NCBI RefSeq assembly: GCF_029278605.1
Contig: NZ_CP119572.1
Location: 3,472,001-3,536,000, forward strand
Reading direction: 5' to 3'
From: Cupriavidus sp. WKF15
GTDB taxonomy: Bacteria; Pseudomonadota; Gammaproteobacteria; Burkholderiales; Burkholderiaceae
DNA length: 64,000 nt
The position numbers and the translations under genes are program-made. This document shows, in pieces, positions 1 through 64,000 of this stretch. Below the pieces are notes generated by a model. It saw only the letters and a list, made by a program, of their open reading frames with translations. It searched no databases and was not told the origin of the DNA. Every line of letters starts with the position of its first letter. The stretch's first letter is position 1.

Positions 1-1
1 A

Positions 2-847
2 GTGGCCACCGATGCCCAGGTCATGTTCATTGTTCTGAACACCGCAGGCCTGACTCTGATCCCGACCTCGGTCATCGCCATGCGGCAAGCCATCGCGATC
101 AAGCAAGGACTGATCGGGTTCAATGCGGCGGATATCTTCTTGCCGACACTGCTGGCAACCGGCGGTTCGTTCCTGGCGGGTCTGCTGGCGGTGGCCTGGA
201 TGCAGCGGCTGAACCTGTTCCGGCCGGCGGTGCTGACCGCCTTTGCCATAGCGACACTAGGCTTGGGCGGTCTCCTGATATGGCTTCGCCACGCGCCTCC
301 GGATCATGTCAGCCAGGTCACCGCCCTGGCAGGCAGCGGCTTCATCCTTTCACTGATCACCATTTTCCTGGTGTGCGGAGCCATACGCCGCATCAACGTC
401 TATGAGGCCTTTATCGACGGCGCCAAGGAGGGCTTCGGCGTCGCCGTGCAGATCATTCCTTACCTCGTCGCGATCCTTGTGGCAATCGGGCTATTCCGCG
501 CTACCGGCTGCATGGACATTCTGATGCACGGGCTGACCGTCGGCTTCGCCTGGCTTGGCCTGAATACGGAGTTCGTGCCCGCGCTTCCCGTCGGGCTGAT
601 GAAGATCCTGTCGGGCGCCGGCGCCCGCGGGCTGATGGTGGATGTGATGACCACCTACGGCGTGGATTCCTTCCAAGGTCGGCTTGCCGCGATCATCCAG
701 GGGTCGACCGAGACCACGTTCTATGTCCTGGCCGTCTATTTCGGCAGCGTCAATGTGCGCAACACGCGCCATGCACTCGCTTGCGCGCTCGTTGCCGATG
801 TCGCCGGACTGTTCTGCGCTGTCGGGGCCGCTTATCTTTTTCGATAG
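2..847 (+). CDS. Fused SpmA/SpmB-type membrane protein, C-terminal part (cut by window edge)
   Basis: Integral membrane protein of the nucleoside-recognition (Gate) family related to Bacillus spore maturation proteins SpmA and SpmB. In proteobacteria the two are often one chain of about 400 residues, so these 281 residues are probably the end of SpmA plus all of the SpmB half. An SpmA-like segment (VLNTAGLTLIPTS) lies near residue 12, and an SpmB-like segment with LSGAGARG, DSFQGRLA and QGSTETTFYVLAVYFGS runs from about residue 200 to 250. The GTG at position 2 is only the first possible start inside the window; the true start is almost certainly upstream. The transport substrate of this family in non-sporulating bacteria is not established. 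Confidence 0.8.
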   Translation: MATDAQVMFIVLNTAGLTLIPTSVIAMRQAIAIKQGLIGFNAADIFLPTLLATGGSFLAGLLAVAWMQRLNLFRPAVLTAFAIATLGLGGLLIWLRHAPPDHVSQVTALAGSGFILSLITIFLVCGAIRRINVYEAFIDGAKEGFGVAVQIIPYLVAILVAIGLFRATGCMDILMHGLTVGFAWLGLNTEFVPALPVGLMKILSGAGARGLMVDVMTTYGVDSFQGRLAAIIQGSTETTFYVLAVYFGSVNVRNTRHALACALVADVAGLFCAVGAAYLFR

Positions 848-907
848 ACAGATTTCCGCCCAGGAGGGCCTTAGGCGCCTCTAAACGTAGAAATCAAACC
901 CCATTCG

Positions 908-923
908 TTGTATCGACACAACA
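908..923. promoter_or_regulatory. Possible operator, copy 1
   Basis: The 16-mer TTGTATCGACACAACA is an imperfect inverted repeat. It matches the element at 1203-1218 (TTGTTGCGATGCAACA) at 12 of 16 positions, pattern TTGTnnCGAnnCAACA. Two related sites flanking the small RNA could bind one regulator. No regulator gene is adjacent, so this is inference from sequence symmetry alone. Confidence 0.35.
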
Positions 924-960
924 ATAATGTGTCAAAAGCAAAACATTGCTGAGCGGGCAC

Positions 961-989
961 TTGGTGCGACGCAGCAAGGCGTGTATAGT
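961..989 (+). promoter_or_regulatory. Sigma-70-type promoter of the small RNA
   Basis: TTGGTG at 961-966 and TATAGT at 984-989 are separated by 17 bp. The -10 hexamer matches consensus at five of six positions and the -35 at only three. The predicted start falls near 996, just before the hairpin-rich segment that ends in a terminator. Confidence 0.6.
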
Positions 990-995
990 GAAGTC

Positions 996-1056
996 TGTCT
1001 CCTCCACCACCTCGGTGGATTCCAACCCGCGCAGAACACTGCGCGGGTTTTTTTTG
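996..1056 (+). ncRNA. Small RNA of about 60 nt with anti-Shine-Dalgarno loop; resembles the betaproteobacterial toxic small RNA family
   Basis: Seen: a promoter ending at 989, then CUCCUCC at 999-1005, then a hairpin with arms CCACC (1004-1008) and GGTGG (1014-1018) and loop ACCTC (1009-1013), then an intrinsic terminator. The loop and the CUCCUCC tract both match the anti-Shine-Dalgarno sequence at the 3' end of 16S rRNA (CACCUCC). Known, from memory: a betaproteobacterial family called toxic small RNA has this two-hairpin layout with a conserved anti-SD loop and is toxic when cloned in E. coli. Family membership and any role in titrating ribosome binding sites are inference. Exact 5' end is a guess from the -10 box. 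Confidence 0.6.
1024..1056 (+). terminator. Strong intrinsic terminator of the small RNA
   Basis: An 11-bp stem, AACCCGCGCAG (1024-1034) with CTGCGCGGGTT (1039-1049), closes an AACA loop. It runs straight into eight T residues (1048-1055), so the 3' U tract overlaps the stem end. Confidence 0.9.
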
Positions 1057-1094
1057 CCCATTTTTGGCATAAGGCCCTGCTGCGATTGGCTTTC

Positions 1095-1114
1095 CGCCGC
1101 AACTTGTTGCGGCG
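1095..1114. promoter_or_regulatory. Perfect palindrome, possible operator
   Basis: CGCCGCAAC (1095-1103) and GTTGCGGCG (1106-1114) are exact reverse complements around TT. It lies between the small-RNA terminator and the promoter of the efflux gene. It shares the GTTGC/GCAAC core with the operator-like repeat at 1203-1219. Confidence 0.4.
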
Positions 1115-1202
1115 AGCCAGACACGCACCAGATCTGCCGCGATTGCCACGCGATGGTGCAATAGTGCTCCATGTCGTGGCACCAAGGCACCGGTTCTCGA
1201 TT

Positions 1203-1234
1203 TTGTTGCGATGCAACAAGCGCTGCCGTAGAGT
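1203..1234 (+). promoter_or_regulatory. Promoter with overlapping palindrome upstream of the FUSC gene
   Basis: TTGCGA at 1206-1211 and TAGAGT at 1229-1234, 17 bp apart, make a reasonable sigma-70 promoter with start near 1241, 16 bp before the ATG. The inverted repeat TTGTTGC (1203-1209) / GCAACAA (1213-1219) covers the -35 box, which fits repressor binding. Confidence 0.5.
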
Positions 1235-1256
1235 GGCCAAAGCACGTCACTCGCCC

Positions 1257-3350
1257 ATGCCCGCCCTACTGTCCTTTCTCCGCTACTGGCCTGACGCTGC
1301 GCTGATCCGGCGCGGCATGGTTTATGCCGGGTCATTTCTCTCCCTCGCCAGCATGGCATGGCTGAGCGGGCAAGAGAGCTATTTCTGGGCGGCGACCGCC
1401 TCCATCTGGACATGCCTGGCCGACCGTGAAGGCACGGCGGCCGAACGCCTTGCCAGCCTTGGCGCTGTCGGCCTCGGCGGCAGTCTGGCCAGTGCGCTGG
1501 GCGCTGCCGTGGCCTCCAGTCCTGTTGCGGCCGTGCCCTTGGTGTTGGTCGCGGGAATAGCTGCCGGCCTGGCGGAAACGCGCGGGCCGGCCGCGGCGCT
1601 CGCGGCCAAGCTGCTGTACGTGGTCCTGATCGCCGCCTGCCTCCAGCCTGCGACCGGACCGGATGTGCTGGCCCATCTGGCGGATTCCGCTCTCGGCTAC
1701 CTGAAGGGCGGCGTGTTTGCCTGTGCCGTCTGCCTCGCGTTGATTCCCTCGCGCCGCGACATGCGCCCGCGACCTGAGACGGAGGCCGTTTACGCCGCCC
1801 TGCAGCGCTTCGCCACGGCACTCGCCGCCGACGGTGCCGCGGCCGAACTGACCGCCTGCAAGCAGGACATCCGCAACCGCATCGAGGCAGCGCGGCGCGC
1901 CATCCATGCCAGGCGCAGCCCGCGGGACGCCCATGCGCTGCTGCACTACGCCTATGTCATTGGCATTGCCGACGCCTTGTTCGGCCTGCTGATCGTGGCA
2001 GCCGAGCTGCGTGAACGCGCGGGCTCCGCACATCGCCTGCCGCTGCGGCACGTGGCGCGCTGCATGGCCGACGCACATCAGCAAGTCAGCCAGGCCATGG
2101 CCCGGCACGCCGCGGACCTGCCTTCCCTGAGCGCGGCGCTGCGGCACGAGCTGCGGCGGCTGATATCGCCAATGCCCAACGCCAGCGCGCCGCCGCCGTA
2201 CCAGGCCGCACTGGGTGCGCTGGCGCGGCACCCGGAATTCGAGCCCTGGCGTGCCGGATTCTCCTGGCCGCGCCGCGGCCTGTGGCACGTCGTGGATCGC
2301 GTGCGTGGCGCGCTCGGCGAACATGCCGCGCGCGACGCGCTGGCTGGCCGCCATGCCATCCGGCTGGCGCTCGGCGGCTGCCTGAGCCTCTTGCCGGCGC
2401 AATGGTGGCACGTGGATCACGGCTACTGGGTAGCGGTCACGGTCATCATGGTGCTGAGCCCGCAGCTCCAGACGACGCGCCAGATCTCGCTCAAGCGCTT
2501 CGCGGGGTCGCTGGCGGGGGCGCTGCTGGCATGCGCGGTCGGGCTGTTGCACCCCGCGCCGACGATAGCGCTGGGCATCAGCGCCGTATTCCTCGCCGGT
2601 GCCTACGCCAACCGGCTGGCCGCCCAACCCGCCGGCTTTGCGTTCTGCCTGACACCGGCGGTGATTCTGTTCTCCTGGGTCGGCGCTCCGGCCGTCGACA
2701 GCAGCCACTTTGCCGCATTGCGCGGCATTGACACGGCGCTAGGCTGCCTGATTGCGCTGGCAAGCTATTACATACTGGCGCCGCGCATGGAGCGTTCGCG
2801 CCTGCTGCGCCACGCCCTCGAGGCAGTTGCCGTCAATGCCGTCTACCTGCGGGCTGCCTTCGCAGCGGCCCGCACGGCAGCCCCAGCCAGGGCGCGGCTC
2901 GAGGCGCTGCGGATTGCGGCCGGCCGGGCCTCGACACGCGCGGAACGTACCCTGGCAGAACATGGCGAGGGGCTCACGCCCGATGTGGCACAGGCGTACG
3001 CCTGTCTGCACGGCACCGCGCGCCGCCTGGCGGCACTGGCCGGCGTGGTACGGGCGGGCGCAGAGTCCGGTTCGTTCGACGCCTTGCCGCGTTCCCCCAT
3101 GCAGTCAGCCCTGGCCGCGCTCGAAACCCGCCTTGCCGAGATTGCAATACGGCCAGGACATGAGGCCACGGGCCTTCCCGGGACGCAAACGCTTGCGGTC
3201 GAACTTGTGCCGCAATTGCCCTTCGAGTGCTTCCTGGCCGAGCAGGCGGACTATGCCAATGCCCATATCGCCGCGGCCCACGCCGCCGCGGCCGCGTTGC
3301 GCGAACCTGAGCCGGTCGCCGCGCCGCCCGGCCTCGCACACCGCGCGTGA
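1257..3350 (+). CDS. FUSC-family (aromatic acid/fusaric acid type) inner-membrane efflux protein
   Basis: Predicted 697-residue membrane protein of the FUSC/YccS family, whose members such as AaeB and FusC export aromatic acids and related toxic compounds, usually with a membrane-fusion partner. The typical layout is visible: a hydrophobic block at about residues 20-165, a soluble helical region, then a second hydrophobic block at about 355-500 (LALGGCLSLLPAQWW followed by YWVAVTVIMVLSPQ), then a helical C-terminus. The ATG at 1257 is chosen because the longer frame from 927 would run through a small-RNA terminator, and 697 residues fits the family. No membrane-fusion or outer-membrane partner is adjacent, so the substrate is unknown. 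Confidence 0.8.
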   Translation: MPALLSFLRYWPDAALIRRGMVYAGSFLSLASMAWLSGQESYFWAATASIWTCLADREGTAAERLASLGAVGLGGSLASALGAAVASSPVAAVPLVLVAGIAAGLAETRGPAAALAAKLLYVVLIAACLQPATGPDVLAHLADSALGYLKGGVFACAVCLALIPSRRDMRPRPETEAVYAALQRFATALAADGAAAELTACKQDIRNRIEAARRAIHARRSPRDAHALLHYAYVIGIADALFGLLIVAAELRERAGSAHRLPLRHVARCMADAHQQVSQAMARHAADLPSLSAALRHELRRLISPMPNASAPPPYQAALGALARHPEFEPWRAGFSWPRRGLWHVVDRVRGALGEHAARDALAGRHAIRLALGGCLSLLPAQWWHVDHGYWVAVTVIMVLSPQLQTTRQISLKRFAGSLAGALLACAVGLLHPAPTIALGISAVFLAGAYANRLAAQPAGFAFCLTPAVILFSWVGAPAVDSSHFAALRGIDTALGCLIALASYYILAPRMERSRLLRHALEAVAVNAVYLRAAFAAARTAAPARARLEALRIAAGRASTRAERTLAEHGEGLTPDVAQAYACLHGTARRLAALAGVVRAGAESGSFDALPRSPMQSALAALETRLAEIAIRPGHEATGLPGTQTLAVELVPQLPFECFLAEQADYANAHIAAAHAAAAALREPEPVAAPPGLAHRA

Positions 3351-3452
3351 GGGCGCGTGAGGGCGCGCGCGGCGCCGCATGCCGGCCTTTACCGCGCCAG
3401 CCGATGTCCTAGAATGTTGTCATTCGTTCGTCGACCGCACGAGGGGTACGCC

Positions 3453-3731
3453 ATGTCCGCTGTCTCGTTTCCTCGCGCCAATCCGACCTACTGCGCGGCC
3501 AGCCTCAGGCTGTCCTGCCCAGCAACGGTCAACGGCAGCCCTACCCAGTACTCCGTCACAGCCGAAGCCCTCGAAGCGCACTTCGGCGCGCGCTCGCCGC
3601 GCGAAGAGGATCTGCTGGCGGCCTTCACCAGCAACCGCCAGCGCATCGAGCAACTGGCGGAAAGCCTGTTCGAACTGACCGAGGCCCGCGAGATCGTGCT
3701 GCGCAGCGGACATTTCCGCTTCGCAGGCTGA
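3453..3731 (+). CDS. DUF1488 family protein
   Basis: Small soluble protein of 92 residues. The start at 3453 follows a GAGGGG ribosome-binding site; the reading frame is open further upstream without a good start. The family is widespread in proteobacteria and has no established function. Visible features are a beta-rich N-terminal half (VNGSPTQYSVTAEALEAHFG) and a helical C-terminal half ending in REIVLRSGHF. It converges on the uspA-type gene 21 bp downstream and stands alone. Confidence 0.75.
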   Translation: MSAVSFPRANPTYCAASLRLSCPATVNGSPTQYSVTAEALEAHFGARSPREEDLLAAFTSNRQRIEQLAESLFELTEAREIVLRSGHFRFAG

Positions 3732-3752
3732 CGCCCTTCGGCGCCAGGGGAC

Positions 3753-4223
3753 TCAGTCCGCCGCGCCTTCGCCACGCACCAGCAATACCGGCATGGTGGA
3801 TTGCCGGATGACTGCCTCGGCCACGCTGCCCAGCACGAGACGGCGCACGCCGCGCCGTCCGTGGGTGCCAATCACGAGCAGGTCGGCCCCCCACTGACGG
3901 GCAGCTTCATTGATGGATGCGCCAATGTCGCCCGGTACGGCGGCCTCGCTCACCAGCCGGGTTTCGTGTTTCACACCGGCGGCCGTCAGGTGCCTGGCAG
4001 CCTCTTCGAGCGCCCGCCCGCCACTCTCTTCAAACGCCTTCTGCACCTGGCTCGGGTCGTAGAAGCCGGCATCGAACAAAGGCGTCGCGCTGTCCACGAC
4101 ATAGAGCGCGAGTACCGTCCCGCCGCCCGGGCCTGCCACGCGGACTGCCTCATTCAGGGCCAGGGCGGACGTGCTGCTGCCGTCCACTGCTACCACGATC
4201 TTGTTGTACGCCGCGCCAGTCAT
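3753..4223 (-). CDS. Universal stress protein, UspA family
   Basis: Single Usp domain of 156 residues. The N-terminus [19 protein letters not shown] forms the first strand and helix. The nucleotide-binding signature of the ATP-binding subfamily (G-x2-G-x9-G-S/T) appears as [15 protein letters not shown] near residues 122-136, so this is probably an ATP-binding Usp. Such proteins are cytoplasmic and are induced by starvation, oxidants and respiratory stress. The gene is monocistronic and divergent from the regulator beginning at 4389. Confidence 0.92.
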
Positions 4224-4388
4224 CTTCGTACCTCCGTAGACAGGAAAGGGGATGGCGACCGCAGGTCACCGGTCCTCATACTATACGTGCGCGTGCGGCT
4301 GGCGGCACGTGGCGGGCCAGCAGGTAGCCGTGTGCTAGATTAGGCACAGACCTCCAACGATGGGAGTGAGAAGCGTGACGGACTCCGG

Positions 4389-5612
4389 ATGGACTCGCTG
4401 ATCACTGCCGCGGCGCGCGCCCTGGCGGGTGGCGATCCGCTTGGCGCGCTGAACCGGATCGCCCTGCGCGACGATGCCCCGGCGCTCGCGCTGCGCGGGA
4501 TCGCCATGGCGCAGCTCGGCGACCTCGCCCGTGCCAAGGCACTGTTGCGTGGCGCCGCGCGCGCATTCGGCCCGAAAGAAGCGGTCGCACGCGCGCGTTG
4601 CGTCGTCGCCGAGGCCGAGATCGCCCTCGCCTCCCGCGAGCTGGGGTGGCCTGCCAGGGCACTCGACACCGCACGAGCCACGCTCGAAGCGCACGGCGAC
4701 CGCGTCAACGCGGCACATGCCCGCCACTTGCAGGTCCGCCGCCTGCTGCTGATCGGCCGTCTCGAAGAGGCCGAGCACGCTCTTGCCGGACTGGATCTCG
4801 CCATCCCCTTGCCGCCAGCCCTGCGGGCGGCGCAAGAACTGGTCACCGCCGGCATCGCGATCCGGCGCCTGCGCACGACGGCGGCGCGTGCCGCGCTCGG
4901 CCTGGCCGCCGATGCGGCGCGCCGGGCCGGCATTCCCGCGCTGATGGCCGAGGTCGAAAGCGCGTCGCTTGTCCTCGACACGCCCGCGGCCCGCCTCATC
5001 TCACACGGCAGCGAGCGGCTGCTCCTGCTCGACGAGGTGGAAGCGCTCTTGCTCTCCGGCACGCTGGTAGTCGATGCCTGTCGTCTCGTCGTGCGTGAAG
5101 GCGCCAGCGTGGTCCCGCTCGCCCGGCGTCCGGTGCTGTTCGCGCTCGCGCGCATGCTTGGCGAAGCCTGGCCGCATGATGTGCCGCGCGACACGCTGAT
5201 TGCGCGCGCCTTCCGGACGAAATTCGCCGATGCCTCACATCGTGCGCGCCTGCGCGTCGAGATCGGCCGGCTCCGTGCCGCCCTCGCGCCGATGGCGGAG
5301 GTAACCGCGACCGGACGCGGATTCTCGCTGGCACCGCGCAACGCGGAAGAAGTCGCCGTGCTGGCGCTGCCCGTCGAGGATGCTTACGCGACCGTGCTTG
5401 CCTGCCTGGCCGACGGCGAGTCCTGGTCGAGCTCGGCCCTGGCGCTTGCGCTTGGCGCCAGCCAGCGCACCATGCAGCGCGCCCTCGACGCCCTGGCGGC
5501 AGCGGGCAAGGTACAGCCGGTCGGCCACGGGCGCGCGCGTCGCTGGATGACGCCCCCGGTACCCGGATTCGCGACGACCTTGTTACTCCCTGCCCCGCTG
5601 CCCGGCGGCTAG
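4389..5612 (+). CDS. Putative transcriptional regulator: helical repeats, OmpR-type winged helix and a second C-terminal HTH
   Basis: 407-residue cytoplasmic protein of no recognised named family. Residues about 1-195 are alanine-rich antiparallel helices resembling TPR repeats (ALRGIAMAQLGDLARAKALL; HARHLQVRRLLLIGRLEEAE). Residues about 225-320 fit an OmpR/BTAD-like winged helix (a strand ending VVREGASVVPL, helices around LARRPVLFALARML, then RVEIGRLRAAL and a hairpin ending GRGFSLAP). Residues about 335-390 look like a second winged helix of MarR/ArsR style (SSSALALALGASQRTMQRALDAL). The ATG at 4389 is the first in frame, with a weak ribosome-binding site. The following propeller gene starts one base after the stop codon or 37 bases further on, so the two are co-transcribed. 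Function is inferred from fold only. Confidence 0.65.
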   Translation: MDSLITAAARALAGGDPLGALNRIALRDDAPALALRGIAMAQLGDLARAKALLRGAARAFGPKEAVARARCVVAEAEIALASRELGWPARALDTARATLEAHGDRVNAAHARHLQVRRLLLIGRLEEAEHALAGLDLAIPLPPALRAAQELVTAGIAIRRLRTTAARAALGLAADAARRAGIPALMAEVESASLVLDTPAARLISHGSERLLLLDEVEALLLSGTLVVDACRLVVREGASVVPLARRPVLFALARMLGEAWPHDVPRDTLIARAFRTKFADASHRARLRVEIGRLRAALAPMAEVTATGRGFSLAPRNAEEVAVLALPVEDAYATVLACLADGESWSSSALALALGASQRTMQRALDALAAAGKVQPVGHGRARRWMTPPVPGFATTLLLPAPLPGG

Positions 5613-5649
5613 CATGAAACGCACATCCACCCGTAACGAGGACAAGGAA

Positions 5650-6300
5650 ATGAAGCGATCATCGGCAGAAATCATTCGTGAGTATGGCCCGTTTCCGGGC
5701 GTGGACGCCGTGCATGGCGTCACCTACGACGGGCGCCAGGTGTGGTTCGCCTCCGGCGACAAGCTCAACGCGCTCGACCCTGCGAGCGGGCAGACCGTGC
5801 GCGCCATCGCGTTGCCCGCGCATGCGGGAACGGCCTTCGACGGCCGGCACCTGTTCCAGATCTCCGAGAGCCGCATCCAGAAGATCGACCCACAGACCGG
5901 CAGCGTGATTGCCACCATTCCGGCGCCTGGCGGTGGCGGCGACTCCGGCCTTGCCTGGGCCGAAGGCTCGCTCTGGGTCGGACAGTACCGCGAGCGCAAG
6001 ATCCACCAGATCGACCCCGAGAGCGGGAAAGTGCTTCGCACCATCGAGTCGAACCGCTTCGTGACCGGCGTCACGTGGGTCGACGGCGAGCTGTGGCACG
6101 GCACGTGGGAAGGCGAAGCGAGCGATCTGCGGCGCATCGACCCGCGCTCGGGCGAGGTCCTGGAACGGCTCGAGATGCCCCCGGGTGTCAGCGTGTCGGG
6201 ACTCGAGTCCGATGGCGGGGACCGGTTCTACTGCGGAGGCGGCACCAGCGGAAAGCTCAGAGCCGTGCGGCGCCCAGGCAAGGACGCACCGCAGACGTGA
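5650..6300 (+). CDS. Small beta-propeller (Vgb/YncE-like) protein
   Basis: 216 residues with repeated four-stranded blade motifs: W-F-ASG-KLNALDP, LFQIS-RIQKIDP, LWVGQYRERKIHQIDP, LWHGTWEGEASDLRRIDP. Each blade ends in a conserved D-P-x-S/T-G turn (DPASG, DPQTG, DPESG, DPRSG). That is typical of Vgb/SMP-30/glutamine-cyclotransferase-like propellers. No signal peptide is seen. The start at 5650 has GAGGA 7 bases upstream; an earlier ATG at 5614, directly after the regulator stop, is possible and would add 12 residues. With only about five or six blades it is a small member. Catalytic activity cannot be assigned. Confidence 0.65.
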   Translation: MKRSSAEIIREYGPFPGVDAVHGVTYDGRQVWFASGDKLNALDPASGQTVRAIALPAHAGTAFDGRHLFQISESRIQKIDPQTGSVIATIPAPGGGGDSGLAWAEGSLWVGQYRERKIHQIDPESGKVLRTIESNRFVTGVTWVDGELWHGTWEGEASDLRRIDPRSGEVLERLEMPPGVSVSGLESDGGDRFYCGGGTSGKLRAVRRPGKDAPQT

Positions 6301-6305
6301 CGCGC

Positions 6306-7049
6306 CTAACCTGAGCTGAGATACATCCGCGCCAGCAGCGGCAAGTGATCGGATGCCAGCCGCGCAAGCGGGCTGCGGTGGCTCGCTACCGCAACCAGGT
6401 GCGCACGCGGCGACGTCCAGATGCGATCGAGCGCCAGCAGCGGACAGCGCGACGGGAACGTCGACACATGCGGCGTGCGCTCGAAGTACGCATGCAGCCA
6501 GCGCAACGGCCGGCCCCACAGGAACCATTCGTTGACATCGCCCAGCAGGATCGTCGGCTGGGCCGGGACTTCGGCCAGCGCCGTCAGCAGGCGGCGCACC
6601 TGCGCGCGGCGCTCGCTCGGGCGCAGGCCCAGGTGCGTGGCGATCACGCGCAGCGCGAAGCTGCCGGACTCGATCGCATGGCACGCGAGCTGCGCGTCGA
6701 TGGCGCCGCGCGGCTCGCGCCCTTTCACGCTGAGATCGATGTGCCGCACGGCGATCGGTGGATAGCGCGTCAGCAAGGCATTGCCATAGTCGCCGTCAGC
6801 GCGCACCAGCGTCGGTCCAGGGATCGCATGCAGCGCCGTGTGTTCGGACAGGAAGCGCAGCATGTCAAAGCCGGTGGCGCGGGTTTCCACCTCCTGCAGC
6901 GCCACCAGGTCGGCGCGCAGCTCGCGCAGCACTTCGCAGATCCGCTTCGGCACGAAGTGGCCGTCGGTGCCGACACCGCCGTGGATGTTGTAGCTTGCCA
7001 CCACGATCTCGGCGTGCCTGCCTGCGACGGCTGGTGCTGGCGCGTTCAC
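6306..7049 (-). CDS. Endonuclease/exonuclease/phosphatase-fold hydrolase
   Basis: 247 residues with the EEP-family signature set: SYNIHGG (metal and phosphate site), LQEVE (metal-binding Glu), ATHLG, GDVNEW and the terminal SDHLPL (catalytic His). Members cleave phosphodiesters or phosphomonoesters in DNA, inositol phosphates or lipids. The GTG start at 7049-7047 shares four bases with the stop of the upstream phospholipase-VTT gene (GTGA), so the two are translationally coupled. That coupling suggests a lipid-related substrate, but this is inference. The longer upstream frame overlaps the neighbour and is not used. Confidence 0.85.
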   Translation of the reverse strand: MNAPAPAVAGRHAEIVVASYNIHGGVGTDGHFVPKRICEVLRELRADLVALQEVETRATGFDMLRFLSEHTALHAIPGPTLVRADGDYGNALLTRYPPIAVRHIDLSVKGREPRGAIDAQLACHAIESGSFALRVIATHLGLRPSERRAQVRRLLTALAEVPAQPTILLGDVNEWFLWGRPLRWLHAYFERTPHVSTFPSRCPLLALDRIWTSPRAHLVAVASHRSPLARLASDHLPLLARMYLSSG

Positions 7050-9214
7050 CGCGTACGCTCGCCCGATGCAGGGCCGCGCGCGTGCCGCGCGCGCCTGCGA
7101 CGCTCTCGTCTTCGCCGCAGCGCCAGCCACAAGCCCGCGGGTAGCAGCAGCACGAGCACCAGCAGCGCGAATGTGGGAACGCCGGGATTGCGCGCCACGG
7201 CCGCAATGCGGTCGACCAGCGATGCCGACACAATGATGCCCGGCGACATGCCGATGGCCGTGCCCAGCAGGCAATCGCGCAGACGGATGCGGGAAGCGCC
7301 TACCACGAGGTTGACCAGCGTGAACGGCGCCACGGGCACCAGTCTCAGTGCCACCATCGCCAGCACGCCGTGCTGGCCGACCCGCTGGCTGAGCCGGTTC
7401 AAACGCCGCCCGCCAAAGCGCTGCACGGTATCGCGGCCGAGCAAGCGCCCGACCGTGTAGCCCGCCGCCGTGCCCAGTACGGTGCCGGCCAGCGCCATCG
7501 CGCCTCCGTACAACGGCCCGAACACCAGCACCGTGACCACGATCAGCAAGGTCACCGGAACCATGGTCAGCGCGCCCACGACATAGGCGCACATCAGCAC
7601 GAGCGGCGCCAGCGGCATCTCGTCAACGCGCTCCACCAGCGCCAGCAGATGCCGGAAGTCTGCCCATTCACGCAACGGCGTGTAGCGCCATGCAAACATC
7701 ACGCCGGCCAGCATCAGCACGAACGCCACCAGCAGCGCCACGCGGCTGGCCGCGTGCGGCCGCGCCTCATGGCCGATGAACTCTGCCATCACCTGTTCGG
7801 AATCGATCGGCTCCATCGGATCGAGCAGCATGGCATCGGGCAGCGCGGCATCGACGTCTTCGGGAACGCTCGGCGTGAAAGGCTCCAGCGTGCGTCCTGC
7901 GGGCCGGTGCAGCGCGCGCAAGGCGTCGTTCAGCCGCGGATGCATCGCCATCGCCTGGCGCAGGACCTCGGGCGTGACCGCAAGGTGTTCGCAAAGCAAG
8001 CGCTCGCGCATCGCGCGGATCGATGCCGCGACGCGAGCGTCGCCGTTTGATTCGATCACAAGGTTGCATTCGGTATCGAGCCCGAACGACCGGTTGCTGA
8101 GGTTCGCGGAGCCGACCGTGATCAGGCGGTCGTCCACGATCATCACCTTGCTGTGGACATTGACGCAGGCATTGCGCAAGCCCGGCACTTCAGGGCAGTA
8201 GAGCTGGAAGCGAGCATGCGAATCGGCGGCGCGCAGGCCTCGGCAGAGCCGCGCGCGCAGCACGCCCATGCTGGCCTCCTCCAGCCAGCCGCTTTCGGTC
8301 CGGCGCGAGACCAGTGCGATGTCGGGCCCGGCGGGCTCGCGCAGGCGCGAGGCGAATGCGTCGGCAATCAGGCCCGAACTGAAGTACTGGTTTTCGAGGT
8401 ACAGGCTGTCCTGCGCAGCGGCGATCGCATCGGTATAGAGCTCGCGGATCTCGCAGATGGCGCGGGCCACATCGCTTGCCGGATACGTGCGGCTGATGCC
8501 GACCCGCACATCGGTAATATCCGGCGATACCCGTGCGGGCCAGGCGTCCGCCGCCGGCACCGCGGGTACACGCGGATGGCGTCCCGTCGCATGGAGCCAA
8601 CGCTCGGCAGCGAGATCGCCCAGCGCCCGCGCGGCAGCGCCGTCCACCATGCATTGCACGTCGTGGAACGGCGCGTAGGGCCTGCCGTCCGGATCGGTCC
8701 GGCGCGGTTCGTCAGCACGATGGTCGGGGGTATCCCAGCGGCGGATCGTCAGGTCCAGTCCGCCGGCGAACGCCAGGCAGTGATCGATGACCACGACCTT
8801 CTGGTGATGCGAAGCGCCCGCGGGATGATTTCCATCCAGGCGGAACGACAGACGCCCGTGCGCCTGCCAGTGCTGCCGCGCCGCGGGCAGGAACTCGCGT
8901 TCGAACGCGAATACCATCGCGAAATCCCAGCTCAGCACATAGATGCGCAGACCGCGCCGCCGCTCGCACAGCGCATTGAGGAAGTTGCGAAGCTCGACCG
9001 GCAGGCCGTCGTCCGGAGCTCCGGACGTCAGCCGCATGCGGCTGTCGATGTCCCAACCGAGGATGAAGATGGTTTGCCTGGCACGTGCCAGCGCCTCCCG
9101 CAGCGCGGTGAAATAGGCATCCGCGTCGACCAGCATCGCAAAGCGCGCACAGGGCTCCACGCGCCAGCAATTGCGCCCGGGACGCAGCAGCGAGGCTTGT
9201 GCATCGTTTGTCAT
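7046..9214 (-). CDS. Phospholipase D-like / VTT (SNARE-associated, DedA-like) fusion protein
   Basis: 722 residues. The N-terminal half has two PLD catalytic HKD motifs, HHQKVVVIDH near residue 136 and VHSKVMIVDD near 351, each followed by the expected GG/GS-N motifs (FAGGLDLT; VGSANLSNRS). The C-terminal part, from about residue 490, has a hydrophobic segment and then a VTT/TVP38 domain (PLYGGAMALAGTVLGTAAGY; RLVPVAPFTLVNLVVGAS). PLD enzymes of this type hydrolyse or transfer phosphatidyl groups, as cardiolipin synthases do, while VTT domains act in lipid scrambling or transport. The start at 9214 (MTNDAQ) is preferred; a GTG at 9259 would add 15 residues. It is coupled to the downstream EEP hydrolase. 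Confidence 0.85.
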   Translation of the reverse strand: MTNDAQASLLRPGRNCWRVEPCARFAMLVDADAYFTALREALARARQTIFILGWDIDSRMRLTSGAPDDGLPVELRNFLNALCERRRGLRIYVLSWDFAMVFAFEREFLPAARQHWQAHGRLSFRLDGNHPAGASHHQKVVVIDHCLAFAGGLDLTIRRWDTPDHRADEPRRTDPDGRPYAPFHDVQCMVDGAAARALGDLAAERWLHATGRHPRVPAVPAADAWPARVSPDITDVRVGISRTYPASDVARAICEIRELYTDAIAAAQDSLYLENQYFSSGLIADAFASRLREPAGPDIALVSRRTESGWLEEASMGVLRARLCRGLRAADSHARFQLYCPEVPGLRNACVNVHSKVMIVDDRLITVGSANLSNRSFGLDTECNLVIESNGDARVAASIRAMRERLLCEHLAVTPEVLRQAMAMHPRLNDALRALHRPAGRTLEPFTPSVPEDVDAALPDAMLLDPMEPIDSEQVMAEFIGHEARPHAASRVALLVAFVLMLAGVMFAWRYTPLREWADFRHLLALVERVDEMPLAPLVLMCAYVVGALTMVPVTLLIVVTVLVFGPLYGGAMALAGTVLGTAAGYTVGRLLGRDTVQRFGGRRLNRLSQRVGQHGVLAMVALRLVPVAPFTLVNLVVGASRIRLRDCLLGTAIGMSPGIIVSASLVDRIAAVARNPGVPTFALLVLVLLLPAGLWLALRRRRERRRRARHARGPASGERTR

Positions 9215-9382
9215 GGCGAAATAGATGCCGCGCAAGTTCCGTACCGGTCGTGCGGACACGAGAACCGCCGGGTGCGCTGCTCATGTCGCGCCGGCTTTAC
9301 TTGCGGTTGTAAAAGTTGCCGGAACGCTGCCTCCGACTTCTATTGGTGAAACGGCTCCTTGCATTGCGCAGGCTCCGTTTAA

Positions 9383-9410
9383 TTGACCGACCGGTCGGCT
9401 TATATATAAT
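9383..9410 (+). promoter_or_regulatory. paa operon promoter with TetR-type (PaaR) operator
   Basis: TTGACC at 9383-9388 and a perfect TATAAT at 9405-9410 are 16 bp apart. A perfect 12-bp palindrome, CCGACCGGTCGG (9387-9398), lies over the end of the -35 box and the spacer. Betaproteobacterial TetR-family PaaR regulators are known to use ACCGACCGGTCGGT-like sites, and a TetR gene follows at 14345. Binding would block RNA polymerase until phenylacetyl-CoA relieves it. Confidence 0.85.
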
Positions 9411-9476
9411 GGGGCCGAACCACAGGCGCAAAGCCGGCCGCAAGAGCCGGGACAACCGCCGCCAAAGGAGGCTCCT

Positions 9477-10490
9477 ATGTACACGCAGAGTCTGGACCTG
9501 CCCGGCAACCCTGCCGCGGTCAGTCCGTCCGACCCGGGCCTGGACGACGCCGGCCGCCAGGCGGCGTTCGATGCACGCATGGCCGCCGACAGCAAGATCG
9601 AACCGCAGGACTGGATGCCGCAGGCTTATCGCAAGACGCTGGTCCGGCAGATCTCCCAGCACGCGCACTCCGAGATCGTCGGCATGCTGCCCGAAGGCAA
9701 CTGGATCAGCCGCGCGCCGTCGCTCAAGCGCAAAGCCATCCTGCTGGCCAAGGTGCAGGACGAGGGCGGGCATGGCCTTTACCTCTATTCCGCGGCCGAA
9801 ACGCTGAACACCTCGCGCGACGAAATGATCGAGGCGCTGCACACGGGCCGCGCCAAGTATTCGTCGATCTTCAATTACCCGACGCTGACCTGGGCCGACG
9901 TCGGCGTGATCGGCTGGCTCGTCGACGGCGCGGCGATCATGAACCAGATCCCGCTGTGCCGCTGTTCATACGGCCCGTATGCGCGCGCCATGATCCGCAT
10001 CTGCAAGGAAGAGTCGTTCCATCAGCGCCAGGGTTTCGACGCGCTGCTGGCGATGATGCGCGGCACCGATGCCCAGCGCGAGATGGTGCAGGACGCGGTC
10101 AACCGCTGGTGGTTCCCGGTGCTGATGATGTTCGGGCCGCCCGACGCCGCGTCCACCAACAGCGCCCAGACCATGGCCTGGGGCATCAAGCGCATCTCGA
10201 ACGACGACCTGCGCCAGAAGTTCGTCGACGCAACGGTCGAACAGGCCAAGGTGCTCGGCGTCACGCTGCCCGATCCGGGCCTGCAATGGAATAGCGAGCG
10301 CGGCCACTACGACTACAGCCCGCTGGACTGGGACGAATTCTGGCGCGTGATCAACGGCGACGGCCCGTGCAACCGCGAGCGCCTGGCCACGCGCGTGAAG
10401 GCCCACGAGGACGGCGCCTGGGTGCGTGAAGCCGCGCTGGCCCACGCCGCCAAGCTGGCCGCGCGCGAGGCGCAGCGCGAAGCCGCCTGA
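9477..10490 (+). CDS. paaA: 1,2-phenylacetyl-CoA epoxidase, catalytic subunit PaaA
   Basis: 337-residue ferritin-like diiron subunit of the PaaABCE monooxygenase, which epoxidises the ring of phenylacetyl-CoA in aerobic phenylacetate catabolism. The diiron ligand motif DEGGH (about residues 95-99) and a second E-E-S-F-H motif (about 178-182) are in place, and [10 protein letters not shown] with RAPSLKRK is typical PaaA. An AAAGGAGG ribosome-binding site sits 6-8 bases before the ATG. It is the first gene of paaABCDE, under the palindrome-controlled promoter at 9383. Confidence 0.97.
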
Positions 10491-10512
10491 GACCATGGAC
10501 AAGGAGAGCAGC

Positions 10513-10800
10513 ATGACCCGGAAAGAGTGGCCGCTGTGGGAAGTGTTCGTGCGCAGCAAGCAGGGCCTGGAGCACAAGCATTGCGGCAGCCTGCATGCGG
10601 CGGATGCCCAGCAGGCGCTGCACATGGCGCGCGATGTATATACACGCCGCCAGGAGGGGGTGTCGATCTGGGTGGTGCCGTCCAGCGCCATCACCGCCAG
10701 CGCGCCCGAGGAAAAGGCCGAGCTGTTCGACCCGATGGCCGACAAGATCTACCGGCACCCGACCTTCTATCAGTTGCCCGACGAAGTCAACCACATGTAA
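10513..10800 (+). CDS. paaB: Phenylacetyl-CoA epoxidase subunit PaaB
   Basis: 95 residues, the usual PaaB length. It starts at MTRKEWPLWEVFVRSK after an AAGGAG site; an in-frame ATG 18 bases upstream (MDKESS) is less likely because that ribosome-binding site fits only the downstream ATG. PaaB bridges PaaAC units in the multicomponent epoxidase and has no cofactor of its own. The conserved segments GLEHKHCGSLHA and RRQEGVSIWVV are present. It sits 22 bp after paaA and 12 bp before paaC. Confidence 0.96.
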   Translation: MTRKEWPLWEVFVRSKQGLEHKHCGSLHAADAQQALHMARDVYTRRQEGVSIWVVPSSAITASAPEEKAELFDPMADKIYRHPTFYQLPDEVNHM

Positions 10801-10812
10801 GGGCCCGGCACC

Positions 10813-11664
10813 ATGACGACCCCGACGTCCGACATCGCGCTGCCATACCTGTCGCACCTGCCGCCCGAGCGCACCGCGGCGCTGCGCTATGTGCTGCGGC
10901 TCGCCGACAACGCGCTGATCCTCGGCCAGCGCAACGCCGAGTGGTGCGGCCACGGCCCGGTGCTGGAAGAGGACATTGCGCTGGCCAACATCAGCCTGGA
11001 CCTGATCGGCCAGTCGCGCCTGCTCTATGCGCACGCCGGCGAACTCGAAGGCGCGCTGACCGGCCGGCCGCGCCATGAGGATGACTACGCGTACTGGCGC
11101 GGTGAGCGCGAGTTCGGCAACTGGACGCTGGCCGAACTGCCGCACAGCGGCCCGCTGGCCGGCACCGCCAGCAGCGACCGCGACTACGCCGTCACCATCA
11201 CGCGCAACTTCCTGTACAGCGCGCTGATGGTCGAGTTGTGGAACGTGCTGCAGGCCAGCACCGACGCCGGGCTGGCCGCCATCGCGGCCAAGTCGCTAAA
11301 GGAAGCGCGCTATCACCTGCAACACGCCGCCGGCTGGATGGTGCGGCTTGGCGACGGCACCGAAGCCTCGCACCTGCGCATGCAGCGCGCGCTCGACCAC
11401 CTGATGCCATACATGAACGAGTGCTTTGCCGGTGACGACGTGGAGCAGCTCGCTGCCGCCCAGGGCGTGGCCGTGCCCACCTCGGCGCTGCGCGACGCAT
11501 GGGAGGAGACAGTCGACGAGACCCTCGAAGCCGCCACGCTCGACAAGCCGGTACCGAGCACCTTCCTGTCCACCGGCAAGCACGGCCTGCATTCGGAACA
11601 TATGAGCTACCTGCTGGCCGAGATGCAGAGCGTGGCGCGCGCCCATCCCGGCGCGCAGTGGTAG
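10813..11664 (+). CDS. paaC: Phenylacetyl-CoA epoxidase structural subunit PaaC
   Basis: 283-residue ferritin-like protein that pairs with PaaA and stabilises it but does not hold a catalytic diiron site. The family markers LADNALILGQRN and NISLDLIGQSR are seen near the N-terminus, and ITRNFLYSALMVELW and EARYHLQHAAGWMVRLGDGT in the core. The C-terminus GKHGLHSEHMSYLLAEMQ is typical. It is part of the tight paaABCDE operon. Confidence 0.96.
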   Translation: MTTPTSDIALPYLSHLPPERTAALRYVLRLADNALILGQRNAEWCGHGPVLEEDIALANISLDLIGQSRLLYAHAGELEGALTGRPRHEDDYAYWRGEREFGNWTLAELPHSGPLAGTASSDRDYAVTITRNFLYSALMVELWNVLQASTDAGLAAIAAKSLKEARYHLQHAAGWMVRLGDGTEASHLRMQRALDHLMPYMNECFAGDDVEQLAAAQGVAVPTSALRDAWEETVDETLEAATLDKPVPSTFLSTGKHGLHSEHMSYLLAEMQSVARAHPGAQW

Positions 11665-11680
11665 CCGGCGGGAAGCCGAC

Positions 11681-12253
11681 ATGAGCACCGTGACCCATTC
11701 CGATTCCGTCGACTTCGATTCCGGCGCCGGGCGCGTCGCGCGCGCGTGGCTTGTGCTGGAGGCTGTGCCCGACCCGGAAATCCCGGTGGTATCGATCCGC
11801 GACCTCGGCATCCTGCGCGAAATCGCCGTGGCTGACGGCGACACGCTGGAGGTCACGATCACGCCGACCTATTCCGGCTGCCCGGCCATGTCGCAGATCG
11901 CCGAGGACATCGGCCAGGCCCTCGATGCGGCCGGGCTCGGGCCGTGGCGGATCCGCACGGTGCTGTCGCCGGCGTGGACGACCGACTGGATCAGCGACGC
12001 CGCGCGCGAACGCCTGCGCGAGTTCGGCATCGCCCCGCCGCACCCGTGCGGCACGGCGGCCACCACGCCTGCCATGCAGCCACTGAATTTCGTACCGCGC
12101 GCGGCGCGCGCCGGCGTGCCCGACACGGTAGTCTGCCCGCGCTGCGGGAGCCGCCACACGCAGGAAATCTCGCGCTTTGCGTCCACGGCCTGCAAGGCCC
12201 TCTACCGCTGCCTGGACTGCCGCGAGCCGTTCGACTACTTCAAACCCTACTAA
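11681..12253 (+). CDS. paaD: Phenylacetyl-CoA epoxidase assembly factor PaaD
   Basis: 190 residues. The N-terminal DUF59/MIP18 domain (about 20-110) carries VPDPEIPVVSIRDLGI and TPTYSGCPAM, the pattern of iron-sulfur cluster assembly factors. The C-terminus has a zinc-ribbon-like set of cysteines (CPRC about 152-155, CLDC about 177-180). PaaD is thought to mature the Fe-S cluster of PaaE or the epoxidase. It follows paaC by 16 bp. Confidence 0.94.
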   Translation: MSTVTHSDSVDFDSGAGRVARAWLVLEAVPDPEIPVVSIRDLGILREIAVADGDTLEVTITPTYSGCPAMSQIAEDIGQALDAAGLGPWRIRTVLSPAWTTDWISDAARERLREFGIAPPHPCGTAATTPAMQPLNFVPRAARAGVPDTVVCPRCGSRHTQEISRFASTACKALYRCLDCREPFDYFKPY

Positions 12254-12285
12254 TCCCACGACGCTGCCGTTCCGAGCGAGCTGCC

Positions 12286-13374
12286 ATGACCCCACAGTTC
12301 CATCCGCTGCGTGTGGCGCAGGTGCGCCCCGAGACGGCCGACACGATCTCCATCGCGTTCGAGGTGCCCGAAGGCCTGCGCGACGCCTACCGCTTCACCC
12401 AGGGCCAGTTCCTGACACTGAAGGCCCCGGTCGATGGCCAGGAACTGCGCCGCTCGTACTCGATCTGCAGCGGCGTGCAGGATTACGCGGAGCGCGGCGA
12501 GCTGCGCGTGGCGGTCAAGCTGGTCGAGGATGGCATCTTTTCCAGCCACCTGCACGACACGCTGGCGACTGGCCAGGTCATCGACGTGATGACGCCGGAC
12601 GGGCGCTTCCACGTGCCGCTCGATGCCGGCGCCGCGCGCCACTATGTCGCCTTTGCCGCGGGCAGCGGCATCACGCCGGTGCTATCGCTGATCCGCACCA
12701 CGCTGGCGGCGGAACCGAAGAGCCGCTTCACTCTGGTCTATGGCAACCGCACGGTCGACAGCATCATCTTTTCCGAGGCGCTCGAAGACCTGAAGAACCA
12801 GTACCTGGCGCGCTTCACGCTTTACCACGTACTGTCGCGCCAGCCGCAGGAAGTCGACCTGCTGCATGGGCGGCTCGATCATGCGCGGGTCACGGCCTTC
12901 CTGCAGGCGCTGATTCCGGTGGACGATATCGATGCCGCCTTCGTGTGCGGCCCGGCGTCGATGATCGACGATGTCGAAGCGGCGCTGCGCGACGCCGGGC
13001 TGGACCCGCACCGCATCCACGCCGAACGCTTCGGCGTGCCGGTGGACCGCCAGAAGCGCGCGCCCGCGCATACCCCTGGCGATCACACCGGCACGGCCGA
13101 ACTGGTGGTCGTGCTGGACGGCAAGCAGCACACCATGCGCCTGCCGCTGGAAGACGGCAAAGTGCTCGACACCGCGCTGGCCGCCGGCCTGGATCTGCCC
13201 TATGCGTGCAAGGGCGGCGTTTGTTGCACCTGCCGCGCCAAGGTGCTGGAGGGCCAGGTCGAGATGGAGAAGAACTACACGCTCGAGCCGTGGGAAATGG
13301 AAAAGGGCTTCGTGCTGACCTGCCAGGCCCGTGCGCTCACGCCCCGGGTGGTGGTCAGCTACGACGAGCGCTGA
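12286..13374 (+). CDS. paaE: Phenylacetyl-CoA epoxidase reductase PaaE
   Basis: 362-residue electron-transfer subunit that takes electrons from NADPH via FAD to a C-terminal plant-type [2Fe-2S] cluster and on to the PaaA diiron site. The FAD motif RSYSICSG is at about 56-63, the nucleotide-binding GSGITPVLSL near 126, CGPASMIDD near 223, and cluster cysteines at about 308, 313, 316 and 346. The start at 12286 is chosen by homology; the frame is open upstream but overlaps paaD. It is the last gene of the operon. Confidence 0.96.
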   Translation: MTPQFHPLRVAQVRPETADTISIAFEVPEGLRDAYRFTQGQFLTLKAPVDGQELRRSYSICSGVQDYAERGELRVAVKLVEDGIFSSHLHDTLATGQVIDVMTPDGRFHVPLDAGAARHYVAFAAGSGITPVLSLIRTTLAAEPKSRFTLVYGNRTVDSIIFSEALEDLKNQYLARFTLYHVLSRQPQEVDLLHGRLDHARVTAFLQALIPVDDIDAAFVCGPASMIDDVEAALRDAGLDPHRIHAERFGVPVDRQKRAPAHTPGDHTGTAELVVVLDGKQHTMRLPLEDGKVLDTALAAGLDLPYACKGGVCCTCRAKVLEGQVEMEKNYTLEPWEMEKGFVLTCQARALTPRVVVSYDER

Positions 13375-13506
13375 ACGTTCGCCGCGCCGCGCGCCGTGGC
13401 CGGCGCGCCGGCTGGCGAAGTCTGGCCGTGATTACAATGGGAAGGGAGCGCATTGCCGGCTCCGCAAGGTGACTGACAACCGTCCCACGCATATACAATC
13501 ACGGCC

Positions 13507-14301
13507 ATGCAATATATCCACGTCGTCAACGGCGATGTCGCCGGAAATACCCTGCGCCAGGCGCTGGCCCAGGCTGCCCGGCCCGACCCCGTGATCGTGC
13601 TGCGCGACGACCTGGCCGTGGGTCCGCTCGTCGACGTGGACAGCACCGGCCAGATCCGCTCCGGCTTCTGGCAGCGCGTGGCCCCGCACACCGACATCGA
13701 CTTCCCCGCCGAAATGCGCCAGGCGCTGGACCAGCTGCAGACGCTGCGCCAGAGCGAGATGGAAGTCGCGATCTGGCACGGCCAGAGCGCGGCCGACCAG
13801 CTGATGCTGCGCCGGGTGGTGTTCCACCTCTACCAGGCCCCCCAGCGCATCAATGAAGTCTCCATGGACCTGCGCGAGCTGGAACTGCCGCCGCAGGCCG
13901 GGCTGGCGGCCATCGGCATGTACTCGCCGGCACGGCTGGCGCGGCGCTTCTCGACCATCGCGCCGGTCTCGGTACTGCGCCTGGGGCGGCTGGGCTACGA
14001 ATGGCAGCAGAATGTGCGCGAGAACGCCGATGTCCGGCTATGGAAGGGCAATACGCTGGTGCCGGCGGCCTACCACAGCATCGACGACATCATCATGGAG
14101 CGGGCTCCGTCCGATTGGACGCCCGCGTCCCAGGTGGTAGGCAGCGTGATGGGCGCTATCGAAGGCTTGCTGGCCAGCGACTGGTTCGTGTTCTGGCGCT
14201 GCCGCGAGCTGATCTCCACGGGCCGGATGGTCCTGCGCGGCAACGCCGATTCGCTTGACACCTGCGAGCTGCGCCGGCATCAGGCCACCAGCGCGGAATA
14301 G
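13507..14301 (+). CDS. DUF1835 domain protein
   Basis: 264-residue soluble protein. The N-terminus MQYIHVVNGDVAGNTLRQAL and LRDDLAVGPL is the DUF1835 signature; a helical middle and C-terminus follow. No enzymatic motif is known for the family. It lies between paaE and the TetR gene on the same strand, 132 bp after paaE, behind its own TACAAT -10-like boxes at about 13433 and 13494. It is therefore probably not part of the epoxidase function even if partly co-transcribed. Confidence 0.75.
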   Translation: MQYIHVVNGDVAGNTLRQALAQAARPDPVIVLRDDLAVGPLVDVDSTGQIRSGFWQRVAPHTDIDFPAEMRQALDQLQTLRQSEMEVAIWHGQSAADQLMLRRVVFHLYQAPQRINEVSMDLRELELPPQAGLAAIGMYSPARLARRFSTIAPVSVLRLGRLGYEWQQNVRENADVRLWKGNTLVPAAYHSIDDIIMERAPSDWTPASQVVGSVMGAIEGLLASDWFVFWRCRELISTGRMVLRGNADSLDTCELRRHQATSAE

Positions 14302-14344
14302 CCCCTCTTCCCTCTTATCCCCGGACACTCCCTGCCGGACAGAC

Positions 14345-14980
14345 ATGGCCCGAACCAAGGCACCCGACTTCGAAGCGCAGCGCGAGCAGATCCTGGAACT
14401 GGCCGCCGCCGCCTTTGCCAACAGCAGCTACCCCAGCACCTCGATGGCCGACCTGGCCGCCGCCTGTGGCACCTCCAAGGCGCGCCTGTATCACTACTAC
14501 GAGAGCAAGGAAGCGATCCTGTTCGACCTGCTGGACCGCTACACGCGCCGCCTGATGCTGATCGTCACGGAGGTCGAGGCGGATTCCGAGCGCCAGGGCC
14601 GCACCGACAGCGAAAGCTTCGCCAGCCTGATCCGCGCCTTCCTGGCCGAGTACGAGAACTCGCAGACGCGCCATATCGCGCTGATCAACGACGTCAAGTT
14701 CCTGGCCGACGAGCAGCGCGACATCATCCTCGGCCGCGAACGCGACGTGGTCGCGGCGTTCTCGCGCATGCTGCGGCGCGCGTACCCGGAGCGCGTCACG
14801 CGCGAGAACCAGACCGCGCTGACCATGATGGTGTTCGGCATGATCAACTGGACCTTCACCTGGCTCAAGCCGGGCGGCAAGCTGTCCTACGCGGCGTTCG
14901 CCGACATGGTGGTCGACATGCTCGAAGGCGGGCTGCCGGGCAAGGCCGGCATCCCCGCGCAAGCACTGGCCCGCCGCTGA
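14345..14980 (+). CDS. paaR: TetR-family regulator, probable PaaR
   Basis: 211 residues. The N-terminal TetR HTH spans about residues 15-60 (ILELAAAAFANSSYPSTS, LAAACGTSKARLYHYYESKE). The C-terminal ligand-binding domain is of the TetR_C33 type found in PaaR (FGMINWTFTWLKPGGKLSY). PaaR represses paa genes and is released by phenylacetyl-CoA. The perfect palindrome over the paaA promoter, 5 kb upstream, is the probable target. The start at 14345 matches the domain boundary; the open frame further upstream overlaps the DUF1835 gene. Confidence 0.85.
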   Translation: MARTKAPDFEAQREQILELAAAAFANSSYPSTSMADLAAACGTSKARLYHYYESKEAILFDLLDRYTRRLMLIVTEVEADSERQGRTDSESFASLIRAFLAEYENSQTRHIALINDVKFLADEQRDIILGRERDVVAAFSRMLRRAYPERVTRENQTALTMMVFGMINWTFTWLKPGGKLSYAAFADMVVDMLEGGLPGKAGIPAQALARR

Positions 14981-15008
14981 AGGCACTGAAGGCAGGCCGG
15001 CCCGGCCA

Positions 15009-16820
15009 TCAGGACCATTCGGCCTCTTCCTGCTGGCGCCGCTGCTCGCGGTCCTGGCGGAACATTTCTTCCAGCTCGTCGCGCGCCTGGCGCGCCAGCG
15101 ACACCAGCTTCTTCTGGTCCGTGTAGTGCGGGTAGAAGCGGTCGATGGCCTGGATGTTGTGGCGGCGGAAACGCAGTGCGACGCTGCGGGCCTGCACCGG
15201 ATCGAATCCCAATCCTTCCAGCACCCGCCGGCCCAGCATCAGCGAACCCTCGAACATCTCGCGCTCGAACAGCTGCACGCCGCGGTCCTTGAGCTGGTAG
15301 ATGTGCGAGACATGGCGCGCCCGGGCGTAGATCTGCAGGTCCGGGTAGCGTTCGCGCACGCGGTCGATCAGTTGCAGGCTGTCGTCCATGCCGTCGATGG
15401 CCACGATCAGGATGCGCGCCTTGGCTATGCCGGCGGCTTCCAGCAGGTCCAGCCGCGTGGCATCGCCGTAGAAGATCTTGAAACCGTACTGGCGCAGGAA
15501 CTCGATCTGGTCGGGATCATGGTCCAGCACGGTCACGCCGATGCCCTGCGCGTACAGCAGACGGCCGATGATTTGCCCGAATCGCCCGAAGCCGGCAATC
15601 ATCACCGGGTTGTCCTGCGGCGTGATGGCGTCGTCGGCGCGCCGTTTCATGGCCCCCACGTGCGGCGCCACCAGGCGGTCATAGGCCAGTAGCAGCAAGG
15701 GCGTGGCCACCATCGACAGGGCCACGATCAGCACCAGCAGCGCCTCGGTCTCGCGCGGCAGCAGGCCCGCCGTGCCGGCCACGCCGAACACGACGAAGGC
15801 GAACTCGCCGCCCTGCGAGATCAGCAGCGCGAACAGCAGCCGCTGGCCGCGCGCAATGGCGAAGTATCGCGCCAGCAGCATCAGCACGGCGGTCTTGGCG
15901 ACGACGAAGGCGGCCACCAGCCCGAGCACGGTGCCGGGCGCACGCGCCAGCACCGCGAAGTCGATCGACATTCCCACGGCCATGAAGAACATGCCGAGCA
16001 GCAGGCCCTTGAACGGCTCCAGGTCGGCCTCGAGCGCATGGCGGTACTCTGAATCGGCCAGCAGCACGCCGGCCACGAAGGTGCCCAGCGCCATCGACAG
16101 GCCCACCGCATCCATCATCAGCGCAATGCCCACCACCAGCAGCAGCGCGAAGGCGGTGAACATCTCGCGCATGTCGGTCCGGGCGATGAAGCGCAGGGCC
16201 GGGCGCACGAGATAACGGCCGCCGAACACCACGGCCGCAATCACCGCCACGCCCTTGGCCGCCGCCTGCCAGCCGCCGGCGCCGCCGGCGTCTGTCGCGC
16301 TCTCTGCCGCCAGCAGCGGCAGCAGCGCGATCATCGGGATGGCCGCGACGTCCTGGAACAGCAGGATGCCGAAGCTGGCCCCGCCCGCGGGCGTGCCGAA
16401 CAGGTTGCGCTCGCCCAGCGTGGCCAGGGCGATGGCCGTGGACGACAGCGCCAGTCCCAGCCCCGCAACCAGCGCCACCGGCCAGGGCGCCCCGACAAGC
16501 ACCGCCAGGACGCCGATCACCAGCGCACACGCCGCAAGCTGGATACCGCCATGGCCAAAGATGCTCTGCCGCAGCGCCCAGAGCTTGCGTGGCTCCAGCT
16601 CCAGGCCGATCACGAACATCATCAGCACCACGCCGAATTCCGAGAAATGCAGGATCGACTCGACATTGGTCACCAGGCGCAGCGCAAACGGCCCGATGGC
16701 CGCACCGGCCAGCAGGTAGCCGAGCACTGCGCCCAGGCCGGTGCGGCGCGCCAGCGGCACCGCCACCACGGCGGCCACCAGAAACACCACGAGCGCGATC
16801 AGGAAGTCGTGCTGGTTCAT
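15009..16820 (-). CDS. Kef-type cation:proton antiporter with RCK/TrkA-N domain
   Basis: 603-residue inner-membrane protein of the CPA2 family. About 12 hydrophobic segments occupy residues 1-390, including the re-entrant motif GFALSSTAIALA-like GLALSSTAIAL near 115. A Rossmann TrkA-N domain follows (MIAGFGRFGQIIGRLL, then LDHDPDQ near 405-430). KefB and KefC release potassium during electrophile stress when glutathione adducts bind the RCK domain. Its ATG overlaps the stop of the upstream KefF/KefG-like gene by four bases, supporting a functional antiporter-activator pair. Confidence 0.92.
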   Translation of the reverse strand: MNQHDFLIALVVFLVAAVVAVPLARRTGLGAVLGYLLAGAAIGPFALRLVTNVESILHFSEFGVVLMMFVIGLELEPRKLWALRQSIFGHGGIQLAACALVIGVLAVLVGAPWPVALVAGLGLALSSTAIALATLGERNLFGTPAGGASFGILLFQDVAAIPMIALLPLLAAESATDAGGAGGWQAAAKGVAVIAAVVFGGRYLVRPALRFIARTDMREMFTAFALLLVVGIALMMDAVGLSMALGTFVAGVLLADSEYRHALEADLEPFKGLLLGMFFMAVGMSIDFAVLARAPGTVLGLVAAFVVAKTAVLMLLARYFAIARGQRLLFALLISQGGEFAFVVFGVAGTAGLLPRETEALLVLIVALSMVATPLLLLAYDRLVAPHVGAMKRRADDAITPQDNPVMIAGFGRFGQIIGRLLYAQGIGVTVLDHDPDQIEFLRQYGFKIFYGDATRLDLLEAAGIAKARILIVAIDGMDDSLQLIDRVRERYPDLQIYARARHVSHIYQLKDRGVQLFEREMFEGSLMLGRRVLEGLGFDPVQARSVALRFRRHNIQAIDRFYPHYTDQKKLVSLARQARDELEEMFRQDREQRRQQEEAEWS

Positions 16821-17392
16821 GCGCGTACCTCCGCGCCTGCCGCGGCCGGGCTGCCCTCATGGGCACCAATGCGCCTGCAAACGTGGGTGATATGCCCGGC
16901 CAGGGCCTGGGCGTCGATGTTGTCGGCGTCATGCAGCACCAGCGGCGGCAGCCAGTCCATCCCGCACAGCCGCGCGGTCTGCTCCAGCGGCAGCAGGAAC
17001 GCTTCGATCGGGTGGCCATGGTTGCCTTCGGGCCCATAGGAATCGAAGGTGCCGCCGGTGCTCGCCACGGCCAGCACGGACTTGCCGCGCAGCGCCGTGC
17101 CGCCGGGGCCATAGGCCCAGCCATATTCGAGCACCTCGTCGAGCCAGAGCTTGAGCAGCGCCGGCACGCTGTACCAGTGCACCGGGTACTGCAGGACGAC
17201 CGTCTCCGCAGCGGCGAGCGCGCGCTGCTCGGCGACGACATCGATGTCGTAGTCGACGTAGCGGCGATAGAGATCGTGAACTGCGACGTTCGGCAGCGTG
17301 GCGAGCGCCTCTGCCAGCGGCCGGTTCACGCGCGAACGGCTCGGCGCGGGATGCGCATAGATCACAACAATCGGGGATTCGGTCTTCGGCAC
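16817..17392 (-). CDS. Kef ancillary flavoprotein (NAD(P)H quinone oxidoreductase family, KefF/KefG-like)
   Basis: 191-residue flavodoxin-fold protein. IVVIYAHPAPSRSRVN binds the FMN phosphate, LQYPVHWYSVPALLKLW is the family hallmark, and STGGTFDSYGPEGNHGHPIEAFL completes the active-site region. In E. coli KefF and KefG bind and activate KefC and KefB and also reduce quinones. The four-base overlap with the antiporter gene indicates coupled translation. Confidence 0.9.
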   Translation of the reverse strand: MPKTESPIVVIYAHPAPSRSRVNRPLAEALATLPNVAVHDLYRRYVDYDIDVVAEQRALAAAETVVLQYPVHWYSVPALLKLWLDEVLEYGWAYGPGGTALRGKSVLAVASTGGTFDSYGPEGNHGHPIEAFLLPLEQTARLCGMDWLPPLVLHDADNIDAQALAGHITHVCRRIGAHEGSPAAAGAEVRA

Positions 17393-17741
17393 GGGCGATC
17401 AGTCCGGAAAATCGGGCGTACCCGCTTCGGCGGGCACGCAGTTATCCAAGGGAATGCGGCGTTGCAGCAAATCCACAGCTGAGCGGCTGCAACAATTCAT
17501 CACATTTTTTCAAGCTTTTGATTTTACTCAGTATTTTTACAGAAATTTGGTCCGGCCATCCCTGCTGCATCGCAGGAAGCTTACGCGTAACTGACAGTTC
17601 CGCTACAATACTTTTCGTGCCGCATCAAGATGGTGTTTGCCCCTATCCGGCAGCTTGTGAAGCAGAAAGTGCCTGGTCAAACACCACAGCGGTGTTATTT
17701 TTATCGCTGATTGCACCGGATTGCACCGGGAAGGAAACATC
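17393..17741. other. 349-bp divergent intergenic region
   Basis: AT-richer than its surroundings and without a credible gene. It holds an 8-bp inverted repeat, GTTGCAGC (17461-17468) and GCTGCAAC (17486-17493), spaced by 17 bp; a candidate promoter with TTACGC (17581-17586) and TACAAT (17604-17609) 17 bp apart, reading toward the acetyltransferase gene; and a tandem direct repeat of GATTGCACCG at 17709-17728 just before the ribosome-binding site. Confidence 0.5.
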
Positions 17742-18440
17742 GTGAATCCGCTCGAACTGAGCAAGGCTGTCGGCGCCGTTACCGACGAAGATCTGCGCAA
17801 GGCAGCCGAAGCCACACAGGCCGCACAGCGCGCCACCGTCCTGGTGCGCGAGCTGGCCGCCCATCACCGCTCGCGCCTGCTGAAGCATTTCCTCGCCCTG
17901 CGCGAGGAGGATCGCCTGCTCCGTTTCGGCCAGTCGGTGGGCGACCACGTGATTGAAGCGTATGTCGACAGCATCGACTTCGACCATGACTCGGTGTTCG
18001 GCGTGTATGACGAGAAGCTGGAACTGGTCGGCGTCGGCCACTTCGCCAACCTGCGCGACAACGCCCAGGGCCGCGTAGCGGAGTTCGGCGTATCGGTGTC
18101 GAAGAGCGCGCGCGGCCGCGGCATCGGCAGTGCGCTGTTCGAGCGCGCCGCCATCCACGGCCGCAACACCAGCGTGCGCACGCTGTACATGCACTGCCTG
18201 TCGCGCAACGCGGCCATGATGCATATCGCCAAGAAGGCCGGCATGAAGGTCCAGTACGCGTACGGCGAGGCCGACGCCTACCTGGAGCTGCCGCCGGCAG
18301 ATGCCATGAGCCGCCTGACCGAGGCGCTGGACGAGCAAGTCGCCGACCTGGACTACCTGGTGCGCCGCAACCTGCGCGACGCGCGCCGCTTCGGGCTGCG
18401 CTTCTGGCGCTCGATGGTGCCGCAGAAGGGCACCGCCTGA
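17742..18440 (+). CDS. GNAT-family N-acetyltransferase
   Basis: 232 residues. A GNAT domain lies at about 35-180: strand FGVYDEKLELVGVGHFANL, acetyl-CoA loop VSKSARGRGIGSALFERA (the R-G-x-G-I/G pattern) and helix LSRNAAMMHIAKKAGMKV. A helical C-terminal tail of about 50 residues follows. The GTG start at 17742 is chosen because AAGGA lies 6 bases upstream; a TTG at 17721 would add seven residues. The substrate is unknown. It is monocistronic, with its own promoter and a strong terminator downstream. Confidence 0.85.
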   Translation: MNPLELSKAVGAVTDEDLRKAAEATQAAQRATVLVRELAAHHRSRLLKHFLALREEDRLLRFGQSVGDHVIEAYVDSIDFDHDSVFGVYDEKLELVGVGHFANLRDNAQGRVAEFGVSVSKSARGRGIGSALFERAAIHGRNTSVRTLYMHCLSRNAAMMHIAKKAGMKVQYAYGEADAYLELPPADAMSRLTEALDEQVADLDYLVRRNLRDARRFGLRFWRSMVPQKGTA

Positions 18441-18476
18441 TACCCTCGCCGCGCACCGGCCAGGCCCGCACGCCAG

Positions 18477-18509
18477 ACGGCGCATCGTGACGATGCGCCG
18501 TTTTTGTTT
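18477..18509 (+). terminator. Intrinsic terminator after the acetyltransferase gene
   Basis: An 11-bp stem, ACGGCGCATCG (18477-18487) with CGATGCGCCGT (18491-18501), closes a TGA loop, followed by TTTTGTTTT. It lies 12 bp before the convergent Lrp gene end. Confidence 0.92.
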
Positions 18510-18520
18510 TGCGCGGCAGC

Positions 18521-19012
18521 TCAGCCGCCGGCAACCGGCAATGCCGTGGTGTCCTTGATGCTTTCCAGCGCAAAGCTGGAACGGACGTCGATGACGGACG
18601 GGTGGGCAAGCAACTGCTCCTGCATGAAGCGCGCGAAGTGCTCCATGTCTTCCACGTAGACCTTGAGCAGCAGGTCCATTTCGCCGGTCATGGCATGGCA
18701 TGCCGCCACCTCCGGCCACGTGGAAATGGAAGCGCGGAACAGGTCCAGCGGCGCCTTGCCCTTGGGCGCGCCACCATGCTTTTCCAGCCGGACGTTGATA
18801 TAGGCCAGCAGGCCCAGGCCGATCTTGCCGGGTTCCAGCAACGCCGCATACTGGCGGATCACGCCAATCTCCTCCAGCCGGCGGATGCGCCGCAGGCATG
18901 GGCTCGGCGACAGGTTCACGCGCTCGGCCACCTCCAGGTTGGTCAACCGGCCGTTGGTCTGCAGCACCTCAAGGATCTTCCGGTCGATCTTGTCCAACTC
19001 CACCTTGCTCAC
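18521..19012 (-). CDS. Lrp/AsnC-family transcriptional regulator
   Basis: 163 residues. The N-terminal winged HTH (LDKIDRKILEVLQTNGRLTN, VNLSPSPCLRRIRRLEEIGVI) is followed by a RAM domain (about 70-150) with WPEVAACHAMTGEMDLLLKV, which binds amino acids and drives oligomerisation. The GTG at 19012 is preferred over a TTG at 19045 because it gives the standard family start MSKVELDKIDRKIL. Its targets are unknown; amino-acid catabolism genes are usual for this subgroup. Confidence 0.9.
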   Translation of the reverse strand: MSKVELDKIDRKILEVLQTNGRLTNLEVAERVNLSPSPCLRRIRRLEEIGVIRQYAALLEPGKIGLGLLAYINVRLEKHGGAPKGKAPLDLFRASISTWPEVAACHAMTGEMDLLLKVYVEDMEHFARFMQEQLLAHPSVIDVRSSFALESIKDTTALPVAGG

Positions 19013-19361
19013 GATTTCGTTGCTCCGCAGTATGTTTATTGGCAATTTTTTTGCGCAAATTTAGCAAGTTGTGCACAACTACGCAATTTTTTGTGGCATC
19101 TCATCCGCTTTGTGGCCGTATCCATCACTCTGGCGAAGGAATGGACGGGCAAGATCGTGCCGCGACAAACTGACCAAGGGAAGGCAAGGAGGGTGCCAAG
19201 CCGGTTGCACGGGCAGCGGGCATTCTACGGTCGTTCTGCGCTTATCCGGCACCAATGCCAGGATTTGGAGCACTAGAAGACCCGAAATGCAAAAAAAAGC
19301 GCGACCCGTAAAGGTCGCGCGATATCAGGCGTCGCCCCGGTGTGGGGCGCGCTCACGCGGA
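19013..19361. other. 349-bp intergenic region between lrp-type and EF-hand genes
   Basis: No credible gene. The half next to the Lrp gene is AT-rich and carries the exact palindrome TTTGCGCAAA (19050-19059), a possible auto-operator, since Lrp-type sites are palindromic with A/T flanks. The other end holds the terminator of the EF-hand gene at 19291-19320. Confidence 0.5.
19291..19320 (-). terminator. Intrinsic terminator of the EF-hand gene
   Basis: Read on the minus strand: stem GCGCGACC (19320-19313), loop TTTACG, stem GGTCGCGC (19306-19299), then eight U residues (19298-19291). It lies 42 bp past the stop codon. Confidence 0.92.
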
Positions 19362-19937
19362 TCAGCCGCCGCTGCTGGAAGGCGCCGACGGCGCCCCCGG
19401 TCCGCGCGGCATGCGCTGCATGCGCTCCTCGTGCATCTTCTGCATGCCTGCCTTGATTTCGTCGAGAGTCAGCTTGCCGTCATGGTTGGCGTCGAGTTGA
19501 TCGAAACGCTCCGCCAGGCGCGGCATGCCTGTCTTGACTTCGTCCCTGGTCAGCGCGCCGTCATTGTTCTTGTCGGCGGCCTTGAACTTCGCCTCGAACT
19601 CCTTCTGCATTTCGGCACGGCGTTGCTCCATCATGGACTTGCGGTAGGCCGTTAGTTCGTTCTGGTCGAGCTTGCCGTCGTGATTGGTGTCGATGCGGTT
19701 GAACAGCGCGTCGGCCTCGGCCTTGGAAATCGTGCCGTCGCCGTCGGTGTCGACCGACTTCATCCACATGCCGCCACCGTGCTCCATGTGGTGGTGCATG
19801 GCACCGCGCTGGCCCGGTACGGGCGCGGGCGCCGGCGCGGTTGCTGCGGCCTGGGCAAAGGCGCCGCCTGCGACGAGGAACGCGGCGGACGCGGCCAGGA
19901 AGTGCTTGAGGATCTGCGACTTGGAATTGCCTTGCAT
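19362..19937 (-). CDS. Secreted EF-hand calcium-binding protein
   Basis: 191 residues. A Sec signal peptide is apparent (basic start, hydrophobic AASAAFLVAGGAFAQA, cleavage near residue 30). Four EF-hand loops follow: DTDGDGTISKAE, DTNHDGKLDQNE, DKNNDGALTRDE and DANHDGKLTLDE, each with the acidic ligands at positions 1, 3, 5 and 12. A histidine cluster (MHHHMEHGG) precedes the first loop. It is probably a periplasmic or secreted calcium buffer or sensor; partner unknown. AAGGAG lies 7 bases before the ATG. It has its own terminator and is monocistronic. Confidence 0.9.
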   Translation of the reverse strand: MQGNSKSQILKHFLAASAAFLVAGGAFAQAAATAPAPAPVPGQRGAMHHHMEHGGGMWMKSVDTDGDGTISKAEADALFNRIDTNHDGKLDQNELTAYRKSMMEQRRAEMQKEFEAKFKAADKNNDGALTRDEVKTGMPRLAERFDQLDANHDGKLTLDEIKAGMQKMHEERMQRMPRGPGAPSAPSSSGG

Positions 19938-20106
19938 GTCTTGCTCCTTTTCATCACGTGGGCATGTACGGATTAGAATGCGGACGATGCAGGGAAGTTG
20001 GCGCTTTTAATACGATGTTACGCGCCTCACAGAAAGGCCGTCCGGTCGTAAGCGATCGCAAGCCAGGACGAATATTGGCGAGCCATGGCGGCCCGCGCGC
20101 CCGGAT

Positions 20107-20805
20107 TCAGTTCTTGGGCACAAGCGGCTCGGCCATTGGTGCGTGCGGCGCCACGGCAGACTGAAGCTGGTGGGGATCGACGTTCTGCGGTTGCGGCTGC
20201 ATGTTGACCGGCGGCGCCGGCGAGGCGGGCTGTATCGGCTGTGGAGCCGGCGACGATGGGGCAGGCGGCTGGCTCACCGCGGGCGCTGGCGGCGTCATCG
20301 GTGTGGCGAGCGGAGCGGCCGCACCGGAAGGCGGCGTTGCCAGCGGTGCCGGACCGGAGCGCTCTGCGCCGGCCTGCACCGGCAACGCAATCTCCTGGCG
20401 CACGCCATTGCGCTCGATCACCACGGAACGGCCGTGGATCTCGACCAGGCGAATCTGCTGCGACAGTGCCGTACCGGCCCGCACAGCCTTGGGCGGGCCG
20501 CCGTCGAGCGACACGATCGCGGCGCCCGCGCCGTCGGCCACATCCGCCACGACCCCGACCAGCTGGACGTCACGCACGCCACCCTGGGCGGAGCCGCCGA
20601 ACAGCGTGGCCACGGCGCCGGTCTCTATCGCCTCGGTCTGCGCCACGCGGGCGGCTTGCGGTACGGGGATGGTCCGCATGGCGCTGAAGGTCAGCACCCA
20701 GTGCGTCGCCAGGGCGCATAGCGCGACGAAGAGAACCAGGCTGGCCGCGCGCGGCAGCCAGGCGGCAGCATCGGGACGGAAAACGGGCCGGAAGGAGAGT
20801 TGCAC
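20107..20805 (-). CDS. gspC: Type II secretion system inner-membrane protein GspC
   Basis: 232 residues: short cytoplasmic N-terminus, one membrane segment (LVLFVALCALATHWVLTF, about 22-40), then the HR domain (about 65-150) with ATLFGG, VQLVGVVAD, GAAIVSLDGGPPKAVRAG and LVEIHGRSVVIERNG. The C-terminal tail is rich in Pro, Ala and Gln and has no obvious PDZ domain. GspC links the inner-membrane platform to the GspD secretin. It is encoded on the opposite strand from the main gsp operon, about 2 kb from gspG, with hmp and nsrR between. Confidence 0.9.
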   Translation of the reverse strand: MQLSFRPVFRPDAAAWLPRAASLVLFVALCALATHWVLTFSAMRTIPVPQAARVAQTEAIETGAVATLFGGSAQGGVRDVQLVGVVADVADGAGAAIVSLDGGPPKAVRAGTALSQQIRLVEIHGRSVVIERNGVRQEIALPVQAGAERSGPAPLATPPSGAAAPLATPMTPPAPAVSQPPAPSSPAPQPIQPASPAPPVNMQPQPQNVDPHQLQSAVAPHAPMAEPLVPKN

Positions 20806-20874
20806 GGAATGGACGGTACGCTCGACAGGAACGCATCAAGCGTACCAGAGGCCCATGACCGTGTCTGCGACGGC

Positions 20875-22095
20875 TTACAGCAGGTCGTCCAGCAGATCCG
20901 GGCCAAACACTTCGCGATGGATATGCCCGACCGGCACGCCGGCGCTGATCAGCGCATGCCGTTGCGCCTGCATGAAGCCGAGCGGGCCGCACAGGTGGAA
21001 ATCGCCATCGATGAACAGGCTGTTCTCGGGCGAGGCGAGCAGCTCGGCGACCGGCATGGTGCCCGCATGGTCGTAGTCGCGGCCGTCCACGTCGGCGGCT
21101 TGCGGCTGCTCGTAGCTGACATGGGTACGCAGCTGCGGCAGGCGCTCCTTGGCCCAGGCCACGTCGGCGCGGTGCGCATGGTGGCGGCCGTCGCGCGCGG
21201 CATGGGCGAACAGGATTTCACGCCTGGAACCCTGCAGGGCCAGCGTGCGCAGCACCGACAGCATCGGCGTGATGCCGATGCCGGCCGACAGCAGCACCAG
21301 CGGGCGCTGGCCGTCCAGGCGCGGCGCAAAGTCGCCGAACGGCGCGCTCACGGCCAGTTCGGTGCCGGGCTGGGCGTTGGCGTGCAGCCAGTTGGAGACG
21401 GCGCCGGCCGGCGTGGCATGGTCGCCGTCCTCGCGCTTGACGGAAATCCGCCACGTCGGCAGACCGCGCTCTGCGGACAGCGAATACTGGCGCTGCTGGC
21501 GATTGCCATCCTCGAGCGCGACTTCGACGCTGATGTACTGGCCCGGGCGGAAATCGCCCAGCGGCTTGCCGTCGATGGCCGACAGCGTCAGCGCGACCAC
21601 GTTGTCGCTCTGCACTTCGCGGCGCTCTACGCGCACGGCGATGCGCTCGCCCGCGGCCAGGCCGGTGCTCTGGTACAGGCGCGCTTCGGCGGCGATCAGT
21701 TCGCCGGCGAGCAGCCAGTAAGCTTCGTCCCAGGCAGCAAGCAGGTCAGGCGTGGCGGCTTCGCCCAGCACGGCGGAAATTGCGCCCAGCAGGTGCTTTC
21801 CGACAATCGGATAGTGCGCGGGCGTCAGGCCCACGGCCGCATGCTTGTGCACGATGCGCTCGACCACCGGCGCGAGCGCGCTGGCGTTGTCGATGTTGGC
21901 GGCGTATGCGAACACCGCGGATGCAAGCGACTGCTGCTGCGAGCCGTTGGCCTGGTTGCCCATATTGAAGAGCTGGGTCAGTTCGGGCCGGGCCGCGAAC
22001 ATCTCGCGGTAGAAATGGGTGGTGATGGCGAGACCATGTTCGCGCAGCACCGGAACGCTGGCATCGATGTAGGGGCGGGAAGCGGCAGACAACAT
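20875..22095 (-). CDS. hmp: Flavohemoglobin, nitric oxide dioxygenase Hmp
   Basis: 406 residues. The N-terminal globin domain (about 1-138) carries THFYREMFAARPELTQLFN and the proximal-His region LLGAISAVLG; the FAD domain has RQQRQYSLSA and GQYISVEV; the NAD domain has VLLSAGIGITPMLS and the end HREVFGPDLL. It oxidises NO to nitrate with O2 and NAD(P)H in the cytoplasm. It lies 102 bp after the nsrR-type gene on the same strand, with a palindrome in the gap, so NO-responsive repression by that product is likely. Confidence 0.95.
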   Translation of the reverse strand: MLSAASRPYIDASVPVLREHGLAITTHFYREMFAARPELTQLFNMGNQANGSQQQSLASAVFAYAANIDNASALAPVVERIVHKHAAVGLTPAHYPIVGKHLLGAISAVLGEAATPDLLAAWDEAYWLLAGELIAAEARLYQSTGLAAGERIAVRVERREVQSDNVVALTLSAIDGKPLGDFRPGQYISVEVALEDGNRQQRQYSLSAERGLPTWRISVKREDGDHATPAGAVSNWLHANAQPGTELAVSAPFGDFAPRLDGQRPLVLLSAGIGITPMLSVLRTLALQGSRREILFAHAARDGRHHAHRADVAWAKERLPQLRTHVSYEQPQAADVDGRDYDHAGTMPVAELLASPENSLFIDGDFHLCGPLGFMQAQRHALISAGVPVGHIHREVFGPDLLDDLL

Positions 22096-22117
22096 CAGGT
22101 AAGGCTCCGTTTTAATT

Positions 22118-22136
22118 CATGCAAACAAAATGCATG
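22118..22136 (-). promoter_or_regulatory. NsrR-type operator upstream of hmp
   Basis: CATGCA (22118-22123) and TGCATG (22131-22136) form an inverted repeat around AACAAAA, with flanks resembling the ATGCATTT/AAATGCAT half-sites of NsrR. It lies 23-41 bp before the hmp start. Confidence 0.65.
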
Positions 22137-22197
22137 TTTTCACTCACAACAAAGCCGGCGCACGGGGCGTCTGAACGAACCGCTCAGGAGGTGCCGT

Positions 22198-22650
22198 TCA
22201 GGCCGTGCGCCGGCTCATAAAATCACGATGCAGCCGGATGATCGACTCGGCGGTCTGGCTGCCGGTCACATCCGCCAGGGTGACGGTGTCAAGCGTGCGG
22301 TAGAACGCCTGCTCTGCCTCGTCCAGCGCCCGACGCAGCCGGCAACTGCCGCTCAGGGCACACGGCGGATTGTCACAGTCAATGACCGGCTTGTGCCCTT
22401 CCAGCTCGCGCAGGATCGTGCCGATGGTCAGCTGGCAGGCCTGCGGGCCCAGTTCCAGTCCACCGTGGCGACCGCGCGTAGCCGTGAGCCAGCCCAGTTT
22501 CGACAGACGCGCGGCCACCTTCACCAGGTGGTGGTGCGAAATCTCGAACTGCTGCCCCACCTCGGCAATGGTGATGGGCCGGCTGCCGTCGGCGCGTGCG
22601 ACGTACATCAGCAGCCGCAGTGCGTAGTCGGAGAAACGGGTCAGTTGCAT
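22198..22650 (-). CDS. nsrR: Rrf2-family nitric-oxide-sensing repressor NsrR
   Basis: 150 residues. The Rrf2 winged HTH is at the N-terminus (LTRFSDYALRLLMYVA, then FEISHHHLVKVAARLSKLGWL, and the wing RGRHGGLEL). Three cysteines at 92, 97 and 103 (C-x4-C-x5-C) are the Fe-S ligands of NsrR/IscR-type proteins. Adjacency to hmp and palindromes before both genes identify NsrR rather than IscR. NO destroys the cluster and lifts repression. Confidence 0.93.
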   Translation of the reverse strand: MQLTRFSDYALRLLMYVARADGSRPITIAEVGQQFEISHHHLVKVAARLSKLGWLTATRGRHGGLELGPQACQLTIGTILRELEGHKPVIDCDNPPCALSGSCRLRRALDEAEQAFYRTLDTVTLADVTGSQTAESIIRLHRDFMSRRTA

Positions 22651-22673
22651 CGTGGCGACATCTTAGATAAGCA

Positions 22674-22686
22674 GCATTTCAAATGC
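22674..22686 (-). promoter_or_regulatory. NsrR-type palindrome before nsrR
   Basis: GCATTTCAAATGC is a perfect 6-bp-arm palindrome around C. It lies 24 bp upstream of the nsrR ATG and closely matches the core of NsrR sites, implying autoregulation. Confidence 0.7.
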
Positions 22687-22850
22687 AAGATTATTGTTGC
22701 AGTGCAGGATACCGTGACATGGATCGCACACCTGCGTGCGAGAATCCCACGCCACAAAAAACAGTCATGGGGTGGCGGTTATACTGGCTGCCGAACGCCG
22801 GGCGCGCGGCTAGCGGCCCGCCCCGCCATCCAGCAAGAGGCTCAGACACG

Positions 22851-23324
22851 ATGCGCAGATTTTCACCGCTTACCGCCAATACCCGCTTCATGAGATCGCG
22901 CCACACCAACGGCAGCCGCGGCTTCACCCTGATCGAAATCATGGTGGTGATCGTCATCCTGGGGGTGCTGGCGGCGCTGGTGGTGCCCAAGATCATGAGC
23001 CGCCCTGACGAAGCCCGCATCGTGGCGGCACGCCAGGATATCTCGTCGATCATGCAGGCGCTCAAGCTCTACCGGCTCGACAACAGCCGCTACCCCACCA
23101 CCGAGCAAGGCCTGGCCGCGCTGGTGGCCAAGCCGACCACCGAGCCCGTGCCCAATAACTGGAAGGGCGGCGGCTACCTGGAGAAGCTGCCCAAGGATCC
23201 GTGGGGCCACCCGTACCAGTACCTGAACCCCGGCGTGCGCGGCGAGATCGACGTCTTCAGCTTCGGTGCCGACGGCCAGGCCGGCGGCAGCGGCAATGAC
23301 GCCGACATCGGCAACTGGGAATAA
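22851..23324 (+). CDS. gspG: Type II secretion major pseudopilin GspG
   Basis: 157 residues. The prepilin-peptidase site is [26 protein letters not shown], with Glu at mature position 5. The mature part has the GspG features [23 protein letters not shown], the [14 protein letters not shown] loop and a calcium-binding C-terminus ([21 protein letters not shown]). The leader of about 22 residues is long; an internal start at MRSRHTNG (22890) is possible. It opens the plus-strand gsp operon. It forms the body of the pseudopilus that pushes folded substrates through GspD. Confidence 0.95.
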
Positions 23325-23339
23325 CGCCGCGCCCGCAGC

Positions 23340-23840
23340 ATGAAACCGGCCCCGTGCCGCCGCGCCGCCGCCTGCCGGCCACGGGGCTTCACCCTGCTCG
23401 AACTGCTGGTGGTCATGGTGATCGCCGGCATCGTCATTTCGCTGGTGGCCATCAATGCTTCGCCCAATGAGCGCGGGCGCCTGCTGGACGACGGCCAGCG
23501 CATCGCGCGCCTGTTCGAGCTGGCGCAGGAAGAGGCCCAGCTCGGCGCCCGCCCGATCGCCTGGGAAGGCAGCATCAGGGGCTGGCGCTTTCTCGAATCC
23601 ACCCCCAACGGCTGGGTCCCGATGCGCACCGACGTGTTCGCGCCGGGTCAGTGGCGCCTTGCGCCGGACCAGGTGATCATCGCCGAAGGCGGCCGCAACG
23701 CCGGCACGGGCGGCCCGCCGCGCCTCGTCTTCGGTCGCGAGCTGATCGACGGCCCGCAGCGGCTGGTACTGGTGCGCGGCGACATCCGCGTCGATGTCGT
23801 CGGCGACGGCGGCGGCCGTTACTTCGCCAGCACGCCATGA
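23340..23840 (+). CDS. gspH: Type II secretion minor pseudopilin GspH
   Basis: 166 residues with prepilin site G-FTLLELLVVMVIAGIVISLVA after a basic leader. The C-terminal region (WRLAPDQVIIAEGG, PPRLVFGRELIDGPQRLVLVRGD) matches the GspH beta-rich domain. It starts 15 bp after gspG and its TGA overlaps the gspI ATG (ATGA). It is part of the pseudopilus. Confidence 0.92.
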   Translation: MKPAPCRRAAACRPRGFTLLELLVVMVIAGIVISLVAINASPNERGRLLDDGQRIARLFELAQEEAQLGARPIAWEGSIRGWRFLESTPNGWVPMRTDVFAPGQWRLAPDQVIIAEGGRNAGTGGPPRLVFGRELIDGPQRLVLVRGDIRVDVVGDGGGRYFASTP

Positions 23841-24247
23841 GCGCGCCCGCCGTCGCCTCCTTGCGCCGCCCTGCGCGCGGCTTCACGCTGATCGAGGTGC
23901 TGGTGGCGCTGACCATCCTGGCCGTCGCGCTGACGGCGGCCATGCGCGCCATGGGCAGCATGATCGATGCCAGTGCCGCGCTGCAATCGCGCATGCTGGC
24001 CGAATTCAGCGCCGAGAACCACCTGGCCACGCTGCGCCTGTCCAAGACCTGGCCCGAGCCAGGCGTCAGCGGCTATGCCTGCCCGCAGGGCGGCACGCCG
24101 CTCTATTGCGAGCAAAGCGTCTCCGGCACGCCCAACCCCGTGTTCCGGCGCGTCGAGATCGCGGTCTATCCGTCAGCCGCCGACCGCTCGGTGCGCCTGG
24201 CGTGGCTGGTCACCATCATCCCCAATGAAACGCGCAACCTGCTCTGA
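23837..24247 (+). CDS. gspI: Type II secretion minor pseudopilin GspI
   Basis: 136 residues with prepilin site G-FTLIEVLVALTILAVALTAAMRAM. The start shares four bases with the gspH stop. GspI nucleates the tip complex with GspJ and GspK. A cysteine pair in the C-terminal domain (ACPQGGTPLYCEQ) may form a disulfide. Confidence 0.93.
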   Translation: MSAPAVASLRRPARGFTLIEVLVALTILAVALTAAMRAMGSMIDASAALQSRMLAEFSAENHLATLRLSKTWPEPGVSGYACPQGGTPLYCEQSVSGTPNPVFRRVEIAVYPSAADRSVRLAWLVTIIPNETRNLL

Positions 24248-24920
24248 GCGCCGCCAGGCGGCGCCGCGCGGCTTCACGCTGCTCGAGATGCTGGTGGCCA
24301 TCACGCTGCTGGCGGTCATGGCCGTGATCGGCTGGCGCGCGCTGGACAGCATGACGCGCAGCCGCGAACGGCTGACCGACCACGATGCCCGGCTCGACGC
24401 ACTCAAGGTGCTCTACGGCCAGTTCCAGTCCGACTGCGAGCACCTGGCCAACGCGGACCTGCTGCAGGCCAGCCCGGTGGAAGTCGGGGCCGGCCAGGTG
24501 CTGATGGTGCGCGACCGCCGCGAAGAGAACCAGCCGCCGATGTGGCAGGTGCTCAGCTACCGGCTCGACGGCAACGCGCTGGTACGCCTGGCTGCCCCGC
24601 CCGTCGACAGCCGCGCCGCCGTGCAGTCCGCGCTGCTGGGGCTGCGCCAGGCCGGCCGGCAAGACAACGTGCAGGCGCGCCGCGTGCTGTCCGATGTGGA
24701 CAGCCTGGGCGCGCGCGTATGGATCGATCCGCAGGGATGGCTGGCCGACAACGGCCGCATCCGCGGCGCGCTGTTCAATCCAGCCAGCGCCGTGGCGGCG
24801 ACGGCGGCGACGGCACCGACCGGCGCCGTCGTCCGCGCCGTGGAGCTGTCCGTGCGGGCGCGCACGGGCGACGGCGACACGCCGCGCGACTTCCTCAAGA
24901 TCTGCATGACGGGCCTGTGA
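24225..24920 (+). CDS. gspJ: Type II secretion minor pseudopilin GspJ
   Basis: 231 residues with prepilin site G-FTLLEMLVAITLLAVMAVIGWRAL. The start at 24225 overlaps gspI by 23 bp in another frame, suggesting translational coupling. The C-terminal domain has the GspJ pattern MVRDRREENQPPMWQVLSYRL and the late RVWIDPQGW. It belongs to the GspI-J-K tip of the pseudopilus. Confidence 0.93.
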   Translation: MKRATCSERRQAAPRGFTLLEMLVAITLLAVMAVIGWRALDSMTRSRERLTDHDARLDALKVLYGQFQSDCEHLANADLLQASPVEVGAGQVLMVRDRREENQPPMWQVLSYRLDGNALVRLAAPPVDSRAAVQSALLGLRQAGRQDNVQARRVLSDVDSLGARVWIDPQGWLADNGRIRGALFNPASAVAATAATAPTGAVVRAVELSVRARTGDGDTPRDFLKICMTGL

Positions 24921-24922
24921 TC

Positions 24923-25948
24923 ATGCGCCGACCCTCTCCCTCCCTGCCCCTGCCCCTGCCCCGCCGCCGCGCTCGCGGTGCCGCCGTGGTCACGGCGCTG
25001 CTGATGGTCACGCTTGCCGTGGTGGTGGTGTCCGGCATGCTGTGGCGCCAGCAGGTGCAGATCCGCTCGATCGAGAACCAGCGCCTGCTGGCGCAGGCCA
25101 CGTGGATCGAGCGCGCGGCCGTGGACTGGGCCCGGCTGATCCTGCGCGACGACCAGCGCCGCACCAGCATCGACGAGCTTGGCGAGCCCTGGGCCGTGCC
25201 TATCGCCGAGACCCGGCTGTCGGACTTCCTTGGCGCGGCGCTGCGCACCGACCAGTCGGGCGAGACCTCGTTCCTGTCCGGCCGCATCCTGGACGCCCAG
25301 GCACGCTTGAACCTGACCAACCTGGTGCTGTGGACCGCCACGCCGACCCAGGGCCGCGCCGCCACGGTCGACCCGGCCGCGCTGGCGGCCTACCGCCGCC
25401 TGCTGCAGACGGTAGGCCTGAACCCGTCGCTGGCCGAGACCACGGGCCGCTTCCTGCTGCGTGCCGCCCAGGGCGGCGCCGACGGCCAGCCCGCGCCCCG
25501 GCCGGCCGACAGCGCCCAGAGCCTGCTGGCGATCCCGGGCTATACGCCAGCGATGGTTGCTACGCTGGAGCCGTTCATCACGGTGCTGCCCGAACGCACG
25601 CTGGTCAACGCCAATACGGCCGACCCGGAAGTGCTGTCGGCCGTCATCAACAACCTGGCGCTCGACCGTGCGCGCGAGTTGGTCCGCGAGCGCGACCGCG
25701 CGTACTTCAATAATGTCGGCGACCTCCAGACCAAGCTGACCGGCGTGGCGCCGCAGGCCGACACCGGCAACCTGTCCGCCATGCTGGACGTGCGCACGCA
25801 CTATTTCCTGATCTACGGCCTGGTGCGCCACGAGCGCGCCAGCCGGCTTCAGGTGTCGCTGGTGTACCGTGGCGAGGTGCTGGGCAACGCCAACACCACG
25901 CGCGTGCTATGGATCCACGACACCGACCGCATGCCCGATCTGCGATGA
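24923..25948 (+). CDS. gspK: Type II secretion minor pseudopilin GspK
   Basis: 341 residues. Leader with R-G-AAVVTALLMVTLAVVVVSGMLW; the Glu at mature position 5 is absent, as is usual for GspK. The large alpha domain includes the conserved GRILDAQARLNLTNL and helix-hairpin-helix-like segments SLLAIPGYTPAMV and LVNANTADPEVLSAVI. It starts two bases after the gspJ stop. It caps the pseudopilus. Confidence 0.93.
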   Translation: MRRPSPSLPLPLPRRRARGAAVVTALLMVTLAVVVVSGMLWRQQVQIRSIENQRLLAQATWIERAAVDWARLILRDDQRRTSIDELGEPWAVPIAETRLSDFLGAALRTDQSGETSFLSGRILDAQARLNLTNLVLWTATPTQGRAATVDPAALAAYRRLLQTVGLNPSLAETTGRFLLRAAQGGADGQPAPRPADSAQSLLAIPGYTPAMVATLEPFITVLPERTLVNANTADPEVLSAVINNLALDRARELVRERDRAYFNNVGDLQTKLTGVAPQADTGNLSAMLDVRTHYFLIYGLVRHERASRLQVSLVYRGEVLGNANTTRVLWIHDTDRMPDLR

Positions 25949-26195
25949 CGCATCTGCCGATTTGCACGCGTTCGGGTACGCGACGTTGCAGGCCGAGACA
26001 CCGGGGAGAATGCTATTGACGCGGATTAGTCACACAGGCAAGGTATGCTGCGGCGCTGCCGCAACCGTGGCGCCATGCCGAGCGGCGCCCCTGCCTTTCC
26101 GTTTCCGCCACCCGGCACATCCGCGCCCGGGGCATCCCCGCCGCTGCCCCGGCAGTCCCCAAGCACAGCCTCACTGACGTCAACATTAGGAAATC

Positions 26196-27587
26196 TTGAG
26201 CACCACCCTGTACGTTCGCTTGCCGCACCGGCCGCACGACCAGCCGCAACCGTGGCATTTTGGCGCCCTGCCGTTCGCCCTGGTACGCGACCCGTCCATG
26301 CCGGCCGCGCGGCGCACGGACGCCTCGCAGGCGCCGGAAGTGTTGCGCGAAGGCCACGCCCAGATTGCCGCGCTGCCCGCCGCGGAGCGACTGGTGCTCA
26401 TCCTTGCCGCCAGTGACGTACTGCTCACCACAGCGACCGTGCCACCGCTGCCGCCGGCGCGTCTCAAGCTGGCACTGCCCAACCTGGTGGAAGATGCGCT
26501 GGCCACGGACGCGCAGCCGTGCCACGTCGGCGTGGGCCCGGTGCTGGACGGCGACGCCGCACGGCCTGCGCGCGGCCCGCGCCGCCGCCTGCTGATGGTG
26601 GCCGACCGGGCCTGGCTGCGCGCCGTGCTCGATGCCTTTGGCGAACACCGCCATCGCCGCCGCCATATCCTGCCGGCGCAGATGTGCCTGCCGCTGGCGG
26701 CTGCGCCGGAAGCCGGGGATGACGATAGCGCCGCGGCGCAGCCGGCCACGCTGGTCGTCGAAGCCGCGGCCGCGTCCCTGGCCCAGGCCGAAGGCATGGT
26801 CGAACCGACGCTGGCCCCGCCAATCGCAGCTGGCGGCGGCCAGTGGCAGCTCACGGTACGCACCGGCCCCCATGAAGGCTATGGCCTGCTGCTCGGCAAT
26901 GATGCACTCGCCGCATGGCAGGCCTTGGCGCCCGAAGGCGACTGGCATGGCGATGCCAGCGCCGTGGCCAGCGCGCCGGTGCCCGCGCTGCGCCAGGCCC
27001 GCGCCGCCGACTGGCGCCTGTGGATCGCCGGCGCGCAGGGCTGCCTGCAGGAAACCGGGCTGGACCTTGCACAGTTCGAGTTCGCCCAGGGCCGCGCGGA
27101 CCGCTGGAACCTGCTGGCCTGGCGCCTGCCGCTGGCGCTGGCCGCCGGCATCGTGCTGGTCCAGCTGCTCGGCATGAACGTACACTGGCTGATGCTGCGC
27201 CACGAACAGCAGCGGCTCGAAGCCGCGCAGCTGCAGACGCTGCACAACGCCTTCCCGCAGATCCAGACCGTGCTCGACGCCCCGCTGCAGATGCGCCGCC
27301 AGGTGGAACAGCTTCGCCTGGCCAGCGGGCGCAGTACGCCGGACGATTTCCTGCCGCTGGCCGACCGTTTTGGCCAGGCGGCCCGCCAGCTTCCGCCAGA
27401 CGGCCTGCTGGCGCTCGAATACCGCGGCCGCACGCTGGTGGCCACGCTCAAGCCCGGCACCGATACCGCCGCGTTGCGCGGCGCCGTGCGCCAGGCCGGC
27501 CTGCAAATGGAAGAAGACAAGACCGCCGAGGACACGCGCCCCGCCGGTCCGGCCGGCTCGCGCTGGGTCATCAAGCCAGGCCTGTGA
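26196..27587 (+). CDS. gspL: Type II secretion inner-membrane protein GspL
   Basis: 463 residues. The cytoplasmic actin-like domain (about 1-310) binds GspE; one membrane helix (LPLALAAGIVLVQLLGMNVHWL, about 315-335) is followed by a periplasmic ferredoxin-like domain. The start is a TTG at 26196 with TAGGA upstream; no ATG fits. The 247 bp between gspK and gspL hold no gene, so expression may be modulated there. GspL recruits the ATPase to the platform. Confidence 0.9.
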   Translation: MSTTLYVRLPHRPHDQPQPWHFGALPFALVRDPSMPAARRTDASQAPEVLREGHAQIAALPAAERLVLILAASDVLLTTATVPPLPPARLKLALPNLVEDALATDAQPCHVGVGPVLDGDAARPARGPRRRLLMVADRAWLRAVLDAFGEHRHRRRHILPAQMCLPLAAAPEAGDDDSAAAQPATLVVEAAAASLAQAEGMVEPTLAPPIAAGGGQWQLTVRTGPHEGYGLLLGNDALAAWQALAPEGDWHGDASAVASAPVPALRQARAADWRLWIAGAQGCLQETGLDLAQFEFAQGRADRWNLLAWRLPLALAAGIVLVQLLGMNVHWLMLRHEQQRLEAAQLQTLHNAFPQIQTVLDAPLQMRRQVEQLRLASGRSTPDDFLPLADRFGQAARQLPPDGLLALEYRGRTLVATLKPGTDTAALRGAVRQAGLQMEEDKTAEDTRPAGPAGSRWVIKPGL

Positions 27588-27595
27588 ACCGAACC

Positions 27596-28204
27596 ATGAG
27601 CCCGAGCAAAGACAACCTCCGCCCCCAGACCCAACCGGCCTCCGCGACACCGGGGCGCCGCGCGGCTCCCGCCTGGCTTGCGCGCGTCAAGCCGCGCGTG
27701 CCGCAAGCCTGGCGCGACCAGTTCGACGCCTTCTGGTCGGCGCGCAACCCGCGCGAGCAGGCCATCCTTGCGGGTGGCGCCGCGGTATTGGGCTTGGTGC
27801 TCATCTACAGCGTCTTGTGGGAGCCCGCTGCGGACGGCCGCGCGCGACTGTCGCGCAGCCTGCCGGCGATGCGCGCCGATCTCGCGGAAATGGAAACCCT
27901 GGCGCAGGAGGCGCGCGGCCTGAACGCGAGCCCGGCCCCCGCGCTGCGCGGCGATGCCCTCACGCAGGCCTTGCAGGACAGCCTCGGCAAATACGGCCTC
28001 AAGGCCACGCGGCTGGCGGCCGGCGCCGACAACAGCGTTCAGGTGCAGCTCGACAAGGCGCCCTTCGGCGCGGTGGCGGGATGGCTGCAGGACGTGCGCC
28101 AGCAGCAGCGCCTGAAGGTCACGGACGCACGCATCGTCTACGTCGGCGCCACCGCGCTGGTCAATGTCAGCGCGACCCTGCAGGGTCCGGGCGGCCGCAG
28201 CTGA
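27596..28204 (+). CDS. gspM: Type II secretion inner-membrane protein GspM
   Basis: 202 residues. Basic proline-rich cytoplasmic N-terminus, one membrane helix (AILAGGAAVLGLVLIYSVLW, about 58-78), then a periplasmic coiled and ferredoxin-like domain (LAEMETLAQEARGL; VQLDKAPFGAVAGWLQDV). A GTG at 27584 overlapping the gspL stop is an alternative start, adding four residues. GspM pairs with GspL. Confidence 0.9.
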   Translation: MSPSKDNLRPQTQPASATPGRRAAPAWLARVKPRVPQAWRDQFDAFWSARNPREQAILAGGAAVLGLVLIYSVLWEPAADGRARLSRSLPAMRADLAEMETLAQEARGLNASPAPALRGDALTQALQDSLGKYGLKATRLAAGADNSVQVQLDKAPFGAVAGWLQDVRQQQRLKVTDARIVYVGATALVNVSATLQGPGGRS

Positions 28205-29010
28205 TGGTACGCCTGGAGTCGCTGCGGCTGCCCCGACGCAAGCTGCGCCGCCCGGCGGGCTGGCGGCGCGCGGGCTGGCTGCTGCTTGGCCTGGCCACCG
28301 CCGGCATCACCATGCTGGCGATGCTGCCGGCCGCCTGGATTGCCGACACGGTAGCAGCCCGCACGCAGCGCCGCGTGCTGCTCGCCGACGCGTCGGGCTC
28401 GCTCTGGCATGGCAGCGCCACGCTGGCGATGTCGGCCGGCGCGGGCAGCCAGACCGCGACCGTGCTGCCCGGCCGCCTGCAATGGTCGCTGGCCTTCTGG
28501 CCGCTGCTGACCGGCTCCGCGCGCGTGATGCTGACGCACACCGAGTCGATGCCGACGCCGGTCGGACTGACCGTCACGCCGCGCGGCTGGACCGCGCAGG
28601 CGGGTGCCATGCGCCTCCCCGCGGCGCTGCTGGAGGGCGTGGGCGCGCCGTTCAACACGCTGCGCCCGGACGGCCTGATGCGCGTGGACTGGTCCGCGCT
28701 GCAAGGCAAGTTCGCGGGCGGGCTGCTTTACGGGCATATCACGCTGCGCATCGAACAGGTGTCGTCGGCGGTAAGCCGCCTGCGTCCGCTGGGCAGCTAC
28801 CGTGCCGAGATCGACTGGAACGGCGCCGACGGCAAGCTCGCGCTGAGCACCATCGCCGGGCCCCTGCATCTCGATGGCAGCGGCACGCTGGGCCGGCAGG
28901 CGCGCTTTGAAGGCACGGCCCAGGCCGAGCCCGACGCCGCCACCCAGCTGAACAGCCTGCTGAGCCTGCTGGGACGACGAGAGAACAATGTGACAAGGCT
29001 GCGCTTCTGA
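28204..29010 (+). CDS. gspN: Type II secretion protein GspN
   Basis: 268 residues. One N-terminal membrane helix (GWLLLGLATAGITMLAMLPAAWIA) and a periplasmic beta-rich domain with GSLWHGSATLAM, GRLQWSLAFWPLL and LDGSGTLG, as in GspN. The ATG overlaps the gspM stop by one base (TGATG). GspN is present only in some systems and its role is unclear. Confidence 0.9.
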   Translation: MVRLESLRLPRRKLRRPAGWRRAGWLLLGLATAGITMLAMLPAAWIADTVAARTQRRVLLADASGSLWHGSATLAMSAGAGSQTATVLPGRLQWSLAFWPLLTGSARVMLTHTESMPTPVGLTVTPRGWTAQAGAMRLPAALLEGVGAPFNTLRPDGLMRVDWSALQGKFAGGLLYGHITLRIEQVSSAVSRLRPLGSYRAEIDWNGADGKLALSTIAGPLHLDGSGTLGRQARFEGTAQAEPDAATQLNSLLSLLGRRENNVTRLRF

Positions 29011-29045
29011 AGCCAGGCAGCGCCAGGAGCCGACCGGAACCCAAC

Positions 29046-31448
29046 ATGAAAACCGAAGCCACCCGACCCTTCCTCCAGACCGCCAGTGCCCGCGCCGTGG
29101 CCCTGCTGTGCGGGCTTTCGCTGCTGGCGCCCACGCCGCTGTGGGCGCAACAGCCCGCCGGTCCCGGCGCGCCGCCGGACATCACGCCGCGCAACCGCGA
29201 CCAGGTGGTGCTGAACTTCGTCAACGCCGACCTTGAATCCGTGGTCAAGGCCGTGGGCCAGGCTACCGGCAAGAATTTCGTGATCGATCCGCGCGTGAAG
29301 GGCACGGTCAACCTGGTGACCGAGCAGCCGGTGTCGCGCGCACAAGCCCTTGAAACGCTGGGATCGGTCCTGCGCATGCAGGGCTATGCCATGGTGGAAA
29401 GCAACGGCTTCACCAAGGTCGTCCCCGAAGCGGACGCCAAGCTGCAAGGCTCGCCGATCGTGGTTGGCGGTGGCGGCGGGCGCGGCGACCAGGTGGTGAC
29501 GCAGGTGTTCCGCCTGAACTACGAGTCGGCCAACAACCTGGTGCCGGTGCTGCGGCCGATGATCGCGCCCAACAACACCATCACCGCCTACCCGGCCAAC
29601 AACACGCTGGTGATCACGGACTATGCCGAGAACCTGCGCCGCCTGGGCCGCATCATCGCCGCCATCGACGCGCCGGCTTCGGGCGAAGTCGAACTGGTAC
29701 CGCTGAGGAATGCCATCGCCAGCGACACGGCGCTGGTGCTGCAGAAGCTGCTCGATCCGGCGGCGGCCGCGAGCGGCGCAGGCGGCGGTGGCGCGGGCGT
29801 CGACAGCAGCCTGCGCACGACCGTGGTGGCCGAGCCGCGCAGCAACTCGCTGATGATCCGCGCGTCCAGCCGCGCGCGGCTGCAGCAGGCGCGCCAGCTG
29901 ATCGACAAGCTCGACCAGCCCTATGCGCGCCCCGGCAATATCTGGGTCGTGCCGCTCAAGAACGCCGATGCGGTCAAGCTGGCCGCCACGCTGCGCGCCA
30001 TCGTCGCCGCGGACGGCAGCTTTGCTTCCAGCACGCAGCCCGGCGCAGCCGGTGCGGCGGGCGCGGGCGGCCTGACCAACGTTTCCACGCCTGCCGGCGG
30101 CCAGTTCACCGGCGGCACCACGGCGAGCCAGACCGGCATGCGCTCCGGCGGCACCAGCGGCTCCGGCTCGGGCGGCGCCTATGGCAATTCAGCGTTCGCG
30201 GCATCGTTCAACCCGAACACCCAGCCGACCACGGGCGGCATCATCCAGGCCGATCCCTCCACCAATTCGCTGATCATCACGGCCAGCGAACCGGTCTACC
30301 GCAACCTGCGCGGCGTGATCGAGGATCTCGACGCGCGCCGCGCGCAGGTCTACATCGAGTCGATGATCGTGGAGGTCACTTCCACGCAAGCCAGCGAACT
30401 CGGCATTCAGTGGCAGGGGCTGATCCGGTCGGACAGCGGCAACAACAACTTTTTCGCTGGCACCAACTTTGGCACCGGCGGCAAGAACATCATCAACCTG
30501 ACCCTGGCCGGCGCGGCCTACAACGCCAACCATGCCGCCGGCATTGCAGCGGCGACGCAACTGGTGCCCGACATCGGCGGCCTGAACCTCGGCGTCGTCA
30601 ACAAGGCGCTGGGCCTGGGCGCGCTGCTGCGCGCGCTGGGCAGCAACGGCAGCGTGAACCTGCTGTCGACGCCGAACCTGATCACGCTCGAGAACGAGGA
30701 AGCGAAGATCCTGATCGGCCAGAACATCCCGATCACGACCGGCTCCTATGCGCAGACCGGCGGTGCCGCCTCGGTCACCCCGTTCCAGACCTTCGACCGC
30801 AAGGACGTCGGCATCACGCTGCGCGTGCGGCCGCAGATCACCGACGGCGGCCTGGTCAAGATGCAGATCTTCCAGGAATCGTCGTCGGTGGTGCCGGGTA
30901 CGCTGACGCAGGTCCAGGGCCCGACCACCAATGTGCGTTCGATCGAGACCAATGTGCTCGTCGACGACGGCCAGATCATCGTGCTGGGCGGCCTGATCGA
31001 GGATTCCTATGGCGACGGCGTGCAAAAGGTGCCGGTGCTCGGCGATATCCCGTGGATCGGCGGCCTGTTCCGCTACGAGAACAAGAACCGCTCCAAGACC
31101 AACCTGCTGGTGTTCCTGCGTCCGTATGTGATGCGCACGGCCGGCGCCGTCGACCGCCTGACGGCGGACCGCTACGACTACATGCGCAACCAGCAGACCG
31201 GCTTCGTCTCGCCTAACATCATGGTGCGCGACGAAAATACGCCGGTGCTGCCGCCCGCGGAGGCGCCGACCACGCCGTTTGTCGACCCGCGCGGCTCCGG
31301 CGCGGTTCCCGGCCCGATGCCTTTGCCGCAATCCGTGCCGCAATCCGCGCCGCAGTCCCAGCAACCCGTGCCGCAGCCGCTGACACAGCAAGGCAGCAAC
31401 GGTGCGCTCGCCGGGACGGCTGCGCCGGCTTCCGGGCGCGGCAACTGA
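29046..31448 (+). CDS. gspD: Type II secretion outer-membrane secretin GspD
   Basis: 800 residues. Signal peptide at about 1-38; N0 domain with VVLNFVNADLESVVKAVGQATGKNFVIDPRVKG-type sequence; N1-N3 domains; a Gly/Ser/Thr-rich insertion in N3 at about 330-380; secretin core with VPVLGDIPWIGGLFR near 660. The tail beyond about 720 is rich in Pro and Gln with PQS/PQP repeats. It forms the outer-membrane channel. No pilotin gene is in the window and there is no lipobox in the leader. Confidence 0.96.
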   Translation: MKTEATRPFLQTASARAVALLCGLSLLAPTPLWAQQPAGPGAPPDITPRNRDQVVLNFVNADLESVVKAVGQATGKNFVIDPRVKGTVNLVTEQPVSRAQALETLGSVLRMQGYAMVESNGFTKVVPEADAKLQGSPIVVGGGGGRGDQVVTQVFRLNYESANNLVPVLRPMIAPNNTITAYPANNTLVITDYAENLRRLGRIIAAIDAPASGEVELVPLRNAIASDTALVLQKLLDPAAAASGAGGGGAGVDSSLRTTVVAEPRSNSLMIRASSRARLQQARQLIDKLDQPYARPGNIWVVPLKNADAVKLAATLRAIVAADGSFASSTQPGAAGAAGAGGLTNVSTPAGGQFTGGTTASQTGMRSGGTSGSGSGGAYGNSAFAASFNPNTQPTTGGIIQADPSTNSLIITASEPVYRNLRGVIEDLDARRAQVYIESMIVEVTSTQASELGIQWQGLIRSDSGNNNFFAGTNFGTGGKNIINLTLAGAAYNANHAAGIAAATQLVPDIGGLNLGVVNKALGLGALLRALGSNGSVNLLSTPNLITLENEEAKILIGQNIPITTGSYAQTGGAASVTPFQTFDRKDVGITLRVRPQITDGGLVKMQIFQESSSVVPGTLTQVQGPTTNVRSIETNVLVDDGQIIVLGGLIEDSYGDGVQKVPVLGDIPWIGGLFRYENKNRSKTNLLVFLRPYVMRTAGAVDRLTADRYDYMRNQQTGFVSPNIMVRDENTPVLPPAEAPTTPFVDPRGSGAVPGPMPLPQSVPQSAPQSQQPVPQPLTQQGSNGALAGTAAPASGRGN

Positions 31449-31456
31449 ACGACACC

Positions 31457-32983
<1,527 letters not shown>

Positions 32984-32995
32984 CGGAACGCCGCC

Positions 32996-34213
32996 ATGCC
33001 CGCCTTCCGCTACGAAGCCGCCGACGCCCTCGGCAAGACCGACCGCGGCGTCATCGAGGCCGACAGCGCGCGGCAGGCGCGCACGCAGCTGCGCGCACGC
33101 GGGCTCACGCCGCTGACGGTCGACCCGCTCGCCGGTGCCGGGCAGGCGCCGCGCAGCGGCGCGCAGCTGTTCACGCGCCGGCTGTCGAGCCAGGAGCAGG
33201 CGCTGTTCACGCGTCAGCTCGCCAGCCTGATCGTCTCCGGACTGCCGCTGGACGAAGCGCTCGGCGCGCTGGCCGACCAGGCCGAGCGTCCCTATGTGCA
33301 CGAACTGCTGGCCGGCATCCGCGCCGAGGTGATGGGCGGCAGCGCGCTGTCCGTGGCGCTGGCCCAGCATCCGCGTGATTTCCCGGACATCTACCGCGCC
33401 CTGGTTTCCGCCGGCGAGCACTCGGGCCACCTCGGGCTGGTGCTGGAGCGGCTGGCCGGCTACATCGAATCGCGCAATGCGTTGACGTCGAAGATCCGGC
33501 TGGCGTTCACGTACCCGGCCATCGTCACGGTGGTGGCATTCGCGATCGTCATCTTCCTGCTGTCGTATGTCGTGCCGCAGGTCGTCAGCGTGTTCGCCAA
33601 CACCAAGCAGAAGCTGCCGACGCTGACCATCATCATGCTGGCGCTGTCGGATTTCGTGCGGAACTGGTGGTGGGCGGCGCTGGGCGTGATCGCCATCGTC
33701 GCCGCGATCATTCGCAGCGTGCTCAAGCAGCCCGCCGTGCGGCTGGAATGGCACCGCTGGCTGCTGACCGCGCCGCTGTTCGGCAAGCTGATCCGCGGCT
33801 ACAACACCGCGCGCTTCGCGGGCACGCTGGCGATTCTGGTGTCGGCGGGGGTTCCAATCCTGCGCAGCCTGCAGGCGGCGGGCGAGACGCTGACCAATGA
33901 GGCGCTGCGGGCCAATGTGGAGGATGCGAACACGCGGGTGCGGGAAGGCGCGTCGCTGGCGCGGGCGCTGGCCGCGCAGAACCAGTTTCCACCGGTGCTG
34001 GTGCACCTGATCCGGTCTGGGGAGGCCACCGGCAATCTGCCGACGATGCTCGACCGCGCTGCACAGGGTGAGGCGCAGGAGCTGGAGCGCCGCACGCTGT
34101 TTCTTACCAGCCTGCTGGAGCCCTTGTTGATTCTGGCGATGGGCGGGGTAGTGCTGATGATCGTGCTGGCGGTATTGATGCCGATTATCGAGATCAATCA
34201 GTTGGTGAGATGA
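32996..34213 (+). CDS. gspF: Type II secretion platform protein GspF
   Basis: 405 residues. Two homologous cytoplasmic helical domains (about 70-195 and 270-395; FTRQLASLIVSGLPLDEAL and FAGTLAILVSAGVPILRSL are the equivalent motifs) alternate with three membrane segments (about 170-195, 220-245, 375-400). It is the polytopic core of the inner-membrane platform that contacts GspE and GspL. It is the last gene of the operon. Confidence 0.96.
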   Translation: MPAFRYEAADALGKTDRGVIEADSARQARTQLRARGLTPLTVDPLAGAGQAPRSGAQLFTRRLSSQEQALFTRQLASLIVSGLPLDEALGALADQAERPYVHELLAGIRAEVMGGSALSVALAQHPRDFPDIYRALVSAGEHSGHLGLVLERLAGYIESRNALTSKIRLAFTYPAIVTVVAFAIVIFLLSYVVPQVVSVFANTKQKLPTLTIIMLALSDFVRNWWWAALGVIAIVAAIIRSVLKQPAVRLEWHRWLLTAPLFGKLIRGYNTARFAGTLAILVSAGVPILRSLQAAGETLTNEALRANVEDANTRVREGASLARALAAQNQFPPVLVHLIRSGEATGNLPTMLDRAAQGEAQELERRTLFLTSLLEPLLILAMGGVVLMIVLAVLMPIIEINQLVR

Positions 34214-34232
34214 AGAGAACTGGCCGGTCGTC

Positions 34233-34273
34233 GTGCCTGGCTGGCGTGGCGGTTTCACCGCCCGGCCAGGCAC
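34233..34273. terminator. Nested hairpin between convergent gspF and NYN genes
   Basis: GTGCCTGGC (34233-34241) pairs with GCCAGGCAC (34265-34273), and an inner GGCGG/CCGCC stem lies in the loop. There is no U tract on either strand, so it is either a weak terminator or an mRNA 3'-end stabiliser. Confidence 0.4.
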
Positions 34274-34301
34274 AACGCCTCCGGCGAATCCCGCGAATCC
34301 C

Positions 34302-35561
34302 TTAAGCCTTCGCCTTCCTGCGCGTCCTTCTTGCCGGCTTGGCCTCTTCCTCAATTGGCGCCGGCGCCTCGGCAAACCCTTCAAACGCCTCCTGCACCTG
34401 CGCGGTCAGCACCGTATCGCCGGGCGCGGCAAACACGGACTGGTCGATCGGCCAGGGCTTCTCGCTGAGCGCCACTTCGGGACGCCGCGGAGCCCGCTTG
34501 CGGGTCTTCCTGGCGGCCGGAGCGGCCGGCTCGTCCGGAACCACATCCACGGCCACCGTTGCCTGAGGCGCTTCCGCCTCCGGCACGGGCGCAGGTTCAG
34601 GTACGGCCTCGGGTACCGCGGGAATCTCCACGGCCGCCGGCACGGGCTCCGCTACGGGGTCGACGACCGGTGCCGCCACGACTTCCGGCTGGGGCGCCGG
34701 CCGGCGACTCTCGGGCTGTGACATTGGCGGCGTCGCCTGCGGCTGAGCTTGCTGCTTCTCTGGCTGACGCTGGCCCGCGCCACCGCGGCCATCTCCCTCC
34801 TGCCCGCCCTTGCCTCGCTTCTTCAACCGCACCCAGATGGTCTTGTTGTTGCCGCCATTGCGCGTCTCGACCTCGAACAGCCCGGTGGCCACAACCAGCT
34901 CCGAAAGCTTGCCGTAGCCATAGTTGCGCGAATCGAACTCCGGCGCCTGCTTGGCGATGTGGTTGCCCATGCCGCCGAGCGTCGACCAGCCGTCTTCATC
35001 CGACACCGCCTGCGACGCACTCTGCAGCAGCCGCACCAGGCGCGAATCCTGGCGCAGTTCGCCGGTATTGCGGCGACGCGGCGGCGGGGCCGCCTCATCC
35101 ACCTCGGTTTCGGCGCGCAGCACGTCGGAATAGATGAACTTGTCGCACGCTGTCACAAACGGCTTGGGCGTCTTGCGCTCGCCAAAGCCATAGACAGTCA
35201 GCCCCTGCTCGCGGATGCGCGATGCCAGGCGCGTGAAGTCACTGTCGCTCGACACCAGACAGAAGCCGTCGAAGCGTTCCGTGTACAGCAGATCCATCGC
35301 GTCGATGATCATCGCGCTGTCGGTCGCATTCTTACCAACCGTGTAGCGGAACTGCTGGATCGGCTGGATCGAGTGCGACAGCAGGCACTCCTTCCATCCC
35401 GACAGGTTGGGCTTGGTCCAGTCGCCGTAGATGCGCTTGACGGCGGCCACGCCATATTTCGCGACTTCAGCCAGCAGGCCTTCGATGATGGCGGGCGCCG
35501 CGTTGTCGGCGTCGATCAGTACAGCCAGGGTTGCGGTGCCCTGGCGGGGGGAGTTGCTCAT
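34302..35561 (-). CDS. NYN-domain (LabA/DUF88-type) putative RNase with OST-HTH/LOTUS domain
   Basis: 419 residues. The NYN/PIN-like nuclease domain (about 5-150) keeps the acidic residues LIDADNA, SAMIIDAMDLL and LVSSDSDFTRL expected to bind metal. A LOTUS (OST-HTH) RNA-binding domain follows at about 180-260 (LVRLLQSASQAVSDEDGWSTLGG; YGYGKLSELVVATGLFEVE). The next 110 residues are a low-complexity linker rich in Pro, Glu, Ala and Val, and the protein ends in a short conserved block and a basic tail (RRTRRKAKA). The start at 35561 is the one that begins the nuclease fold. Target RNA unknown. Confidence 0.85.
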   Translation of the reverse strand: MSNSPRQGTATLAVLIDADNAAPAIIEGLLAEVAKYGVAAVKRIYGDWTKPNLSGWKECLLSHSIQPIQQFRYTVGKNATDSAMIIDAMDLLYTERFDGFCLVSSDSDFTRLASRIREQGLTVYGFGERKTPKPFVTACDKFIYSDVLRAETEVDEAAPPPRRRNTGELRQDSRLVRLLQSASQAVSDEDGWSTLGGMGNHIAKQAPEFDSRNYGYGKLSELVVATGLFEVETRNGGNNKTIWVRLKKRGKGGQEGDGRGGAGQRQPEKQQAQPQATPPMSQPESRRPAPQPEVVAAPVVDPVAEPVPAAVEIPAVPEAVPEPAPVPEAEAPQATVAVDVVPDEPAAPAARKTRKRAPRRPEVALSEKPWPIDQSVFAAPGDTVLTAQVQEAFEGFAEAPAPIEEEAKPARRTRRKAKA

Positions 35562-35908
35562 GTTCTGTCCTGCTCGGAGGAGGTTCCCGGCCATGTTGCC
35601 GGGTGGAGGGTTGCACCAGGCCGGCGCGCGCTGGTCGGTGGCAGGGGCGCCTTCAGCCACATCGTAGTGCATGCGGGCGGCGCGTTGGATGCATCGCAGT
35701 GTACACGCGAAGCCCTGTCCATACGGGAAACTCCGGTCCGGCCGGGTGTGGATTTTGCTGCATTGCAAGGTGCCGCGGCATTTTCAGCGGTGCTACCATG
35801 CCGCGCAGAGACACGACCGGTCGATGCCTTCACAAGAGGCTCAGGACGGTCGCCCCATGAATGTAGGAGTCGGTGATCCCGACCACACACCCCCATAGAG
35901 GAGCACCT
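35562..35908. other. 347-bp divergent intergenic region
   Basis: It separates the NYN gene from the indolepyruvate oxidoreductase gene. The reading frames entering it from both sides lack good starts. I see no convincing promoter pair, terminator or repeat; a GAGG site lies directly before the ATG at 35909. Confidence 0.4.
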
Positions 35909-38900
35909 ATGAATGCCCCCCTGACCACGCCGGTCAGCGACGCCATCCGCCGCGCGCTCGCTAACGTTTCCCTCGACGACAAATACACGCTTGAGCGTGG
36001 CCGCATCTACATCAGCGGCACGCAGGCGCTGGTACGCCTGCCAATGCTGCAGCAGGAGCGCGACCACGCCGCCGGCCTGAACACGGCCGGCTTCATCTCC
36101 GGCTATCGCGGGTCGCCGCTGGGTGCGCTGGACCAACAGCTGTGGAAAGCCAAGAAGCACCTCGCCGCACACAACATCGTGTTCCAGGCCGGCCTGAACG
36201 AGGACCTTGCCGCCACGTCGGTATGGGGCTCGCAGCAGGTCAATATGTACCCGGACGCGAAGTTCGACGGCGTGTTCGGCATGTGGTACGGCAAGGGGCC
36301 GGGTGTGGACCGCACCGGCGACGTCTTCAAGCACGCGAACTCGGCGGGCTCGTCGCGCCACGGCGGCGTGCTGGTGCTCGCGGGTGACGACCATTCGGCC
36401 AAGTCCTCGACGCTCGCGCACCAGTCGGAACACATCTTCAAGGCCTGCGGCCTGCCGGTGCTGTATCCGTCGAACGTGCAGGAATACCTGGACTACGGCC
36501 TGCATGGCTGGGCCATGAGCCGCTATTCGGGACTGTGGGTGGCGATGAAGTGCGTCACCGACGTGGTGGAATCGTCCGCCTCGGTGGAACTCGATCCGCA
36601 TCGCGTGCAGATCGTGCTGCCTGACGACTTCGCGCTGCCGCCGGGCGGCCTCAATATCCGCTGGCCCGATCCGCCGCTGGAACAGGAAGCGCGGCTGCTC
36701 GACTACAAGTGGTATGCCGGCCTGGCCTACGTGCGCGCCAACAAGATCGACCGAATCGAGATCGATTCGCCGCACGCGCGCTTCGGCATCATGACCGGCG
36801 GCAAGGCCTACCTGGATACGCGCCAGGCGCTGTCCGACCTGGGCCTGGACGATGCCACCTGCGCGCAGATCGGTATCCGCCTGTACAAGGTCGGCTGCGT
36901 GTGGCCGCTCGAAGCGCACGGCGCGCGGGCGTTTGCCGAAGGCCTGCAGGAAATCCTAGTGGTCGAAGAGAAGCGCCAGATCATGGAGTACGCGCTCAAG
37001 GAAGAGCTGTACAACTGGCGCGACGATGTGCGCCCCAAGGTCTACGGCAAGTTCGACGAGAAGGACAACGCGGGCGGCGAATGGTCGATCCCGCAGAACA
37101 ACTGGCTGCTGCCGGCGCACTACGAGCTGTCGCCGGCCATCATCGCCAAGGCCATCGCCACGCGGCTCGAGAAGTTCGACCTGCCCGTGGACGTGCGCGC
37201 ACGGATCGCCGCGCGCCTGGCGATCATCGAGGCCAAGGAAAAGGCGCTGGCCACGCCGCGCGTGACCGCGGAGCGCAAGCCCTGGTTCTGCTCGGGCTGC
37301 CCGCACAATACCTCGACCAACGTGCCCGAGGGCTCGCGCGCGCTGGCCGGCATCGGCTGCCACTACATGACGGTGTGGATGGACCGCAATACCAGCACCT
37401 TCAGCCAGATGGGCGGCGAAGGCGTGGCGTGGATCGGCCAGGCGCCATTCGCAGGCGACAAGCATGTGTTTGCCAACCTCGGTGACGGCACCTACTTCCA
37501 CTCGGGGCTGCTGGCGATCCGCGCGTCGATCTCCGCCGGCGTCAACATCACCTACAAGATCCTCTACAACGACGCGGTGGCCATGACGGGCGGCCAGCCG
37601 GTGGACGGCCAGCTGTCGGTGCAGGACATCGCCTGGCAGGTCCACAGCGAAGGCGCGAAGAAGATCGTCATCGTCACGGACCAGCCGGAGAAGTACAACG
37701 CGGCGATCAGGCTGCCCGAGGGCATCACCGTCCACCATCGCGACCAGCTCGACACGATCCAGCGCGAACTGCGCGAGGTGCCCGGCTGCACGATCCTGAT
37801 CTACGACCAGACCTGCGCCACCGAGAAGCGCCGCCGCCGCAAGCGCGGCACGATGGAAGACCCGCAGCGCCGCGCCTTCATCAACGATGCGGTTTGCGAA
37901 GGCTGTGGCGACTGCTCGGTCAAGTCAAACTGCCTGTCGGTGGAACCACTGGAAACCGAGTTCGGCACCAAGCGCCAGATCAACCAGTCGTCGTGCAACA
38001 AGGACTTCTCATGCCTGAACGGCTTCTGCCCGAGCTTTGTCACGGCTGAAGGCGCACAGGTGCGCAAGCCCGAACAGCATGGCGTAGCGATGGACAGCCT
38101 GCCGGCACTGCCTGAGCCTGCATTGCCCGAGATCCGCCGCGCCTACGGCATCCTGGTGACCGGCGTGGGCGGCACGGGCGTGGTAACCATCGGTGGCCTG
38201 CTCGGCATGGCCGCGCATCTGGAGAACAAGGGCGTCACCGTGCTCGACATGGCGGGCCTGGCGCAGAAAGGCGGCGCGGTGCTGTCGCACGTGCAGCTCG
38301 CGATGCGCCCCGAGGACCTGCATGCGACACGCATCGCCATGGGCGAGGCGGACCTGATCATCGGCTGCGACGCGATCGTCTCGGCCAACGACGAAGTCAT
38401 CTCGAAGACGCAGTCGGGCCGCACGCGTGCGGTGGTGAACACGTCGCAGACCCCGACCGCCGAGTTCATCAAGAACCCGAAGTGGCAGTTTCCGGGCCTG
38501 TCGGCCGAGCAGGACATCCGCAACGCCGTCGGCGCCCAGTGCGACTTCATCAATGCGAGCGGCCTGGCCGTGGCGTTGCTTGGCGACGCCATCTATACGA
38601 ACCCGCTGGTGCTCGGCTATGCCTGGCAGAAGGGATGGATCCCGCTGACGCTACAGGCGCTGGAACGTGCGATCGAACTCAACGGCGTGGCCGTGGAAAA
38701 GAACAAGGCCGCGTTCGACTGGGGCCGCCACATGGCGCATGACCCGGAGCACGTGCTGTCGCTGACCGGCAAGCTGAAGACATCCGCCGAAGGCGCTGAG
38801 GTAGTGAAGCTGCCAACGTCATCGGGCGCGCTGCTGGAAAGGCTGATCGCTCGCCGGATGGAGCACCTGACCGCCTACCAGGATGCGGCCTACGCACGTA

Positions 38901-39502
38901 CCTACCGCGAAGCCGTCGACCGCGTGCGCGCAGCCGAAAGCGCGCTGGCGGGCAGCGGCAAGCCGCTGCCGCTCACGGAAGCCGCTGCACGCAACCTGGC
39001 CAAGCTGATGGCCTACAAGGACGAGTACGAGGTCGCGCGCCTGTACACCGACCCGGCCTTCCTGGACAAGCTGCGCGCGCAGTTCGAAGGCGAGCCCGGC
39101 AAGGACTACCAGCTCAACTTCTGGCTGGCGCCTCCGGCGACCGCCAAACGCGACGACAAGGGGCAACTGGTCAAGCGCAAGTTCGGTCCGTCGACAATGG
39201 CGCTGTTCCGCGTGCTGGCGAAGATGAAAGGACTGCGTGGCGGCATGTTCGACATCTTCGGCCGGACCGAGGAACGCCGCACTGAACGCGCGCTGATCGG
39301 CGAATACCGTGCGCTGCTCGATACGCTGAGCGCCGGCCTGAATGCGGCCAACTACGACACCGCCGTTGCGCTGGCCAACCTGCCGGACGACATCCGCGGT
39401 TTCGGCCATGTGAAGGACAACAACCTGAAGGCGGTACGTACGCGCTGGGCGAAGCTGCTGGAGCAGTTCCGCCATCCGGAGACGGCGCAGCGCGTAGCTT
39501 AA
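35909..39502 (+). CDS. Indolepyruvate ferredoxin oxidoreductase, fused alpha-beta (IorAB-type)
   Basis: 1197-residue cytoplasmic enzyme that oxidatively decarboxylates aryl pyruvates (indolepyruvate, phenylpyruvate) to aryl-acetyl-CoA. Order: pyrimidine-binding domain (SGYRGSPLGALDQQLW near 50), TPP domain (GGEGVAWIGQAPF; NDAVAMTGGQPVDGQ), an 8-cysteine ferredoxin-like region at about 663-707 (CEGCGDCSVKSNC, then CNKDFSCLNGFC), then the gamma/beta domain (GVGGTGVVTIGGLLG; QKGGAVLSHVQ) and a DUF6537-like C-terminus. The start at 35909 follows GAGGAGC; an upstream ATG at 35873 is less supported. Monocistronic. Confidence 0.92.
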   Translation: MNAPLTTPVSDAIRRALANVSLDDKYTLERGRIYISGTQALVRLPMLQQERDHAAGLNTAGFISGYRGSPLGALDQQLWKAKKHLAAHNIVFQAGLNEDLAATSVWGSQQVNMYPDAKFDGVFGMWYGKGPGVDRTGDVFKHANSAGSSRHGGVLVLAGDDHSAKSSTLAHQSEHIFKACGLPVLYPSNVQEYLDYGLHGWAMSRYSGLWVAMKCVTDVVESSASVELDPHRVQIVLPDDFALPPGGLNIRWPDPPLEQEARLLDYKWYAGLAYVRANKIDRIEIDSPHARFGIMTGGKAYLDTRQALSDLGLDDATCAQIGIRLYKVGCVWPLEAHGARAFAEGLQEILVVEEKRQIMEYALKEELYNWRDDVRPKVYGKFDEKDNAGGEWSIPQNNWLLPAHYELSPAIIAKAIATRLEKFDLPVDVRARIAARLAIIEAKEKALATPRVTAERKPWFCSGCPHNTSTNVPEGSRALAGIGCHYMTVWMDRNTSTFSQMGGEGVAWIGQAPFAGDKHVFANLGDGTYFHSGLLAIRASISAGVNITYKILYNDAVAMTGGQPVDGQLSVQDIAWQVHSEGAKKIVIVTDQPEKYNAAIRLPEGITVHHRDQLDTIQRELREVPGCTILIYDQTCATEKRRRRKRGTMEDPQRRAFINDAVCEGCGDCSVKSNCLSVEPLETEFGTKRQINQSSCNKDFSCLNGFCPSFVTAEGAQVRKPEQHGVAMDSLPALPEPALPEIRRAYGILVTGVGGTGVVTIGGLLGMAAHLENKGVTVLDMAGLAQKGGAVLSHVQLAMRPEDLHATRIAMGEADLIIGCDAIVSANDEVISKTQSGRTRAVVNTSQTPTAEFIKNPKWQFPGLSAEQDIRNAVGAQCDFINASGLAVALLGDAIYTNPLVLGYAWQKGWIPLTLQALERAIELNGVAVEKNKAAFDWGRHMAHDPEHVLSLTGKLKTSAEGAEVVKLPTSSGALLERLIARRMEHLTAYQDAAYARTYREAVDRVRAAESALAGSGKPLPLTEAAARNLAKLMAYKDEYEVARLYTDPAFLDKLRAQFEGEPGKDYQLNFWLAPPATAKRDDKGQLVKRKFGPSTMALFRVLAKMKGLRGGMFDIFGRTEERRTERALIGEYRALLDTLSAGLNAANYDTAVALANLPDDIRGFGHVKDNNLKAVRTRWAKLLEQFRHPETAQRVA

Positions 39503-39509
39503 GAAGCCG

Positions 39510-39538
39510 GACTGGCAGCGCCTGCCGCGCTGCCAGTC
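39510..39538. terminator. Hairpin between convergent genes
   Basis: GACTGGCAGCG (39510-39520) and CGCTGCCAGTC (39528-39538) form a perfect 11-bp stem with a 7-nt loop. It has no U tract. It is symmetrical, so it could serve both the oxidoreductase gene and the HD-domain gene. Confidence 0.5.
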
Positions 39539-39545
39539 GCCAGCG

Positions 39546-40157
39546 TTACGCCTTGGCCAGCTCCTTCTCGCCTGGCTTCACATACATCGAGTTGCGCGGG
39601 TGGGACAGCACGCGTCGCACCATCGGCTCGAAGAACGACAGCGGCAACGTGTCATAGTCGGTCATGAACGCGGCCGCGTCATATTTCTGGCAAAACTCCG
39701 CGGTACGCTCGAACAGTTCCGGCTGGTCGCGGAATTGCTCGCGCAGGTTGCGGTCCAGTCCCAGGTGGTGGAAGAAGTAATAGCCCTGGAAGACACCGTG
39801 CTTCTCGACCATCCACAGGTTTTCGGCGCTGACGAAAGGCTTGAGGATGGCGGCGGCGATATCGGGATGGTTGTAGCTGCCCAGCGTGTCGCCGATGTCA
39901 TGCAGCAATGCACACACCACGTATTCCTCGTCGCGGCCGTCGCGGTGCGCGAGCGTGGCGGTCTGCAGCGAGTGCGTGAGGCGGTCCACGGGAAAGCCGC
40001 CGCAATCGCCTTCGAGCAGGCGCAGGTGCGCCAGTACGCGGTCCGGCAAAGCTTTTGCGAACGGCATGAACTCTGCCGAGATGGCGGCCCAGTCTTCACG
40101 GGTGCCATGTTCCATGTGGCTGAAAGTGGCGTGCGCGGGCACGTGGGTGTCGCTCAT
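39546..40157 (-). CDS. HD-domain putative phosphohydrolase
   Basis: 203 residues. HD superfamily motifs are present: RLTHSLQTATLAHRDG (first His), LLHDIGDTLG (the HD pair) and a later Asp (TDYDTLPL). Close relatives are annotated as HD phosphohydrolases of unknown substrate. The start at 40157 has AAGGAG 7 bases upstream; the open frame before it is not used. It is divergent from the acetyltransferase gene at 40283. Confidence 0.8.
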   Translation of the reverse strand: MSDTHVPAHATFSHMEHGTREDWAAISAEFMPFAKALPDRVLAHLRLLEGDCGGFPVDRLTHSLQTATLAHRDGRDEEYVVCALLHDIGDTLGSYNHPDIAAAILKPFVSAENLWMVEKHGVFQGYYFFHHLGLDRNLREQFRDQPELFERTAEFCQKYDAAAFMTDYDTLPLSFFEPMVRRVLSHPRNSMYVKPGEKELAKA

Positions 40158-40282
40158 GCTGGTCTCCTTGGCGGTGGGGTTGCCTGTCGTCTGGATGGTC
40201 TGGGGGCATTGTGGCATCGGCCGCGCGGCTACACTGTCAAATACTGAACAATGCGCCGATTGATGCGACGCACCATCCCTGC

Positions 40283-40702
40283 ATGCTGATCCGTTCGTTC
40301 CGCGAAGAAGATGCTGAAGCCATCGTTGCGCTGTGGCAGGCCTGCGGCCTCACGCGTCCATGGAATGACCCGTACCGCGACATTGCCCGCAAGCTCACCG
40401 CACAGCCTGAACTGTTCCTGGTGGGCGAAGTGTCCGGAGCGCCGATGGCGTCCGCGATGGTGGGCTTCGACGGACACCGCGGCTGGGTCTACTATGTGGC
40501 CGTCGATCCCGCGCACCAGGGCAAGGGCTGCGGACGCATGCTGATGGCGCATGCCGAGCAACTGCTGATCGAGCGCGGCTGTCCCAAGATCAACCTGCAG
40601 GTGCGCGCCGGCAACGACGTCGTAATCGATTTCTACAACAAGCTCGGGTACGCGCCGGATGCGGTGGTCAGCCTGGGCAAGCGGCTGATTCCCGATCAAT
40701 AG
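40283..40702 (+). CDS. GNAT acetyltransferase, YpeA-like
   Basis: 139 residues, close to E. coli YpeA (about 141). GNAT motifs: IRSFREEDAEAIVALWQACGLTRPWNDP at the N-terminus (split here as MLIRSFREEDAEAIVALW and GLTRPWNDPYRDI), VDPAHQGKGCGRMLMAHAEQLL for acetyl-CoA and VIDFYNKLGYAPDAVVSLGKRL at the end. Substrate not known. The start at 40283 matches family members; the longer frame overlaps the divergent promoter region. Confidence 0.85.
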   Translation: MLIRSFREEDAEAIVALWQACGLTRPWNDPYRDIARKLTAQPELFLVGEVSGAPMASAMVGFDGHRGWVYYVAVDPAHQGKGCGRMLMAHAEQLLIERGCPKINLQVRAGNDVVIDFYNKLGYAPDAVVSLGKRLIPDQ

Positions 40703-40735
40703 GCCCTGCAGCAGATCCGACCACAAGGAGACGAC

Positions 40736-41086
40736 ATGACATTCCAGGGCAGCTGTCATTGCGGCGCCATCGCCTTCGAGGTGGAGGCCGACAACATCCC
40801 CAGCGTGATCCGCTGCAACTGCTCGATCTGCCGCCGGCGCGGGCACCTGCTGTGGTTCGTGTCGCGCGCGCAGTTCAAGTTGGCCACGCCGGAAGCGAAC
40901 GCTTCCACGTACCGCTTCAACACCATGAAGATCGCGCACCGCTTCTGCCCGGTATGCGGCTGCGGGCCCTATGCGGAAGGCCAGGACAAGGACGGCCGGC
41001 CAACGACGGGGATCAATGTGCGCTGCCTGGACAACGTCGACCTGGACGCGCTGAAGATCATCGACTACGACGGCCTGCACCATTGA
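40736..41086 (+). CDS. GFA/CENP-V family zinc protein
   Basis: 116 residues. Cysteine pattern of the glutathione-dependent formaldehyde-activating family: CHCGAIAFEV, CNCSICRRRG and CPVCGCGP, which bind two zinc ions. Most members are not proven to act on formaldehyde, so only the family is assigned. It starts after GGAGA, 33 bp from the acetyltransferase, and 21 bp before the VOC gene, so the three genes may form a small transcription unit. Confidence 0.9.
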   Translation: MTFQGSCHCGAIAFEVEADNIPSVIRCNCSICRRRGHLLWFVSRAQFKLATPEANASTYRFNTMKIAHRFCPVCGCGPYAEGQDKDGRPTTGINVRCLDNVDLDALKIIDYDGLHH

Positions 41087-41107
41087 GCGCCGTGCCGGGA
41101 GCCTGAC

Positions 41108-41518
41108 ATGTTCCGCATCCTCGGTATCGACCACCTGGTGCTGCGCACCGCCGACGTGGAGCGGCTGCGGCGCTTCTACGTGGATGTCCTCGGCTGCAGC
41201 GTGGAACGCGAGCAACCGGCCTTTGGACTGACGCAATTGCGCGCCGGCAGCGGACTGATCGACCTGGTCTCGCTGGACGGCCCGCTCGGCCTCGCCGGCG
41301 GCGCGGGCCCCGGTGCGCAGGGCCGCAATCTCGACCACTTCTGCCTGCGCATCGACCCGTTCGATGCCGACGCCGTGCGTGCCGGACTGGCACGCCACGG
41401 CGTGGAGGCCGGCGCGGTGGAGCAGCGCTTCGGCGCCGAAGGCAAGGGGCCGTCGCTGTATCTGAAGGATCCGGATGGCAATGTGGTCGAACTCAAGGGG
41501 CCGGCCGAAAGTGCCTGA
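41108..41518 (+). CDS. VOC-family (glyoxalase/dioxygenase fold) protein
   Basis: 136 residues with two beta-alpha-beta-beta-beta halves: GIDHLVLRTADVERLRRFYVDVLG (split: GIDHLVLRTADVERLRRFY, then VDVLGCSVE), NLDHFCLRIDPFDAD, and the end LYLKDPDGNVVELKGP. His in GIDH, His in LDHF and Glu in VVEL are the expected metal ligands. The reaction is not assignable from sequence. Confidence 0.87.
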   Translation: MFRILGIDHLVLRTADVERLRRFYVDVLGCSVEREQPAFGLTQLRAGSGLIDLVSLDGPLGLAGGAGPGAQGRNLDHFCLRIDPFDADAVRAGLARHGVEAGAVEQRFGAEGKGPSLYLKDPDGNVVELKGPAESA

Positions 41519-41595
41519 GCGTCACCACGACGCGCCCGTGGTCGCTACAATTTCCGCTTAGCCCGCCGCGCCGTCCCGCATGCGCCGGGCGCGCC

Positions 41596-42891
41596 ATGAC
41601 CCGAACCGACGCCACGCCCGACGCGGAATCCGCCACGCCCTCCGTTCCTGCCGACACCGGCAACCCGCCTGCGCCGCCAATGCCGCCGATGCCGCCACGC
41701 CGGCTGGTCTGGACCCTTGGCCTGACCGAGACCATCTCTTGGGGCACGCTGTACTTCGCCTTCACGGTCTTCATCGAGCCCATGACCCGCGCGCTGGGCT
41801 ACTCCAAGCCCTTCCTGGCCGGCGGCTTTTCGCTCGGCCTGCTGGTGTGGGCGCTGTGCTCGTTCGGCGTGGGCCGGCGGCTCGACCGCGTGCCGGCGCG
41901 CCGCGTGATGGGCGCGGGTTCGCTGCTGGCTGGCGCCGGGCTGTTGCTATGGGCCTGGTCGCCCTCCCCGGCCATGTTCCTGCTGATGTGGGTGCCGCTG
42001 GGCCTGGCCATGTCCACCACGCTCTATGAACCTGCCTTCGTGGTATTGCGCCAGGCATACGGAGACGGCTACCAGAAGCCAATCGTCACGGTCACGCTGA
42101 TGGCCGGCTTTGCGAGCACGATCTTCGTGCCGCTGGCGCAATGGCTGGTGCTGCATATTGGCTGGCGCCCCACGCTGCTGGGCTTTGCCGCGCTCAACCT
42201 GCTGGTCTGCGCGCCGCTGCACGCGCGCCTGCGCTACGCGCTGCACCCCAGCTATGCGGCCGTCCAGCCGGCCTCGCCGCTGCCTGCGGGCGACGCCGCC
42301 AGCCAGGGCATCGCCCGCGCCACGCTGCGCCAGCCGGTGTTCTGGGCGGTCGTGCTGGCCTTCACGGCAACGATCATGGTGGCGTCGCTGCTTGGTGCGC
42401 ACCTGATTCCGATGCTGACCGAGAAAGGCCTGCCGCTGGGCCAGCAGCTCGTGGTCGCGGCGCTGATCGGCCCGGCGCAGGTGGCGGGCCGCTTGCTGAT
42501 GATGCGCGCCGCGGTGCGGCACCCGGTACGCCTTGCCCTGCCCGTCTATGCGCTGATGAGCACGGGCCTGCTGTGCATGGCGCTCGGGCACGGCGCCTGG
42601 CTGATGGTCGCGGCGGTGCTCTACGGCTGCGCCAATGGCGTCAATACCATGCTGCGCGCGATGGCCATGCCGGAACTGATCTCGCGCCATCACTACGCCA
42701 CGCTCAACGGCCTGATGATGACGCCGGTGCTGCTGATGCAGGCCGCCGCGCCGTGGCTGGGCGCCCTGCTCTGGCGCGCCGCCGGCGGCTACTGGCTGAT
42801 GCTCTGGACCATGACGGCGCTCGCGCTGGCCGCGCTGCTGTCGTTCGCGTTCGCGCTGCACCGGCGCGGCCTGCTGCGCGCGCCCGGCTGA
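41596..42891 (+). CDS. MFS transporter
   Basis: 431 residues with about 12 membrane segments and a Pro/Ala-rich cytoplasmic N-terminus of about 35 residues. The MFS loop motif appears as GVGRRLDRVPARRVM near residue 93. The second half has QPVFWAVVLAFTATIMVASLLGAHLIP-like hydrophobic segments and ANGVNTMLRAMAMPELI. It resembles oxalate/formate-type or uncharacterised MFS exporters; no substrate can be assigned. Monocistronic and convergent with the dioxygenase gene. Confidence 0.85.
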   Translation: MTRTDATPDAESATPSVPADTGNPPAPPMPPMPPRRLVWTLGLTETISWGTLYFAFTVFIEPMTRALGYSKPFLAGGFSLGLLVWALCSFGVGRRLDRVPARRVMGAGSLLAGAGLLLWAWSPSPAMFLLMWVPLGLAMSTTLYEPAFVVLRQAYGDGYQKPIVTVTLMAGFASTIFVPLAQWLVLHIGWRPTLLGFAALNLLVCAPLHARLRYALHPSYAAVQPASPLPAGDAASQGIARATLRQPVFWAVVLAFTATIMVASLLGAHLIPMLTEKGLPLGQQLVVAALIGPAQVAGRLLMMRAAVRHPVRLALPVYALMSTGLLCMALGHGAWLMVAAVLYGCANGVNTMLRAMAMPELISRHHYATLNGLMMTPVLLMQAAAPWLGALLWRAAGGYWLMLWTMTALALAALLSFAFALHRRGLLRAPG

Positions 42892-42918
42892 TACCCGCCT
42901 GCGCGCAGGGGATAGCCC

Positions 42919-43806
42919 TCAGGCGGCCGCGCGCACGGGCGGCTGCGCACCGGCTCCCAGGCCGTTGAACACAAAGGTGTCCATGGCCAGCACGCCGTAA
43001 GTCACTTCGTCGGCGACCCGCGCCACCTCCGCTGGTGCCTGCGCATGGCCGGCCTCGCGCGGGCCCAGCGCCGCGCCCAGCGCCACGTAGAACGGCAACA
43101 GGTGCTCGTCGGTCGGGTGCGCGCGGCGCGCGTGCGGCGCCTGGGCACGGTAGTCGGCAATGCGGCTGGTATCGCCCGTTGCCAGCGCCTCGTCGAGCGC
43201 GCCGAGCATCCAGCCGCGGAAGGCATCGACATACGGCTCGGTGGCCGCGCCGTGCTGGACGCGCCGGCCGCTGCCAAACACTTCCTGCAGGTTGTGCGTG
43301 AAACTGCCCGATGCGAGCACCAGCACGCCTTCGGCGCGCAGCGGCGCCAGCGCGCGGCCGATCTCGATCTGGACCGCCGGAGACAGGTACGGGTTCAGCG
43401 CCAGCTGCACCACGGGGATGTCGGCATCCGGGAAAAAGTGCCGCATCGGCATCCAGGCCCCATGGTCCAGCGGGCGTTCTTCGTCAAAGCCGACAAAGCC
43501 GGCGCCCGGAACGTGAGCGGCCTCGACCAGCGCCTTGACGCGCGCAGCCAGCTCGGGCGAGCCCGGCGCGTCATAGCGCAGCGCGTAGAGTTCGCGCGGA
43601 AAACCGCCGAAGTCGTGCCACGCTTCCTGCCGTTCACGCGTGCTGACTGCCAGCGTGCTGTAGATCCAGTGCGCCGACACCACCAGCACGGCGCGCGGCC
43701 GCTGCGCGCGCAGGCTTTCGCCCAGCGCGTCGAAGATGGCCCCGGTCGGACCCGGGTCGATCGCCAGCATCGGCGAACCGTGTGAGACATAGATCGAGGG
43801 AAGCAT
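42919..43806 (-). CDS. 4,5-DOPA-extradiol-dioxygenase-like protein (YgiD/LigB family)
   Basis: 295 residues, class III extradiol dioxygenase fold. Metal-site histidines are seen in IYVSHGSPM (His 9), VVSAHWIYST (about 46), SGSFTHNLQ (about 170) and DEHLLPFYVA (about 225). Close relatives such as E. coli YgiD cleave DOPA or are uncharacterised. The start at 43806 is preceded by AAGGTGAG and gives the family's standard MLPSIYVSHG. The long open frame upstream is not native. Confidence 0.88.
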   Translation of the reverse strand: MLPSIYVSHGSPMLAIDPGPTGAIFDALGESLRAQRPRAVLVVSAHWIYSTLAVSTRERQEAWHDFGGFPRELYALRYDAPGSPELAARVKALVEAAHVPGAGFVGFDEERPLDHGAWMPMRHFFPDADIPVVQLALNPYLSPAVQIEIGRALAPLRAEGVLVLASGSFTHNLQEVFGSGRRVQHGAATEPYVDAFRGWMLGALDEALATGDTSRIADYRAQAPHARRAHPTDEHLLPFYVALGAALGPREAGHAQAPAEVARVADEVTYGVLAMDTFVFNGLGAGAQPPVRAAA

Positions 43807-44043
43807 GGCACTCACCTTCAAAGGATTTCGTGGGTTGCAGGTAGTTTGACAAAGAAGGCGCAGCCCTGCGGATCGGATTTGCGGACAGTTCGTGCAAAAA
43901 ACTTGAATGGCCGTTCCGCGGCCAGCGTGGGGTGGCCCACACAGCGCATGGCTCCTTGTGCCTGCGCGCAGCGGGAATCGCATACGATGCCTACGGGGCG
44001 CCCGGCGGTCTTCAGCAAGCGCCCCCGGCAAGTGGAGATTCTC

Positions 44044-44361
44044 GTGGTACAGCGCCTCCCGCCCCGTCACAGGCGGCCAGCCTCGATTCCCGCGCACTGG
44101 TGGCGAGCCGGGGCGTACGCGAGCGCCCCGGCTGTCGCGCTGTGGATCCTCGCCCGCTTGCCGGCCGCCGTCCTGGCCGCCCTGTTCGGCACGCCGGGCG
44201 CCACCTACTGGCTCAACCATGCCGGAGATACGGTCTTCGTGGCTGGCTGGCTGGCCAGCGCCGCGCTGCTGTGGCTGTCGTGCAGGCGCGCCACGCGGCC
44301 GCCGGTGTCCGAGGCGGACCCGGCATCATCGCCCCCGCAGGGCCACCATCACGCAGGTTAG
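44044..44361 (+). CDS. Hypothetical small membrane protein
   Basis: 105 residues from a GTG with GGAG 7 bases upstream. Basic N-terminus, then two hydrophobic segments (about 27-48, APAVALWILARLPAAVLAALF; about 62-80, VFVAGWLASAALLWLS) and a short polar tail ending HHHAG. No family recognised. The codon third-position bias is GC-rich like its neighbours, but other frames are also open here, so this gene is uncertain. Confidence 0.4.
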   Translation: MVQRLPPRHRRPASIPAHWWRAGAYASAPAVALWILARLPAAVLAALFGTPGATYWLNHAGDTVFVAGWLASAALLWLSCRRATRPPVSEADPASSPPQGHHHAG

Positions 44362-44520
44362 TCGCGGTGCCCCGTATGCAAGACTTGTCATCGGTGATCT
44401 GAAAAGATTCGTGCATGGGCGCCGATGCCATGCGGCGGGCACCATCCCTAGCTAGAATGCATCACCGGTGCGGCGCGCGCATCATGCGCGCCGGATTCGG
44501 AACCCTATCCGGCACTTCGA

Positions 44521-45516
44521 ATGTCCGCAATCCAGCAATTTCGCAGGGCCGCGGCTGCCCTGCCGGCCTGTCTGGCCCTATCGGGTGCGCTCTGGCTGTT
44601 GCCGGGGCAGGCACGGGCACAGGCACAGGGTTCGAACGGGTTCCGGATCATCGGCACCAATGTGCAGAAGCATGCCAACGGCGTGCTCACGCTGATGTCG
44701 TACTCGGTCGTGCCGGACCTGGCTTCCAGTTCGTTGTCGATCAACAACGCGACCACTGACAACCCCGGCGTCTACATGACACAGCTTGGTGGCGGCTTCA
44801 CCTGGAGCAAGTCGTTCCCGCTCTACCTGGAAGGGGCGATCGCCTACAGCCGCTACGACCCGACCTTCGTCGCCTCCAGCGGCGCCGACTCCCGCCCCCT
44901 GCCGGTCAAATGGAACACGTTTTCCGGCACCATCGGCGTCGGCTGGGACTTCCCGCTGACCGAAAACAAGGAACTGGTGTTCCGGCCGATCTTCAATGCC
45001 TCGCTCGGCAATGTCTCCAGCGACCTGAGGGTGGGCGAGCTCGTGATCGAGCGCAACACCGATGCCAGCATCAACTTCCTCGAGCACGGCTCGCTCAATG
45101 CCTACGGCCTGGGCGGCTCGGTGATGCTCGACTGGGAGCACTACCGCGAGACCCACGAGATCGACCTGGAATTGCGCTACACCAATATCCACTTGCAGAG
45201 CTTCGGTGGCTCGTCCGCGGGGGTCACCGGCACCGCGACCGCGCAGACCGCCAACCTGTATGCCCGCTGGCGCGCCCCGACCGGCTGGCGCGCGCTGGAC
45301 CGGCCTGTACGCTATGTGCTCGAACTGTCCCATTCGCACTATCTCGGCAGCCAGGCCGGCGTGCTCGGCTTCAACTACCTGACCACGCTCGGCACCGGGC
45401 TGGAACTGGACACCAGCGCGCATGAGGTCTTCGTCACGCGGATCCGGGCGGTGGTGCGGTATGTGTTCGGCAACAATGTCTCGGGCGTGTCGCTGGGGCT
45501 TGCGGCAAGCTTCTGA
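44521..45516 (+). CDS. Putative outer-membrane beta-barrel protein
   Basis: 331 residues. Signal peptide at about 1-36 ending ARAQAQ. The mature part has alternating amphipathic strands with many aromatic residues (FTWSKSFPLYLEGAIAYSRY, WNTFSGTIGVGWDF, HEIDLELRYTNIHL, ANLYARWRAP) and the terminal Phe preceded by VSLGLAAS, the usual barrel-assembly signal. A TAGAAT-like -10 lies at about 44453. No named family recognised; it could be a porin or an autotransporter-like barrel. Confidence 0.75.
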   Translation: MSAIQQFRRAAAALPACLALSGALWLLPGQARAQAQGSNGFRIIGTNVQKHANGVLTLMSYSVVPDLASSSLSINNATTDNPGVYMTQLGGGFTWSKSFPLYLEGAIAYSRYDPTFVASSGADSRPLPVKWNTFSGTIGVGWDFPLTENKELVFRPIFNASLGNVSSDLRVGELVIERNTDASINFLEHGSLNAYGLGGSVMLDWEHYRETHEIDLELRYTNIHLQSFGGSSAGVTGTATAQTANLYARWRAPTGWRALDRPVRYVLELSHSHYLGSQAGVLGFNYLTTLGTGLELDTSAHEVFVTRIRAVVRYVFGNNVSGVSLGLAASF

Positions 45517-45662
45517 GCCGTCCCCGCCGGCTGCGGCAGGATTCGCATGTCCGATTCCTGCCTTCCGCAAACGGCGGGTCCGGTGCATGATCACCGGCTG
45601 ATGCCGGCACCGCGCAAGCGCGCCGCCGGCCATGACAAACCACGGGCCATGGAAAGGCACGC

Positions 45663-46289
45663 ATGACAAGCAAACAGGAAGCCGCCGCGGAACGCGTGCG
45701 CTGCGGCTGGTGCGGCACGCTCGAAGACTACTGCCACTACCACGACAACGAATGGGGCTATCCGGTCGGCGATGACCGGCGCCTGTTCGAGAAGCTTTGC
45801 CTGGAAGGCTTCCAGGCCGGGCTGAGCTGGCTGACCATCCTGCGCAAGCGCGAGGCCTTCCGCAAGGCGTTTGCCAATTTCGACATCGAGAAGGTGGCCC
45901 GCTTCGGCGAGCGCGACATTCAGCGCCTGCTCGGCGATGCCGGCATCGTGCGGCACCGGGGCAAGATCGAAGCCGCCATCAACAATGCCCAGCGGGCGGC
46001 GGAGCTGCTGGAAACCGAGTCGTCGCTGGCGGCCTACTTCTGGCGCTACGAGCCCGACCCTGCCAGCCGGCCCAAGGTGCTGACACCGGAAGTCCTGCGC
46101 ACCATGGCGACCTCGCCGGAGTCGGCGGCGCTGTCAAAGGACCTGAAGCGGCGCGGCTGGCGCTTCGTTGGCCCGACCACGATGTACGCGCTGATGCAGG
46201 CGATGGGGCTGGTCAACGACCACCAGGATGGCTGCTGGGCCCGGGCCGAAGCGTTGCGCGCGCGCAAGGCGTTCAAGGTGCCGCGCTAA
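45663..46289 (+). CDS. tag: DNA-3-methyladenine glycosylase I
   Basis: 208 residues. It removes 3-methyladenine from alkylated DNA. The zinc site is in RCGWCG and HYHDNEWG at the N-terminus and NDHQDGCW at the C-terminus, and the Glu of NEWG is the substrate-recognition residue. The core has EGFQAGLSWLTILRKREAFRKAF-type sequence (seen as GFQAGLSWLTILRKR). Monocistronic. Confidence 0.95.
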   Translation: MTSKQEAAAERVRCGWCGTLEDYCHYHDNEWGYPVGDDRRLFEKLCLEGFQAGLSWLTILRKREAFRKAFANFDIEKVARFGERDIQRLLGDAGIVRHRGKIEAAINNAQRAAELLETESSLAAYFWRYEPDPASRPKVLTPEVLRTMATSPESAALSKDLKRRGWRFVGPTTMYALMQAMGLVNDHQDGCWARAEALRARKAFKVPR

Positions 46290-46646
46290 GGCGGCCGGCC
46301 TCAGGTATACGAGCCGGCGAACGGGCCATGCTGGTATACGTTTCGTCGAGGCGGAACAACCTAGTGATTTTTCTTAAGACTGTTTACGTATACATAAATA
46401 GTAGTAGTAGGTAAACGTCGCCCGCGGTCGTGGATAACCGGTTTTTTTCCTTTGGGATCAGCGGGTTGCAGGAAAGACAACCACATGGCATGGCGTAGGT
46501 TGTACCGGGATATCCGCGACCTTCGGTATACGTCCGCGACAGCTCACGCAGCTTGTACGTATACGGCCCACAGCACATCCCCCGCGGTATCACAGCTTTC
46601 CCGCACAGTTATCCCCAATGGACGGTCAGGATATCCACAGCGCCGC
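46290..46646. repeat. AT-richer spacer with GTATAC palindromes and DnaA-box-like sites
   Basis: A 357-bp gap with no credible gene and visibly lower GC than its neighbours. GTATAC occurs at 46305, 46334, 46389, 46526 and 46559, with a sixth at 46674 just inside the next gene; three of them are GGTATACG. GGATATCC occurs at 46508 and 46629. One-mismatch DnaA boxes are at 46429-46437 (reverse), 46609-46617 and 46631-46639. GTTTAC/GTAAAC form an inverted repeat around a TAG microsatellite near 46383-46416. Function unknown. Confidence 0.7.
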
Positions 46647-47576
46647 TCAGCGGCTGGCCGCCGCCGCGGAGGTGTATACCGGATCGACGTGCGTCATCAC
46701 GTTCAGCACGTGATGGCTGGCCAAGGTGCGCCGGTGCGCCTCGGCCGCGATGGCGTGGCCTTCGGCGACGGTCAGGTTCGCGTCGACATCGAGATGCACG
46801 TCGACCAGTACCTGGTCGCCCATCTTGCGCGTGCGCAGGTCGTGCACCCCGAGCACGCCCGGCGTTTCCAGCATGGTCTGCCGGATGGCCGCGACCGTCT
46901 CGGCATCGGCGGCGCGGTCCATCAGGTCGCTGAGCGCATCCCAGCCGAACTTCCAGCCCATGCGCGCGACCATCAGGCCAACCACGATGGCCGCGACGGG
47001 ATCCAGCACGTGATAGCCAAGCAGGTTGCCGCCGACGCCGAGCGCCACGACGAGCGACGACGCGGCGTCCGAACGCGCGTGCCAGGCGTTGGCCACCAGC
47101 ATGCCGGAGCGCACGCGCTTGGCGATGGCCAGCATGTAGCGGAACAGCAGTTCCTTGGACAACAGCGCCACCATGGCCACCCATAGCGCGATTGGCTTGA
47201 CCGCCTGCGCGCCCTGCGGATGCTGGATCTTGCCGACCGCCGCCCACAACATGCCGAGCCCCACCGCGAGCAGAAGGCAGCCCAACACCAGCGAGGCAGC
47301 GGTTTCATAGCGGCGGTGGCCGTACTGGTGGTCGGAATCGGGGTCCTTGCGGCCGTGGTGCCCGGCCAGCAGGACCACGAAGTCCGACACCAGGTCCGAC
47401 AGCGAGTGCAGAGCATCGGCAATCAGCGCCTGCGAGCCGGCCCACAGGCCGGCCGCGGCTTGAGCCAGGGTCAGTGCGATATTGACCGCGACACTGACCA
47501 GCGTGCTGCGCCGGCCGGCGAGGTAATCGGCGTGCGCGCCCGCTGACCGGCTGATGGAAGGATCCTGAAGTGGCAT
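46647..47576 (-). CDS. Cation diffusion facilitator (FieF-like metal exporter)
   Basis: 309 residues with six membrane helices. The intramembrane metal site residues are HSLSDLVSD in helix 2 and HARSDAASS in helix 5 (H-x3-D in each). The C-terminal cytoplasmic domain (about 215-300) has GVLGVHDLRTRKMGDQVLVDVHLDVD and HVLNVMTHVDP, typical of FieF/YiiP. It exports Zn, Fe, Co or Ni by proton exchange. It follows the MarR gene by 6 bp on the same strand. Confidence 0.92.
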   Translation of the reverse strand: MPLQDPSISRSAGAHADYLAGRRSTLVSVAVNIALTLAQAAAGLWAGSQALIADALHSLSDLVSDFVVLLAGHHGRKDPDSDHQYGHRRYETAASLVLGCLLLAVGLGMLWAAVGKIQHPQGAQAVKPIALWVAMVALLSKELLFRYMLAIAKRVRSGMLVANAWHARSDAASSLVVALGVGGNLLGYHVLDPVAAIVVGLMVARMGWKFGWDALSDLMDRAADAETVAAIRQTMLETPGVLGVHDLRTRKMGDQVLVDVHLDVDANLTVAEGHAIAAEAHRRTLASHHVLNVMTHVDPVYTSAAAASR

Positions 47577-47582
47577 GTCCGT

Positions 47583-48026
47583 TCAGCGCTCCACCGCGGC
47601 CACCAGGTTGGCACGCACACGCTGCAGCAGGGTGATCAGTTGCTCATGCTCGTGCGGCGTAAAGCCGCGTAGCGCTTCGGCGGCAATCTCGTCGCCGACC
47701 CGCCGCGCCTGATCCAGTGCCTTGCGGGCCTTGGCGGTCATCTGCACCAGGCGTTCACGGCGGTCGTCCGGGTTGGGCCGCCGTGCGATCCACCCGCCCT
47801 CTTCCATGCGGTCGAGCAGCCGGCCCGCCGAGATTGGCGCCACATCGAGGATGTCGGCCAGGCTGGCCTGGTTGATCTCGCCATGGTGGGCAAGGTAGAC
47901 GAGCGCGCGGCACTGCGCGCGCGTGAGGTCCAGCGTGGACTTCGCCAGGTCGTCGAAGCGCTTGCCGCACAAGCGGCCCACGTCGGTCACCAGGAAGCCC
48001 AGGCGTTTTTCAGATTCCGATTCCAT
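47583..48026 (-). CDS. MarR-family transcriptional regulator
   Basis: 147 residues. The winged HTH runs LTRAQCRALVYLAHHGEINQASLADILDVAPISAGRLLDRMEEGGWI with the wing RRPNPDDRRERLVQMT (segments from about 40 to 95). The start at 48026 is used because the open frame before it crosses the promoter region. It is divergent from the DHA2 exporter with a palindrome between, the usual arrangement for a repressor of a drug exporter; it also lies just upstream of the CDF gene. Confidence 0.9.
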   Translation of the reverse strand: MESESEKRLGFLVTDVGRLCGKRFDDLAKSTLDLTRAQCRALVYLAHHGEINQASLADILDVAPISAGRLLDRMEEGGWIARRPNPDDRRERLVQMTAKARKALDQARRVGDEIAAEALRGFTPHEHEQLITLLQRVRANLVAAVER

Positions 48027-48117
48027 CGCGCGACTATAGCCCAAGAACCCTGACAGTGAATGGACCGGCACACGGCTCACGAACACACAGCGCGCGCATG
48101 AACGGCCTGGCCATATA

Positions 48118-48131
48118 ATAAGCACGCTTAT
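48118..48131. promoter_or_regulatory. MarR-type operator between regulator and exporter
   Basis: ATAAGCACGCTTAT is a 6-bp-arm inverted repeat around AC. It lies in the 128-bp divergent region, 24 bp before the exporter ATG and next to the -10-like CATATAAT at 48112-48119. Confidence 0.6.
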
Positions 48132-48154
48132 CAATAAAACAGCCCCCGCCTTCC

Positions 48155-49690
48155 ATGTCCTCCCTAGCCCAGCAGGCCGGTACCGACACGCCGCTGAACC
48201 GGCCAATGATCACGGTCTCGATCATGCTGGCCACGCTGATCCAGACCCTGGACAGCACCATTGCCAACGTCGCGCTGCCGCACATGCAGGGCACGCTGTC
48301 GGCCTCGCAGGACGAGATCACGTGGGTCCTGACCTCGTACATCGTGGCGGCGGCCATCGCCACGCCTTTGACCGGATGGTTGTCCGACCGCCTTGGCGTG
48401 AAAAAGCTGCTGCTGGTCGCCATCGGCGGCTTCACCATGGCCTCCGCCTTATGCGGCCTGGCCGAGACGTTGCCGCAGATGGTGGCCGCGCGCCTGCTGC
48501 AGGGTATTTTCGGGGCCTCGCTGGTGCCGCTGTCGCAGTCCATCCTGCTCGATATCAACCCGCCCGCACGGCAGGGGCAAGCCATGGCCGTGTGGGGCAT
48601 GGGCGTGATGGTCGGCCCGATCCTCGGCCCCACGCTGGGCGGCTGGCTGACCGACAGCTACAACTGGCGCTGGGTGTTCTTCATCAACGTGCCGATCGGC
48701 GCGTTTGCGATGTTCGGGGTCATGTCCTTCCTGCCCGCCAGGGCACCGCGCCGCGAGGTCAGGTTCGACGCGTTCGGCTTCGCCACGCTGAGCCTGGCCA
48801 TCGGCGCGCTGCAGGCCATGCTGGACCGCGGCGAGCAGCTCGACTGGTTCAGTTCGCTGGAGATTCGCATCGAGGCGCTGCTGGCGGTGGTCAGCTTTGC
48901 CTATTTCCTCGTGCACACCGCCACGGCGGGGTCGAAGTCGTTCTTCCGCTATGAACTGCTGAAGGACCGCAACTTCGCCACCGGCACCTGCTTTATCTTC
49001 GTTATCGGCGCGGTCATGTACGCGACGCGGGCGCTGTTGCCGCCGATGCTGCAGGGGCTGATGCAATATCCCGTGGCCACGACCGGCCTCGTCACCGCGC
49101 CCAGCGGCGCCGGCACCATGGTGGCGATGCTGCTGGCGGGCCGCCTGCTGCGCCGCTTCGACGCGCGGCTGCTGCTCCTGTCGGGATTCCTGATTTCCGC
49201 GTTCGCGCTGTGGCAGATGATGCACTACACCATCGTGCTATCGATGTCCGACATCGTCTGGCCCGGCGTGATCCAGGGCTTCGGGCTGGGGCTGGTGTTC
49301 GTGCCGCTCAGCGCGCTGACGTTCTCCACGCTGCGGCCGGATCTGCGTGCCGATGGCACCGCTACCTACAGCCTGGTGCGAAATATCGGCAGCAGTATCG
49401 GCATCTCGGTGATCCAGGCGCTGATGACGCGCAACACGCAGGTCGCGCACGCCGACCTGGCCGCGCATGTCAGCGTCTACAACCCGAACCTGCAGTCAAT
49501 GGTCGCGAGCGGCTCCCGTGCCGACCTGCTGGCACTCAACCACGCCATCACGCAGCAGGCGTCAATGATCGCCTACCTCAATGATTTCAAGGCGATGTTC
49601 ATTGCCACGCTGCTGGTCGTGCCGCTGATCCTGCTGGTGCACCCCGCCCGCAAGGTCTCGGCCGACGTGGCCCACGCCGCCATGGACTGA
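48155..49690 (+). CDS. DHA2-family (EmrB/QacA-type) drug exporter
   Basis: 511 residues, about 14 membrane segments. The motif TLDSTIANVALPHMQG at the first helix and the loop motif GWLSDRLGVKKLL near 71 define the 14-helix MFS subfamily; GMGVMVGPILGPTLGGWLTD is the antiporter motif C. It exports hydrophobic toxic compounds by proton exchange. No EmrA-type partner is adjacent. It is controlled by the divergent MarR regulator. Confidence 0.92.
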   Translation: MSSLAQQAGTDTPLNRPMITVSIMLATLIQTLDSTIANVALPHMQGTLSASQDEITWVLTSYIVAAAIATPLTGWLSDRLGVKKLLLVAIGGFTMASALCGLAETLPQMVAARLLQGIFGASLVPLSQSILLDINPPARQGQAMAVWGMGVMVGPILGPTLGGWLTDSYNWRWVFFINVPIGAFAMFGVMSFLPARAPRREVRFDAFGFATLSLAIGALQAMLDRGEQLDWFSSLEIRIEALLAVVSFAYFLVHTATAGSKSFFRYELLKDRNFATGTCFIFVIGAVMYATRALLPPMLQGLMQYPVATTGLVTAPSGAGTMVAMLLAGRLLRRFDARLLLLSGFLISAFALWQMMHYTIVLSMSDIVWPGVIQGFGLGLVFVPLSALTFSTLRPDLRADGTATYSLVRNIGSSIGISVIQALMTRNTQVAHADLAAHVSVYNPNLQSMVASGSRADLLALNHAITQQASMIAYLNDFKAMFIATLLVVPLILLVHPARKVSADVAHAAMD

Positions 49691-49819
49691 CCCGCCCGCC
49701 GCCGTGGCTTGCGCGAGACGACATGCGTGTATGGAGACGTAACAGCCCTGGCGATCTTGCTGTGACGTACTACCGTACAAATTACGCGCCCACCCAACGA
49801 CCACGTCCAAGGAGTTCGC

Positions 49820-50071
49820 ATGGCAATCCGGTCGATTGCTTCGCATAGCACATCCCAATTGCGCCGCCTGATCGGCCAGATGCAGGCGGAAGTCGATGCG
49901 CTCGAGCATCTGTCCGCACCGGATCCCGATACGCAAACTCGCCTCGGCTATGCCACGGCTCGGCTGCGCGACGGTATCGAGGCGGTGGAAGACGCGCTTC
50001 AGTCGTTGCGGGCGCTGCAACAGGTACGGCCTTCGGCGATGAAGGCGCGGCGCGGGCCGCGGGTGGCGTGA
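49820..50071 (+). CDS. Small helical hypothetical protein
   Basis: 83 residues. AAGGAG lies 7 bases before the ATG. The centre (TSQLRRLIGQMQAEVDALEHL and RLRDGIEAVEDALQSLRALQQ) has heptad-like leucines and alternating charge and looks like two coiled helices; the tail is basic. No family recognised. It sits alone between the exporter and a strong bidirectional terminator. Confidence 0.55.
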   Translation: MAIRSIASHSTSQLRRLIGQMQAEVDALEHLSAPDPDTQTRLGYATARLRDGIEAVEDALQSLRALQQVRPSAMKARRGPRVA

Positions 50072-50115
50072 CGCGGGATGCGCCGGATGAAAAGACAAAC
50101 CAAAAAAGACAGACG

Positions 50116-50150
50116 AAAAAAAGGGCTCGGAACGAATTCCGAGCCCTTTT
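50116..50150. terminator. Bidirectional intrinsic terminator
   Basis: GGGCTCGGAA (50123-50132) and TTCCGAGCCC (50137-50146) form a 10-bp stem. On the minus strand the loop is UUCG, followed by a run of seven U residues, ending the tRNA transcript; on the plus strand TTTT follows and ends the small protein gene. Confidence 0.92.
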
Positions 50151-50155
50151 GTATC

Positions 50156-50231
50156 TGGTGGACCGAAGGAGGATCGAACTCCCGACCTCTGCATTGCGAA
50201 CGCAGCGCTCTCCCAGCTGAGCTATCGGCCC
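50156..50231 (-). tRNA. tRNA-Ala, anticodon CGC
   Basis: 76 nt including an encoded CCA. The acceptor stem GGGCCGA pairs with TCGGTCC and contains the G3-U70 pair that defines alanine identity. The anticodon stem-loop is CTGCG-TTCGCAA-TGCAG with anticodon CGC, reading GCG. The D-arm (GCTC...GAGC) and T-arm (TTCGATC loop) are standard. Confidence 0.97.
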
Positions 50232-50241
50232 GTCGTGGACG

Positions 50242-50271
50242 ATTGTAGCCTACTTCCGTTTGGCGCTTCAA
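50242..50271 (-). promoter_or_regulatory. Promoter of the tRNA gene
   Basis: On the minus strand: TTGAAG (50271-50266), an 18-bp spacer and TACAAT (50247-50242), ending 10 bp before the tRNA 5' end. Confidence 0.8.
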
Positions 50272-50304
50272 TCCGTACCCGCGGGGTGATGATCCCGCGC
50301 AACA

Positions 50305-52026
50305 TCAGGCCGCCATGCCCGGGTTGCGCTCCATGCCGACCACGCGTGGCTGGTTCAGCGGGCGGGCGCTGACTTCCTTGCTGGCGCGCAGCCACTGGGC
50401 CATGACATCCCAGATCGGTGCGCCGCCGGTCTGGCGCGCTTCTTCGGCCACGGGCGCCCAGCCGGCCACTTTGTAGGTCCTGCCGGCTTCGAGCGGCTGG
50501 CCGTTCAGGCGCATGTCGCTGATGCGCTTGCCCATGCCGGCGTTCGGGTCGATGGTGTACTGCAGGCCGCCCACGCGCACCATGTCGCCGCCTTGCTGGT
50601 AGTACGGGTCCGGGTTGAACAGGTTGTCGGCCACATCTTCGAGGATGGTCTTGATGGTCTCGCCGCTCATGTCCGTCACCGTGGTGTACGGGTAGGTGAT
50701 GGCGGTCTGGTCCATCAGGTGCTCCATGGTGATGGCCTCGCCCGGCAGCAGCGTGGTGCCCCAGCGGAAACCCGGCGAGAACGCGATCTGCGCGCCCTGC
50801 ACTTCCATCAGGCCGTCCAGGATGAGCTGGTCAAAGGTGCCGTTGAAATTGCCGCGCCGGTACAGCAGGCCGCGGTTCACGGCCAGCACTTCGCCGAGCT
50901 TCTGCTCATACGGCGCGCGGACCTTCCTGATCAGCCCGTCCATGGCCGGATCGGCCGGCAGGTAGTTGGCGAACACCGGCAGCAGGCGGTAGCGGAAATC
51001 CGTTACCTTGCCGTTCTTCACGTCAAAATCCAGCACGCCGAGGAACTTGCCATTGGAGCCGGCGTTGGTGACCAGCGTGGTGCCCCCCGCGTTCTTCACC
51101 GGCACAGGCGCCGGCATGCCGTCATGGGTGTGGCCACCCAGAATCGCGTCGAGCCCGCGCACGCGCGAGGCCAGCTTCAAATCCACATCCATGCCGTTGT
51201 GCGACAACAGCACGACCACCTGGGCGCCCTTGCTGCGCGCGTCGTCGATGACTTGCTGCAGGTTCTCTTCCTGGATGCCGAAGGTCCAGTCCGGCACGAA
51301 GTAGCGCGGGTTGGCGATCGGCGTGTACGGGAAAGCCTGGCCGATGATGGCCACCGCCACGCCGTTGATGTCGCGGATCACGTACGGGTCGAAGACGGGG
51401 TCGCCAAAGTCGTTGGTCTTGATGTTCTGCGCCAGGAACGAGACCTTGTCCTTGAAGTCCTTCTCGACGATCTCCTTGACGCGGTCGGCGCCGAGCGTCA
51501 TTTCCCAGTGCGGCGTCATGACGTTGACGCCGAGCGCCAGCGCCGCGTCGACCATGTCCTGTCCCTTGGTCCACAGAGCGGTGGCGGAGCCCTGCCAGGT
51601 GTCGCCGCCGTCGAGCAGCAGCGCGCCGGGCCGGTTGGCCTTCATGCGCTTGACCAGCGTGGCCAGGTGGGCAAACCCGCCGACCTGGCCATAGCGCTGC
51701 GCGGCCTCGGTGAAATCGAGGTAGGTGAACGCATGCGCCTGCGGCGTGCCGGGGCGAATGCCATAGTGGCGCAGCAACGCGTCGCCGACCAGGTGCGGCG
51801 GCTTGCCAGCATAGGCGCCGATGCCGAGGTTGACGTTGGGTTCGCGAAAATACACCGGCCGCAGCTGCGCATGGCAATCGGTGAAATGCAGCAGGTGGAC
51901 ATTGCCGAAGCGCGGCAGGTCGTACATGGCCTCGGCGGATTTCGCCGCCTGGGCCGCGCTGGCGGGGAAGCTCATGCCGCCGGCGCCGGCAATGGCCAGC
52001 ACCTGCAGGAACTCGCGTCGGTTCAT
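50305..52026 (-). CDS. soxB: Thiosulfohydrolase SoxB
   Basis: 573 residues. Tat signal MNRREFLQVLAIAGAGG. The metallophosphoesterase domain with LLHFTDCHAQL and GGHTHDGMP binds two manganese ions; the C-terminal 5'-nucleotidase domain follows. SoxB hydrolyses the sulfonate from SoxY-bound thiosulfate, releasing sulfate in the periplasm. The start at 52026 gives the twin-arginine leader; the open frame before it is ignored. It is the last gene of the sox cluster, 121 bp after the thioredoxin gene. Confidence 0.96.
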   Translation of the reverse strand: MNRREFLQVLAIAGAGGMSFPASAAQAAKSAEAMYDLPRFGNVHLLHFTDCHAQLRPVYFREPNVNLGIGAYAGKPPHLVGDALLRHYGIRPGTPQAHAFTYLDFTEAAQRYGQVGGFAHLATLVKRMKANRPGALLLDGGDTWQGSATALWTKGQDMVDAALALGVNVMTPHWEMTLGADRVKEIVEKDFKDKVSFLAQNIKTNDFGDPVFDPYVIRDINGVAVAIIGQAFPYTPIANPRYFVPDWTFGIQEENLQQVIDDARSKGAQVVVLLSHNGMDVDLKLASRVRGLDAILGGHTHDGMPAPVPVKNAGGTTLVTNAGSNGKFLGVLDFDVKNGKVTDFRYRLLPVFANYLPADPAMDGLIRKVRAPYEQKLGEVLAVNRGLLYRRGNFNGTFDQLILDGLMEVQGAQIAFSPGFRWGTTLLPGEAITMEHLMDQTAITYPYTTVTDMSGETIKTILEDVADNLFNPDPYYQQGGDMVRVGGLQYTIDPNAGMGKRISDMRLNGQPLEAGRTYKVAGWAPVAEEARQTGGAPIWDVMAQWLRASKEVSARPLNQPRVVGMERNPGMAA

Positions 52027-52147
52027 GTCTTCGTCTCTTCCTGTGGAATCGGCGTGCCGGTTGGGCCCCCGCACGCATGCAAGGGCGTTCCGGCATCGTT
52101 TCAAGTTGGCCATGCACGGAGGGGCGTCCGCACGCGGCAAGGAATCT

Positions 52148-52645
52148 TCAGGGCCTGGCGTAACGGTCGAGCGCCGCGACTTCGTCGTCGAGCATCTCGC
52201 CCACTTCCTTTTGCACCACGCGGCCGCGCGCGTCGATCACGTACAGCTCGGGCAGGCCCTTGCGCGGGCTGAATGCACTGCGCAGCGCCGGCGAATCCAT
52301 GGTAACCGGGAAGGTATAGCCGCGCTTGCGCAGGTACTCCGTCGCCTCGCGCGGATCCTTGTCGATGCTGATGGTCAGCACCTGCAGCGGCGTGCCGCGC
52401 GTGCGTTCGTGGAGCTTCTGCAGGCGCGGGTTCTGCAGGGCGCAGAACGGGCACCATGAAGCCCACACTTCGACGATCAGCGGCTTGCCGGCCAGCGATG
52501 CCGCGCTCAGGGTGCGGCCATCGAGCGTCCGCACATCGGGCAGCCGCACGGTGTCGCCGACCTCCAGCGCGCCGGCGCTGCCGGCGCCGGCCATCAGGCC
52601 GAAGGCCAGCAGCCACGCGATGAAGGCGGTGCGAACGCGCAGCAT
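52148..52645 (-). CDS. Periplasmic TlpA-like thioredoxin, SoxW-like
   Basis: 165 residues. Signal peptide at about 1-26. Thioredoxin fold with active site W-C-P-F-C (Cys 65 and 68) and the cis-Pro region GLPELYVID. It lies in the sox cluster 10 bp after soxX. In other sox operons SoxW/SoxS thioredoxins keep the SoxY cysteine reduced; this role here is inference from position. Confidence 0.85.
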   Translation of the reverse strand: MLRVRTAFIAWLLAFGLMAGAGSAGALEVGDTVRLPDVRTLDGRTLSAASLAGKPLIVEVWASWCPFCALQNPRLQKLHERTRGTPLQVLTISIDKDPREATEYLRKRGYTFPVTMDSPALRSAFSPRKGLPELYVIDARGRVVQKEVGEMLDDEVAALDRYARP

Positions 52646-52655
52646 GCCCTTGTCC

Positions 52656-53330
52656 TTACTGGTTGACCGGCGAGGCCGGGTCCAGCAGCAGCGCCATCAC
52701 GTCGCGGATCTGCGTTTCGGTCAGGATGCCCTTGTGGCCGAAGCGCGGCATGTTGGAGCAGGCCGCATAGGCGCTGGAGTCCCAGATCTTGCCCCAGGTG
52801 TACTTGACCACGTCGTCGGAATTGCCGCGCAGCTTGCCGTACTGGTACAGCGACGGGCCGATATTGCCGAACGAGATCTCCGCCTTGGTCATCTGGTGGC
52901 ACGCGTAGCAGTTGCCGCCGTTGGTGCCGCCGACCGGGTCCGTGAACTGCATGCCGCGGCCGTTCTGTGCGATCTTCTCGCCTTCCTTCCAGTCGCCGAG
53001 CCACTTGCCGTCGGCCGGATACTTGACCTGCTTCAGCTCGGCGGCCTCTATCTTCTTTGCCGTGGCCGCCGGCACCTTGGATCGGTCCGGGTACTGGCTG
53101 CAGGCCTGCTGCATGGCGTCCTGGTTGAGCACGCCTTCGACAGTGGCCGGCCCCTTCGACGAGAACGAGCCTTCGATCAGGTGCTTCATGTCAGCGGCGC
53201 TGACGGTGATCGCTTTCGCCTTTGCCGCCGGCTTGGCCTTTGCGCTGTCCTGCGCGACGGCACCGGCGCTGGCCGCCAGGGTCAGCGCGGCAACCGCCCA
53301 CACGGCGTATTGCTTGGTGATTCCTTGCAT
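52656..53330 (-). CDS. soxX: SoxX, monoheme c-type cytochrome subunit of SoxAX
   Basis: 224 residues. Signal peptide (to about residue 26, AVAQ), an Ala/Lys-rich linker, then an N-terminal extension before the heme domain. Heme motif CYACH at 141-145 and axial Met in SNMPRFG (Met 194). SoxXA oxidatively attaches thiosulfate to the SoxY cysteine. The long N-terminal extension marks the larger SoxX type. Confidence 0.94.
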   Translation of the reverse strand: MQGITKQYAVWAVAALTLAASAGAVAQDSAKAKPAAKAKAITVSAADMKHLIEGSFSSKGPATVEGVLNQDAMQQACSQYPDRSKVPAATAKKIEAAELKQVKYPADGKWLGDWKEGEKIAQNGRGMQFTDPVGGTNGGNCYACHQMTKAEISFGNIGPSLYQYGKLRGNSDDVVKYTWGKIWDSSAYAACSNMPRFGHKGILTETQIRDVMALLLDPASPVNQ

Positions 53331-53348
53331 GTCTGTCTCCCGTGCTCG

Positions 53349-54155
53349 TCAGCGCTTCATGGCGGGGCCATCGTAGGTGCCGCCGTTGGCGTTCCTGGCC
53401 AGGAACATGGTGAGGGCGGTGATCACGTCCGAACCGTAGGCTGGCTCGGGAAAGCGCTGCTGGCGCAGGCAGTCGTACAGGCGGTGCTGCATGGTGCGTA
53501 CCTCGCCCTGCGAGACACGGTAGGCGGGCCACGTCGTGTAGGCGGCCTGCGCGCCCTTCTCGGTCAGCAGGTTGGGCAGGTCCTGCAGGCGGATGCGCTG
53601 GCCGTCCACCGCGTGGCAGGTGGCGCAGGCAAAGTCATAGGCGCCGCCGCGGTAGAAGAACATCTTCTGGCCCAGCGCGTAGGTGCGCTGCTCTTCCGGG
53701 TGGCCGAGCTGGACGTTCATCTTCACGCCGCGCGACTCGGCGGTCAGGTACGAGACCAGGCGCTCGATGTCCGACGGCTTGCCCGACGACGAGAACGGAT
53801 TGGCCATCGCCTCTTCCCTGGTCAACCCCTGCAATGTCACGCGGCAATAGGCCAGGCGCTGCTCGAGATCCATGACCTTGCCGGTGTCCTTGAAGTAGCG
53901 CGGCAGTTCGGCGTAGGCACCCTTGGTGACACCCGGGCCCTTGCCCAGGTCGCACTGCTCGAGCGATACGTTCTTCGGGCCGGCGGGCTTCTTCCACAGC
54001 TCTTCGCCGGCGGCTTCCCACAATTCAGCGGGGTTGCCTTCGGCCAGCATCTGGCGGTACTTGGCGATTTCGTCGGCGGTGCTGCCCTGCGCGTGCACGG
54101 CGGCCGCCAGGGTCAGCGCCGCGGCGCCTGTGGCAAGGCGTCGGATCTTGGTCAT
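53349..54155 (-). CDS. soxA: SoxA, single-heme type
   Basis: 268 residues. Signal peptide at about 1-22. Cys 68 and 104 sit where the first heme cysteines or a disulfide occur in SoxA; the only CXXCH is CATCH at 177-181, so this is a monoheme SoxA. The catalytic cysteine that becomes a persulfide is Cys 229 in RLYDCLRQQRFPEP. The start at 54155 begins the signal peptide; the frame is open further upstream. It precedes soxX by 18 bp. Confidence 0.95.
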   Translation of the reverse strand: MTKIRRLATGAAALTLAAAVHAQGSTADEIAKYRQMLAEGNPAELWEAAGEELWKKPAGPKNVSLEQCDLGKGPGVTKGAYAELPRYFKDTGKVMDLEQRLAYCRVTLQGLTREEAMANPFSSSGKPSDIERLVSYLTAESRGVKMNVQLGHPEEQRTYALGQKMFFYRGGAYDFACATCHAVDGQRIRLQDLPNLLTEKGAQAAYTTWPAYRVSQGEVRTMQHRLYDCLRQQRFPEPAYGSDVITALTMFLARNANGGTYDGPAMKR

Positions 54156-54231
54156 TGGGGGCTTCTCCTCCCGGCCGCTCATGCGCCGGGTCATTCTTCT
54201 GTCTGCGGGCCTTCCCTTGCCCGGGCCGTCC

Positions 54232-54690
54232 TCAAGGCTTGATGTAGGCGTAGCCATCATCAAACTGCAGGCGGGCGATCTCCACCACGCCGGCCGGTAC
54301 GATCTTCGATTCCATCAGCAGGCTCGATTCGGAAATCTTGCGTGCGGTCAGCGTATTGCGGCAGACGCGGAATTCGACACCGGCCGAAGCCAGCGCGCCC
54401 ACCGGGCCTTCAAACGTGTTGCCGCGCGCATCCTTGGCGCCTTCCACCAGGAAATCCACGCCATAGCCGAACGCGACCACGACGAGTTTTGTGTCGGGCG
54501 CGGCGTTCAGGTGGTTGCGCAGGTTGCCCATCGCGCGCACCGCCTGGTCGATGCCTTCCGACAGCTGGTACACCACCTTGACGCGCCCGCCCTTGCCTGC
54601 CGACGCGGCCGGCGCCGCCTGCGCCTCCGCCTTTGCCGCCAGTCCGATCGCGGCCAGCGCCGCCGATGCCCGAATGAATGCTCGCCGCAT
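54232..54690 (-). CDS. Exported DsrE-family protein in the sox cluster
   Basis: 152 residues. Signal peptide at about 1-25 (ASAALAAIGLAAKAEAQA). DsrE/DsrF-like fold with VKVVYQLSEG, KLVVVAFGYGVDFLV and GVEFRVCRNTL; the conserved Cys 110 matches the sulfur-carrying cysteine of DsrE proteins. Known family members relay persulfides. A periplasmic copy between soxA and soxZ may carry sulfane sulfur, but this is inference. Confidence 0.82.
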   Translation of the reverse strand: MRRAFIRASAALAAIGLAAKAEAQAAPAASAGKGGRVKVVYQLSEGIDQAVRAMGNLRNHLNAAPDTKLVVVAFGYGVDFLVEGAKDARGNTFEGPVGALASAGVEFRVCRNTLTARKISESSLLMESKIVPAGVVEIARLQFDDGYAYIKP

Positions 54691-54757
54691 GATTGTTCCC
54701 GAGGTCAGTTTCCGACCAGAACCATAGCAGACGACGGCCGCGCGCGCCGGACGGGTA

Positions 54758-55069
54758 TCAGGCGATGGTCGCCTCGTCGGTGCGCTTGTCGCCGCGGTTG
54801 TCGATCCAGGTCACGGCGACCTTGTCGCCCTTGGCGCCGCCCTTGAACTTGAAGTTCAGGAACGGGTCCTTGGACACCGCCGGGCCGAACTGCGCGCGGA
54901 ACACTTCCTTGCCCTTGCACTGGGCGCTCACGGTCTGGATATGCCACGCCGGAATGGTCTTGCCGGCGCCGTCCTTGCGCTGGCCGGTTTCCATGTCGTG
55001 CTTCATCAGAATCTTGACGTCTACCACGCCGCCGTTCTCGGTGGCGCGTACGCGCATCGGGTCTGCCAT
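54758..55069 (-). CDS. soxZ: Sulfur carrier subunit SoxZ
   Basis: 103 residues with the SoxZ pattern VDVKILMKHDMETGQRKD, IPAWHIQTVSA and DPFLNFKFKGGAKGD. It has no signal peptide and is exported with SoxY. The start at 55069 is set by AGGAGA 7 bases upstream. It follows soxY by 40 bp. Confidence 0.96.
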   Translation of the reverse strand: MADPMRVRATENGGVVDVKILMKHDMETGQRKDGAGKTIPAWHIQTVSAQCKGKEVFRAQFGPAVSKDPFLNFKFKGGAKGDKVAVTWIDNRGDKRTDEATIA

Positions 55070-55109
55070 TGCTCTCTCCTGTTGCAGATGATCGTGGGTT
55101 GGCGGGGGC

Positions 55110-55565
55110 TCAGCCGCCGCAGCCGCCCAAGGTGACCTTGATTTCCTTGGATGCCACGTACCACTTGCCGCCGGCCTTGACCGCGGCATGCACCACGGAG
55201 GTCTGGCCCATCTTCACGCGCGTGGAGACGAACGGTTCGGTGCCCGCCGGGATCACGAAATCCGCGGCCAGCGTGTTCGGGTTCTTCTCGACCAGGATGG
55301 CGATCTGCTCGGTATCCGGGATCGCGCTGGTCACGGCCACCGGCACCACGGCGCCGTTCTCGGCGATGTCCGGGGCGTTGAAGGTGATGGCGGTGCTCTT
55401 CTCGGTAGCGCTGCCGCCCAGGGCCTTGATCACGTCGGCCACGCTCTTGCCGTCAAAAGCGGTCTTGTTCCACTCGGCTGCCTGGGCTTCGGTGATCAGG
55501 CCGGTTGCAGCCATCAGCGACAGGACAGCGGTGACCCGCAGCATTTCTCGTCGTTTGGAATTCAT
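55110..55565 (-). CDS. soxY: Sulfur carrier subunit SoxY
   Basis: 151 residues. N-terminal signal with twin-Arg-like KRREMLRVTAVLSLMAA. The C-terminus ends in GGCGG, the swinging-arm cysteine that carries thiosulfate-derived sulfur through all Sox reactions. The SoxY immunoglobulin-like fold (NGAVVPVAVTS; TRVKMGQTSVVHAAVKAGGKWYV) is intact. Confidence 0.97.
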   Translation of the reverse strand: MNSKRREMLRVTAVLSLMAATGLITEAQAAEWNKTAFDGKSVADVIKALGGSATEKSTAITFNAPDIAENGAVVPVAVTSAIPDTEQIAILVEKNPNTLAADFVIPAGTEPFVSTRVKMGQTSVVHAAVKAGGKWYVASKEIKVTLGGCGG

Positions 55566-55632
55566 TGTGCTTAGCTCTCCAGCTACTCCGTTCCCACACG
55601 TGGTTGACCGCCTGGGGCGGTGCGTCCTGCAT

Positions 55633-55655
55633 GCGGCCGGTGCTTGGCCGGCCGC
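55633..55655. other. Hairpin in the cytochrome c-soxY gap
   Basis: GCGGCCGG (55633-55640) and CCGGCCGC (55648-55655) pair around a 7-nt loop in the 166-bp gap between the cytochrome c gene and soxY. There is no U tract. It could stabilise or partially separate expression of soxYZ; low confidence. Confidence 0.3.
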
Positions 55656-55731
55656 TGTGCTTTGTGTCGGGCCCGCGCGGCGCGTGCCCGCCGGCCCGTT
55701 GCATCGGTGCGTCTGCCCTTGCGGGCCTTGC

Positions 55732-56058
55732 TTACTTGGCCGGCGAGCCAGCCAGGACCCACTCCACCACCGTCTTCGCCTCAGCGTCGCTCAGGCCGGT
55801 GTTGGCGGGCATCGGCACAGGACCCCACACGCCCGAACCGCCGGTCTTGACCTTCTTGACCAGGGTCGCAACGGCGTTCTTGTCGCCCTTGTACTTGGCG
55901 GCCACGTCCTTGTAGGCCGGGCCAACCAGCTTCTTGTCGACCTGGTGGCAACCCATGCAGGCGTTCTTGTTGGCGATCTCCTGTGCCTTGGCGGCATCGA
56001 CCGCGTGGGCCGATGCGGCGGCGCCCAGCATCAGCGCTGCGATGACAAACTGCTTCAT
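55732..56058 (-). CDS. Small class I cytochrome c of the sox cluster
   Basis: 108 residues. Signal peptide at about 1-19. Heme motif CMGCH at 34-38; axial Met in VPMP (Met 83). It is strikingly similar to the C-terminal heme domain of the SoxD protein encoded just upstream (VGP...KVK.GG.G.WG.VPMP). It is a plausible electron acceptor for SoxCD or SoxXA. The start at 56058 (MKQFVIAALM) is chosen as the only one giving a signal peptide. Confidence 0.9.
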   Translation of the reverse strand: MKQFVIAALMLGAAASAHAVDAAKAQEIANKNACMGCHQVDKKLVGPAYKDVAAKYKGDKNAVATLVKKVKTGGSGVWGPVPMPANTGLSDAEAKTVVEWVLAGSPAK

Positions 56059-56175
56059 TATTAAGCTCCAAGCTTTGTAAAGCCGTGGGGACGGCAAAGG
56101 CCGCGCCACAAACGGACTGCGCTGCGGCGCGACACACTCTGGCCGCCGCCTGGGGGCACTCCAGCGGCCAGCCCG

Positions 56176-57216
56176 CTATTTTGCCTCAAGAATCCACCCC
56201 ACCATGGCGCGGATGTCCGAATCGGGGATCTGTGGCTGCGGTGGCATCGGCACGCTGCCCCAGGTGCCCTGCCCGCCCGCCTTGACCTTGCGCTCCAGCG
56301 CGGCGTGAGCATCACCCTGCCCGCGATACCTGCTGGCGATATCCGAGAATGACGGACCCACCACTTTGCGATCGAGGGCGTGGCACGCCATGCACTGGTA
56401 CTGGCCGGTCAGCTTCGCGCCTGGTGCCACTGGCGCAGTGGCGACCGGCATCGCCTTCGCCGAAGCCAGCGCCACCACGCCGCGCGTGGGTCCGAACTCG
56501 CGCTGCTGCTGCGACAGGTCGCCGTGCGAATCGCGCGCGTAGTCCGGCATGGCCGAGACCACCTTCACGGTTGACTCGCAGTCCTTCATGCACGCCACGT
56601 TGTGCGTATCGGCCCGGCCGCGGCCGGGCCACATCCCGTGTTCCGTGGTCATGCCGTTGCGGTTCGGCATCTTGCGCTGCACCTCGGCGATGTTGGCGTC
56701 CGACAGCGTGAAGTCGGACGGGACAATCTCGCCAAGGTTCAGCAGATAGGCCGTGACGGCGTAGACATCGTCGGCGCTCAGGCTCCTCGGCGCATTCCAC
56801 GGCATCGCGCGGTGGATGTAGTCCCACAGCGTGCTGACCGTGCTGACCTTCATCAGCGTGGTGCGGTACGGCTGGTTGCCGGTCATCGCGGCGACGCGGC
56901 CGCTGCGGATATCGTCGGCCGTGGTGCCGCCCACGATGGGCGAGAAGACTTCGTTCGATTCGCCGAAGTCGCCATGGCAGGACGCGCATTTGCCATCCCA
57001 GATCTTTTGTCCCTGCGCCACCGTGCCGCTGCCCTTGGGCAGGCCCTGGAAATCGGGGCGCACGTCGATGTCCCAGGCGGCCACCTCGGCCGCGGTCGCG
57101 GTGCGGCCCAGTGCCGTGCGTGCCGCGGCCGTGTCTGCCGTGCCAGCCCAGGCCGCGGAGGCCACGCAGCCGGCCGCCAGCGCCAGCGCGCGCGCCGTGT
57201 CAGCCCACATGGACAT
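56176..57216 (-). CDS. soxD: SoxD, diheme cytochrome c subunit of sulfane dehydrogenase
   Basis: 346 residues. Signal peptide ending ASAAWAG at about 25. Heme motifs CASCH (77-81) in the N-terminal domain and CMACH (about 275-279) in the C-terminal domain. SoxD passes electrons from the SoxC molybdenum site during oxidation of SoxY-bound sulfane. The start at 57216 overlaps soxC by 17 bp; an internal Met two residues on is equally possible. Confidence 0.95.
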   Translation of the reverse strand: MSMWADTARALALAAGCVASAAWAGTADTAAARTALGRTATAAEVAAWDIDVRPDFQGLPKGSGTVAQGQKIWDGKCASCHGDFGESNEVFSPIVGGTTADDIRSGRVAAMTGNQPYRTTLMKVSTVSTLWDYIHRAMPWNAPRSLSADDVYAVTAYLLNLGEIVPSDFTLSDANIAEVQRKMPNRNGMTTEHGMWPGRGRADTHNVACMKDCESTVKVVSAMPDYARDSHGDLSQQQREFGPTRGVVALASAKAMPVATAPVAPGAKLTGQYQCMACHALDRKVVGPSFSDIASRYRGQGDAHAALERKVKAGGQGTWGSVPMPPQPQIPDSDIRAMVGWILEAK

Positions 57217-58549
57217 TGGACACCTCCCCGCCCTGGGCCACCTGCCAGCTCTGGATGGCGTTGTTGTGGTAGATCGAGCGCGTGCCGCGCACCGCGCGCA
57301 ATTGCCCCATCCTGGGCTGCACGTATCCGGTTTCATCGATCGCGCGGCTTTGCAGGATGGCCGGTCCGCCGTCCCAGACCCAGTCCAGGTTGAAGCGCGT
57401 CAGGCACTTGGACAGCACAGGCGTTTCGAGCCGAGCCGTGCGCCAGTTGCGCCCGCCATCGGTCGAGACATCGACGCGGCGCACGCGCCCGCGCCCGGAC
57501 CACGCCAGCCCGCTGATGTTGTAGAAGCCCTTGCCGACCATCTGCTGGCCGCCCGACGGCGAGGTGATGACGGACTTGCACTCCTGGATCGAGGTGTACT
57601 GGCGCAGCTTGCCGTCCGGCATCATGTCCACGTAGTGGATGGTCTCGTCCTTGGCGTTCCAGGGCTGGTCGCCCAGCTCCAGCCGGCGCAGCCACTTGAC
57701 CCACGACACGCCCTGCACGCCCGGCACCACCAGCCGCAGCGGGTAGCCGTTCTCGGGACGCAGCATCTCGCCGTTCATGCCCCAGGCGACGATGATCTCG
57801 TCGGCCAGCTCCATCGGGATGGTGCGCGTCATGCCGGAGCCGTCGCCGCCTTCGGCCAGCAGGTACTTGCCGCGGCGCAGGTCCGCGCCGGCGTCGTCCA
57901 GCAGCACCTTGAGCGGCACGCCGGTGAATTCGCAGCAGGACAGCATGCCGTGGGTGTACTGCACCGTCGGCACCGCGACGTTGCCCCACTCCATGCCGGT
58001 ATTGGCGCCGCACTCGATGAAATGCATGCGCGACACCGACGGCAGGCGCATCAGGTCGTCCATGGTATAGACACGCGGCGCCTTGACCAGCCCGTTGATC
58101 ATCAAGCGGTGGCGGGCCGGGTCGATGTCCTGCCAGCCCTGGTGGTGCCGCTCGAAATGCAGGCCGCTGGGCGTGATGATGCCGAACAGCCCCTGCAGCG
58201 GCGCAAACGCGACCGAGGCCGCCGACACGCGCGTCAGTCCCGGTGACTCGCGCCGCACGAGGTTCTTCTCATGGACCGAAGGCTGTCCGTACGGCCGCGC
58301 CGCCACCGGCTGGCCCAGAGATGTGGCCCACGGCTGCGGTTCCAGGATGGCGGGATCGCCATCGGCGGCCAGCGCGCGCCGGCCCAGGCCGACTGCCGCG
58401 ATCCCGGCCGCCGCGCCGAGGAAGCTCTTGCGCAGGAAGTCGCGGCGCGGGCTGTCGAGCCCGTGCCGGGCAATGTCCTGCTGCAGCGAGGTGCTGACGA
58501 AGTGCTCGGGCGCGGGCACGATGCGCCCGCGCGGGGTGCGTTCCTGCAA
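57200..58549 (-). CDS. soxC: SoxC, molybdopterin sulfane dehydrogenase subunit
   Basis: 449 residues. Twin-arginine leader SPRRDFLRKSFLGAAAG at about 33-49, preceded by an unusually long n-region of 34 residues. Molybdenum cysteine in HFIECGANTG near 179; the sulfite-oxidase dimerisation domain (about 310-440) follows with RVRRVDVSTDGGRNW. SoxCD performs the six-electron oxidation of SoxY-bound sulfane sulfur. Second gene of the cluster, 69 bp after soxR. Confidence 0.96.
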   Translation of the reverse strand: MQERTPRGRIVPAPEHFVSTSLQQDIARHGLDSPRRDFLRKSFLGAAAGIAAVGLGRRALAADGDPAILEPQPWATSLGQPVAARPYGQPSVHEKNLVRRESPGLTRVSAASVAFAPLQGLFGIITPSGLHFERHHQGWQDIDPARHRLMINGLVKAPRVYTMDDLMRLPSVSRMHFIECGANTGMEWGNVAVPTVQYTHGMLSCCEFTGVPLKVLLDDAGADLRRGKYLLAEGGDGSGMTRTIPMELADEIIVAWGMNGEMLRPENGYPLRLVVPGVQGVSWVKWLRRLELGDQPWNAKDETIHYVDMMPDGKLRQYTSIQECKSVITSPSGGQQMVGKGFYNISGLAWSGRGRVRRVDVSTDGGRNWRTARLETPVLSKCLTRFNLDWVWDGGPAILQSRAIDETGYVQPRMGQLRAVRGTRSIYHNNAIQSWQVAQGGEVSNVHVG

Positions 58550-58618
58550 TGCCGTCTCCTCCGGTACGCTCGCCGTGGCGGCGCGCCTGTTCTGATGCGG
58601 TCTGCAGGAAGAGCCAGG

Positions 58619-58999
58619 CTACTGCGCGGCCTTGCGCCGCCGGGCGGGGGGTGGTGCGGGCTGGGCCATGAAACGGTCCACCGCGCCGGAGGTCAGGGCA
58701 TTGTCCTCCAGCCGGCTGGCCACCTGCACGCAGACCGTGCGGCACAGCTCCACCACGCTTTCGTCCGCAATGGCGTAATACACCAGGTTCGCCTCCTTGC
58801 GGCGCGACAGCACGCCCGAGCGGTACATCGCGTTGAGATGCCGCGACACATTGGTCTGGGACGAACCCACCGTCTCGACCACCGTGTTCACCGGCTTCTC
58901 GCCATCGCACAGGGCGTGCAGGATCTTCAGCCGCGTAGGCTCCGCCAGCAGGCTGAAATACCCCGACACCTTTTCGAACACGCGATCCAGCTCTTCCAT
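58619..58999 (-). CDS. soxR: SoxR, ArsR-family repressor of the sox cluster
   Basis: 126 residues. ArsR/SmtB winged HTH: FSLLAEPTRLKILHALCDGE, then TVGSSQTNVSRHLNAMYRSGVL and the wing RRKEANLVYYAI. Cys 31 and Cys 86 occupy positions like those of the persulfide-sensing pair in SqrR/BigR-type regulators; Cys 90 is nearby. The start at 58999 is preferred over 59035 because the latter falls inside a perfect inverted repeat. This SoxR is unrelated to the E. coli MerR-type SoxR. Confidence 0.92.
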   Translation of the reverse strand: MEELDRVFEKVSGYFSLLAEPTRLKILHALCDGEKPVNTVVETVGSSQTNVSRHLNAMYRSGVLSRRKEANLVYYAIADESVVELCRTVCVQVASRLEDNALTSGAVDRFMAQPAPPPARRRKAAQ

Positions 59000-59017
59000 G
59001 AGATCCAATATATTCGT

Positions 59018-59037
59018 ATATGCGTGAATGCGCATAT
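59018..59037 (-). promoter_or_regulatory. Probable SoxR operator
   Basis: ATATGCG (59018-59024) and CGCATAT (59031-59037) are perfect reverse complements around TGAATG, 19 bp upstream of the soxR start. The surrounding ATATTCGTATAT gives an AT-rich site as usual for ArsR-family repressors. Confidence 0.7.
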
Positions 59038-59446
59038 AGTGTTTACCCGCTGCAATACACGCTCCGATACAGCGTGGAATCTACGACCGGCCGAGCAGCG
59101 GCATGGGCCTCACCGCTTCTTGCGCCCGTGTCGCCAGGTCAGTACCAAACTCAATATGTCCCGAGCCCGACAGACGTCCACATTTTAGCTCTTCGAGCAT
59201 TGAATTCCTTGTTACGTCCGTCGCATAGAAATTTATTCTACTGATGAGACGCTGGGGCGGCGTTCTTCGAAAATCCTTTCCTCGAGCGGGACTCTATGAT
59301 TTCAACCGAAGGAGCGTATCCAGCTGGTCTCAAGCCGGAATACGGGCGTTGAAAGGATGGGGTTAGTCCTGTCTTCCCAAAGGCAGACGGGAAAATAGAA
59401 TACAGCTCGACCCTGCCACGACAATATTTCAAAAGGAGGAGGAGAC
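59038..59446. other. Divergent region between soxR and the ABC transporter genes
   Basis: 409 bp, noticeably lower in GC than the rest, without a credible gene in any frame. It must hold the promoters of both soxR and the importer, but I see no clear -35/-10 pair for the latter. A strong AAAGGAGGAGGAG site ends it. Confidence 0.5.
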
Positions 59447-60292
59447 ATGCAAGAAGAGAAAGGTATTGTTCGGATTGCCCGCCTGGCCGCCCTGTCTGCG
59501 CTTGCGCTGATGGCGGTGCATGCCCATGCCGATCAGGTCGCCGATATCAAGGCCAAGGGCGAAATGGTATGCGGCGTGCTCGGTACTGACGAACCGTTCA
59601 GCTTCATCAAGGATCCGTCCAGCCGCGAAATCGTCGGGTATGACGTCGACCTGTGCAATGCGGTCGCCAAGAGCCTGGGCGTCAAGCCGGTGCTCAAGCA
59701 GATCGCGGTCGCCGCGCGCATTCCCGAGCTCCAGCAAGGTCACGTCGACCTGCTTGCCGCCTCGCTGACGCACAACAAGGAGCGGGAGTCCCAGATCGAC
59801 TTCTCGCTGTCGACCTTCATCACCGGCCAGAAGGCCATGGTCACGAAGAGCAGCGGCATCACGACCCTCGAACAGCTTGACGGCAAGAAGGTCCTGACCG
59901 TCAAGGGCTCGACGATGGAAACCAACATCGCCGCCAAGATCAAGAACGCCTCGGTGGTGTCGTTCGACAACAGCCCGCAGGCGCTGCTGGCGCTCCAACA
60001 GGGCAAGGGCGTCGCCTACGTCAACGACGAGACCTCGCTGGTCAGCAACTTCTCGAAGCTCGGGCCAGCCGCCAAGGACTACACGCTGGTGCCGCAGTAC
60101 CTTTCGACGGAACATCTCGCGCTGGGCCTGCGCAAGAACGAGCCCGCCCTCCACGCCCAGGTCAACAAGGTCTTGCTGGCCATGGAATCCAGCGGCGAAG
60201 CGCAGAAGCTGTACGACAAGTGGTTCGGGCCAACGACGAAGATGAACTTCCCGCCGCGCGCGTTCAAGATCTCCACCGACAAGATCGACTGA
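59447..60292 (+). CDS. Polar amino-acid ABC transporter, periplasmic binding protein
   Basis: 281 residues. Signal peptide at about 1-29 (LAALSALALMAVHAHA). Type 2 solute-binding fold: KAKGEMVCGVLGTDEPFSF, GYDVDLCNAVAKSLG, and the hinge region TLEQLDGKKVLTVKGST. The pattern is that of the glutamate/aspartate/polar amino-acid family; the ligand is not certain. First gene of a four-gene importer operon, divergent from soxR. Confidence 0.92.
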   Translation: MQEEKGIVRIARLAALSALALMAVHAHADQVADIKAKGEMVCGVLGTDEPFSFIKDPSSREIVGYDVDLCNAVAKSLGVKPVLKQIAVAARIPELQQGHVDLLAASLTHNKERESQIDFSLSTFITGQKAMVTKSSGITTLEQLDGKKVLTVKGSTMETNIAAKIKNASVVSFDNSPQALLALQQGKGVAYVNDETSLVSNFSKLGPAAKDYTLVPQYLSTEHLALGLRKNEPALHAQVNKVLLAMESSGEAQKLYDKWFGPTTKMNFPPRAFKISTDKID

Positions 60293-60318
60293 GTTTCGGT
60301 CACCTTCCCTGAAGCGCT

Positions 60319-60337
60319 GCCCGGCACCATGCCGGGC
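60319..60337 (+). other. Hairpin after the binding-protein gene
   Basis: GCCCGG (60319-60324... read as GCCCGGCA) pairs with CCGGGC ending near 60337 around CACCATG. An intergenic stem-loop just 3' of a binding-protein gene commonly allows higher expression of that gene than of the permeases. Confidence 0.45.
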
Positions 60338-60348
60338 AGTTGCACGCC

Positions 60349-61044
60349 ATGCCCAATTTCCACCTGTCGATGTTGCTGTCCGGCCAGTACCACGAATGGC
60401 TGGTCAGCGGATTCGTGATGTCGCTGAAGCTGTCGGCGCTCACGTTCGTGATCTCTCTGCCGCTCGCCATCGTGGTGGCCCTCTTGCGTCTCGCGCCATT
60501 TGCGCCCTTGCGGGCCCTTGGACAAGTCTACGTCGAAGCCATCCGCAATGTGCCGCTGCTCGCGCACATGTTGTTCTGGTATTTCGGCGCGCCGCAGTTG
60601 CTGCCCCTGGCGCTCAGGAGCTGGTTGTACGAACACAACTATGAAGCCGTCAGCGCGCTGATCGCCCTGGTGCTGTATACGGTGGCCTATATGGCCGAGG
60701 ATATTCGCAGCGGCATTCGCTCCATACCGAAGGAGCAGCTCGAGGCCAGCCGCGCGCTGGGCTTGAGCTTCCTGGCAGCGATGCGATTGGTCGTACTACC
60801 CCAGTCGCTGCGCATTACCGTGCCGCCACTGGTTAGCCAGACCCTGAATCTCTGGAAGAACTCAAGCATTGCCATGGTGATCGGCGTGGCGGAACTGATG
60901 TACCAGGCGCAGCAGGTGGAAAGCGCCACGTTCCGCGGCTTTGAATCGTTCGCGTTCGCCACGCTGGCTTACCTTACCATTTCGATGACCATCACCTTGG
61001 TGTCCGTGTGGTATCAGCGCCGGTATCCGGTAAGGAGCGCGTAG
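60349..61044 (+). CDS. Amino-acid ABC transporter permease 1
   Basis: 231 residues, HisM-type. About five membrane helices; EAA loop EQLEASRALGLSFLAAMRLVVLPQS near 136-160 docks the ATPase. The N-terminal part has GFVMSLKLSALTFVISLPLAIVVAL. The ATG at 60349 is used instead of a TTG three codons earlier. Confidence 0.93.
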   Translation: MPNFHLSMLLSGQYHEWLVSGFVMSLKLSALTFVISLPLAIVVALLRLAPFAPLRALGQVYVEAIRNVPLLAHMLFWYFGAPQLLPLALRSWLYEHNYEAVSALIALVLYTVAYMAEDIRSGIRSIPKEQLEASRALGLSFLAAMRLVVLPQSLRITVPPLVSQTLNLWKNSSIAMVIGVAELMYQAQQVESATFRGFESFAFATLAYLTISMTITLVSVWYQRRYPVRSA

Positions 61045-61046
61045 CC

Positions 61047-61739
61047 ATGCTTGATGTCATCCAGACGTATGGCGTCTACTTTCTTATCGGCCAGTATCCC
61101 AACGGTCCGCTGGGCGGCCTGCTGCTGACGATACTGCTGGCGTCGGCCGGACTCGTGCTGGCTTTGCCCGTCGGGATCACCCTGGGGTTGTGCCGGGTGA
61201 GCCCGTTCCGCACACTGCGCTGGCCGGCCACAGCGCTCGTCTATATCGTGCGGGGAACGCCACTGCTGATGGTGGTCTTCTGGGCGTACTTCCTGCTGCC
61301 CACGGTGACGGGCCATCGCACGGCGCAGTTCACGACCATGCTGACCGCGCTCGTGATCTTCGACGGCGCCTACCTGGCCGAGATCGTGCGCGCCGGGATC
61401 CAGGGGCTGCCGCGCGGCCAGATGGAGAGCGCGCGGTCGCTCGGCTTGTCATACGTTCAGGCGATGGTCCTGGTCATTCTTCCGCAGGCCTTGCGCAATA
61501 TGCTGCCCTCGCTGGTGAACCAGCTGGTGTCGACGATCAAGGAGACGTCACTGGGCTACATCATCAGCCTGCCGGAAGCCTCATTCATCTCCGGTCAGAT
61601 CAGCACGCAGATGCTTACCCAGGCGGCCCAGGTCTACCTGCTGCTCGCGTTCAGCTACTTCGTCATGTGCTTTGGACTGACCCGCTTTGCCTATCTGCTT
61701 GAGCGCAGGCTTGCCGCGCGTGCCCCGATGAAGGTGTGA
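61047..61739 (+). CDS. Amino-acid ABC transporter permease 2
   Basis: 230 residues, HisQ/GltK-type. EAA loop [25 protein letters not shown] near 137-161. It starts two bases after the first permease with AAGGAG upstream, and the pair probably forms a heterodimer in the membrane. Confidence 0.93.
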
Positions 61740-61740
61740 A

Positions 61741-62490
61741 ATGATTACCCTTGAGAATGTCAGCAAGTGGTACGGCGACTATCAGGCGCTGGTGGATATC
61801 AACGAAACGGTAGCGAAAGGCGAAGTCGTGGTCGTGTGCGGGCCTTCGGGCTCTGGCAAGTCGACGCTGATCCGGACCCTGAACCGGCTGGAAGCCATCC
61901 AGAAAGGCCGCATCCTCGTGAACGGCCTGGACGTGCACGCGCGCAATGTCGATGTCAACACGTTGCGCAGCGGCATCGGCTTCGTCTTCCAGCAGTTCAA
62001 CCTGTTCCCGCACCTGACGGTGCTCGACAACTGCACGCTCGCGCCGGTGCGGCTCAAGCGGATGTCAGCACGCGAAGCGAAGGACTTTGCCATGAGCCTG
62101 CTGGAACGCGTTGGCCTGCCGCACAAGGCGCAGGCCTACCCGGGACAATTGTCGGGCGGCCAGCAGCAGCGTGTCGCCATTGCGCGCGCGCTCGCGATGA
62201 AGCCTCCTGTCATGCTGTTCGACGAACCGACCTCCGCGCTCGACCCGGAGATGGTCAATGAAGTTCTCCAGGTCATGAAGGGGCTGGCGCGTGACGGCAT
62301 GACCATGGTGTGCGTCACGCATGAAATGGGCTTCGCGCGCGAAGTGGCGGATCGCGTGATCTTCATGGACCAGGGCCAGGTGCTCGAGCGCGCCAAGCCG
62401 GAGCGGTTCTTCCAGAAGCCCGAGCATCCGCGCGCGCAACGCTTCCTGTCCGATATCCGCTCGCCCTGGGTGTCCGCCGTCGTCGCCTGA
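61741..62490 (+). CDS. Amino-acid ABC transporter ATP-binding protein (GlnQ-type)
   Basis: 249 residues. Walker [10 protein letters not shown] near 37-45, Q-loop [15 protein letters not shown], signature [15 protein letters not shown], Walker [15 protein letters not shown], and switch His in [16 protein letters not shown]. It begins one base after the permease stop codon (TGAAATG). It energises the importer. Confidence 0.96.
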
Positions 62491-62572
62491 TGGCGGACCG
62501 GATTCGGAGAATGAATCCGGGCGTCCCCGCTGCGTTGAACTGACTGCGCCAAGGGGCGCGCCTGCGCCGACG

Positions 62573-63472
62573 CTAGCGTCGTGCCAGCGGGCGGCCAGCC
62601 CAGAAGCGGCCGCCGTACACGTTGAGCAGCAGGCCGGCCATGACCACGGCGGCGCCGAGCCACTGGGCCGGCGACAGGTCTTCGCCCAGCAGCCCGTGCG
62701 CAGCCACCAGGCCGACCACCGGTACCAGCAGCGTGAGCGGCGCCACCTGGCTGGCCGGGTAGCGGGTCAGCAGCCTGCCCCACATGGTGTAGCCGAACAC
62801 GGTCGCGGCGAACGCCAGATACAGTACCGCGAACACGGCCATGCCCGAGACGTGCGTGAGGCTTGCCGTAATGCGCGCCGGCCCTTCGAACCACAGCGAC
62901 AGCAGCGCAAACGGCACGATCGGAATCAGCGCCGCCCAGACCACCAGGCCCAGCAGATCGACCGGACCGATCTTCTTGCTGACGATATTGCCGCTGGCCC
63001 AGCAGGCCGCGCCGCACAGCGTCAGCAGGAAGCCGGCAACGCTCATGCTGCCCGGAGCCGTACCCGTTGCAGCGCCCGAGCCGATCAGCACCAGTCCGCA
63101 GGCGGCCACCATCATGCCGGCCAGGTTGTGCCAGCGCACGGGCTCGCCCAGCCACAGCGCCGCGATGCCCACTGTGAAGAAGACCTGCGACTGCAGCACG
63201 AGCGAGGCCAGCCCGGCCGGCATGCCGACCGCCATCGCGTAGAACAGGAACGCGAACTGCCCGAGGCTGATGGTCGCGCCATAGGCCAGCAGCATGGGCA
63301 GCGGCACGCGCGGGCGCGGGACGAAGAAGATGGCCGGAAACGCCACCAGGCAGAAGCGCAGCGCGCCCAGCAGCATCGGCGGAACGCCCGCCAGGCCGAC
63401 CTTGATGACGACGAAGTTGACGCCCCAGACGCAGACGATGGCTAGGGCTAGGAGGCGGTCTTTGGGTTGCAT
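62573..63472 (-). CDS. EamA-family (DMT) exporter
   Basis: 299 residues, ten predicted helices in two EamA repeats (VCVWGVNFVVIKVGLAGVPP in the first; AACWASGNIVSKKIG in the second). Same length and start as E. coli EamA, the O-acetylserine/cysteine exporter, and the match in VWGVNFVVIK-G-L is good, but DMT substrates vary widely. The start at 63472 gives this length. It lies between the importer and the sulfide dehydrogenase gene. Confidence 0.85.
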   Translation of the reverse strand: MQPKDRLLALAIVCVWGVNFVVIKVGLAGVPPMLLGALRFCLVAFPAIFFVPRPRVPLPMLLAYGATISLGQFAFLFYAMAVGMPAGLASLVLQSQVFFTVGIAALWLGEPVRWHNLAGMMVAACGLVLIGSGAATGTAPGSMSVAGFLLTLCGAACWASGNIVSKKIGPVDLLGLVVWAALIPIVPFALLSLWFEGPARITASLTHVSGMAVFAVLYLAFAATVFGYTMWGRLLTRYPASQVAPLTLLVPVVGLVAAHGLLGEDLSPAQWLGAAVVMAGLLLNVYGGRFWAGRPLARR

Positions 63473-63569
63473 GGAAACGGGGGCGGCGCGGGGGCGGATT
63501 CGGAAAGCCCCAGCGTAGCAGTGCCCCGCGCCGGGGCATTGCACGTTCCTGCGGTTTTTGCCGAGACGG

Positions 63570-64000
63570 CTAACTCAGCATGTCGGCCCAGATTCCCTTT
63601 GCCCATGCCAGGGCAAAATCCCCCTCCGGCACGTTCGGCGCCGCCGACAGCCCGCCAGAACCTGGCACCGTCACCATCGTCTTCTGCGCGGCGTCGTAGC
63701 GATGCACACTCGCCACATGCACCGCTTCGCGATCGGACGTGAAGCTGTAGCAGGTGTTGTTGTAGAGCGGCTCGGAATCCGGGGCACGACCCGATAGCAG
63801 CGCGACAATGGCCGCCGCGGCAACCTTGCCGTGCTGGTTGGCCATATGTCCCGATTTGGGCATCAGCGGCGCAATCTGGATCGCATCTCCAAGCAGGTGG
63901 ATATTCGGCACGGCAAGCGATTCGAACGTCAGGAAATCCACCTCGCACCACCGGCCATTGGCGGTGGCCAGCCCCGCCGACACGGCAATTGCGCCAGCAC
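63570..64000 (-). CDS. Flavocytochrome c sulfide dehydrogenase flavoprotein, C-terminal part (cut by window edge)
   Basis: About 143 residues, open to the end of the window, so the 5' part lies beyond 64000. The sequence HLLGDAIQIAPLMPKSGHMANQHGKVAA is the FAD-binding and redox region near the end of FccB/SoxF-type proteins, and LYNNTCYSFTSDREAVHV is the C-terminal flavin-binding (FCSD) domain. These proteins oxidise sulfide or aid sulfur release, using a cytochrome partner (FccA/SoxE). Confidence 0.88.
   Translation of the reverse strand, partial: AGAIAVSAGLATANGRWCEVDFLTFESLAVPNIHLLGDAIQIAPLMPKSGHMANQHGKVAAAAIVALLSGRAPDSEPLYNNTCYSFTSDREAVHVASVHRYDAAQKTMVTVPGSGGLSAAPNVPEGDFALAWAKGIWADMLS

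Follow-up and report, generated by a model that had tools for sequence, protein, structure and literature searches.

Which regulator governs a small RNA (sRNA) encoded in the gap between two protein genes of Cupriavidus sp. WKF15, and on which process would that RNA act? The genome of this bacterium comprises 7.38 Mb in 3 contigs, and the window, that is, the whole stretch of 64,000 nucleotides that was analysed, is located within contig 1. Positions 961-1056 of the window are intergenic: they lie between the gene for a membrane protein with a Gate domain, which is the upstream neighbour of the sRNA in most Cupriavidus loci, and the gene for a transporter with a FUSC_2 domain, whose score against the FUSC profile PF04632 falls slightly under the cut-off of that profile (Table 1). 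The reading favoured here, which can be given a probability of roughly two in three, is that the locus encodes a 61-nt member of the RF02278 family whose promoter, judged from its sequence, would lie under a PhaR operator spanning -35 to -19, and that the RNA would act as a PHB-responsive blocker of ribosome-binding sites.

Table 1. Features of the sRNA locus and its neighbours, in window coordinates.
Feature	Position	Strand	Basis
Gate (nucleoside recognition) domain membrane protein gene, cut by the left window edge	2..847	+	PF07670, 48.1 bits, cut-off 29.6
Weak third palindrome of the repeat family	908..924		PhaR motif, 3 mismatches; doubtful function
Operator-like palindrome TTGGTGCGACGCAGCAA, sRNA positions -35 to -19	961..977		PhaR motif YTKNTGCRNYGCANMAR, 0 mismatches (motif: PMC12849132)
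Weak -35 hexamer TTGGTG, within the palindrome	961..966	+	Sequence; missed by consensus scan
-10 hexamer TATAGT	984..989	+	Sequence; conserved in the genus
Double-hairpin sRNA, RF02278 member, 61 nt	996..1056	+	Start inferred from the -10 hexamer and the Rfam boundary
Unpaired 5' tail UGUCUCC	996..1002	+	Complementary to GGAGACA-type Shine-Dalgarno sequences
First hairpin UCCACC-ACCUC-GGUGGA, ACCUC loop	1003..1019	+	Fold, genus alignment
Terminator: 11-bp stem (1024-1049), 4-nt loop, U tract	1024..1055	+	Terminator scan and fold
Second operator-like palindrome TTGTTGCGATGCAACAA, upstream of the FUSC gene	1203..1219		PhaR motif, 0 mismatches
-10-like TAGAGT of the FUSC gene, directly 3' of the second palindrome	1229..1234	+	Consensus resemblance only
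FUSC_2-domain (aromatic-acid-exporter-like) transporter gene	about 1257..3350	+	PF13515, 83.6 bits, cut-off 25.6; start codon is the analyst's choice

The identity of the RNA is directly supported. Nucleotides 996-1056 score 53.8 bits against the Rfam covariance model RF02278 (gathering score 50) and cover the complete model from position 1 to 64, which bears out the assignment to the betaproteobacterial toxic sRNA family made in an earlier, sequence-only reading of this DNA. The RNA folds into two hairpins, the second of which is the terminator followed by Us, with an energy of -30.5 kcal/mol (z = -7.1; none of 200 shuffled sequences was equally stable), and 7 of the 10 consensus pairs show two-sided changes, i.e. 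covariation, among 26 members picked for diversity. The layout that the same reading had described, a promoter with a 17-bp spacer, a hairpin with an ACCUC loop and a terminator, was recovered by sequence inspection, folding and terminator scan. Its CUCCUCC tract fared less evenly: only the first part is unpaired, and the last UCC opens the first stem. Likewise, the conserved anti-Shine-Dalgarno element that had been placed in the loop consists mainly of the unpaired 5' tail UGUCUCC, not of the ACCUC loop alone. The terminator with its U tract would fit a trans-acting sRNA dependent on Hfq. In the window, the sole further Rfam match above gathering score is a tRNA gene at 50159-50231 on the minus strand.

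Five RF02278 matches are present in this genome at E < 1e-3, two of them above the cut-off, and every one of the 60 Cupriavidus genomes searched harbours at least one match (above the cut-off in 58). Conservation was followed in an alignment of 65 Cupriavidus loci, 30 and 35 of which came from separate searches; weaker matches, being paralogues or covering only the stretch 1198-1237, were left out. Nucleotides 1-28 of the sRNA, comprising the tail, the first stem and the ACCUC loop, are invariant save for one column at 0.98, and the flanks average 0.43 and 0.45. The CU-rich 5' part UGUCUCCUCCACC is found in 65/65 loci, and the loop, whose conservation in close relatives had been proposed as a test of the earlier reading, is kept in this set. 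Two single-species genomes, G405 and G453, carry nine and eight RF02278 copies, compared to the usual one to four in an order-wide sample.

The founding paper on the toxicity of RF02278-type RNAs is said to be that of Kimelman in 2012. The Rfam name of the family, 'Betaproteobacteria toxic sRNA', and the reported inhibition of E. coli by cloned relatives (PMC4603805, PMC7011215) could suggest a toxin-like element that belongs to a toxin-antitoxin system or serves plasmid maintenance. This is highly improbable: 58 of the 60 Cupriavidus genomes searched match the locus in their chromosomal DNA, with conserved neighbours, several RF02278 copies coexist in a genome, inspection of 840-1260 revealed no partner gene, and the Bordetella relative S17 is reported not to be similarly toxic (PMC11722255).

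The promoter consists of TTGGTG (961-966), a 17-nt spacer and TATAGT (984-989), with the inferred start at 996. By manual count the -35 hexamer agrees with TTGACA at 3/6 positions, and a consensus scan of 840-1260 with a threshold of 4/6 per hexamer reported no promoter. This -35 hexamer is embedded in a palindrome that coincides with YTKNTGCRNYGCANMAR, the palindromic motif derived for Ralstonia eutropha PhaR from published binding sites in a 2025 paper (PMC12849132). Perfect copies of the motif occur in the window only at 961-977 and 1203-1219, and none was found in 20 Markov sequences of the same size; with 3 mismatches the motif is found at 85 places against a Markov mean of 94, which is the chance level. 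The earlier notion of related flanking palindromes is upheld, as the three at 908-924, 961-977 and 1203-1219 are members of a single repeat family. The accompanying suggestion that they regulate the sRNA gains ground for the two at 961 and 1203, which match the PhaR operator, and loses it for the one at 908, whose 3 mismatches are at chance level and whose position is not conserved in the genus alignment.

Position and conservation of the operator are, like the match itself, direct observations. Across the 65 loci conservation jumps at 960, and the mean column conservation of the operator is 0.95 versus 0.43 upstream of it. The motif is present with 0 mismatches at exactly -35 in 64 of the 65 loci (in L083, the remaining one, it has 4), a figure that is not selection-free because the query by which the Cupriavidus loci were retrieved contained the operator stretch; a search of family genomes for a pattern and for its reversed form, described below, provides a second line beside this count. 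The symmetry of the site helps in weighing the possibility that the sRNA is constitutive or under general stress control, with the conserved -35 region being promoter only and the accumulation in growth arrest stemming from RNA stability. Such a view can draw on the remark that higher levels may stem from protection as well as from induction (Sass 2017, PMC5688073) and on the absence of the operator from most RF02278 copies across the order. It is unlikely nonetheless, as the right arm of the palindrome (-26 to -19), which lies in the spacer and is required neither by the -35 box nor by any other promoter element, is conserved, and the two-fold symmetry is maintained while the central base varies. 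In five loci (L045, L075, L076, L078 and L082) a wider-spaced palindrome, GTTGC-N6-GCAAC, is found ~60-100 nt before the sRNA.

The case for PhaR as the cognate protein, and thus for the favoured reading of the palindrome, comes from the company that the motif keeps. PhaR is encoded in this genome (PF07879 and TIGR01848 both above cut-off), downstream of a phaB-like gene. The phaP1 gene of the same genome, a phasin gene by profile, is preceded by the palindrome TTGTTGCGGCGCACCAA with 0 mismatches, and a copy with 1 mismatch is located ~50 nt before the start codon of a short-chain PHA depolymerase gene (L090). In relatives the palindrome precedes the genes of L113, L117 and L124, which are phaP1 by eye, a phasin gene (L103) and the gene for a protein slightly below the phasin cut-off (L104). 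A stricter form of the pattern is present in 56/60 Cupriavidus genomes versus 3/60 for its reversed form, although some of the places among those listed fall within coding sequence or near genes without a relation to PHB. In this genome the palindrome shows no genome-wide enrichment at <=3 mismatches (47 versus 51).

A second site, with <=2 mismatches and 150-300 nt after the sRNA start, accompanies the FUSC gene: it occurs in 40 of the 41 loci with FUSC versus 7 of the 24 without (Fisher p = 2.9e-9, which is overstated because the genomes are related), and with 0 mismatches in 20/41 and 4/24, respectively. The adjacent FUSC gene, having its own copy of the operator, is probably switched together with the sRNA. 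Local regulators often share a site with a transporter gene in this way, and the motif, besides being degenerate, is driven in part by G+C content, with its 3-mismatch places at chance level; the palindrome might then be the operator of another protein, for instance a MarR- or TetR-type regulator of the FUSC exporter, and merely resemble a PhaR site. The occurrence of the same palindrome at phaP1, at other phasin genes and at the PHA depolymerase gene renders this improbable, as do the 24 of 65 loci that lack FUSC in a set in which 64 keep the site at the sRNA, and the lack of a regulator gene adjoining the palindrome in the stretches examined.

Several further observations concern the surroundings of such palindromes. 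On the 3' side of phaP1 there is a weak RF02278 paralogue (L129:3366-3438, identical to L007; C1:2021865-2021937; 31.6 bits), which lies ~140 nt beyond the phaP1 stop codon and carries GGUCUCC. This heptamer is exactly complementary to GGAGACC, the Shine-Dalgarno sequence of phaP1, with a predicted duplex of -18.1 kcal/mol. It is possible that this paralogue acts as a feedback RNA derived from the 3' end of phaP1. A PhaR-like palindrome is located ~200 nt upstream of a glutamate/aspartate ABC transporter binding-protein gene (L086, C1:503565-503581) and another near the gene of a protein that looks similar by eye (L099). At L088 (C1:2705975-2705991) a near-consensus palindrome directly follows a TTGACA-like box, and an apparently UbiD-like reading frame lies ~320 nt away.

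How far the arrangement extends beyond the genus was examined with the pattern 'PhaR core-N14-22-TGTCTCC'. Of 398 family genomes, 193 contain it, spread over 11/25 genera, and 1 contains the reversed pattern. Not all matches correspond to the sRNA, an example being the second match in this genome, on contig 3. Named genomes contain at least 119 core-pattern stretches, mostly from Paraburkholderia, Caballeronia and Cupriavidus, with few, among the matches listed, from Massilia, Undibacterium, Pararobbsia, Pandoraea, 'Burkholderia sp.' and MAGs. By a rule-based call, double-hairpin-like sequence follows in 114 of the 119 listed stretches; L173, L175 and L209 look alike by eye. Two Rhodobacterales stretches (L180 and L181), devoid of a double hairpin, were dismissed as chance. 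PhaR itself was detected in 113 of the 130 family genomes scanned: by hand count, in 58/59 with the core pattern and in 55/71 without it, the sole genome that has the pattern and lacks PhaR being an 83%-complete assembly. Because PhaR is so common, its presence says little and is a weak predictor of the operator.

In 10 genomes of genus g11, tentatively Burkholderia, 30 of 48 RF02278 matches were fetched. Twenty of these 30 copies have a TGCRNYGC palindrome from -38, with a TATA-like -10 hexamer and 1-3 mismatches to the full motif; this palindrome may be the common upstream motif of the 2017 paper (PMC5688073). The remaining 10 represent a third type: a TATAAT lies upstream, and the 5' palindrome, located at -25 and with 2 mismatches, is read here as an RNA hairpin. 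Across the order, 90 of 144 RF02278 matches were examined, chosen mostly by score and blind to the operator. The core palindrome lies upstream of 14/90, against 8/90 and 3/90 in control stretches, and at -33 or -34 in 8 of the 14; for the full motif with <=2 mismatches the figures are 12/90 against 7/90 and 3/90. Control of the whole RF02278 family by PhaR was rejected on these counts; the operator is a feature of certain lineages and certain copies. In this genome, none of the other four RF02278 copies is preceded, within 600 nt, by a site with <=2 mismatches. In many copies of the order that have no operator, a conserved inverted repeat resembling ACACGCAATGTGTG directly precedes the 5' end (examples are L329, L330, L337, L344, L353, L356, L358 and L360), which is perhaps a transcribed hairpin.

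With respect to targets, the tail UGUCUCC is complementary to GGAGACA. The pattern AGGAGACA-N3-9-ATG is present 139 times in the genome, with at least one site counted twice, and 0 times when reversed; this count shows that the Shine-Dalgarno type is common, not that the genes concerned are targets. Against the start regions of the window, represented by 45 crude gene calls whose starts were chosen partly by Shine-Dalgarno strength, the tail pairs better than against flanks (p = 3e-5), yet 16 of 50 shuffled tails equal or beat it.

From these elements a circuit can be drawn, in which we infer the binding of PhaR, the repression, the response to PHB and the targets. In R. eutropha, PhaR is reported to repress phaP1 from sites near -35 and -10, to leave the DNA for PHB granules and to activate phaP3 from sites upstream of the promoter (PMC12849132). 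In the absence of PHB, PhaR would occupy the sRNA operator and RNA polymerase would be blocked; as carbon is stored as PHB, PhaR would move to the granules and the promoter would be freed, as for phaP1. The sRNA would then accumulate, its UGUCUCC tail and ACCUC loop would pair with Shine-Dalgarno regions, and translation of transport and catabolism mRNAs would be lowered. De-repression upon PHB accumulation is expected since the operator spans -35 to -19 and PhaR represses phaP1; the sign of the regulation is uncertain because PhaR can also activate, as at phaP3. The broadest version is a storage-coupled translational brake: PhaR titrated by PHB would release at least one double-hairpin sRNA, ribosome-binding sites of the AGGAGACA type would be covered by it, and stored carbon would in this way directly slow the production of uptake and catabolic proteins in much of the Burkholderiaceae, with a co-regulated exporter in addition in Cupriavidus. 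This version is more tentative and falls just short of an even chance.

If this brake operates, alpha- and betaproteobacteria would have separately wired different sRNAs to PhaR. A PhaR operator on a conserved sRNA would give part of the RF02278 family a regulator and would add, in the genus to which the model producer belongs, an RNA arm to PHB control that ties protein production to the carbon store of the cell. PhaR control would also agree with the higher levels of Burkholderia members in glucose medium and upon growth arrest, an agreement that proves nothing. The sRNA itself is of a known kind; the new parts are the PhaR-type operator and the exporter that shares it. For Cupriavidus necator, the part that riboregulation plays in PHB synthesis 'remains undeciphered' according to a review of 2021 (PMC8401924). 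No link of the RF02278 family to PhaR or PHB was found in the literature among the matches listed, which mostly exclude subscription journals, so that an earlier report is possible; text searches found no PhaR or PHB in PMC5688073, no 'small RNA' in PMC12849132 and no PHB in PMC11722255, as far as the accessible text of each extends. A point against the proposal is that B. cenocepacia sRNAs were reported undetected in a C. metallidurans transcriptome (PMC7563307).

The role of the family is not as poorly known as the sequence-only reading had supposed, and papers on Burkholderia and Bordetella relatives exist. In B. cenocepacia four RF02278-type RNAs with mapped starts have been described (PMC4603805), four are also known in Herbaspirillum (PMC7011215), and the Burkholderia members were named double-hairpin RNAs of 57-92 nt (PMC5688073). 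Overexpression of one of them, ncS27, slows growth and silencing raises it (PMC5688073; summarized in PMC10987360); under the name bdhR1 it is reported to rise in starvation, glucose medium and stationary phase (PMC11722255). The B. cenocepacia RNAs ncS03, ncS05, ncS27 (bdhR1) and ncS62 belong to the same covariance-model family as the Cupriavidus sRNA. An upstream motif common to three of the four is left unexplained and their regulator is not named in the accessible text (PMC5688073), whereas the motif upstream of the Cupriavidus sRNA could be matched to PhaR.

S17 of Bordetella pertussis has a near-identical 5' part that pairs with ribosome-binding sites, and represses many genes: it depends on Hfq, and in its absence 92 genes rise, of which 70 show complementarity at the ribosome-binding site; one target was confirmed by lacZ (PMC11722255). 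In contrast to the Cupriavidus RNA, S17 derives from a 190-nt primary transcript that RNase E converts to 67 nt, is transcribed from a sigma-A promoter and has a repressor that is the subject of speculation only in the accessible part of that preprint.

The closest regulatory parallel is MmgR of Sinorhizobium meliloti, likewise an sRNA, which PhaR (AniA) represses through a dyad between -35 and -10 of its promoter (PMC12542648, PMC8401924); the logic of the circuit therefore has a precedent in another class. MmgR differs in being an alphaproteobacterial RNA of 77 nt from the alpha-r8 family, set apart here by name and not by sequence, and in acting as a negative regulator of PHB and phasins. 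The phaP1 promoter of Ralstonia eutropha (Cupriavidus necator) offers the nearest likeness in operator design, with palindromes for PhaR that adjoin -35 and surround the start (PMC12849132): there, two footprinted sites control a protein gene, whereas at the sRNA promoter one predicted site lies over the -35 hexamer.
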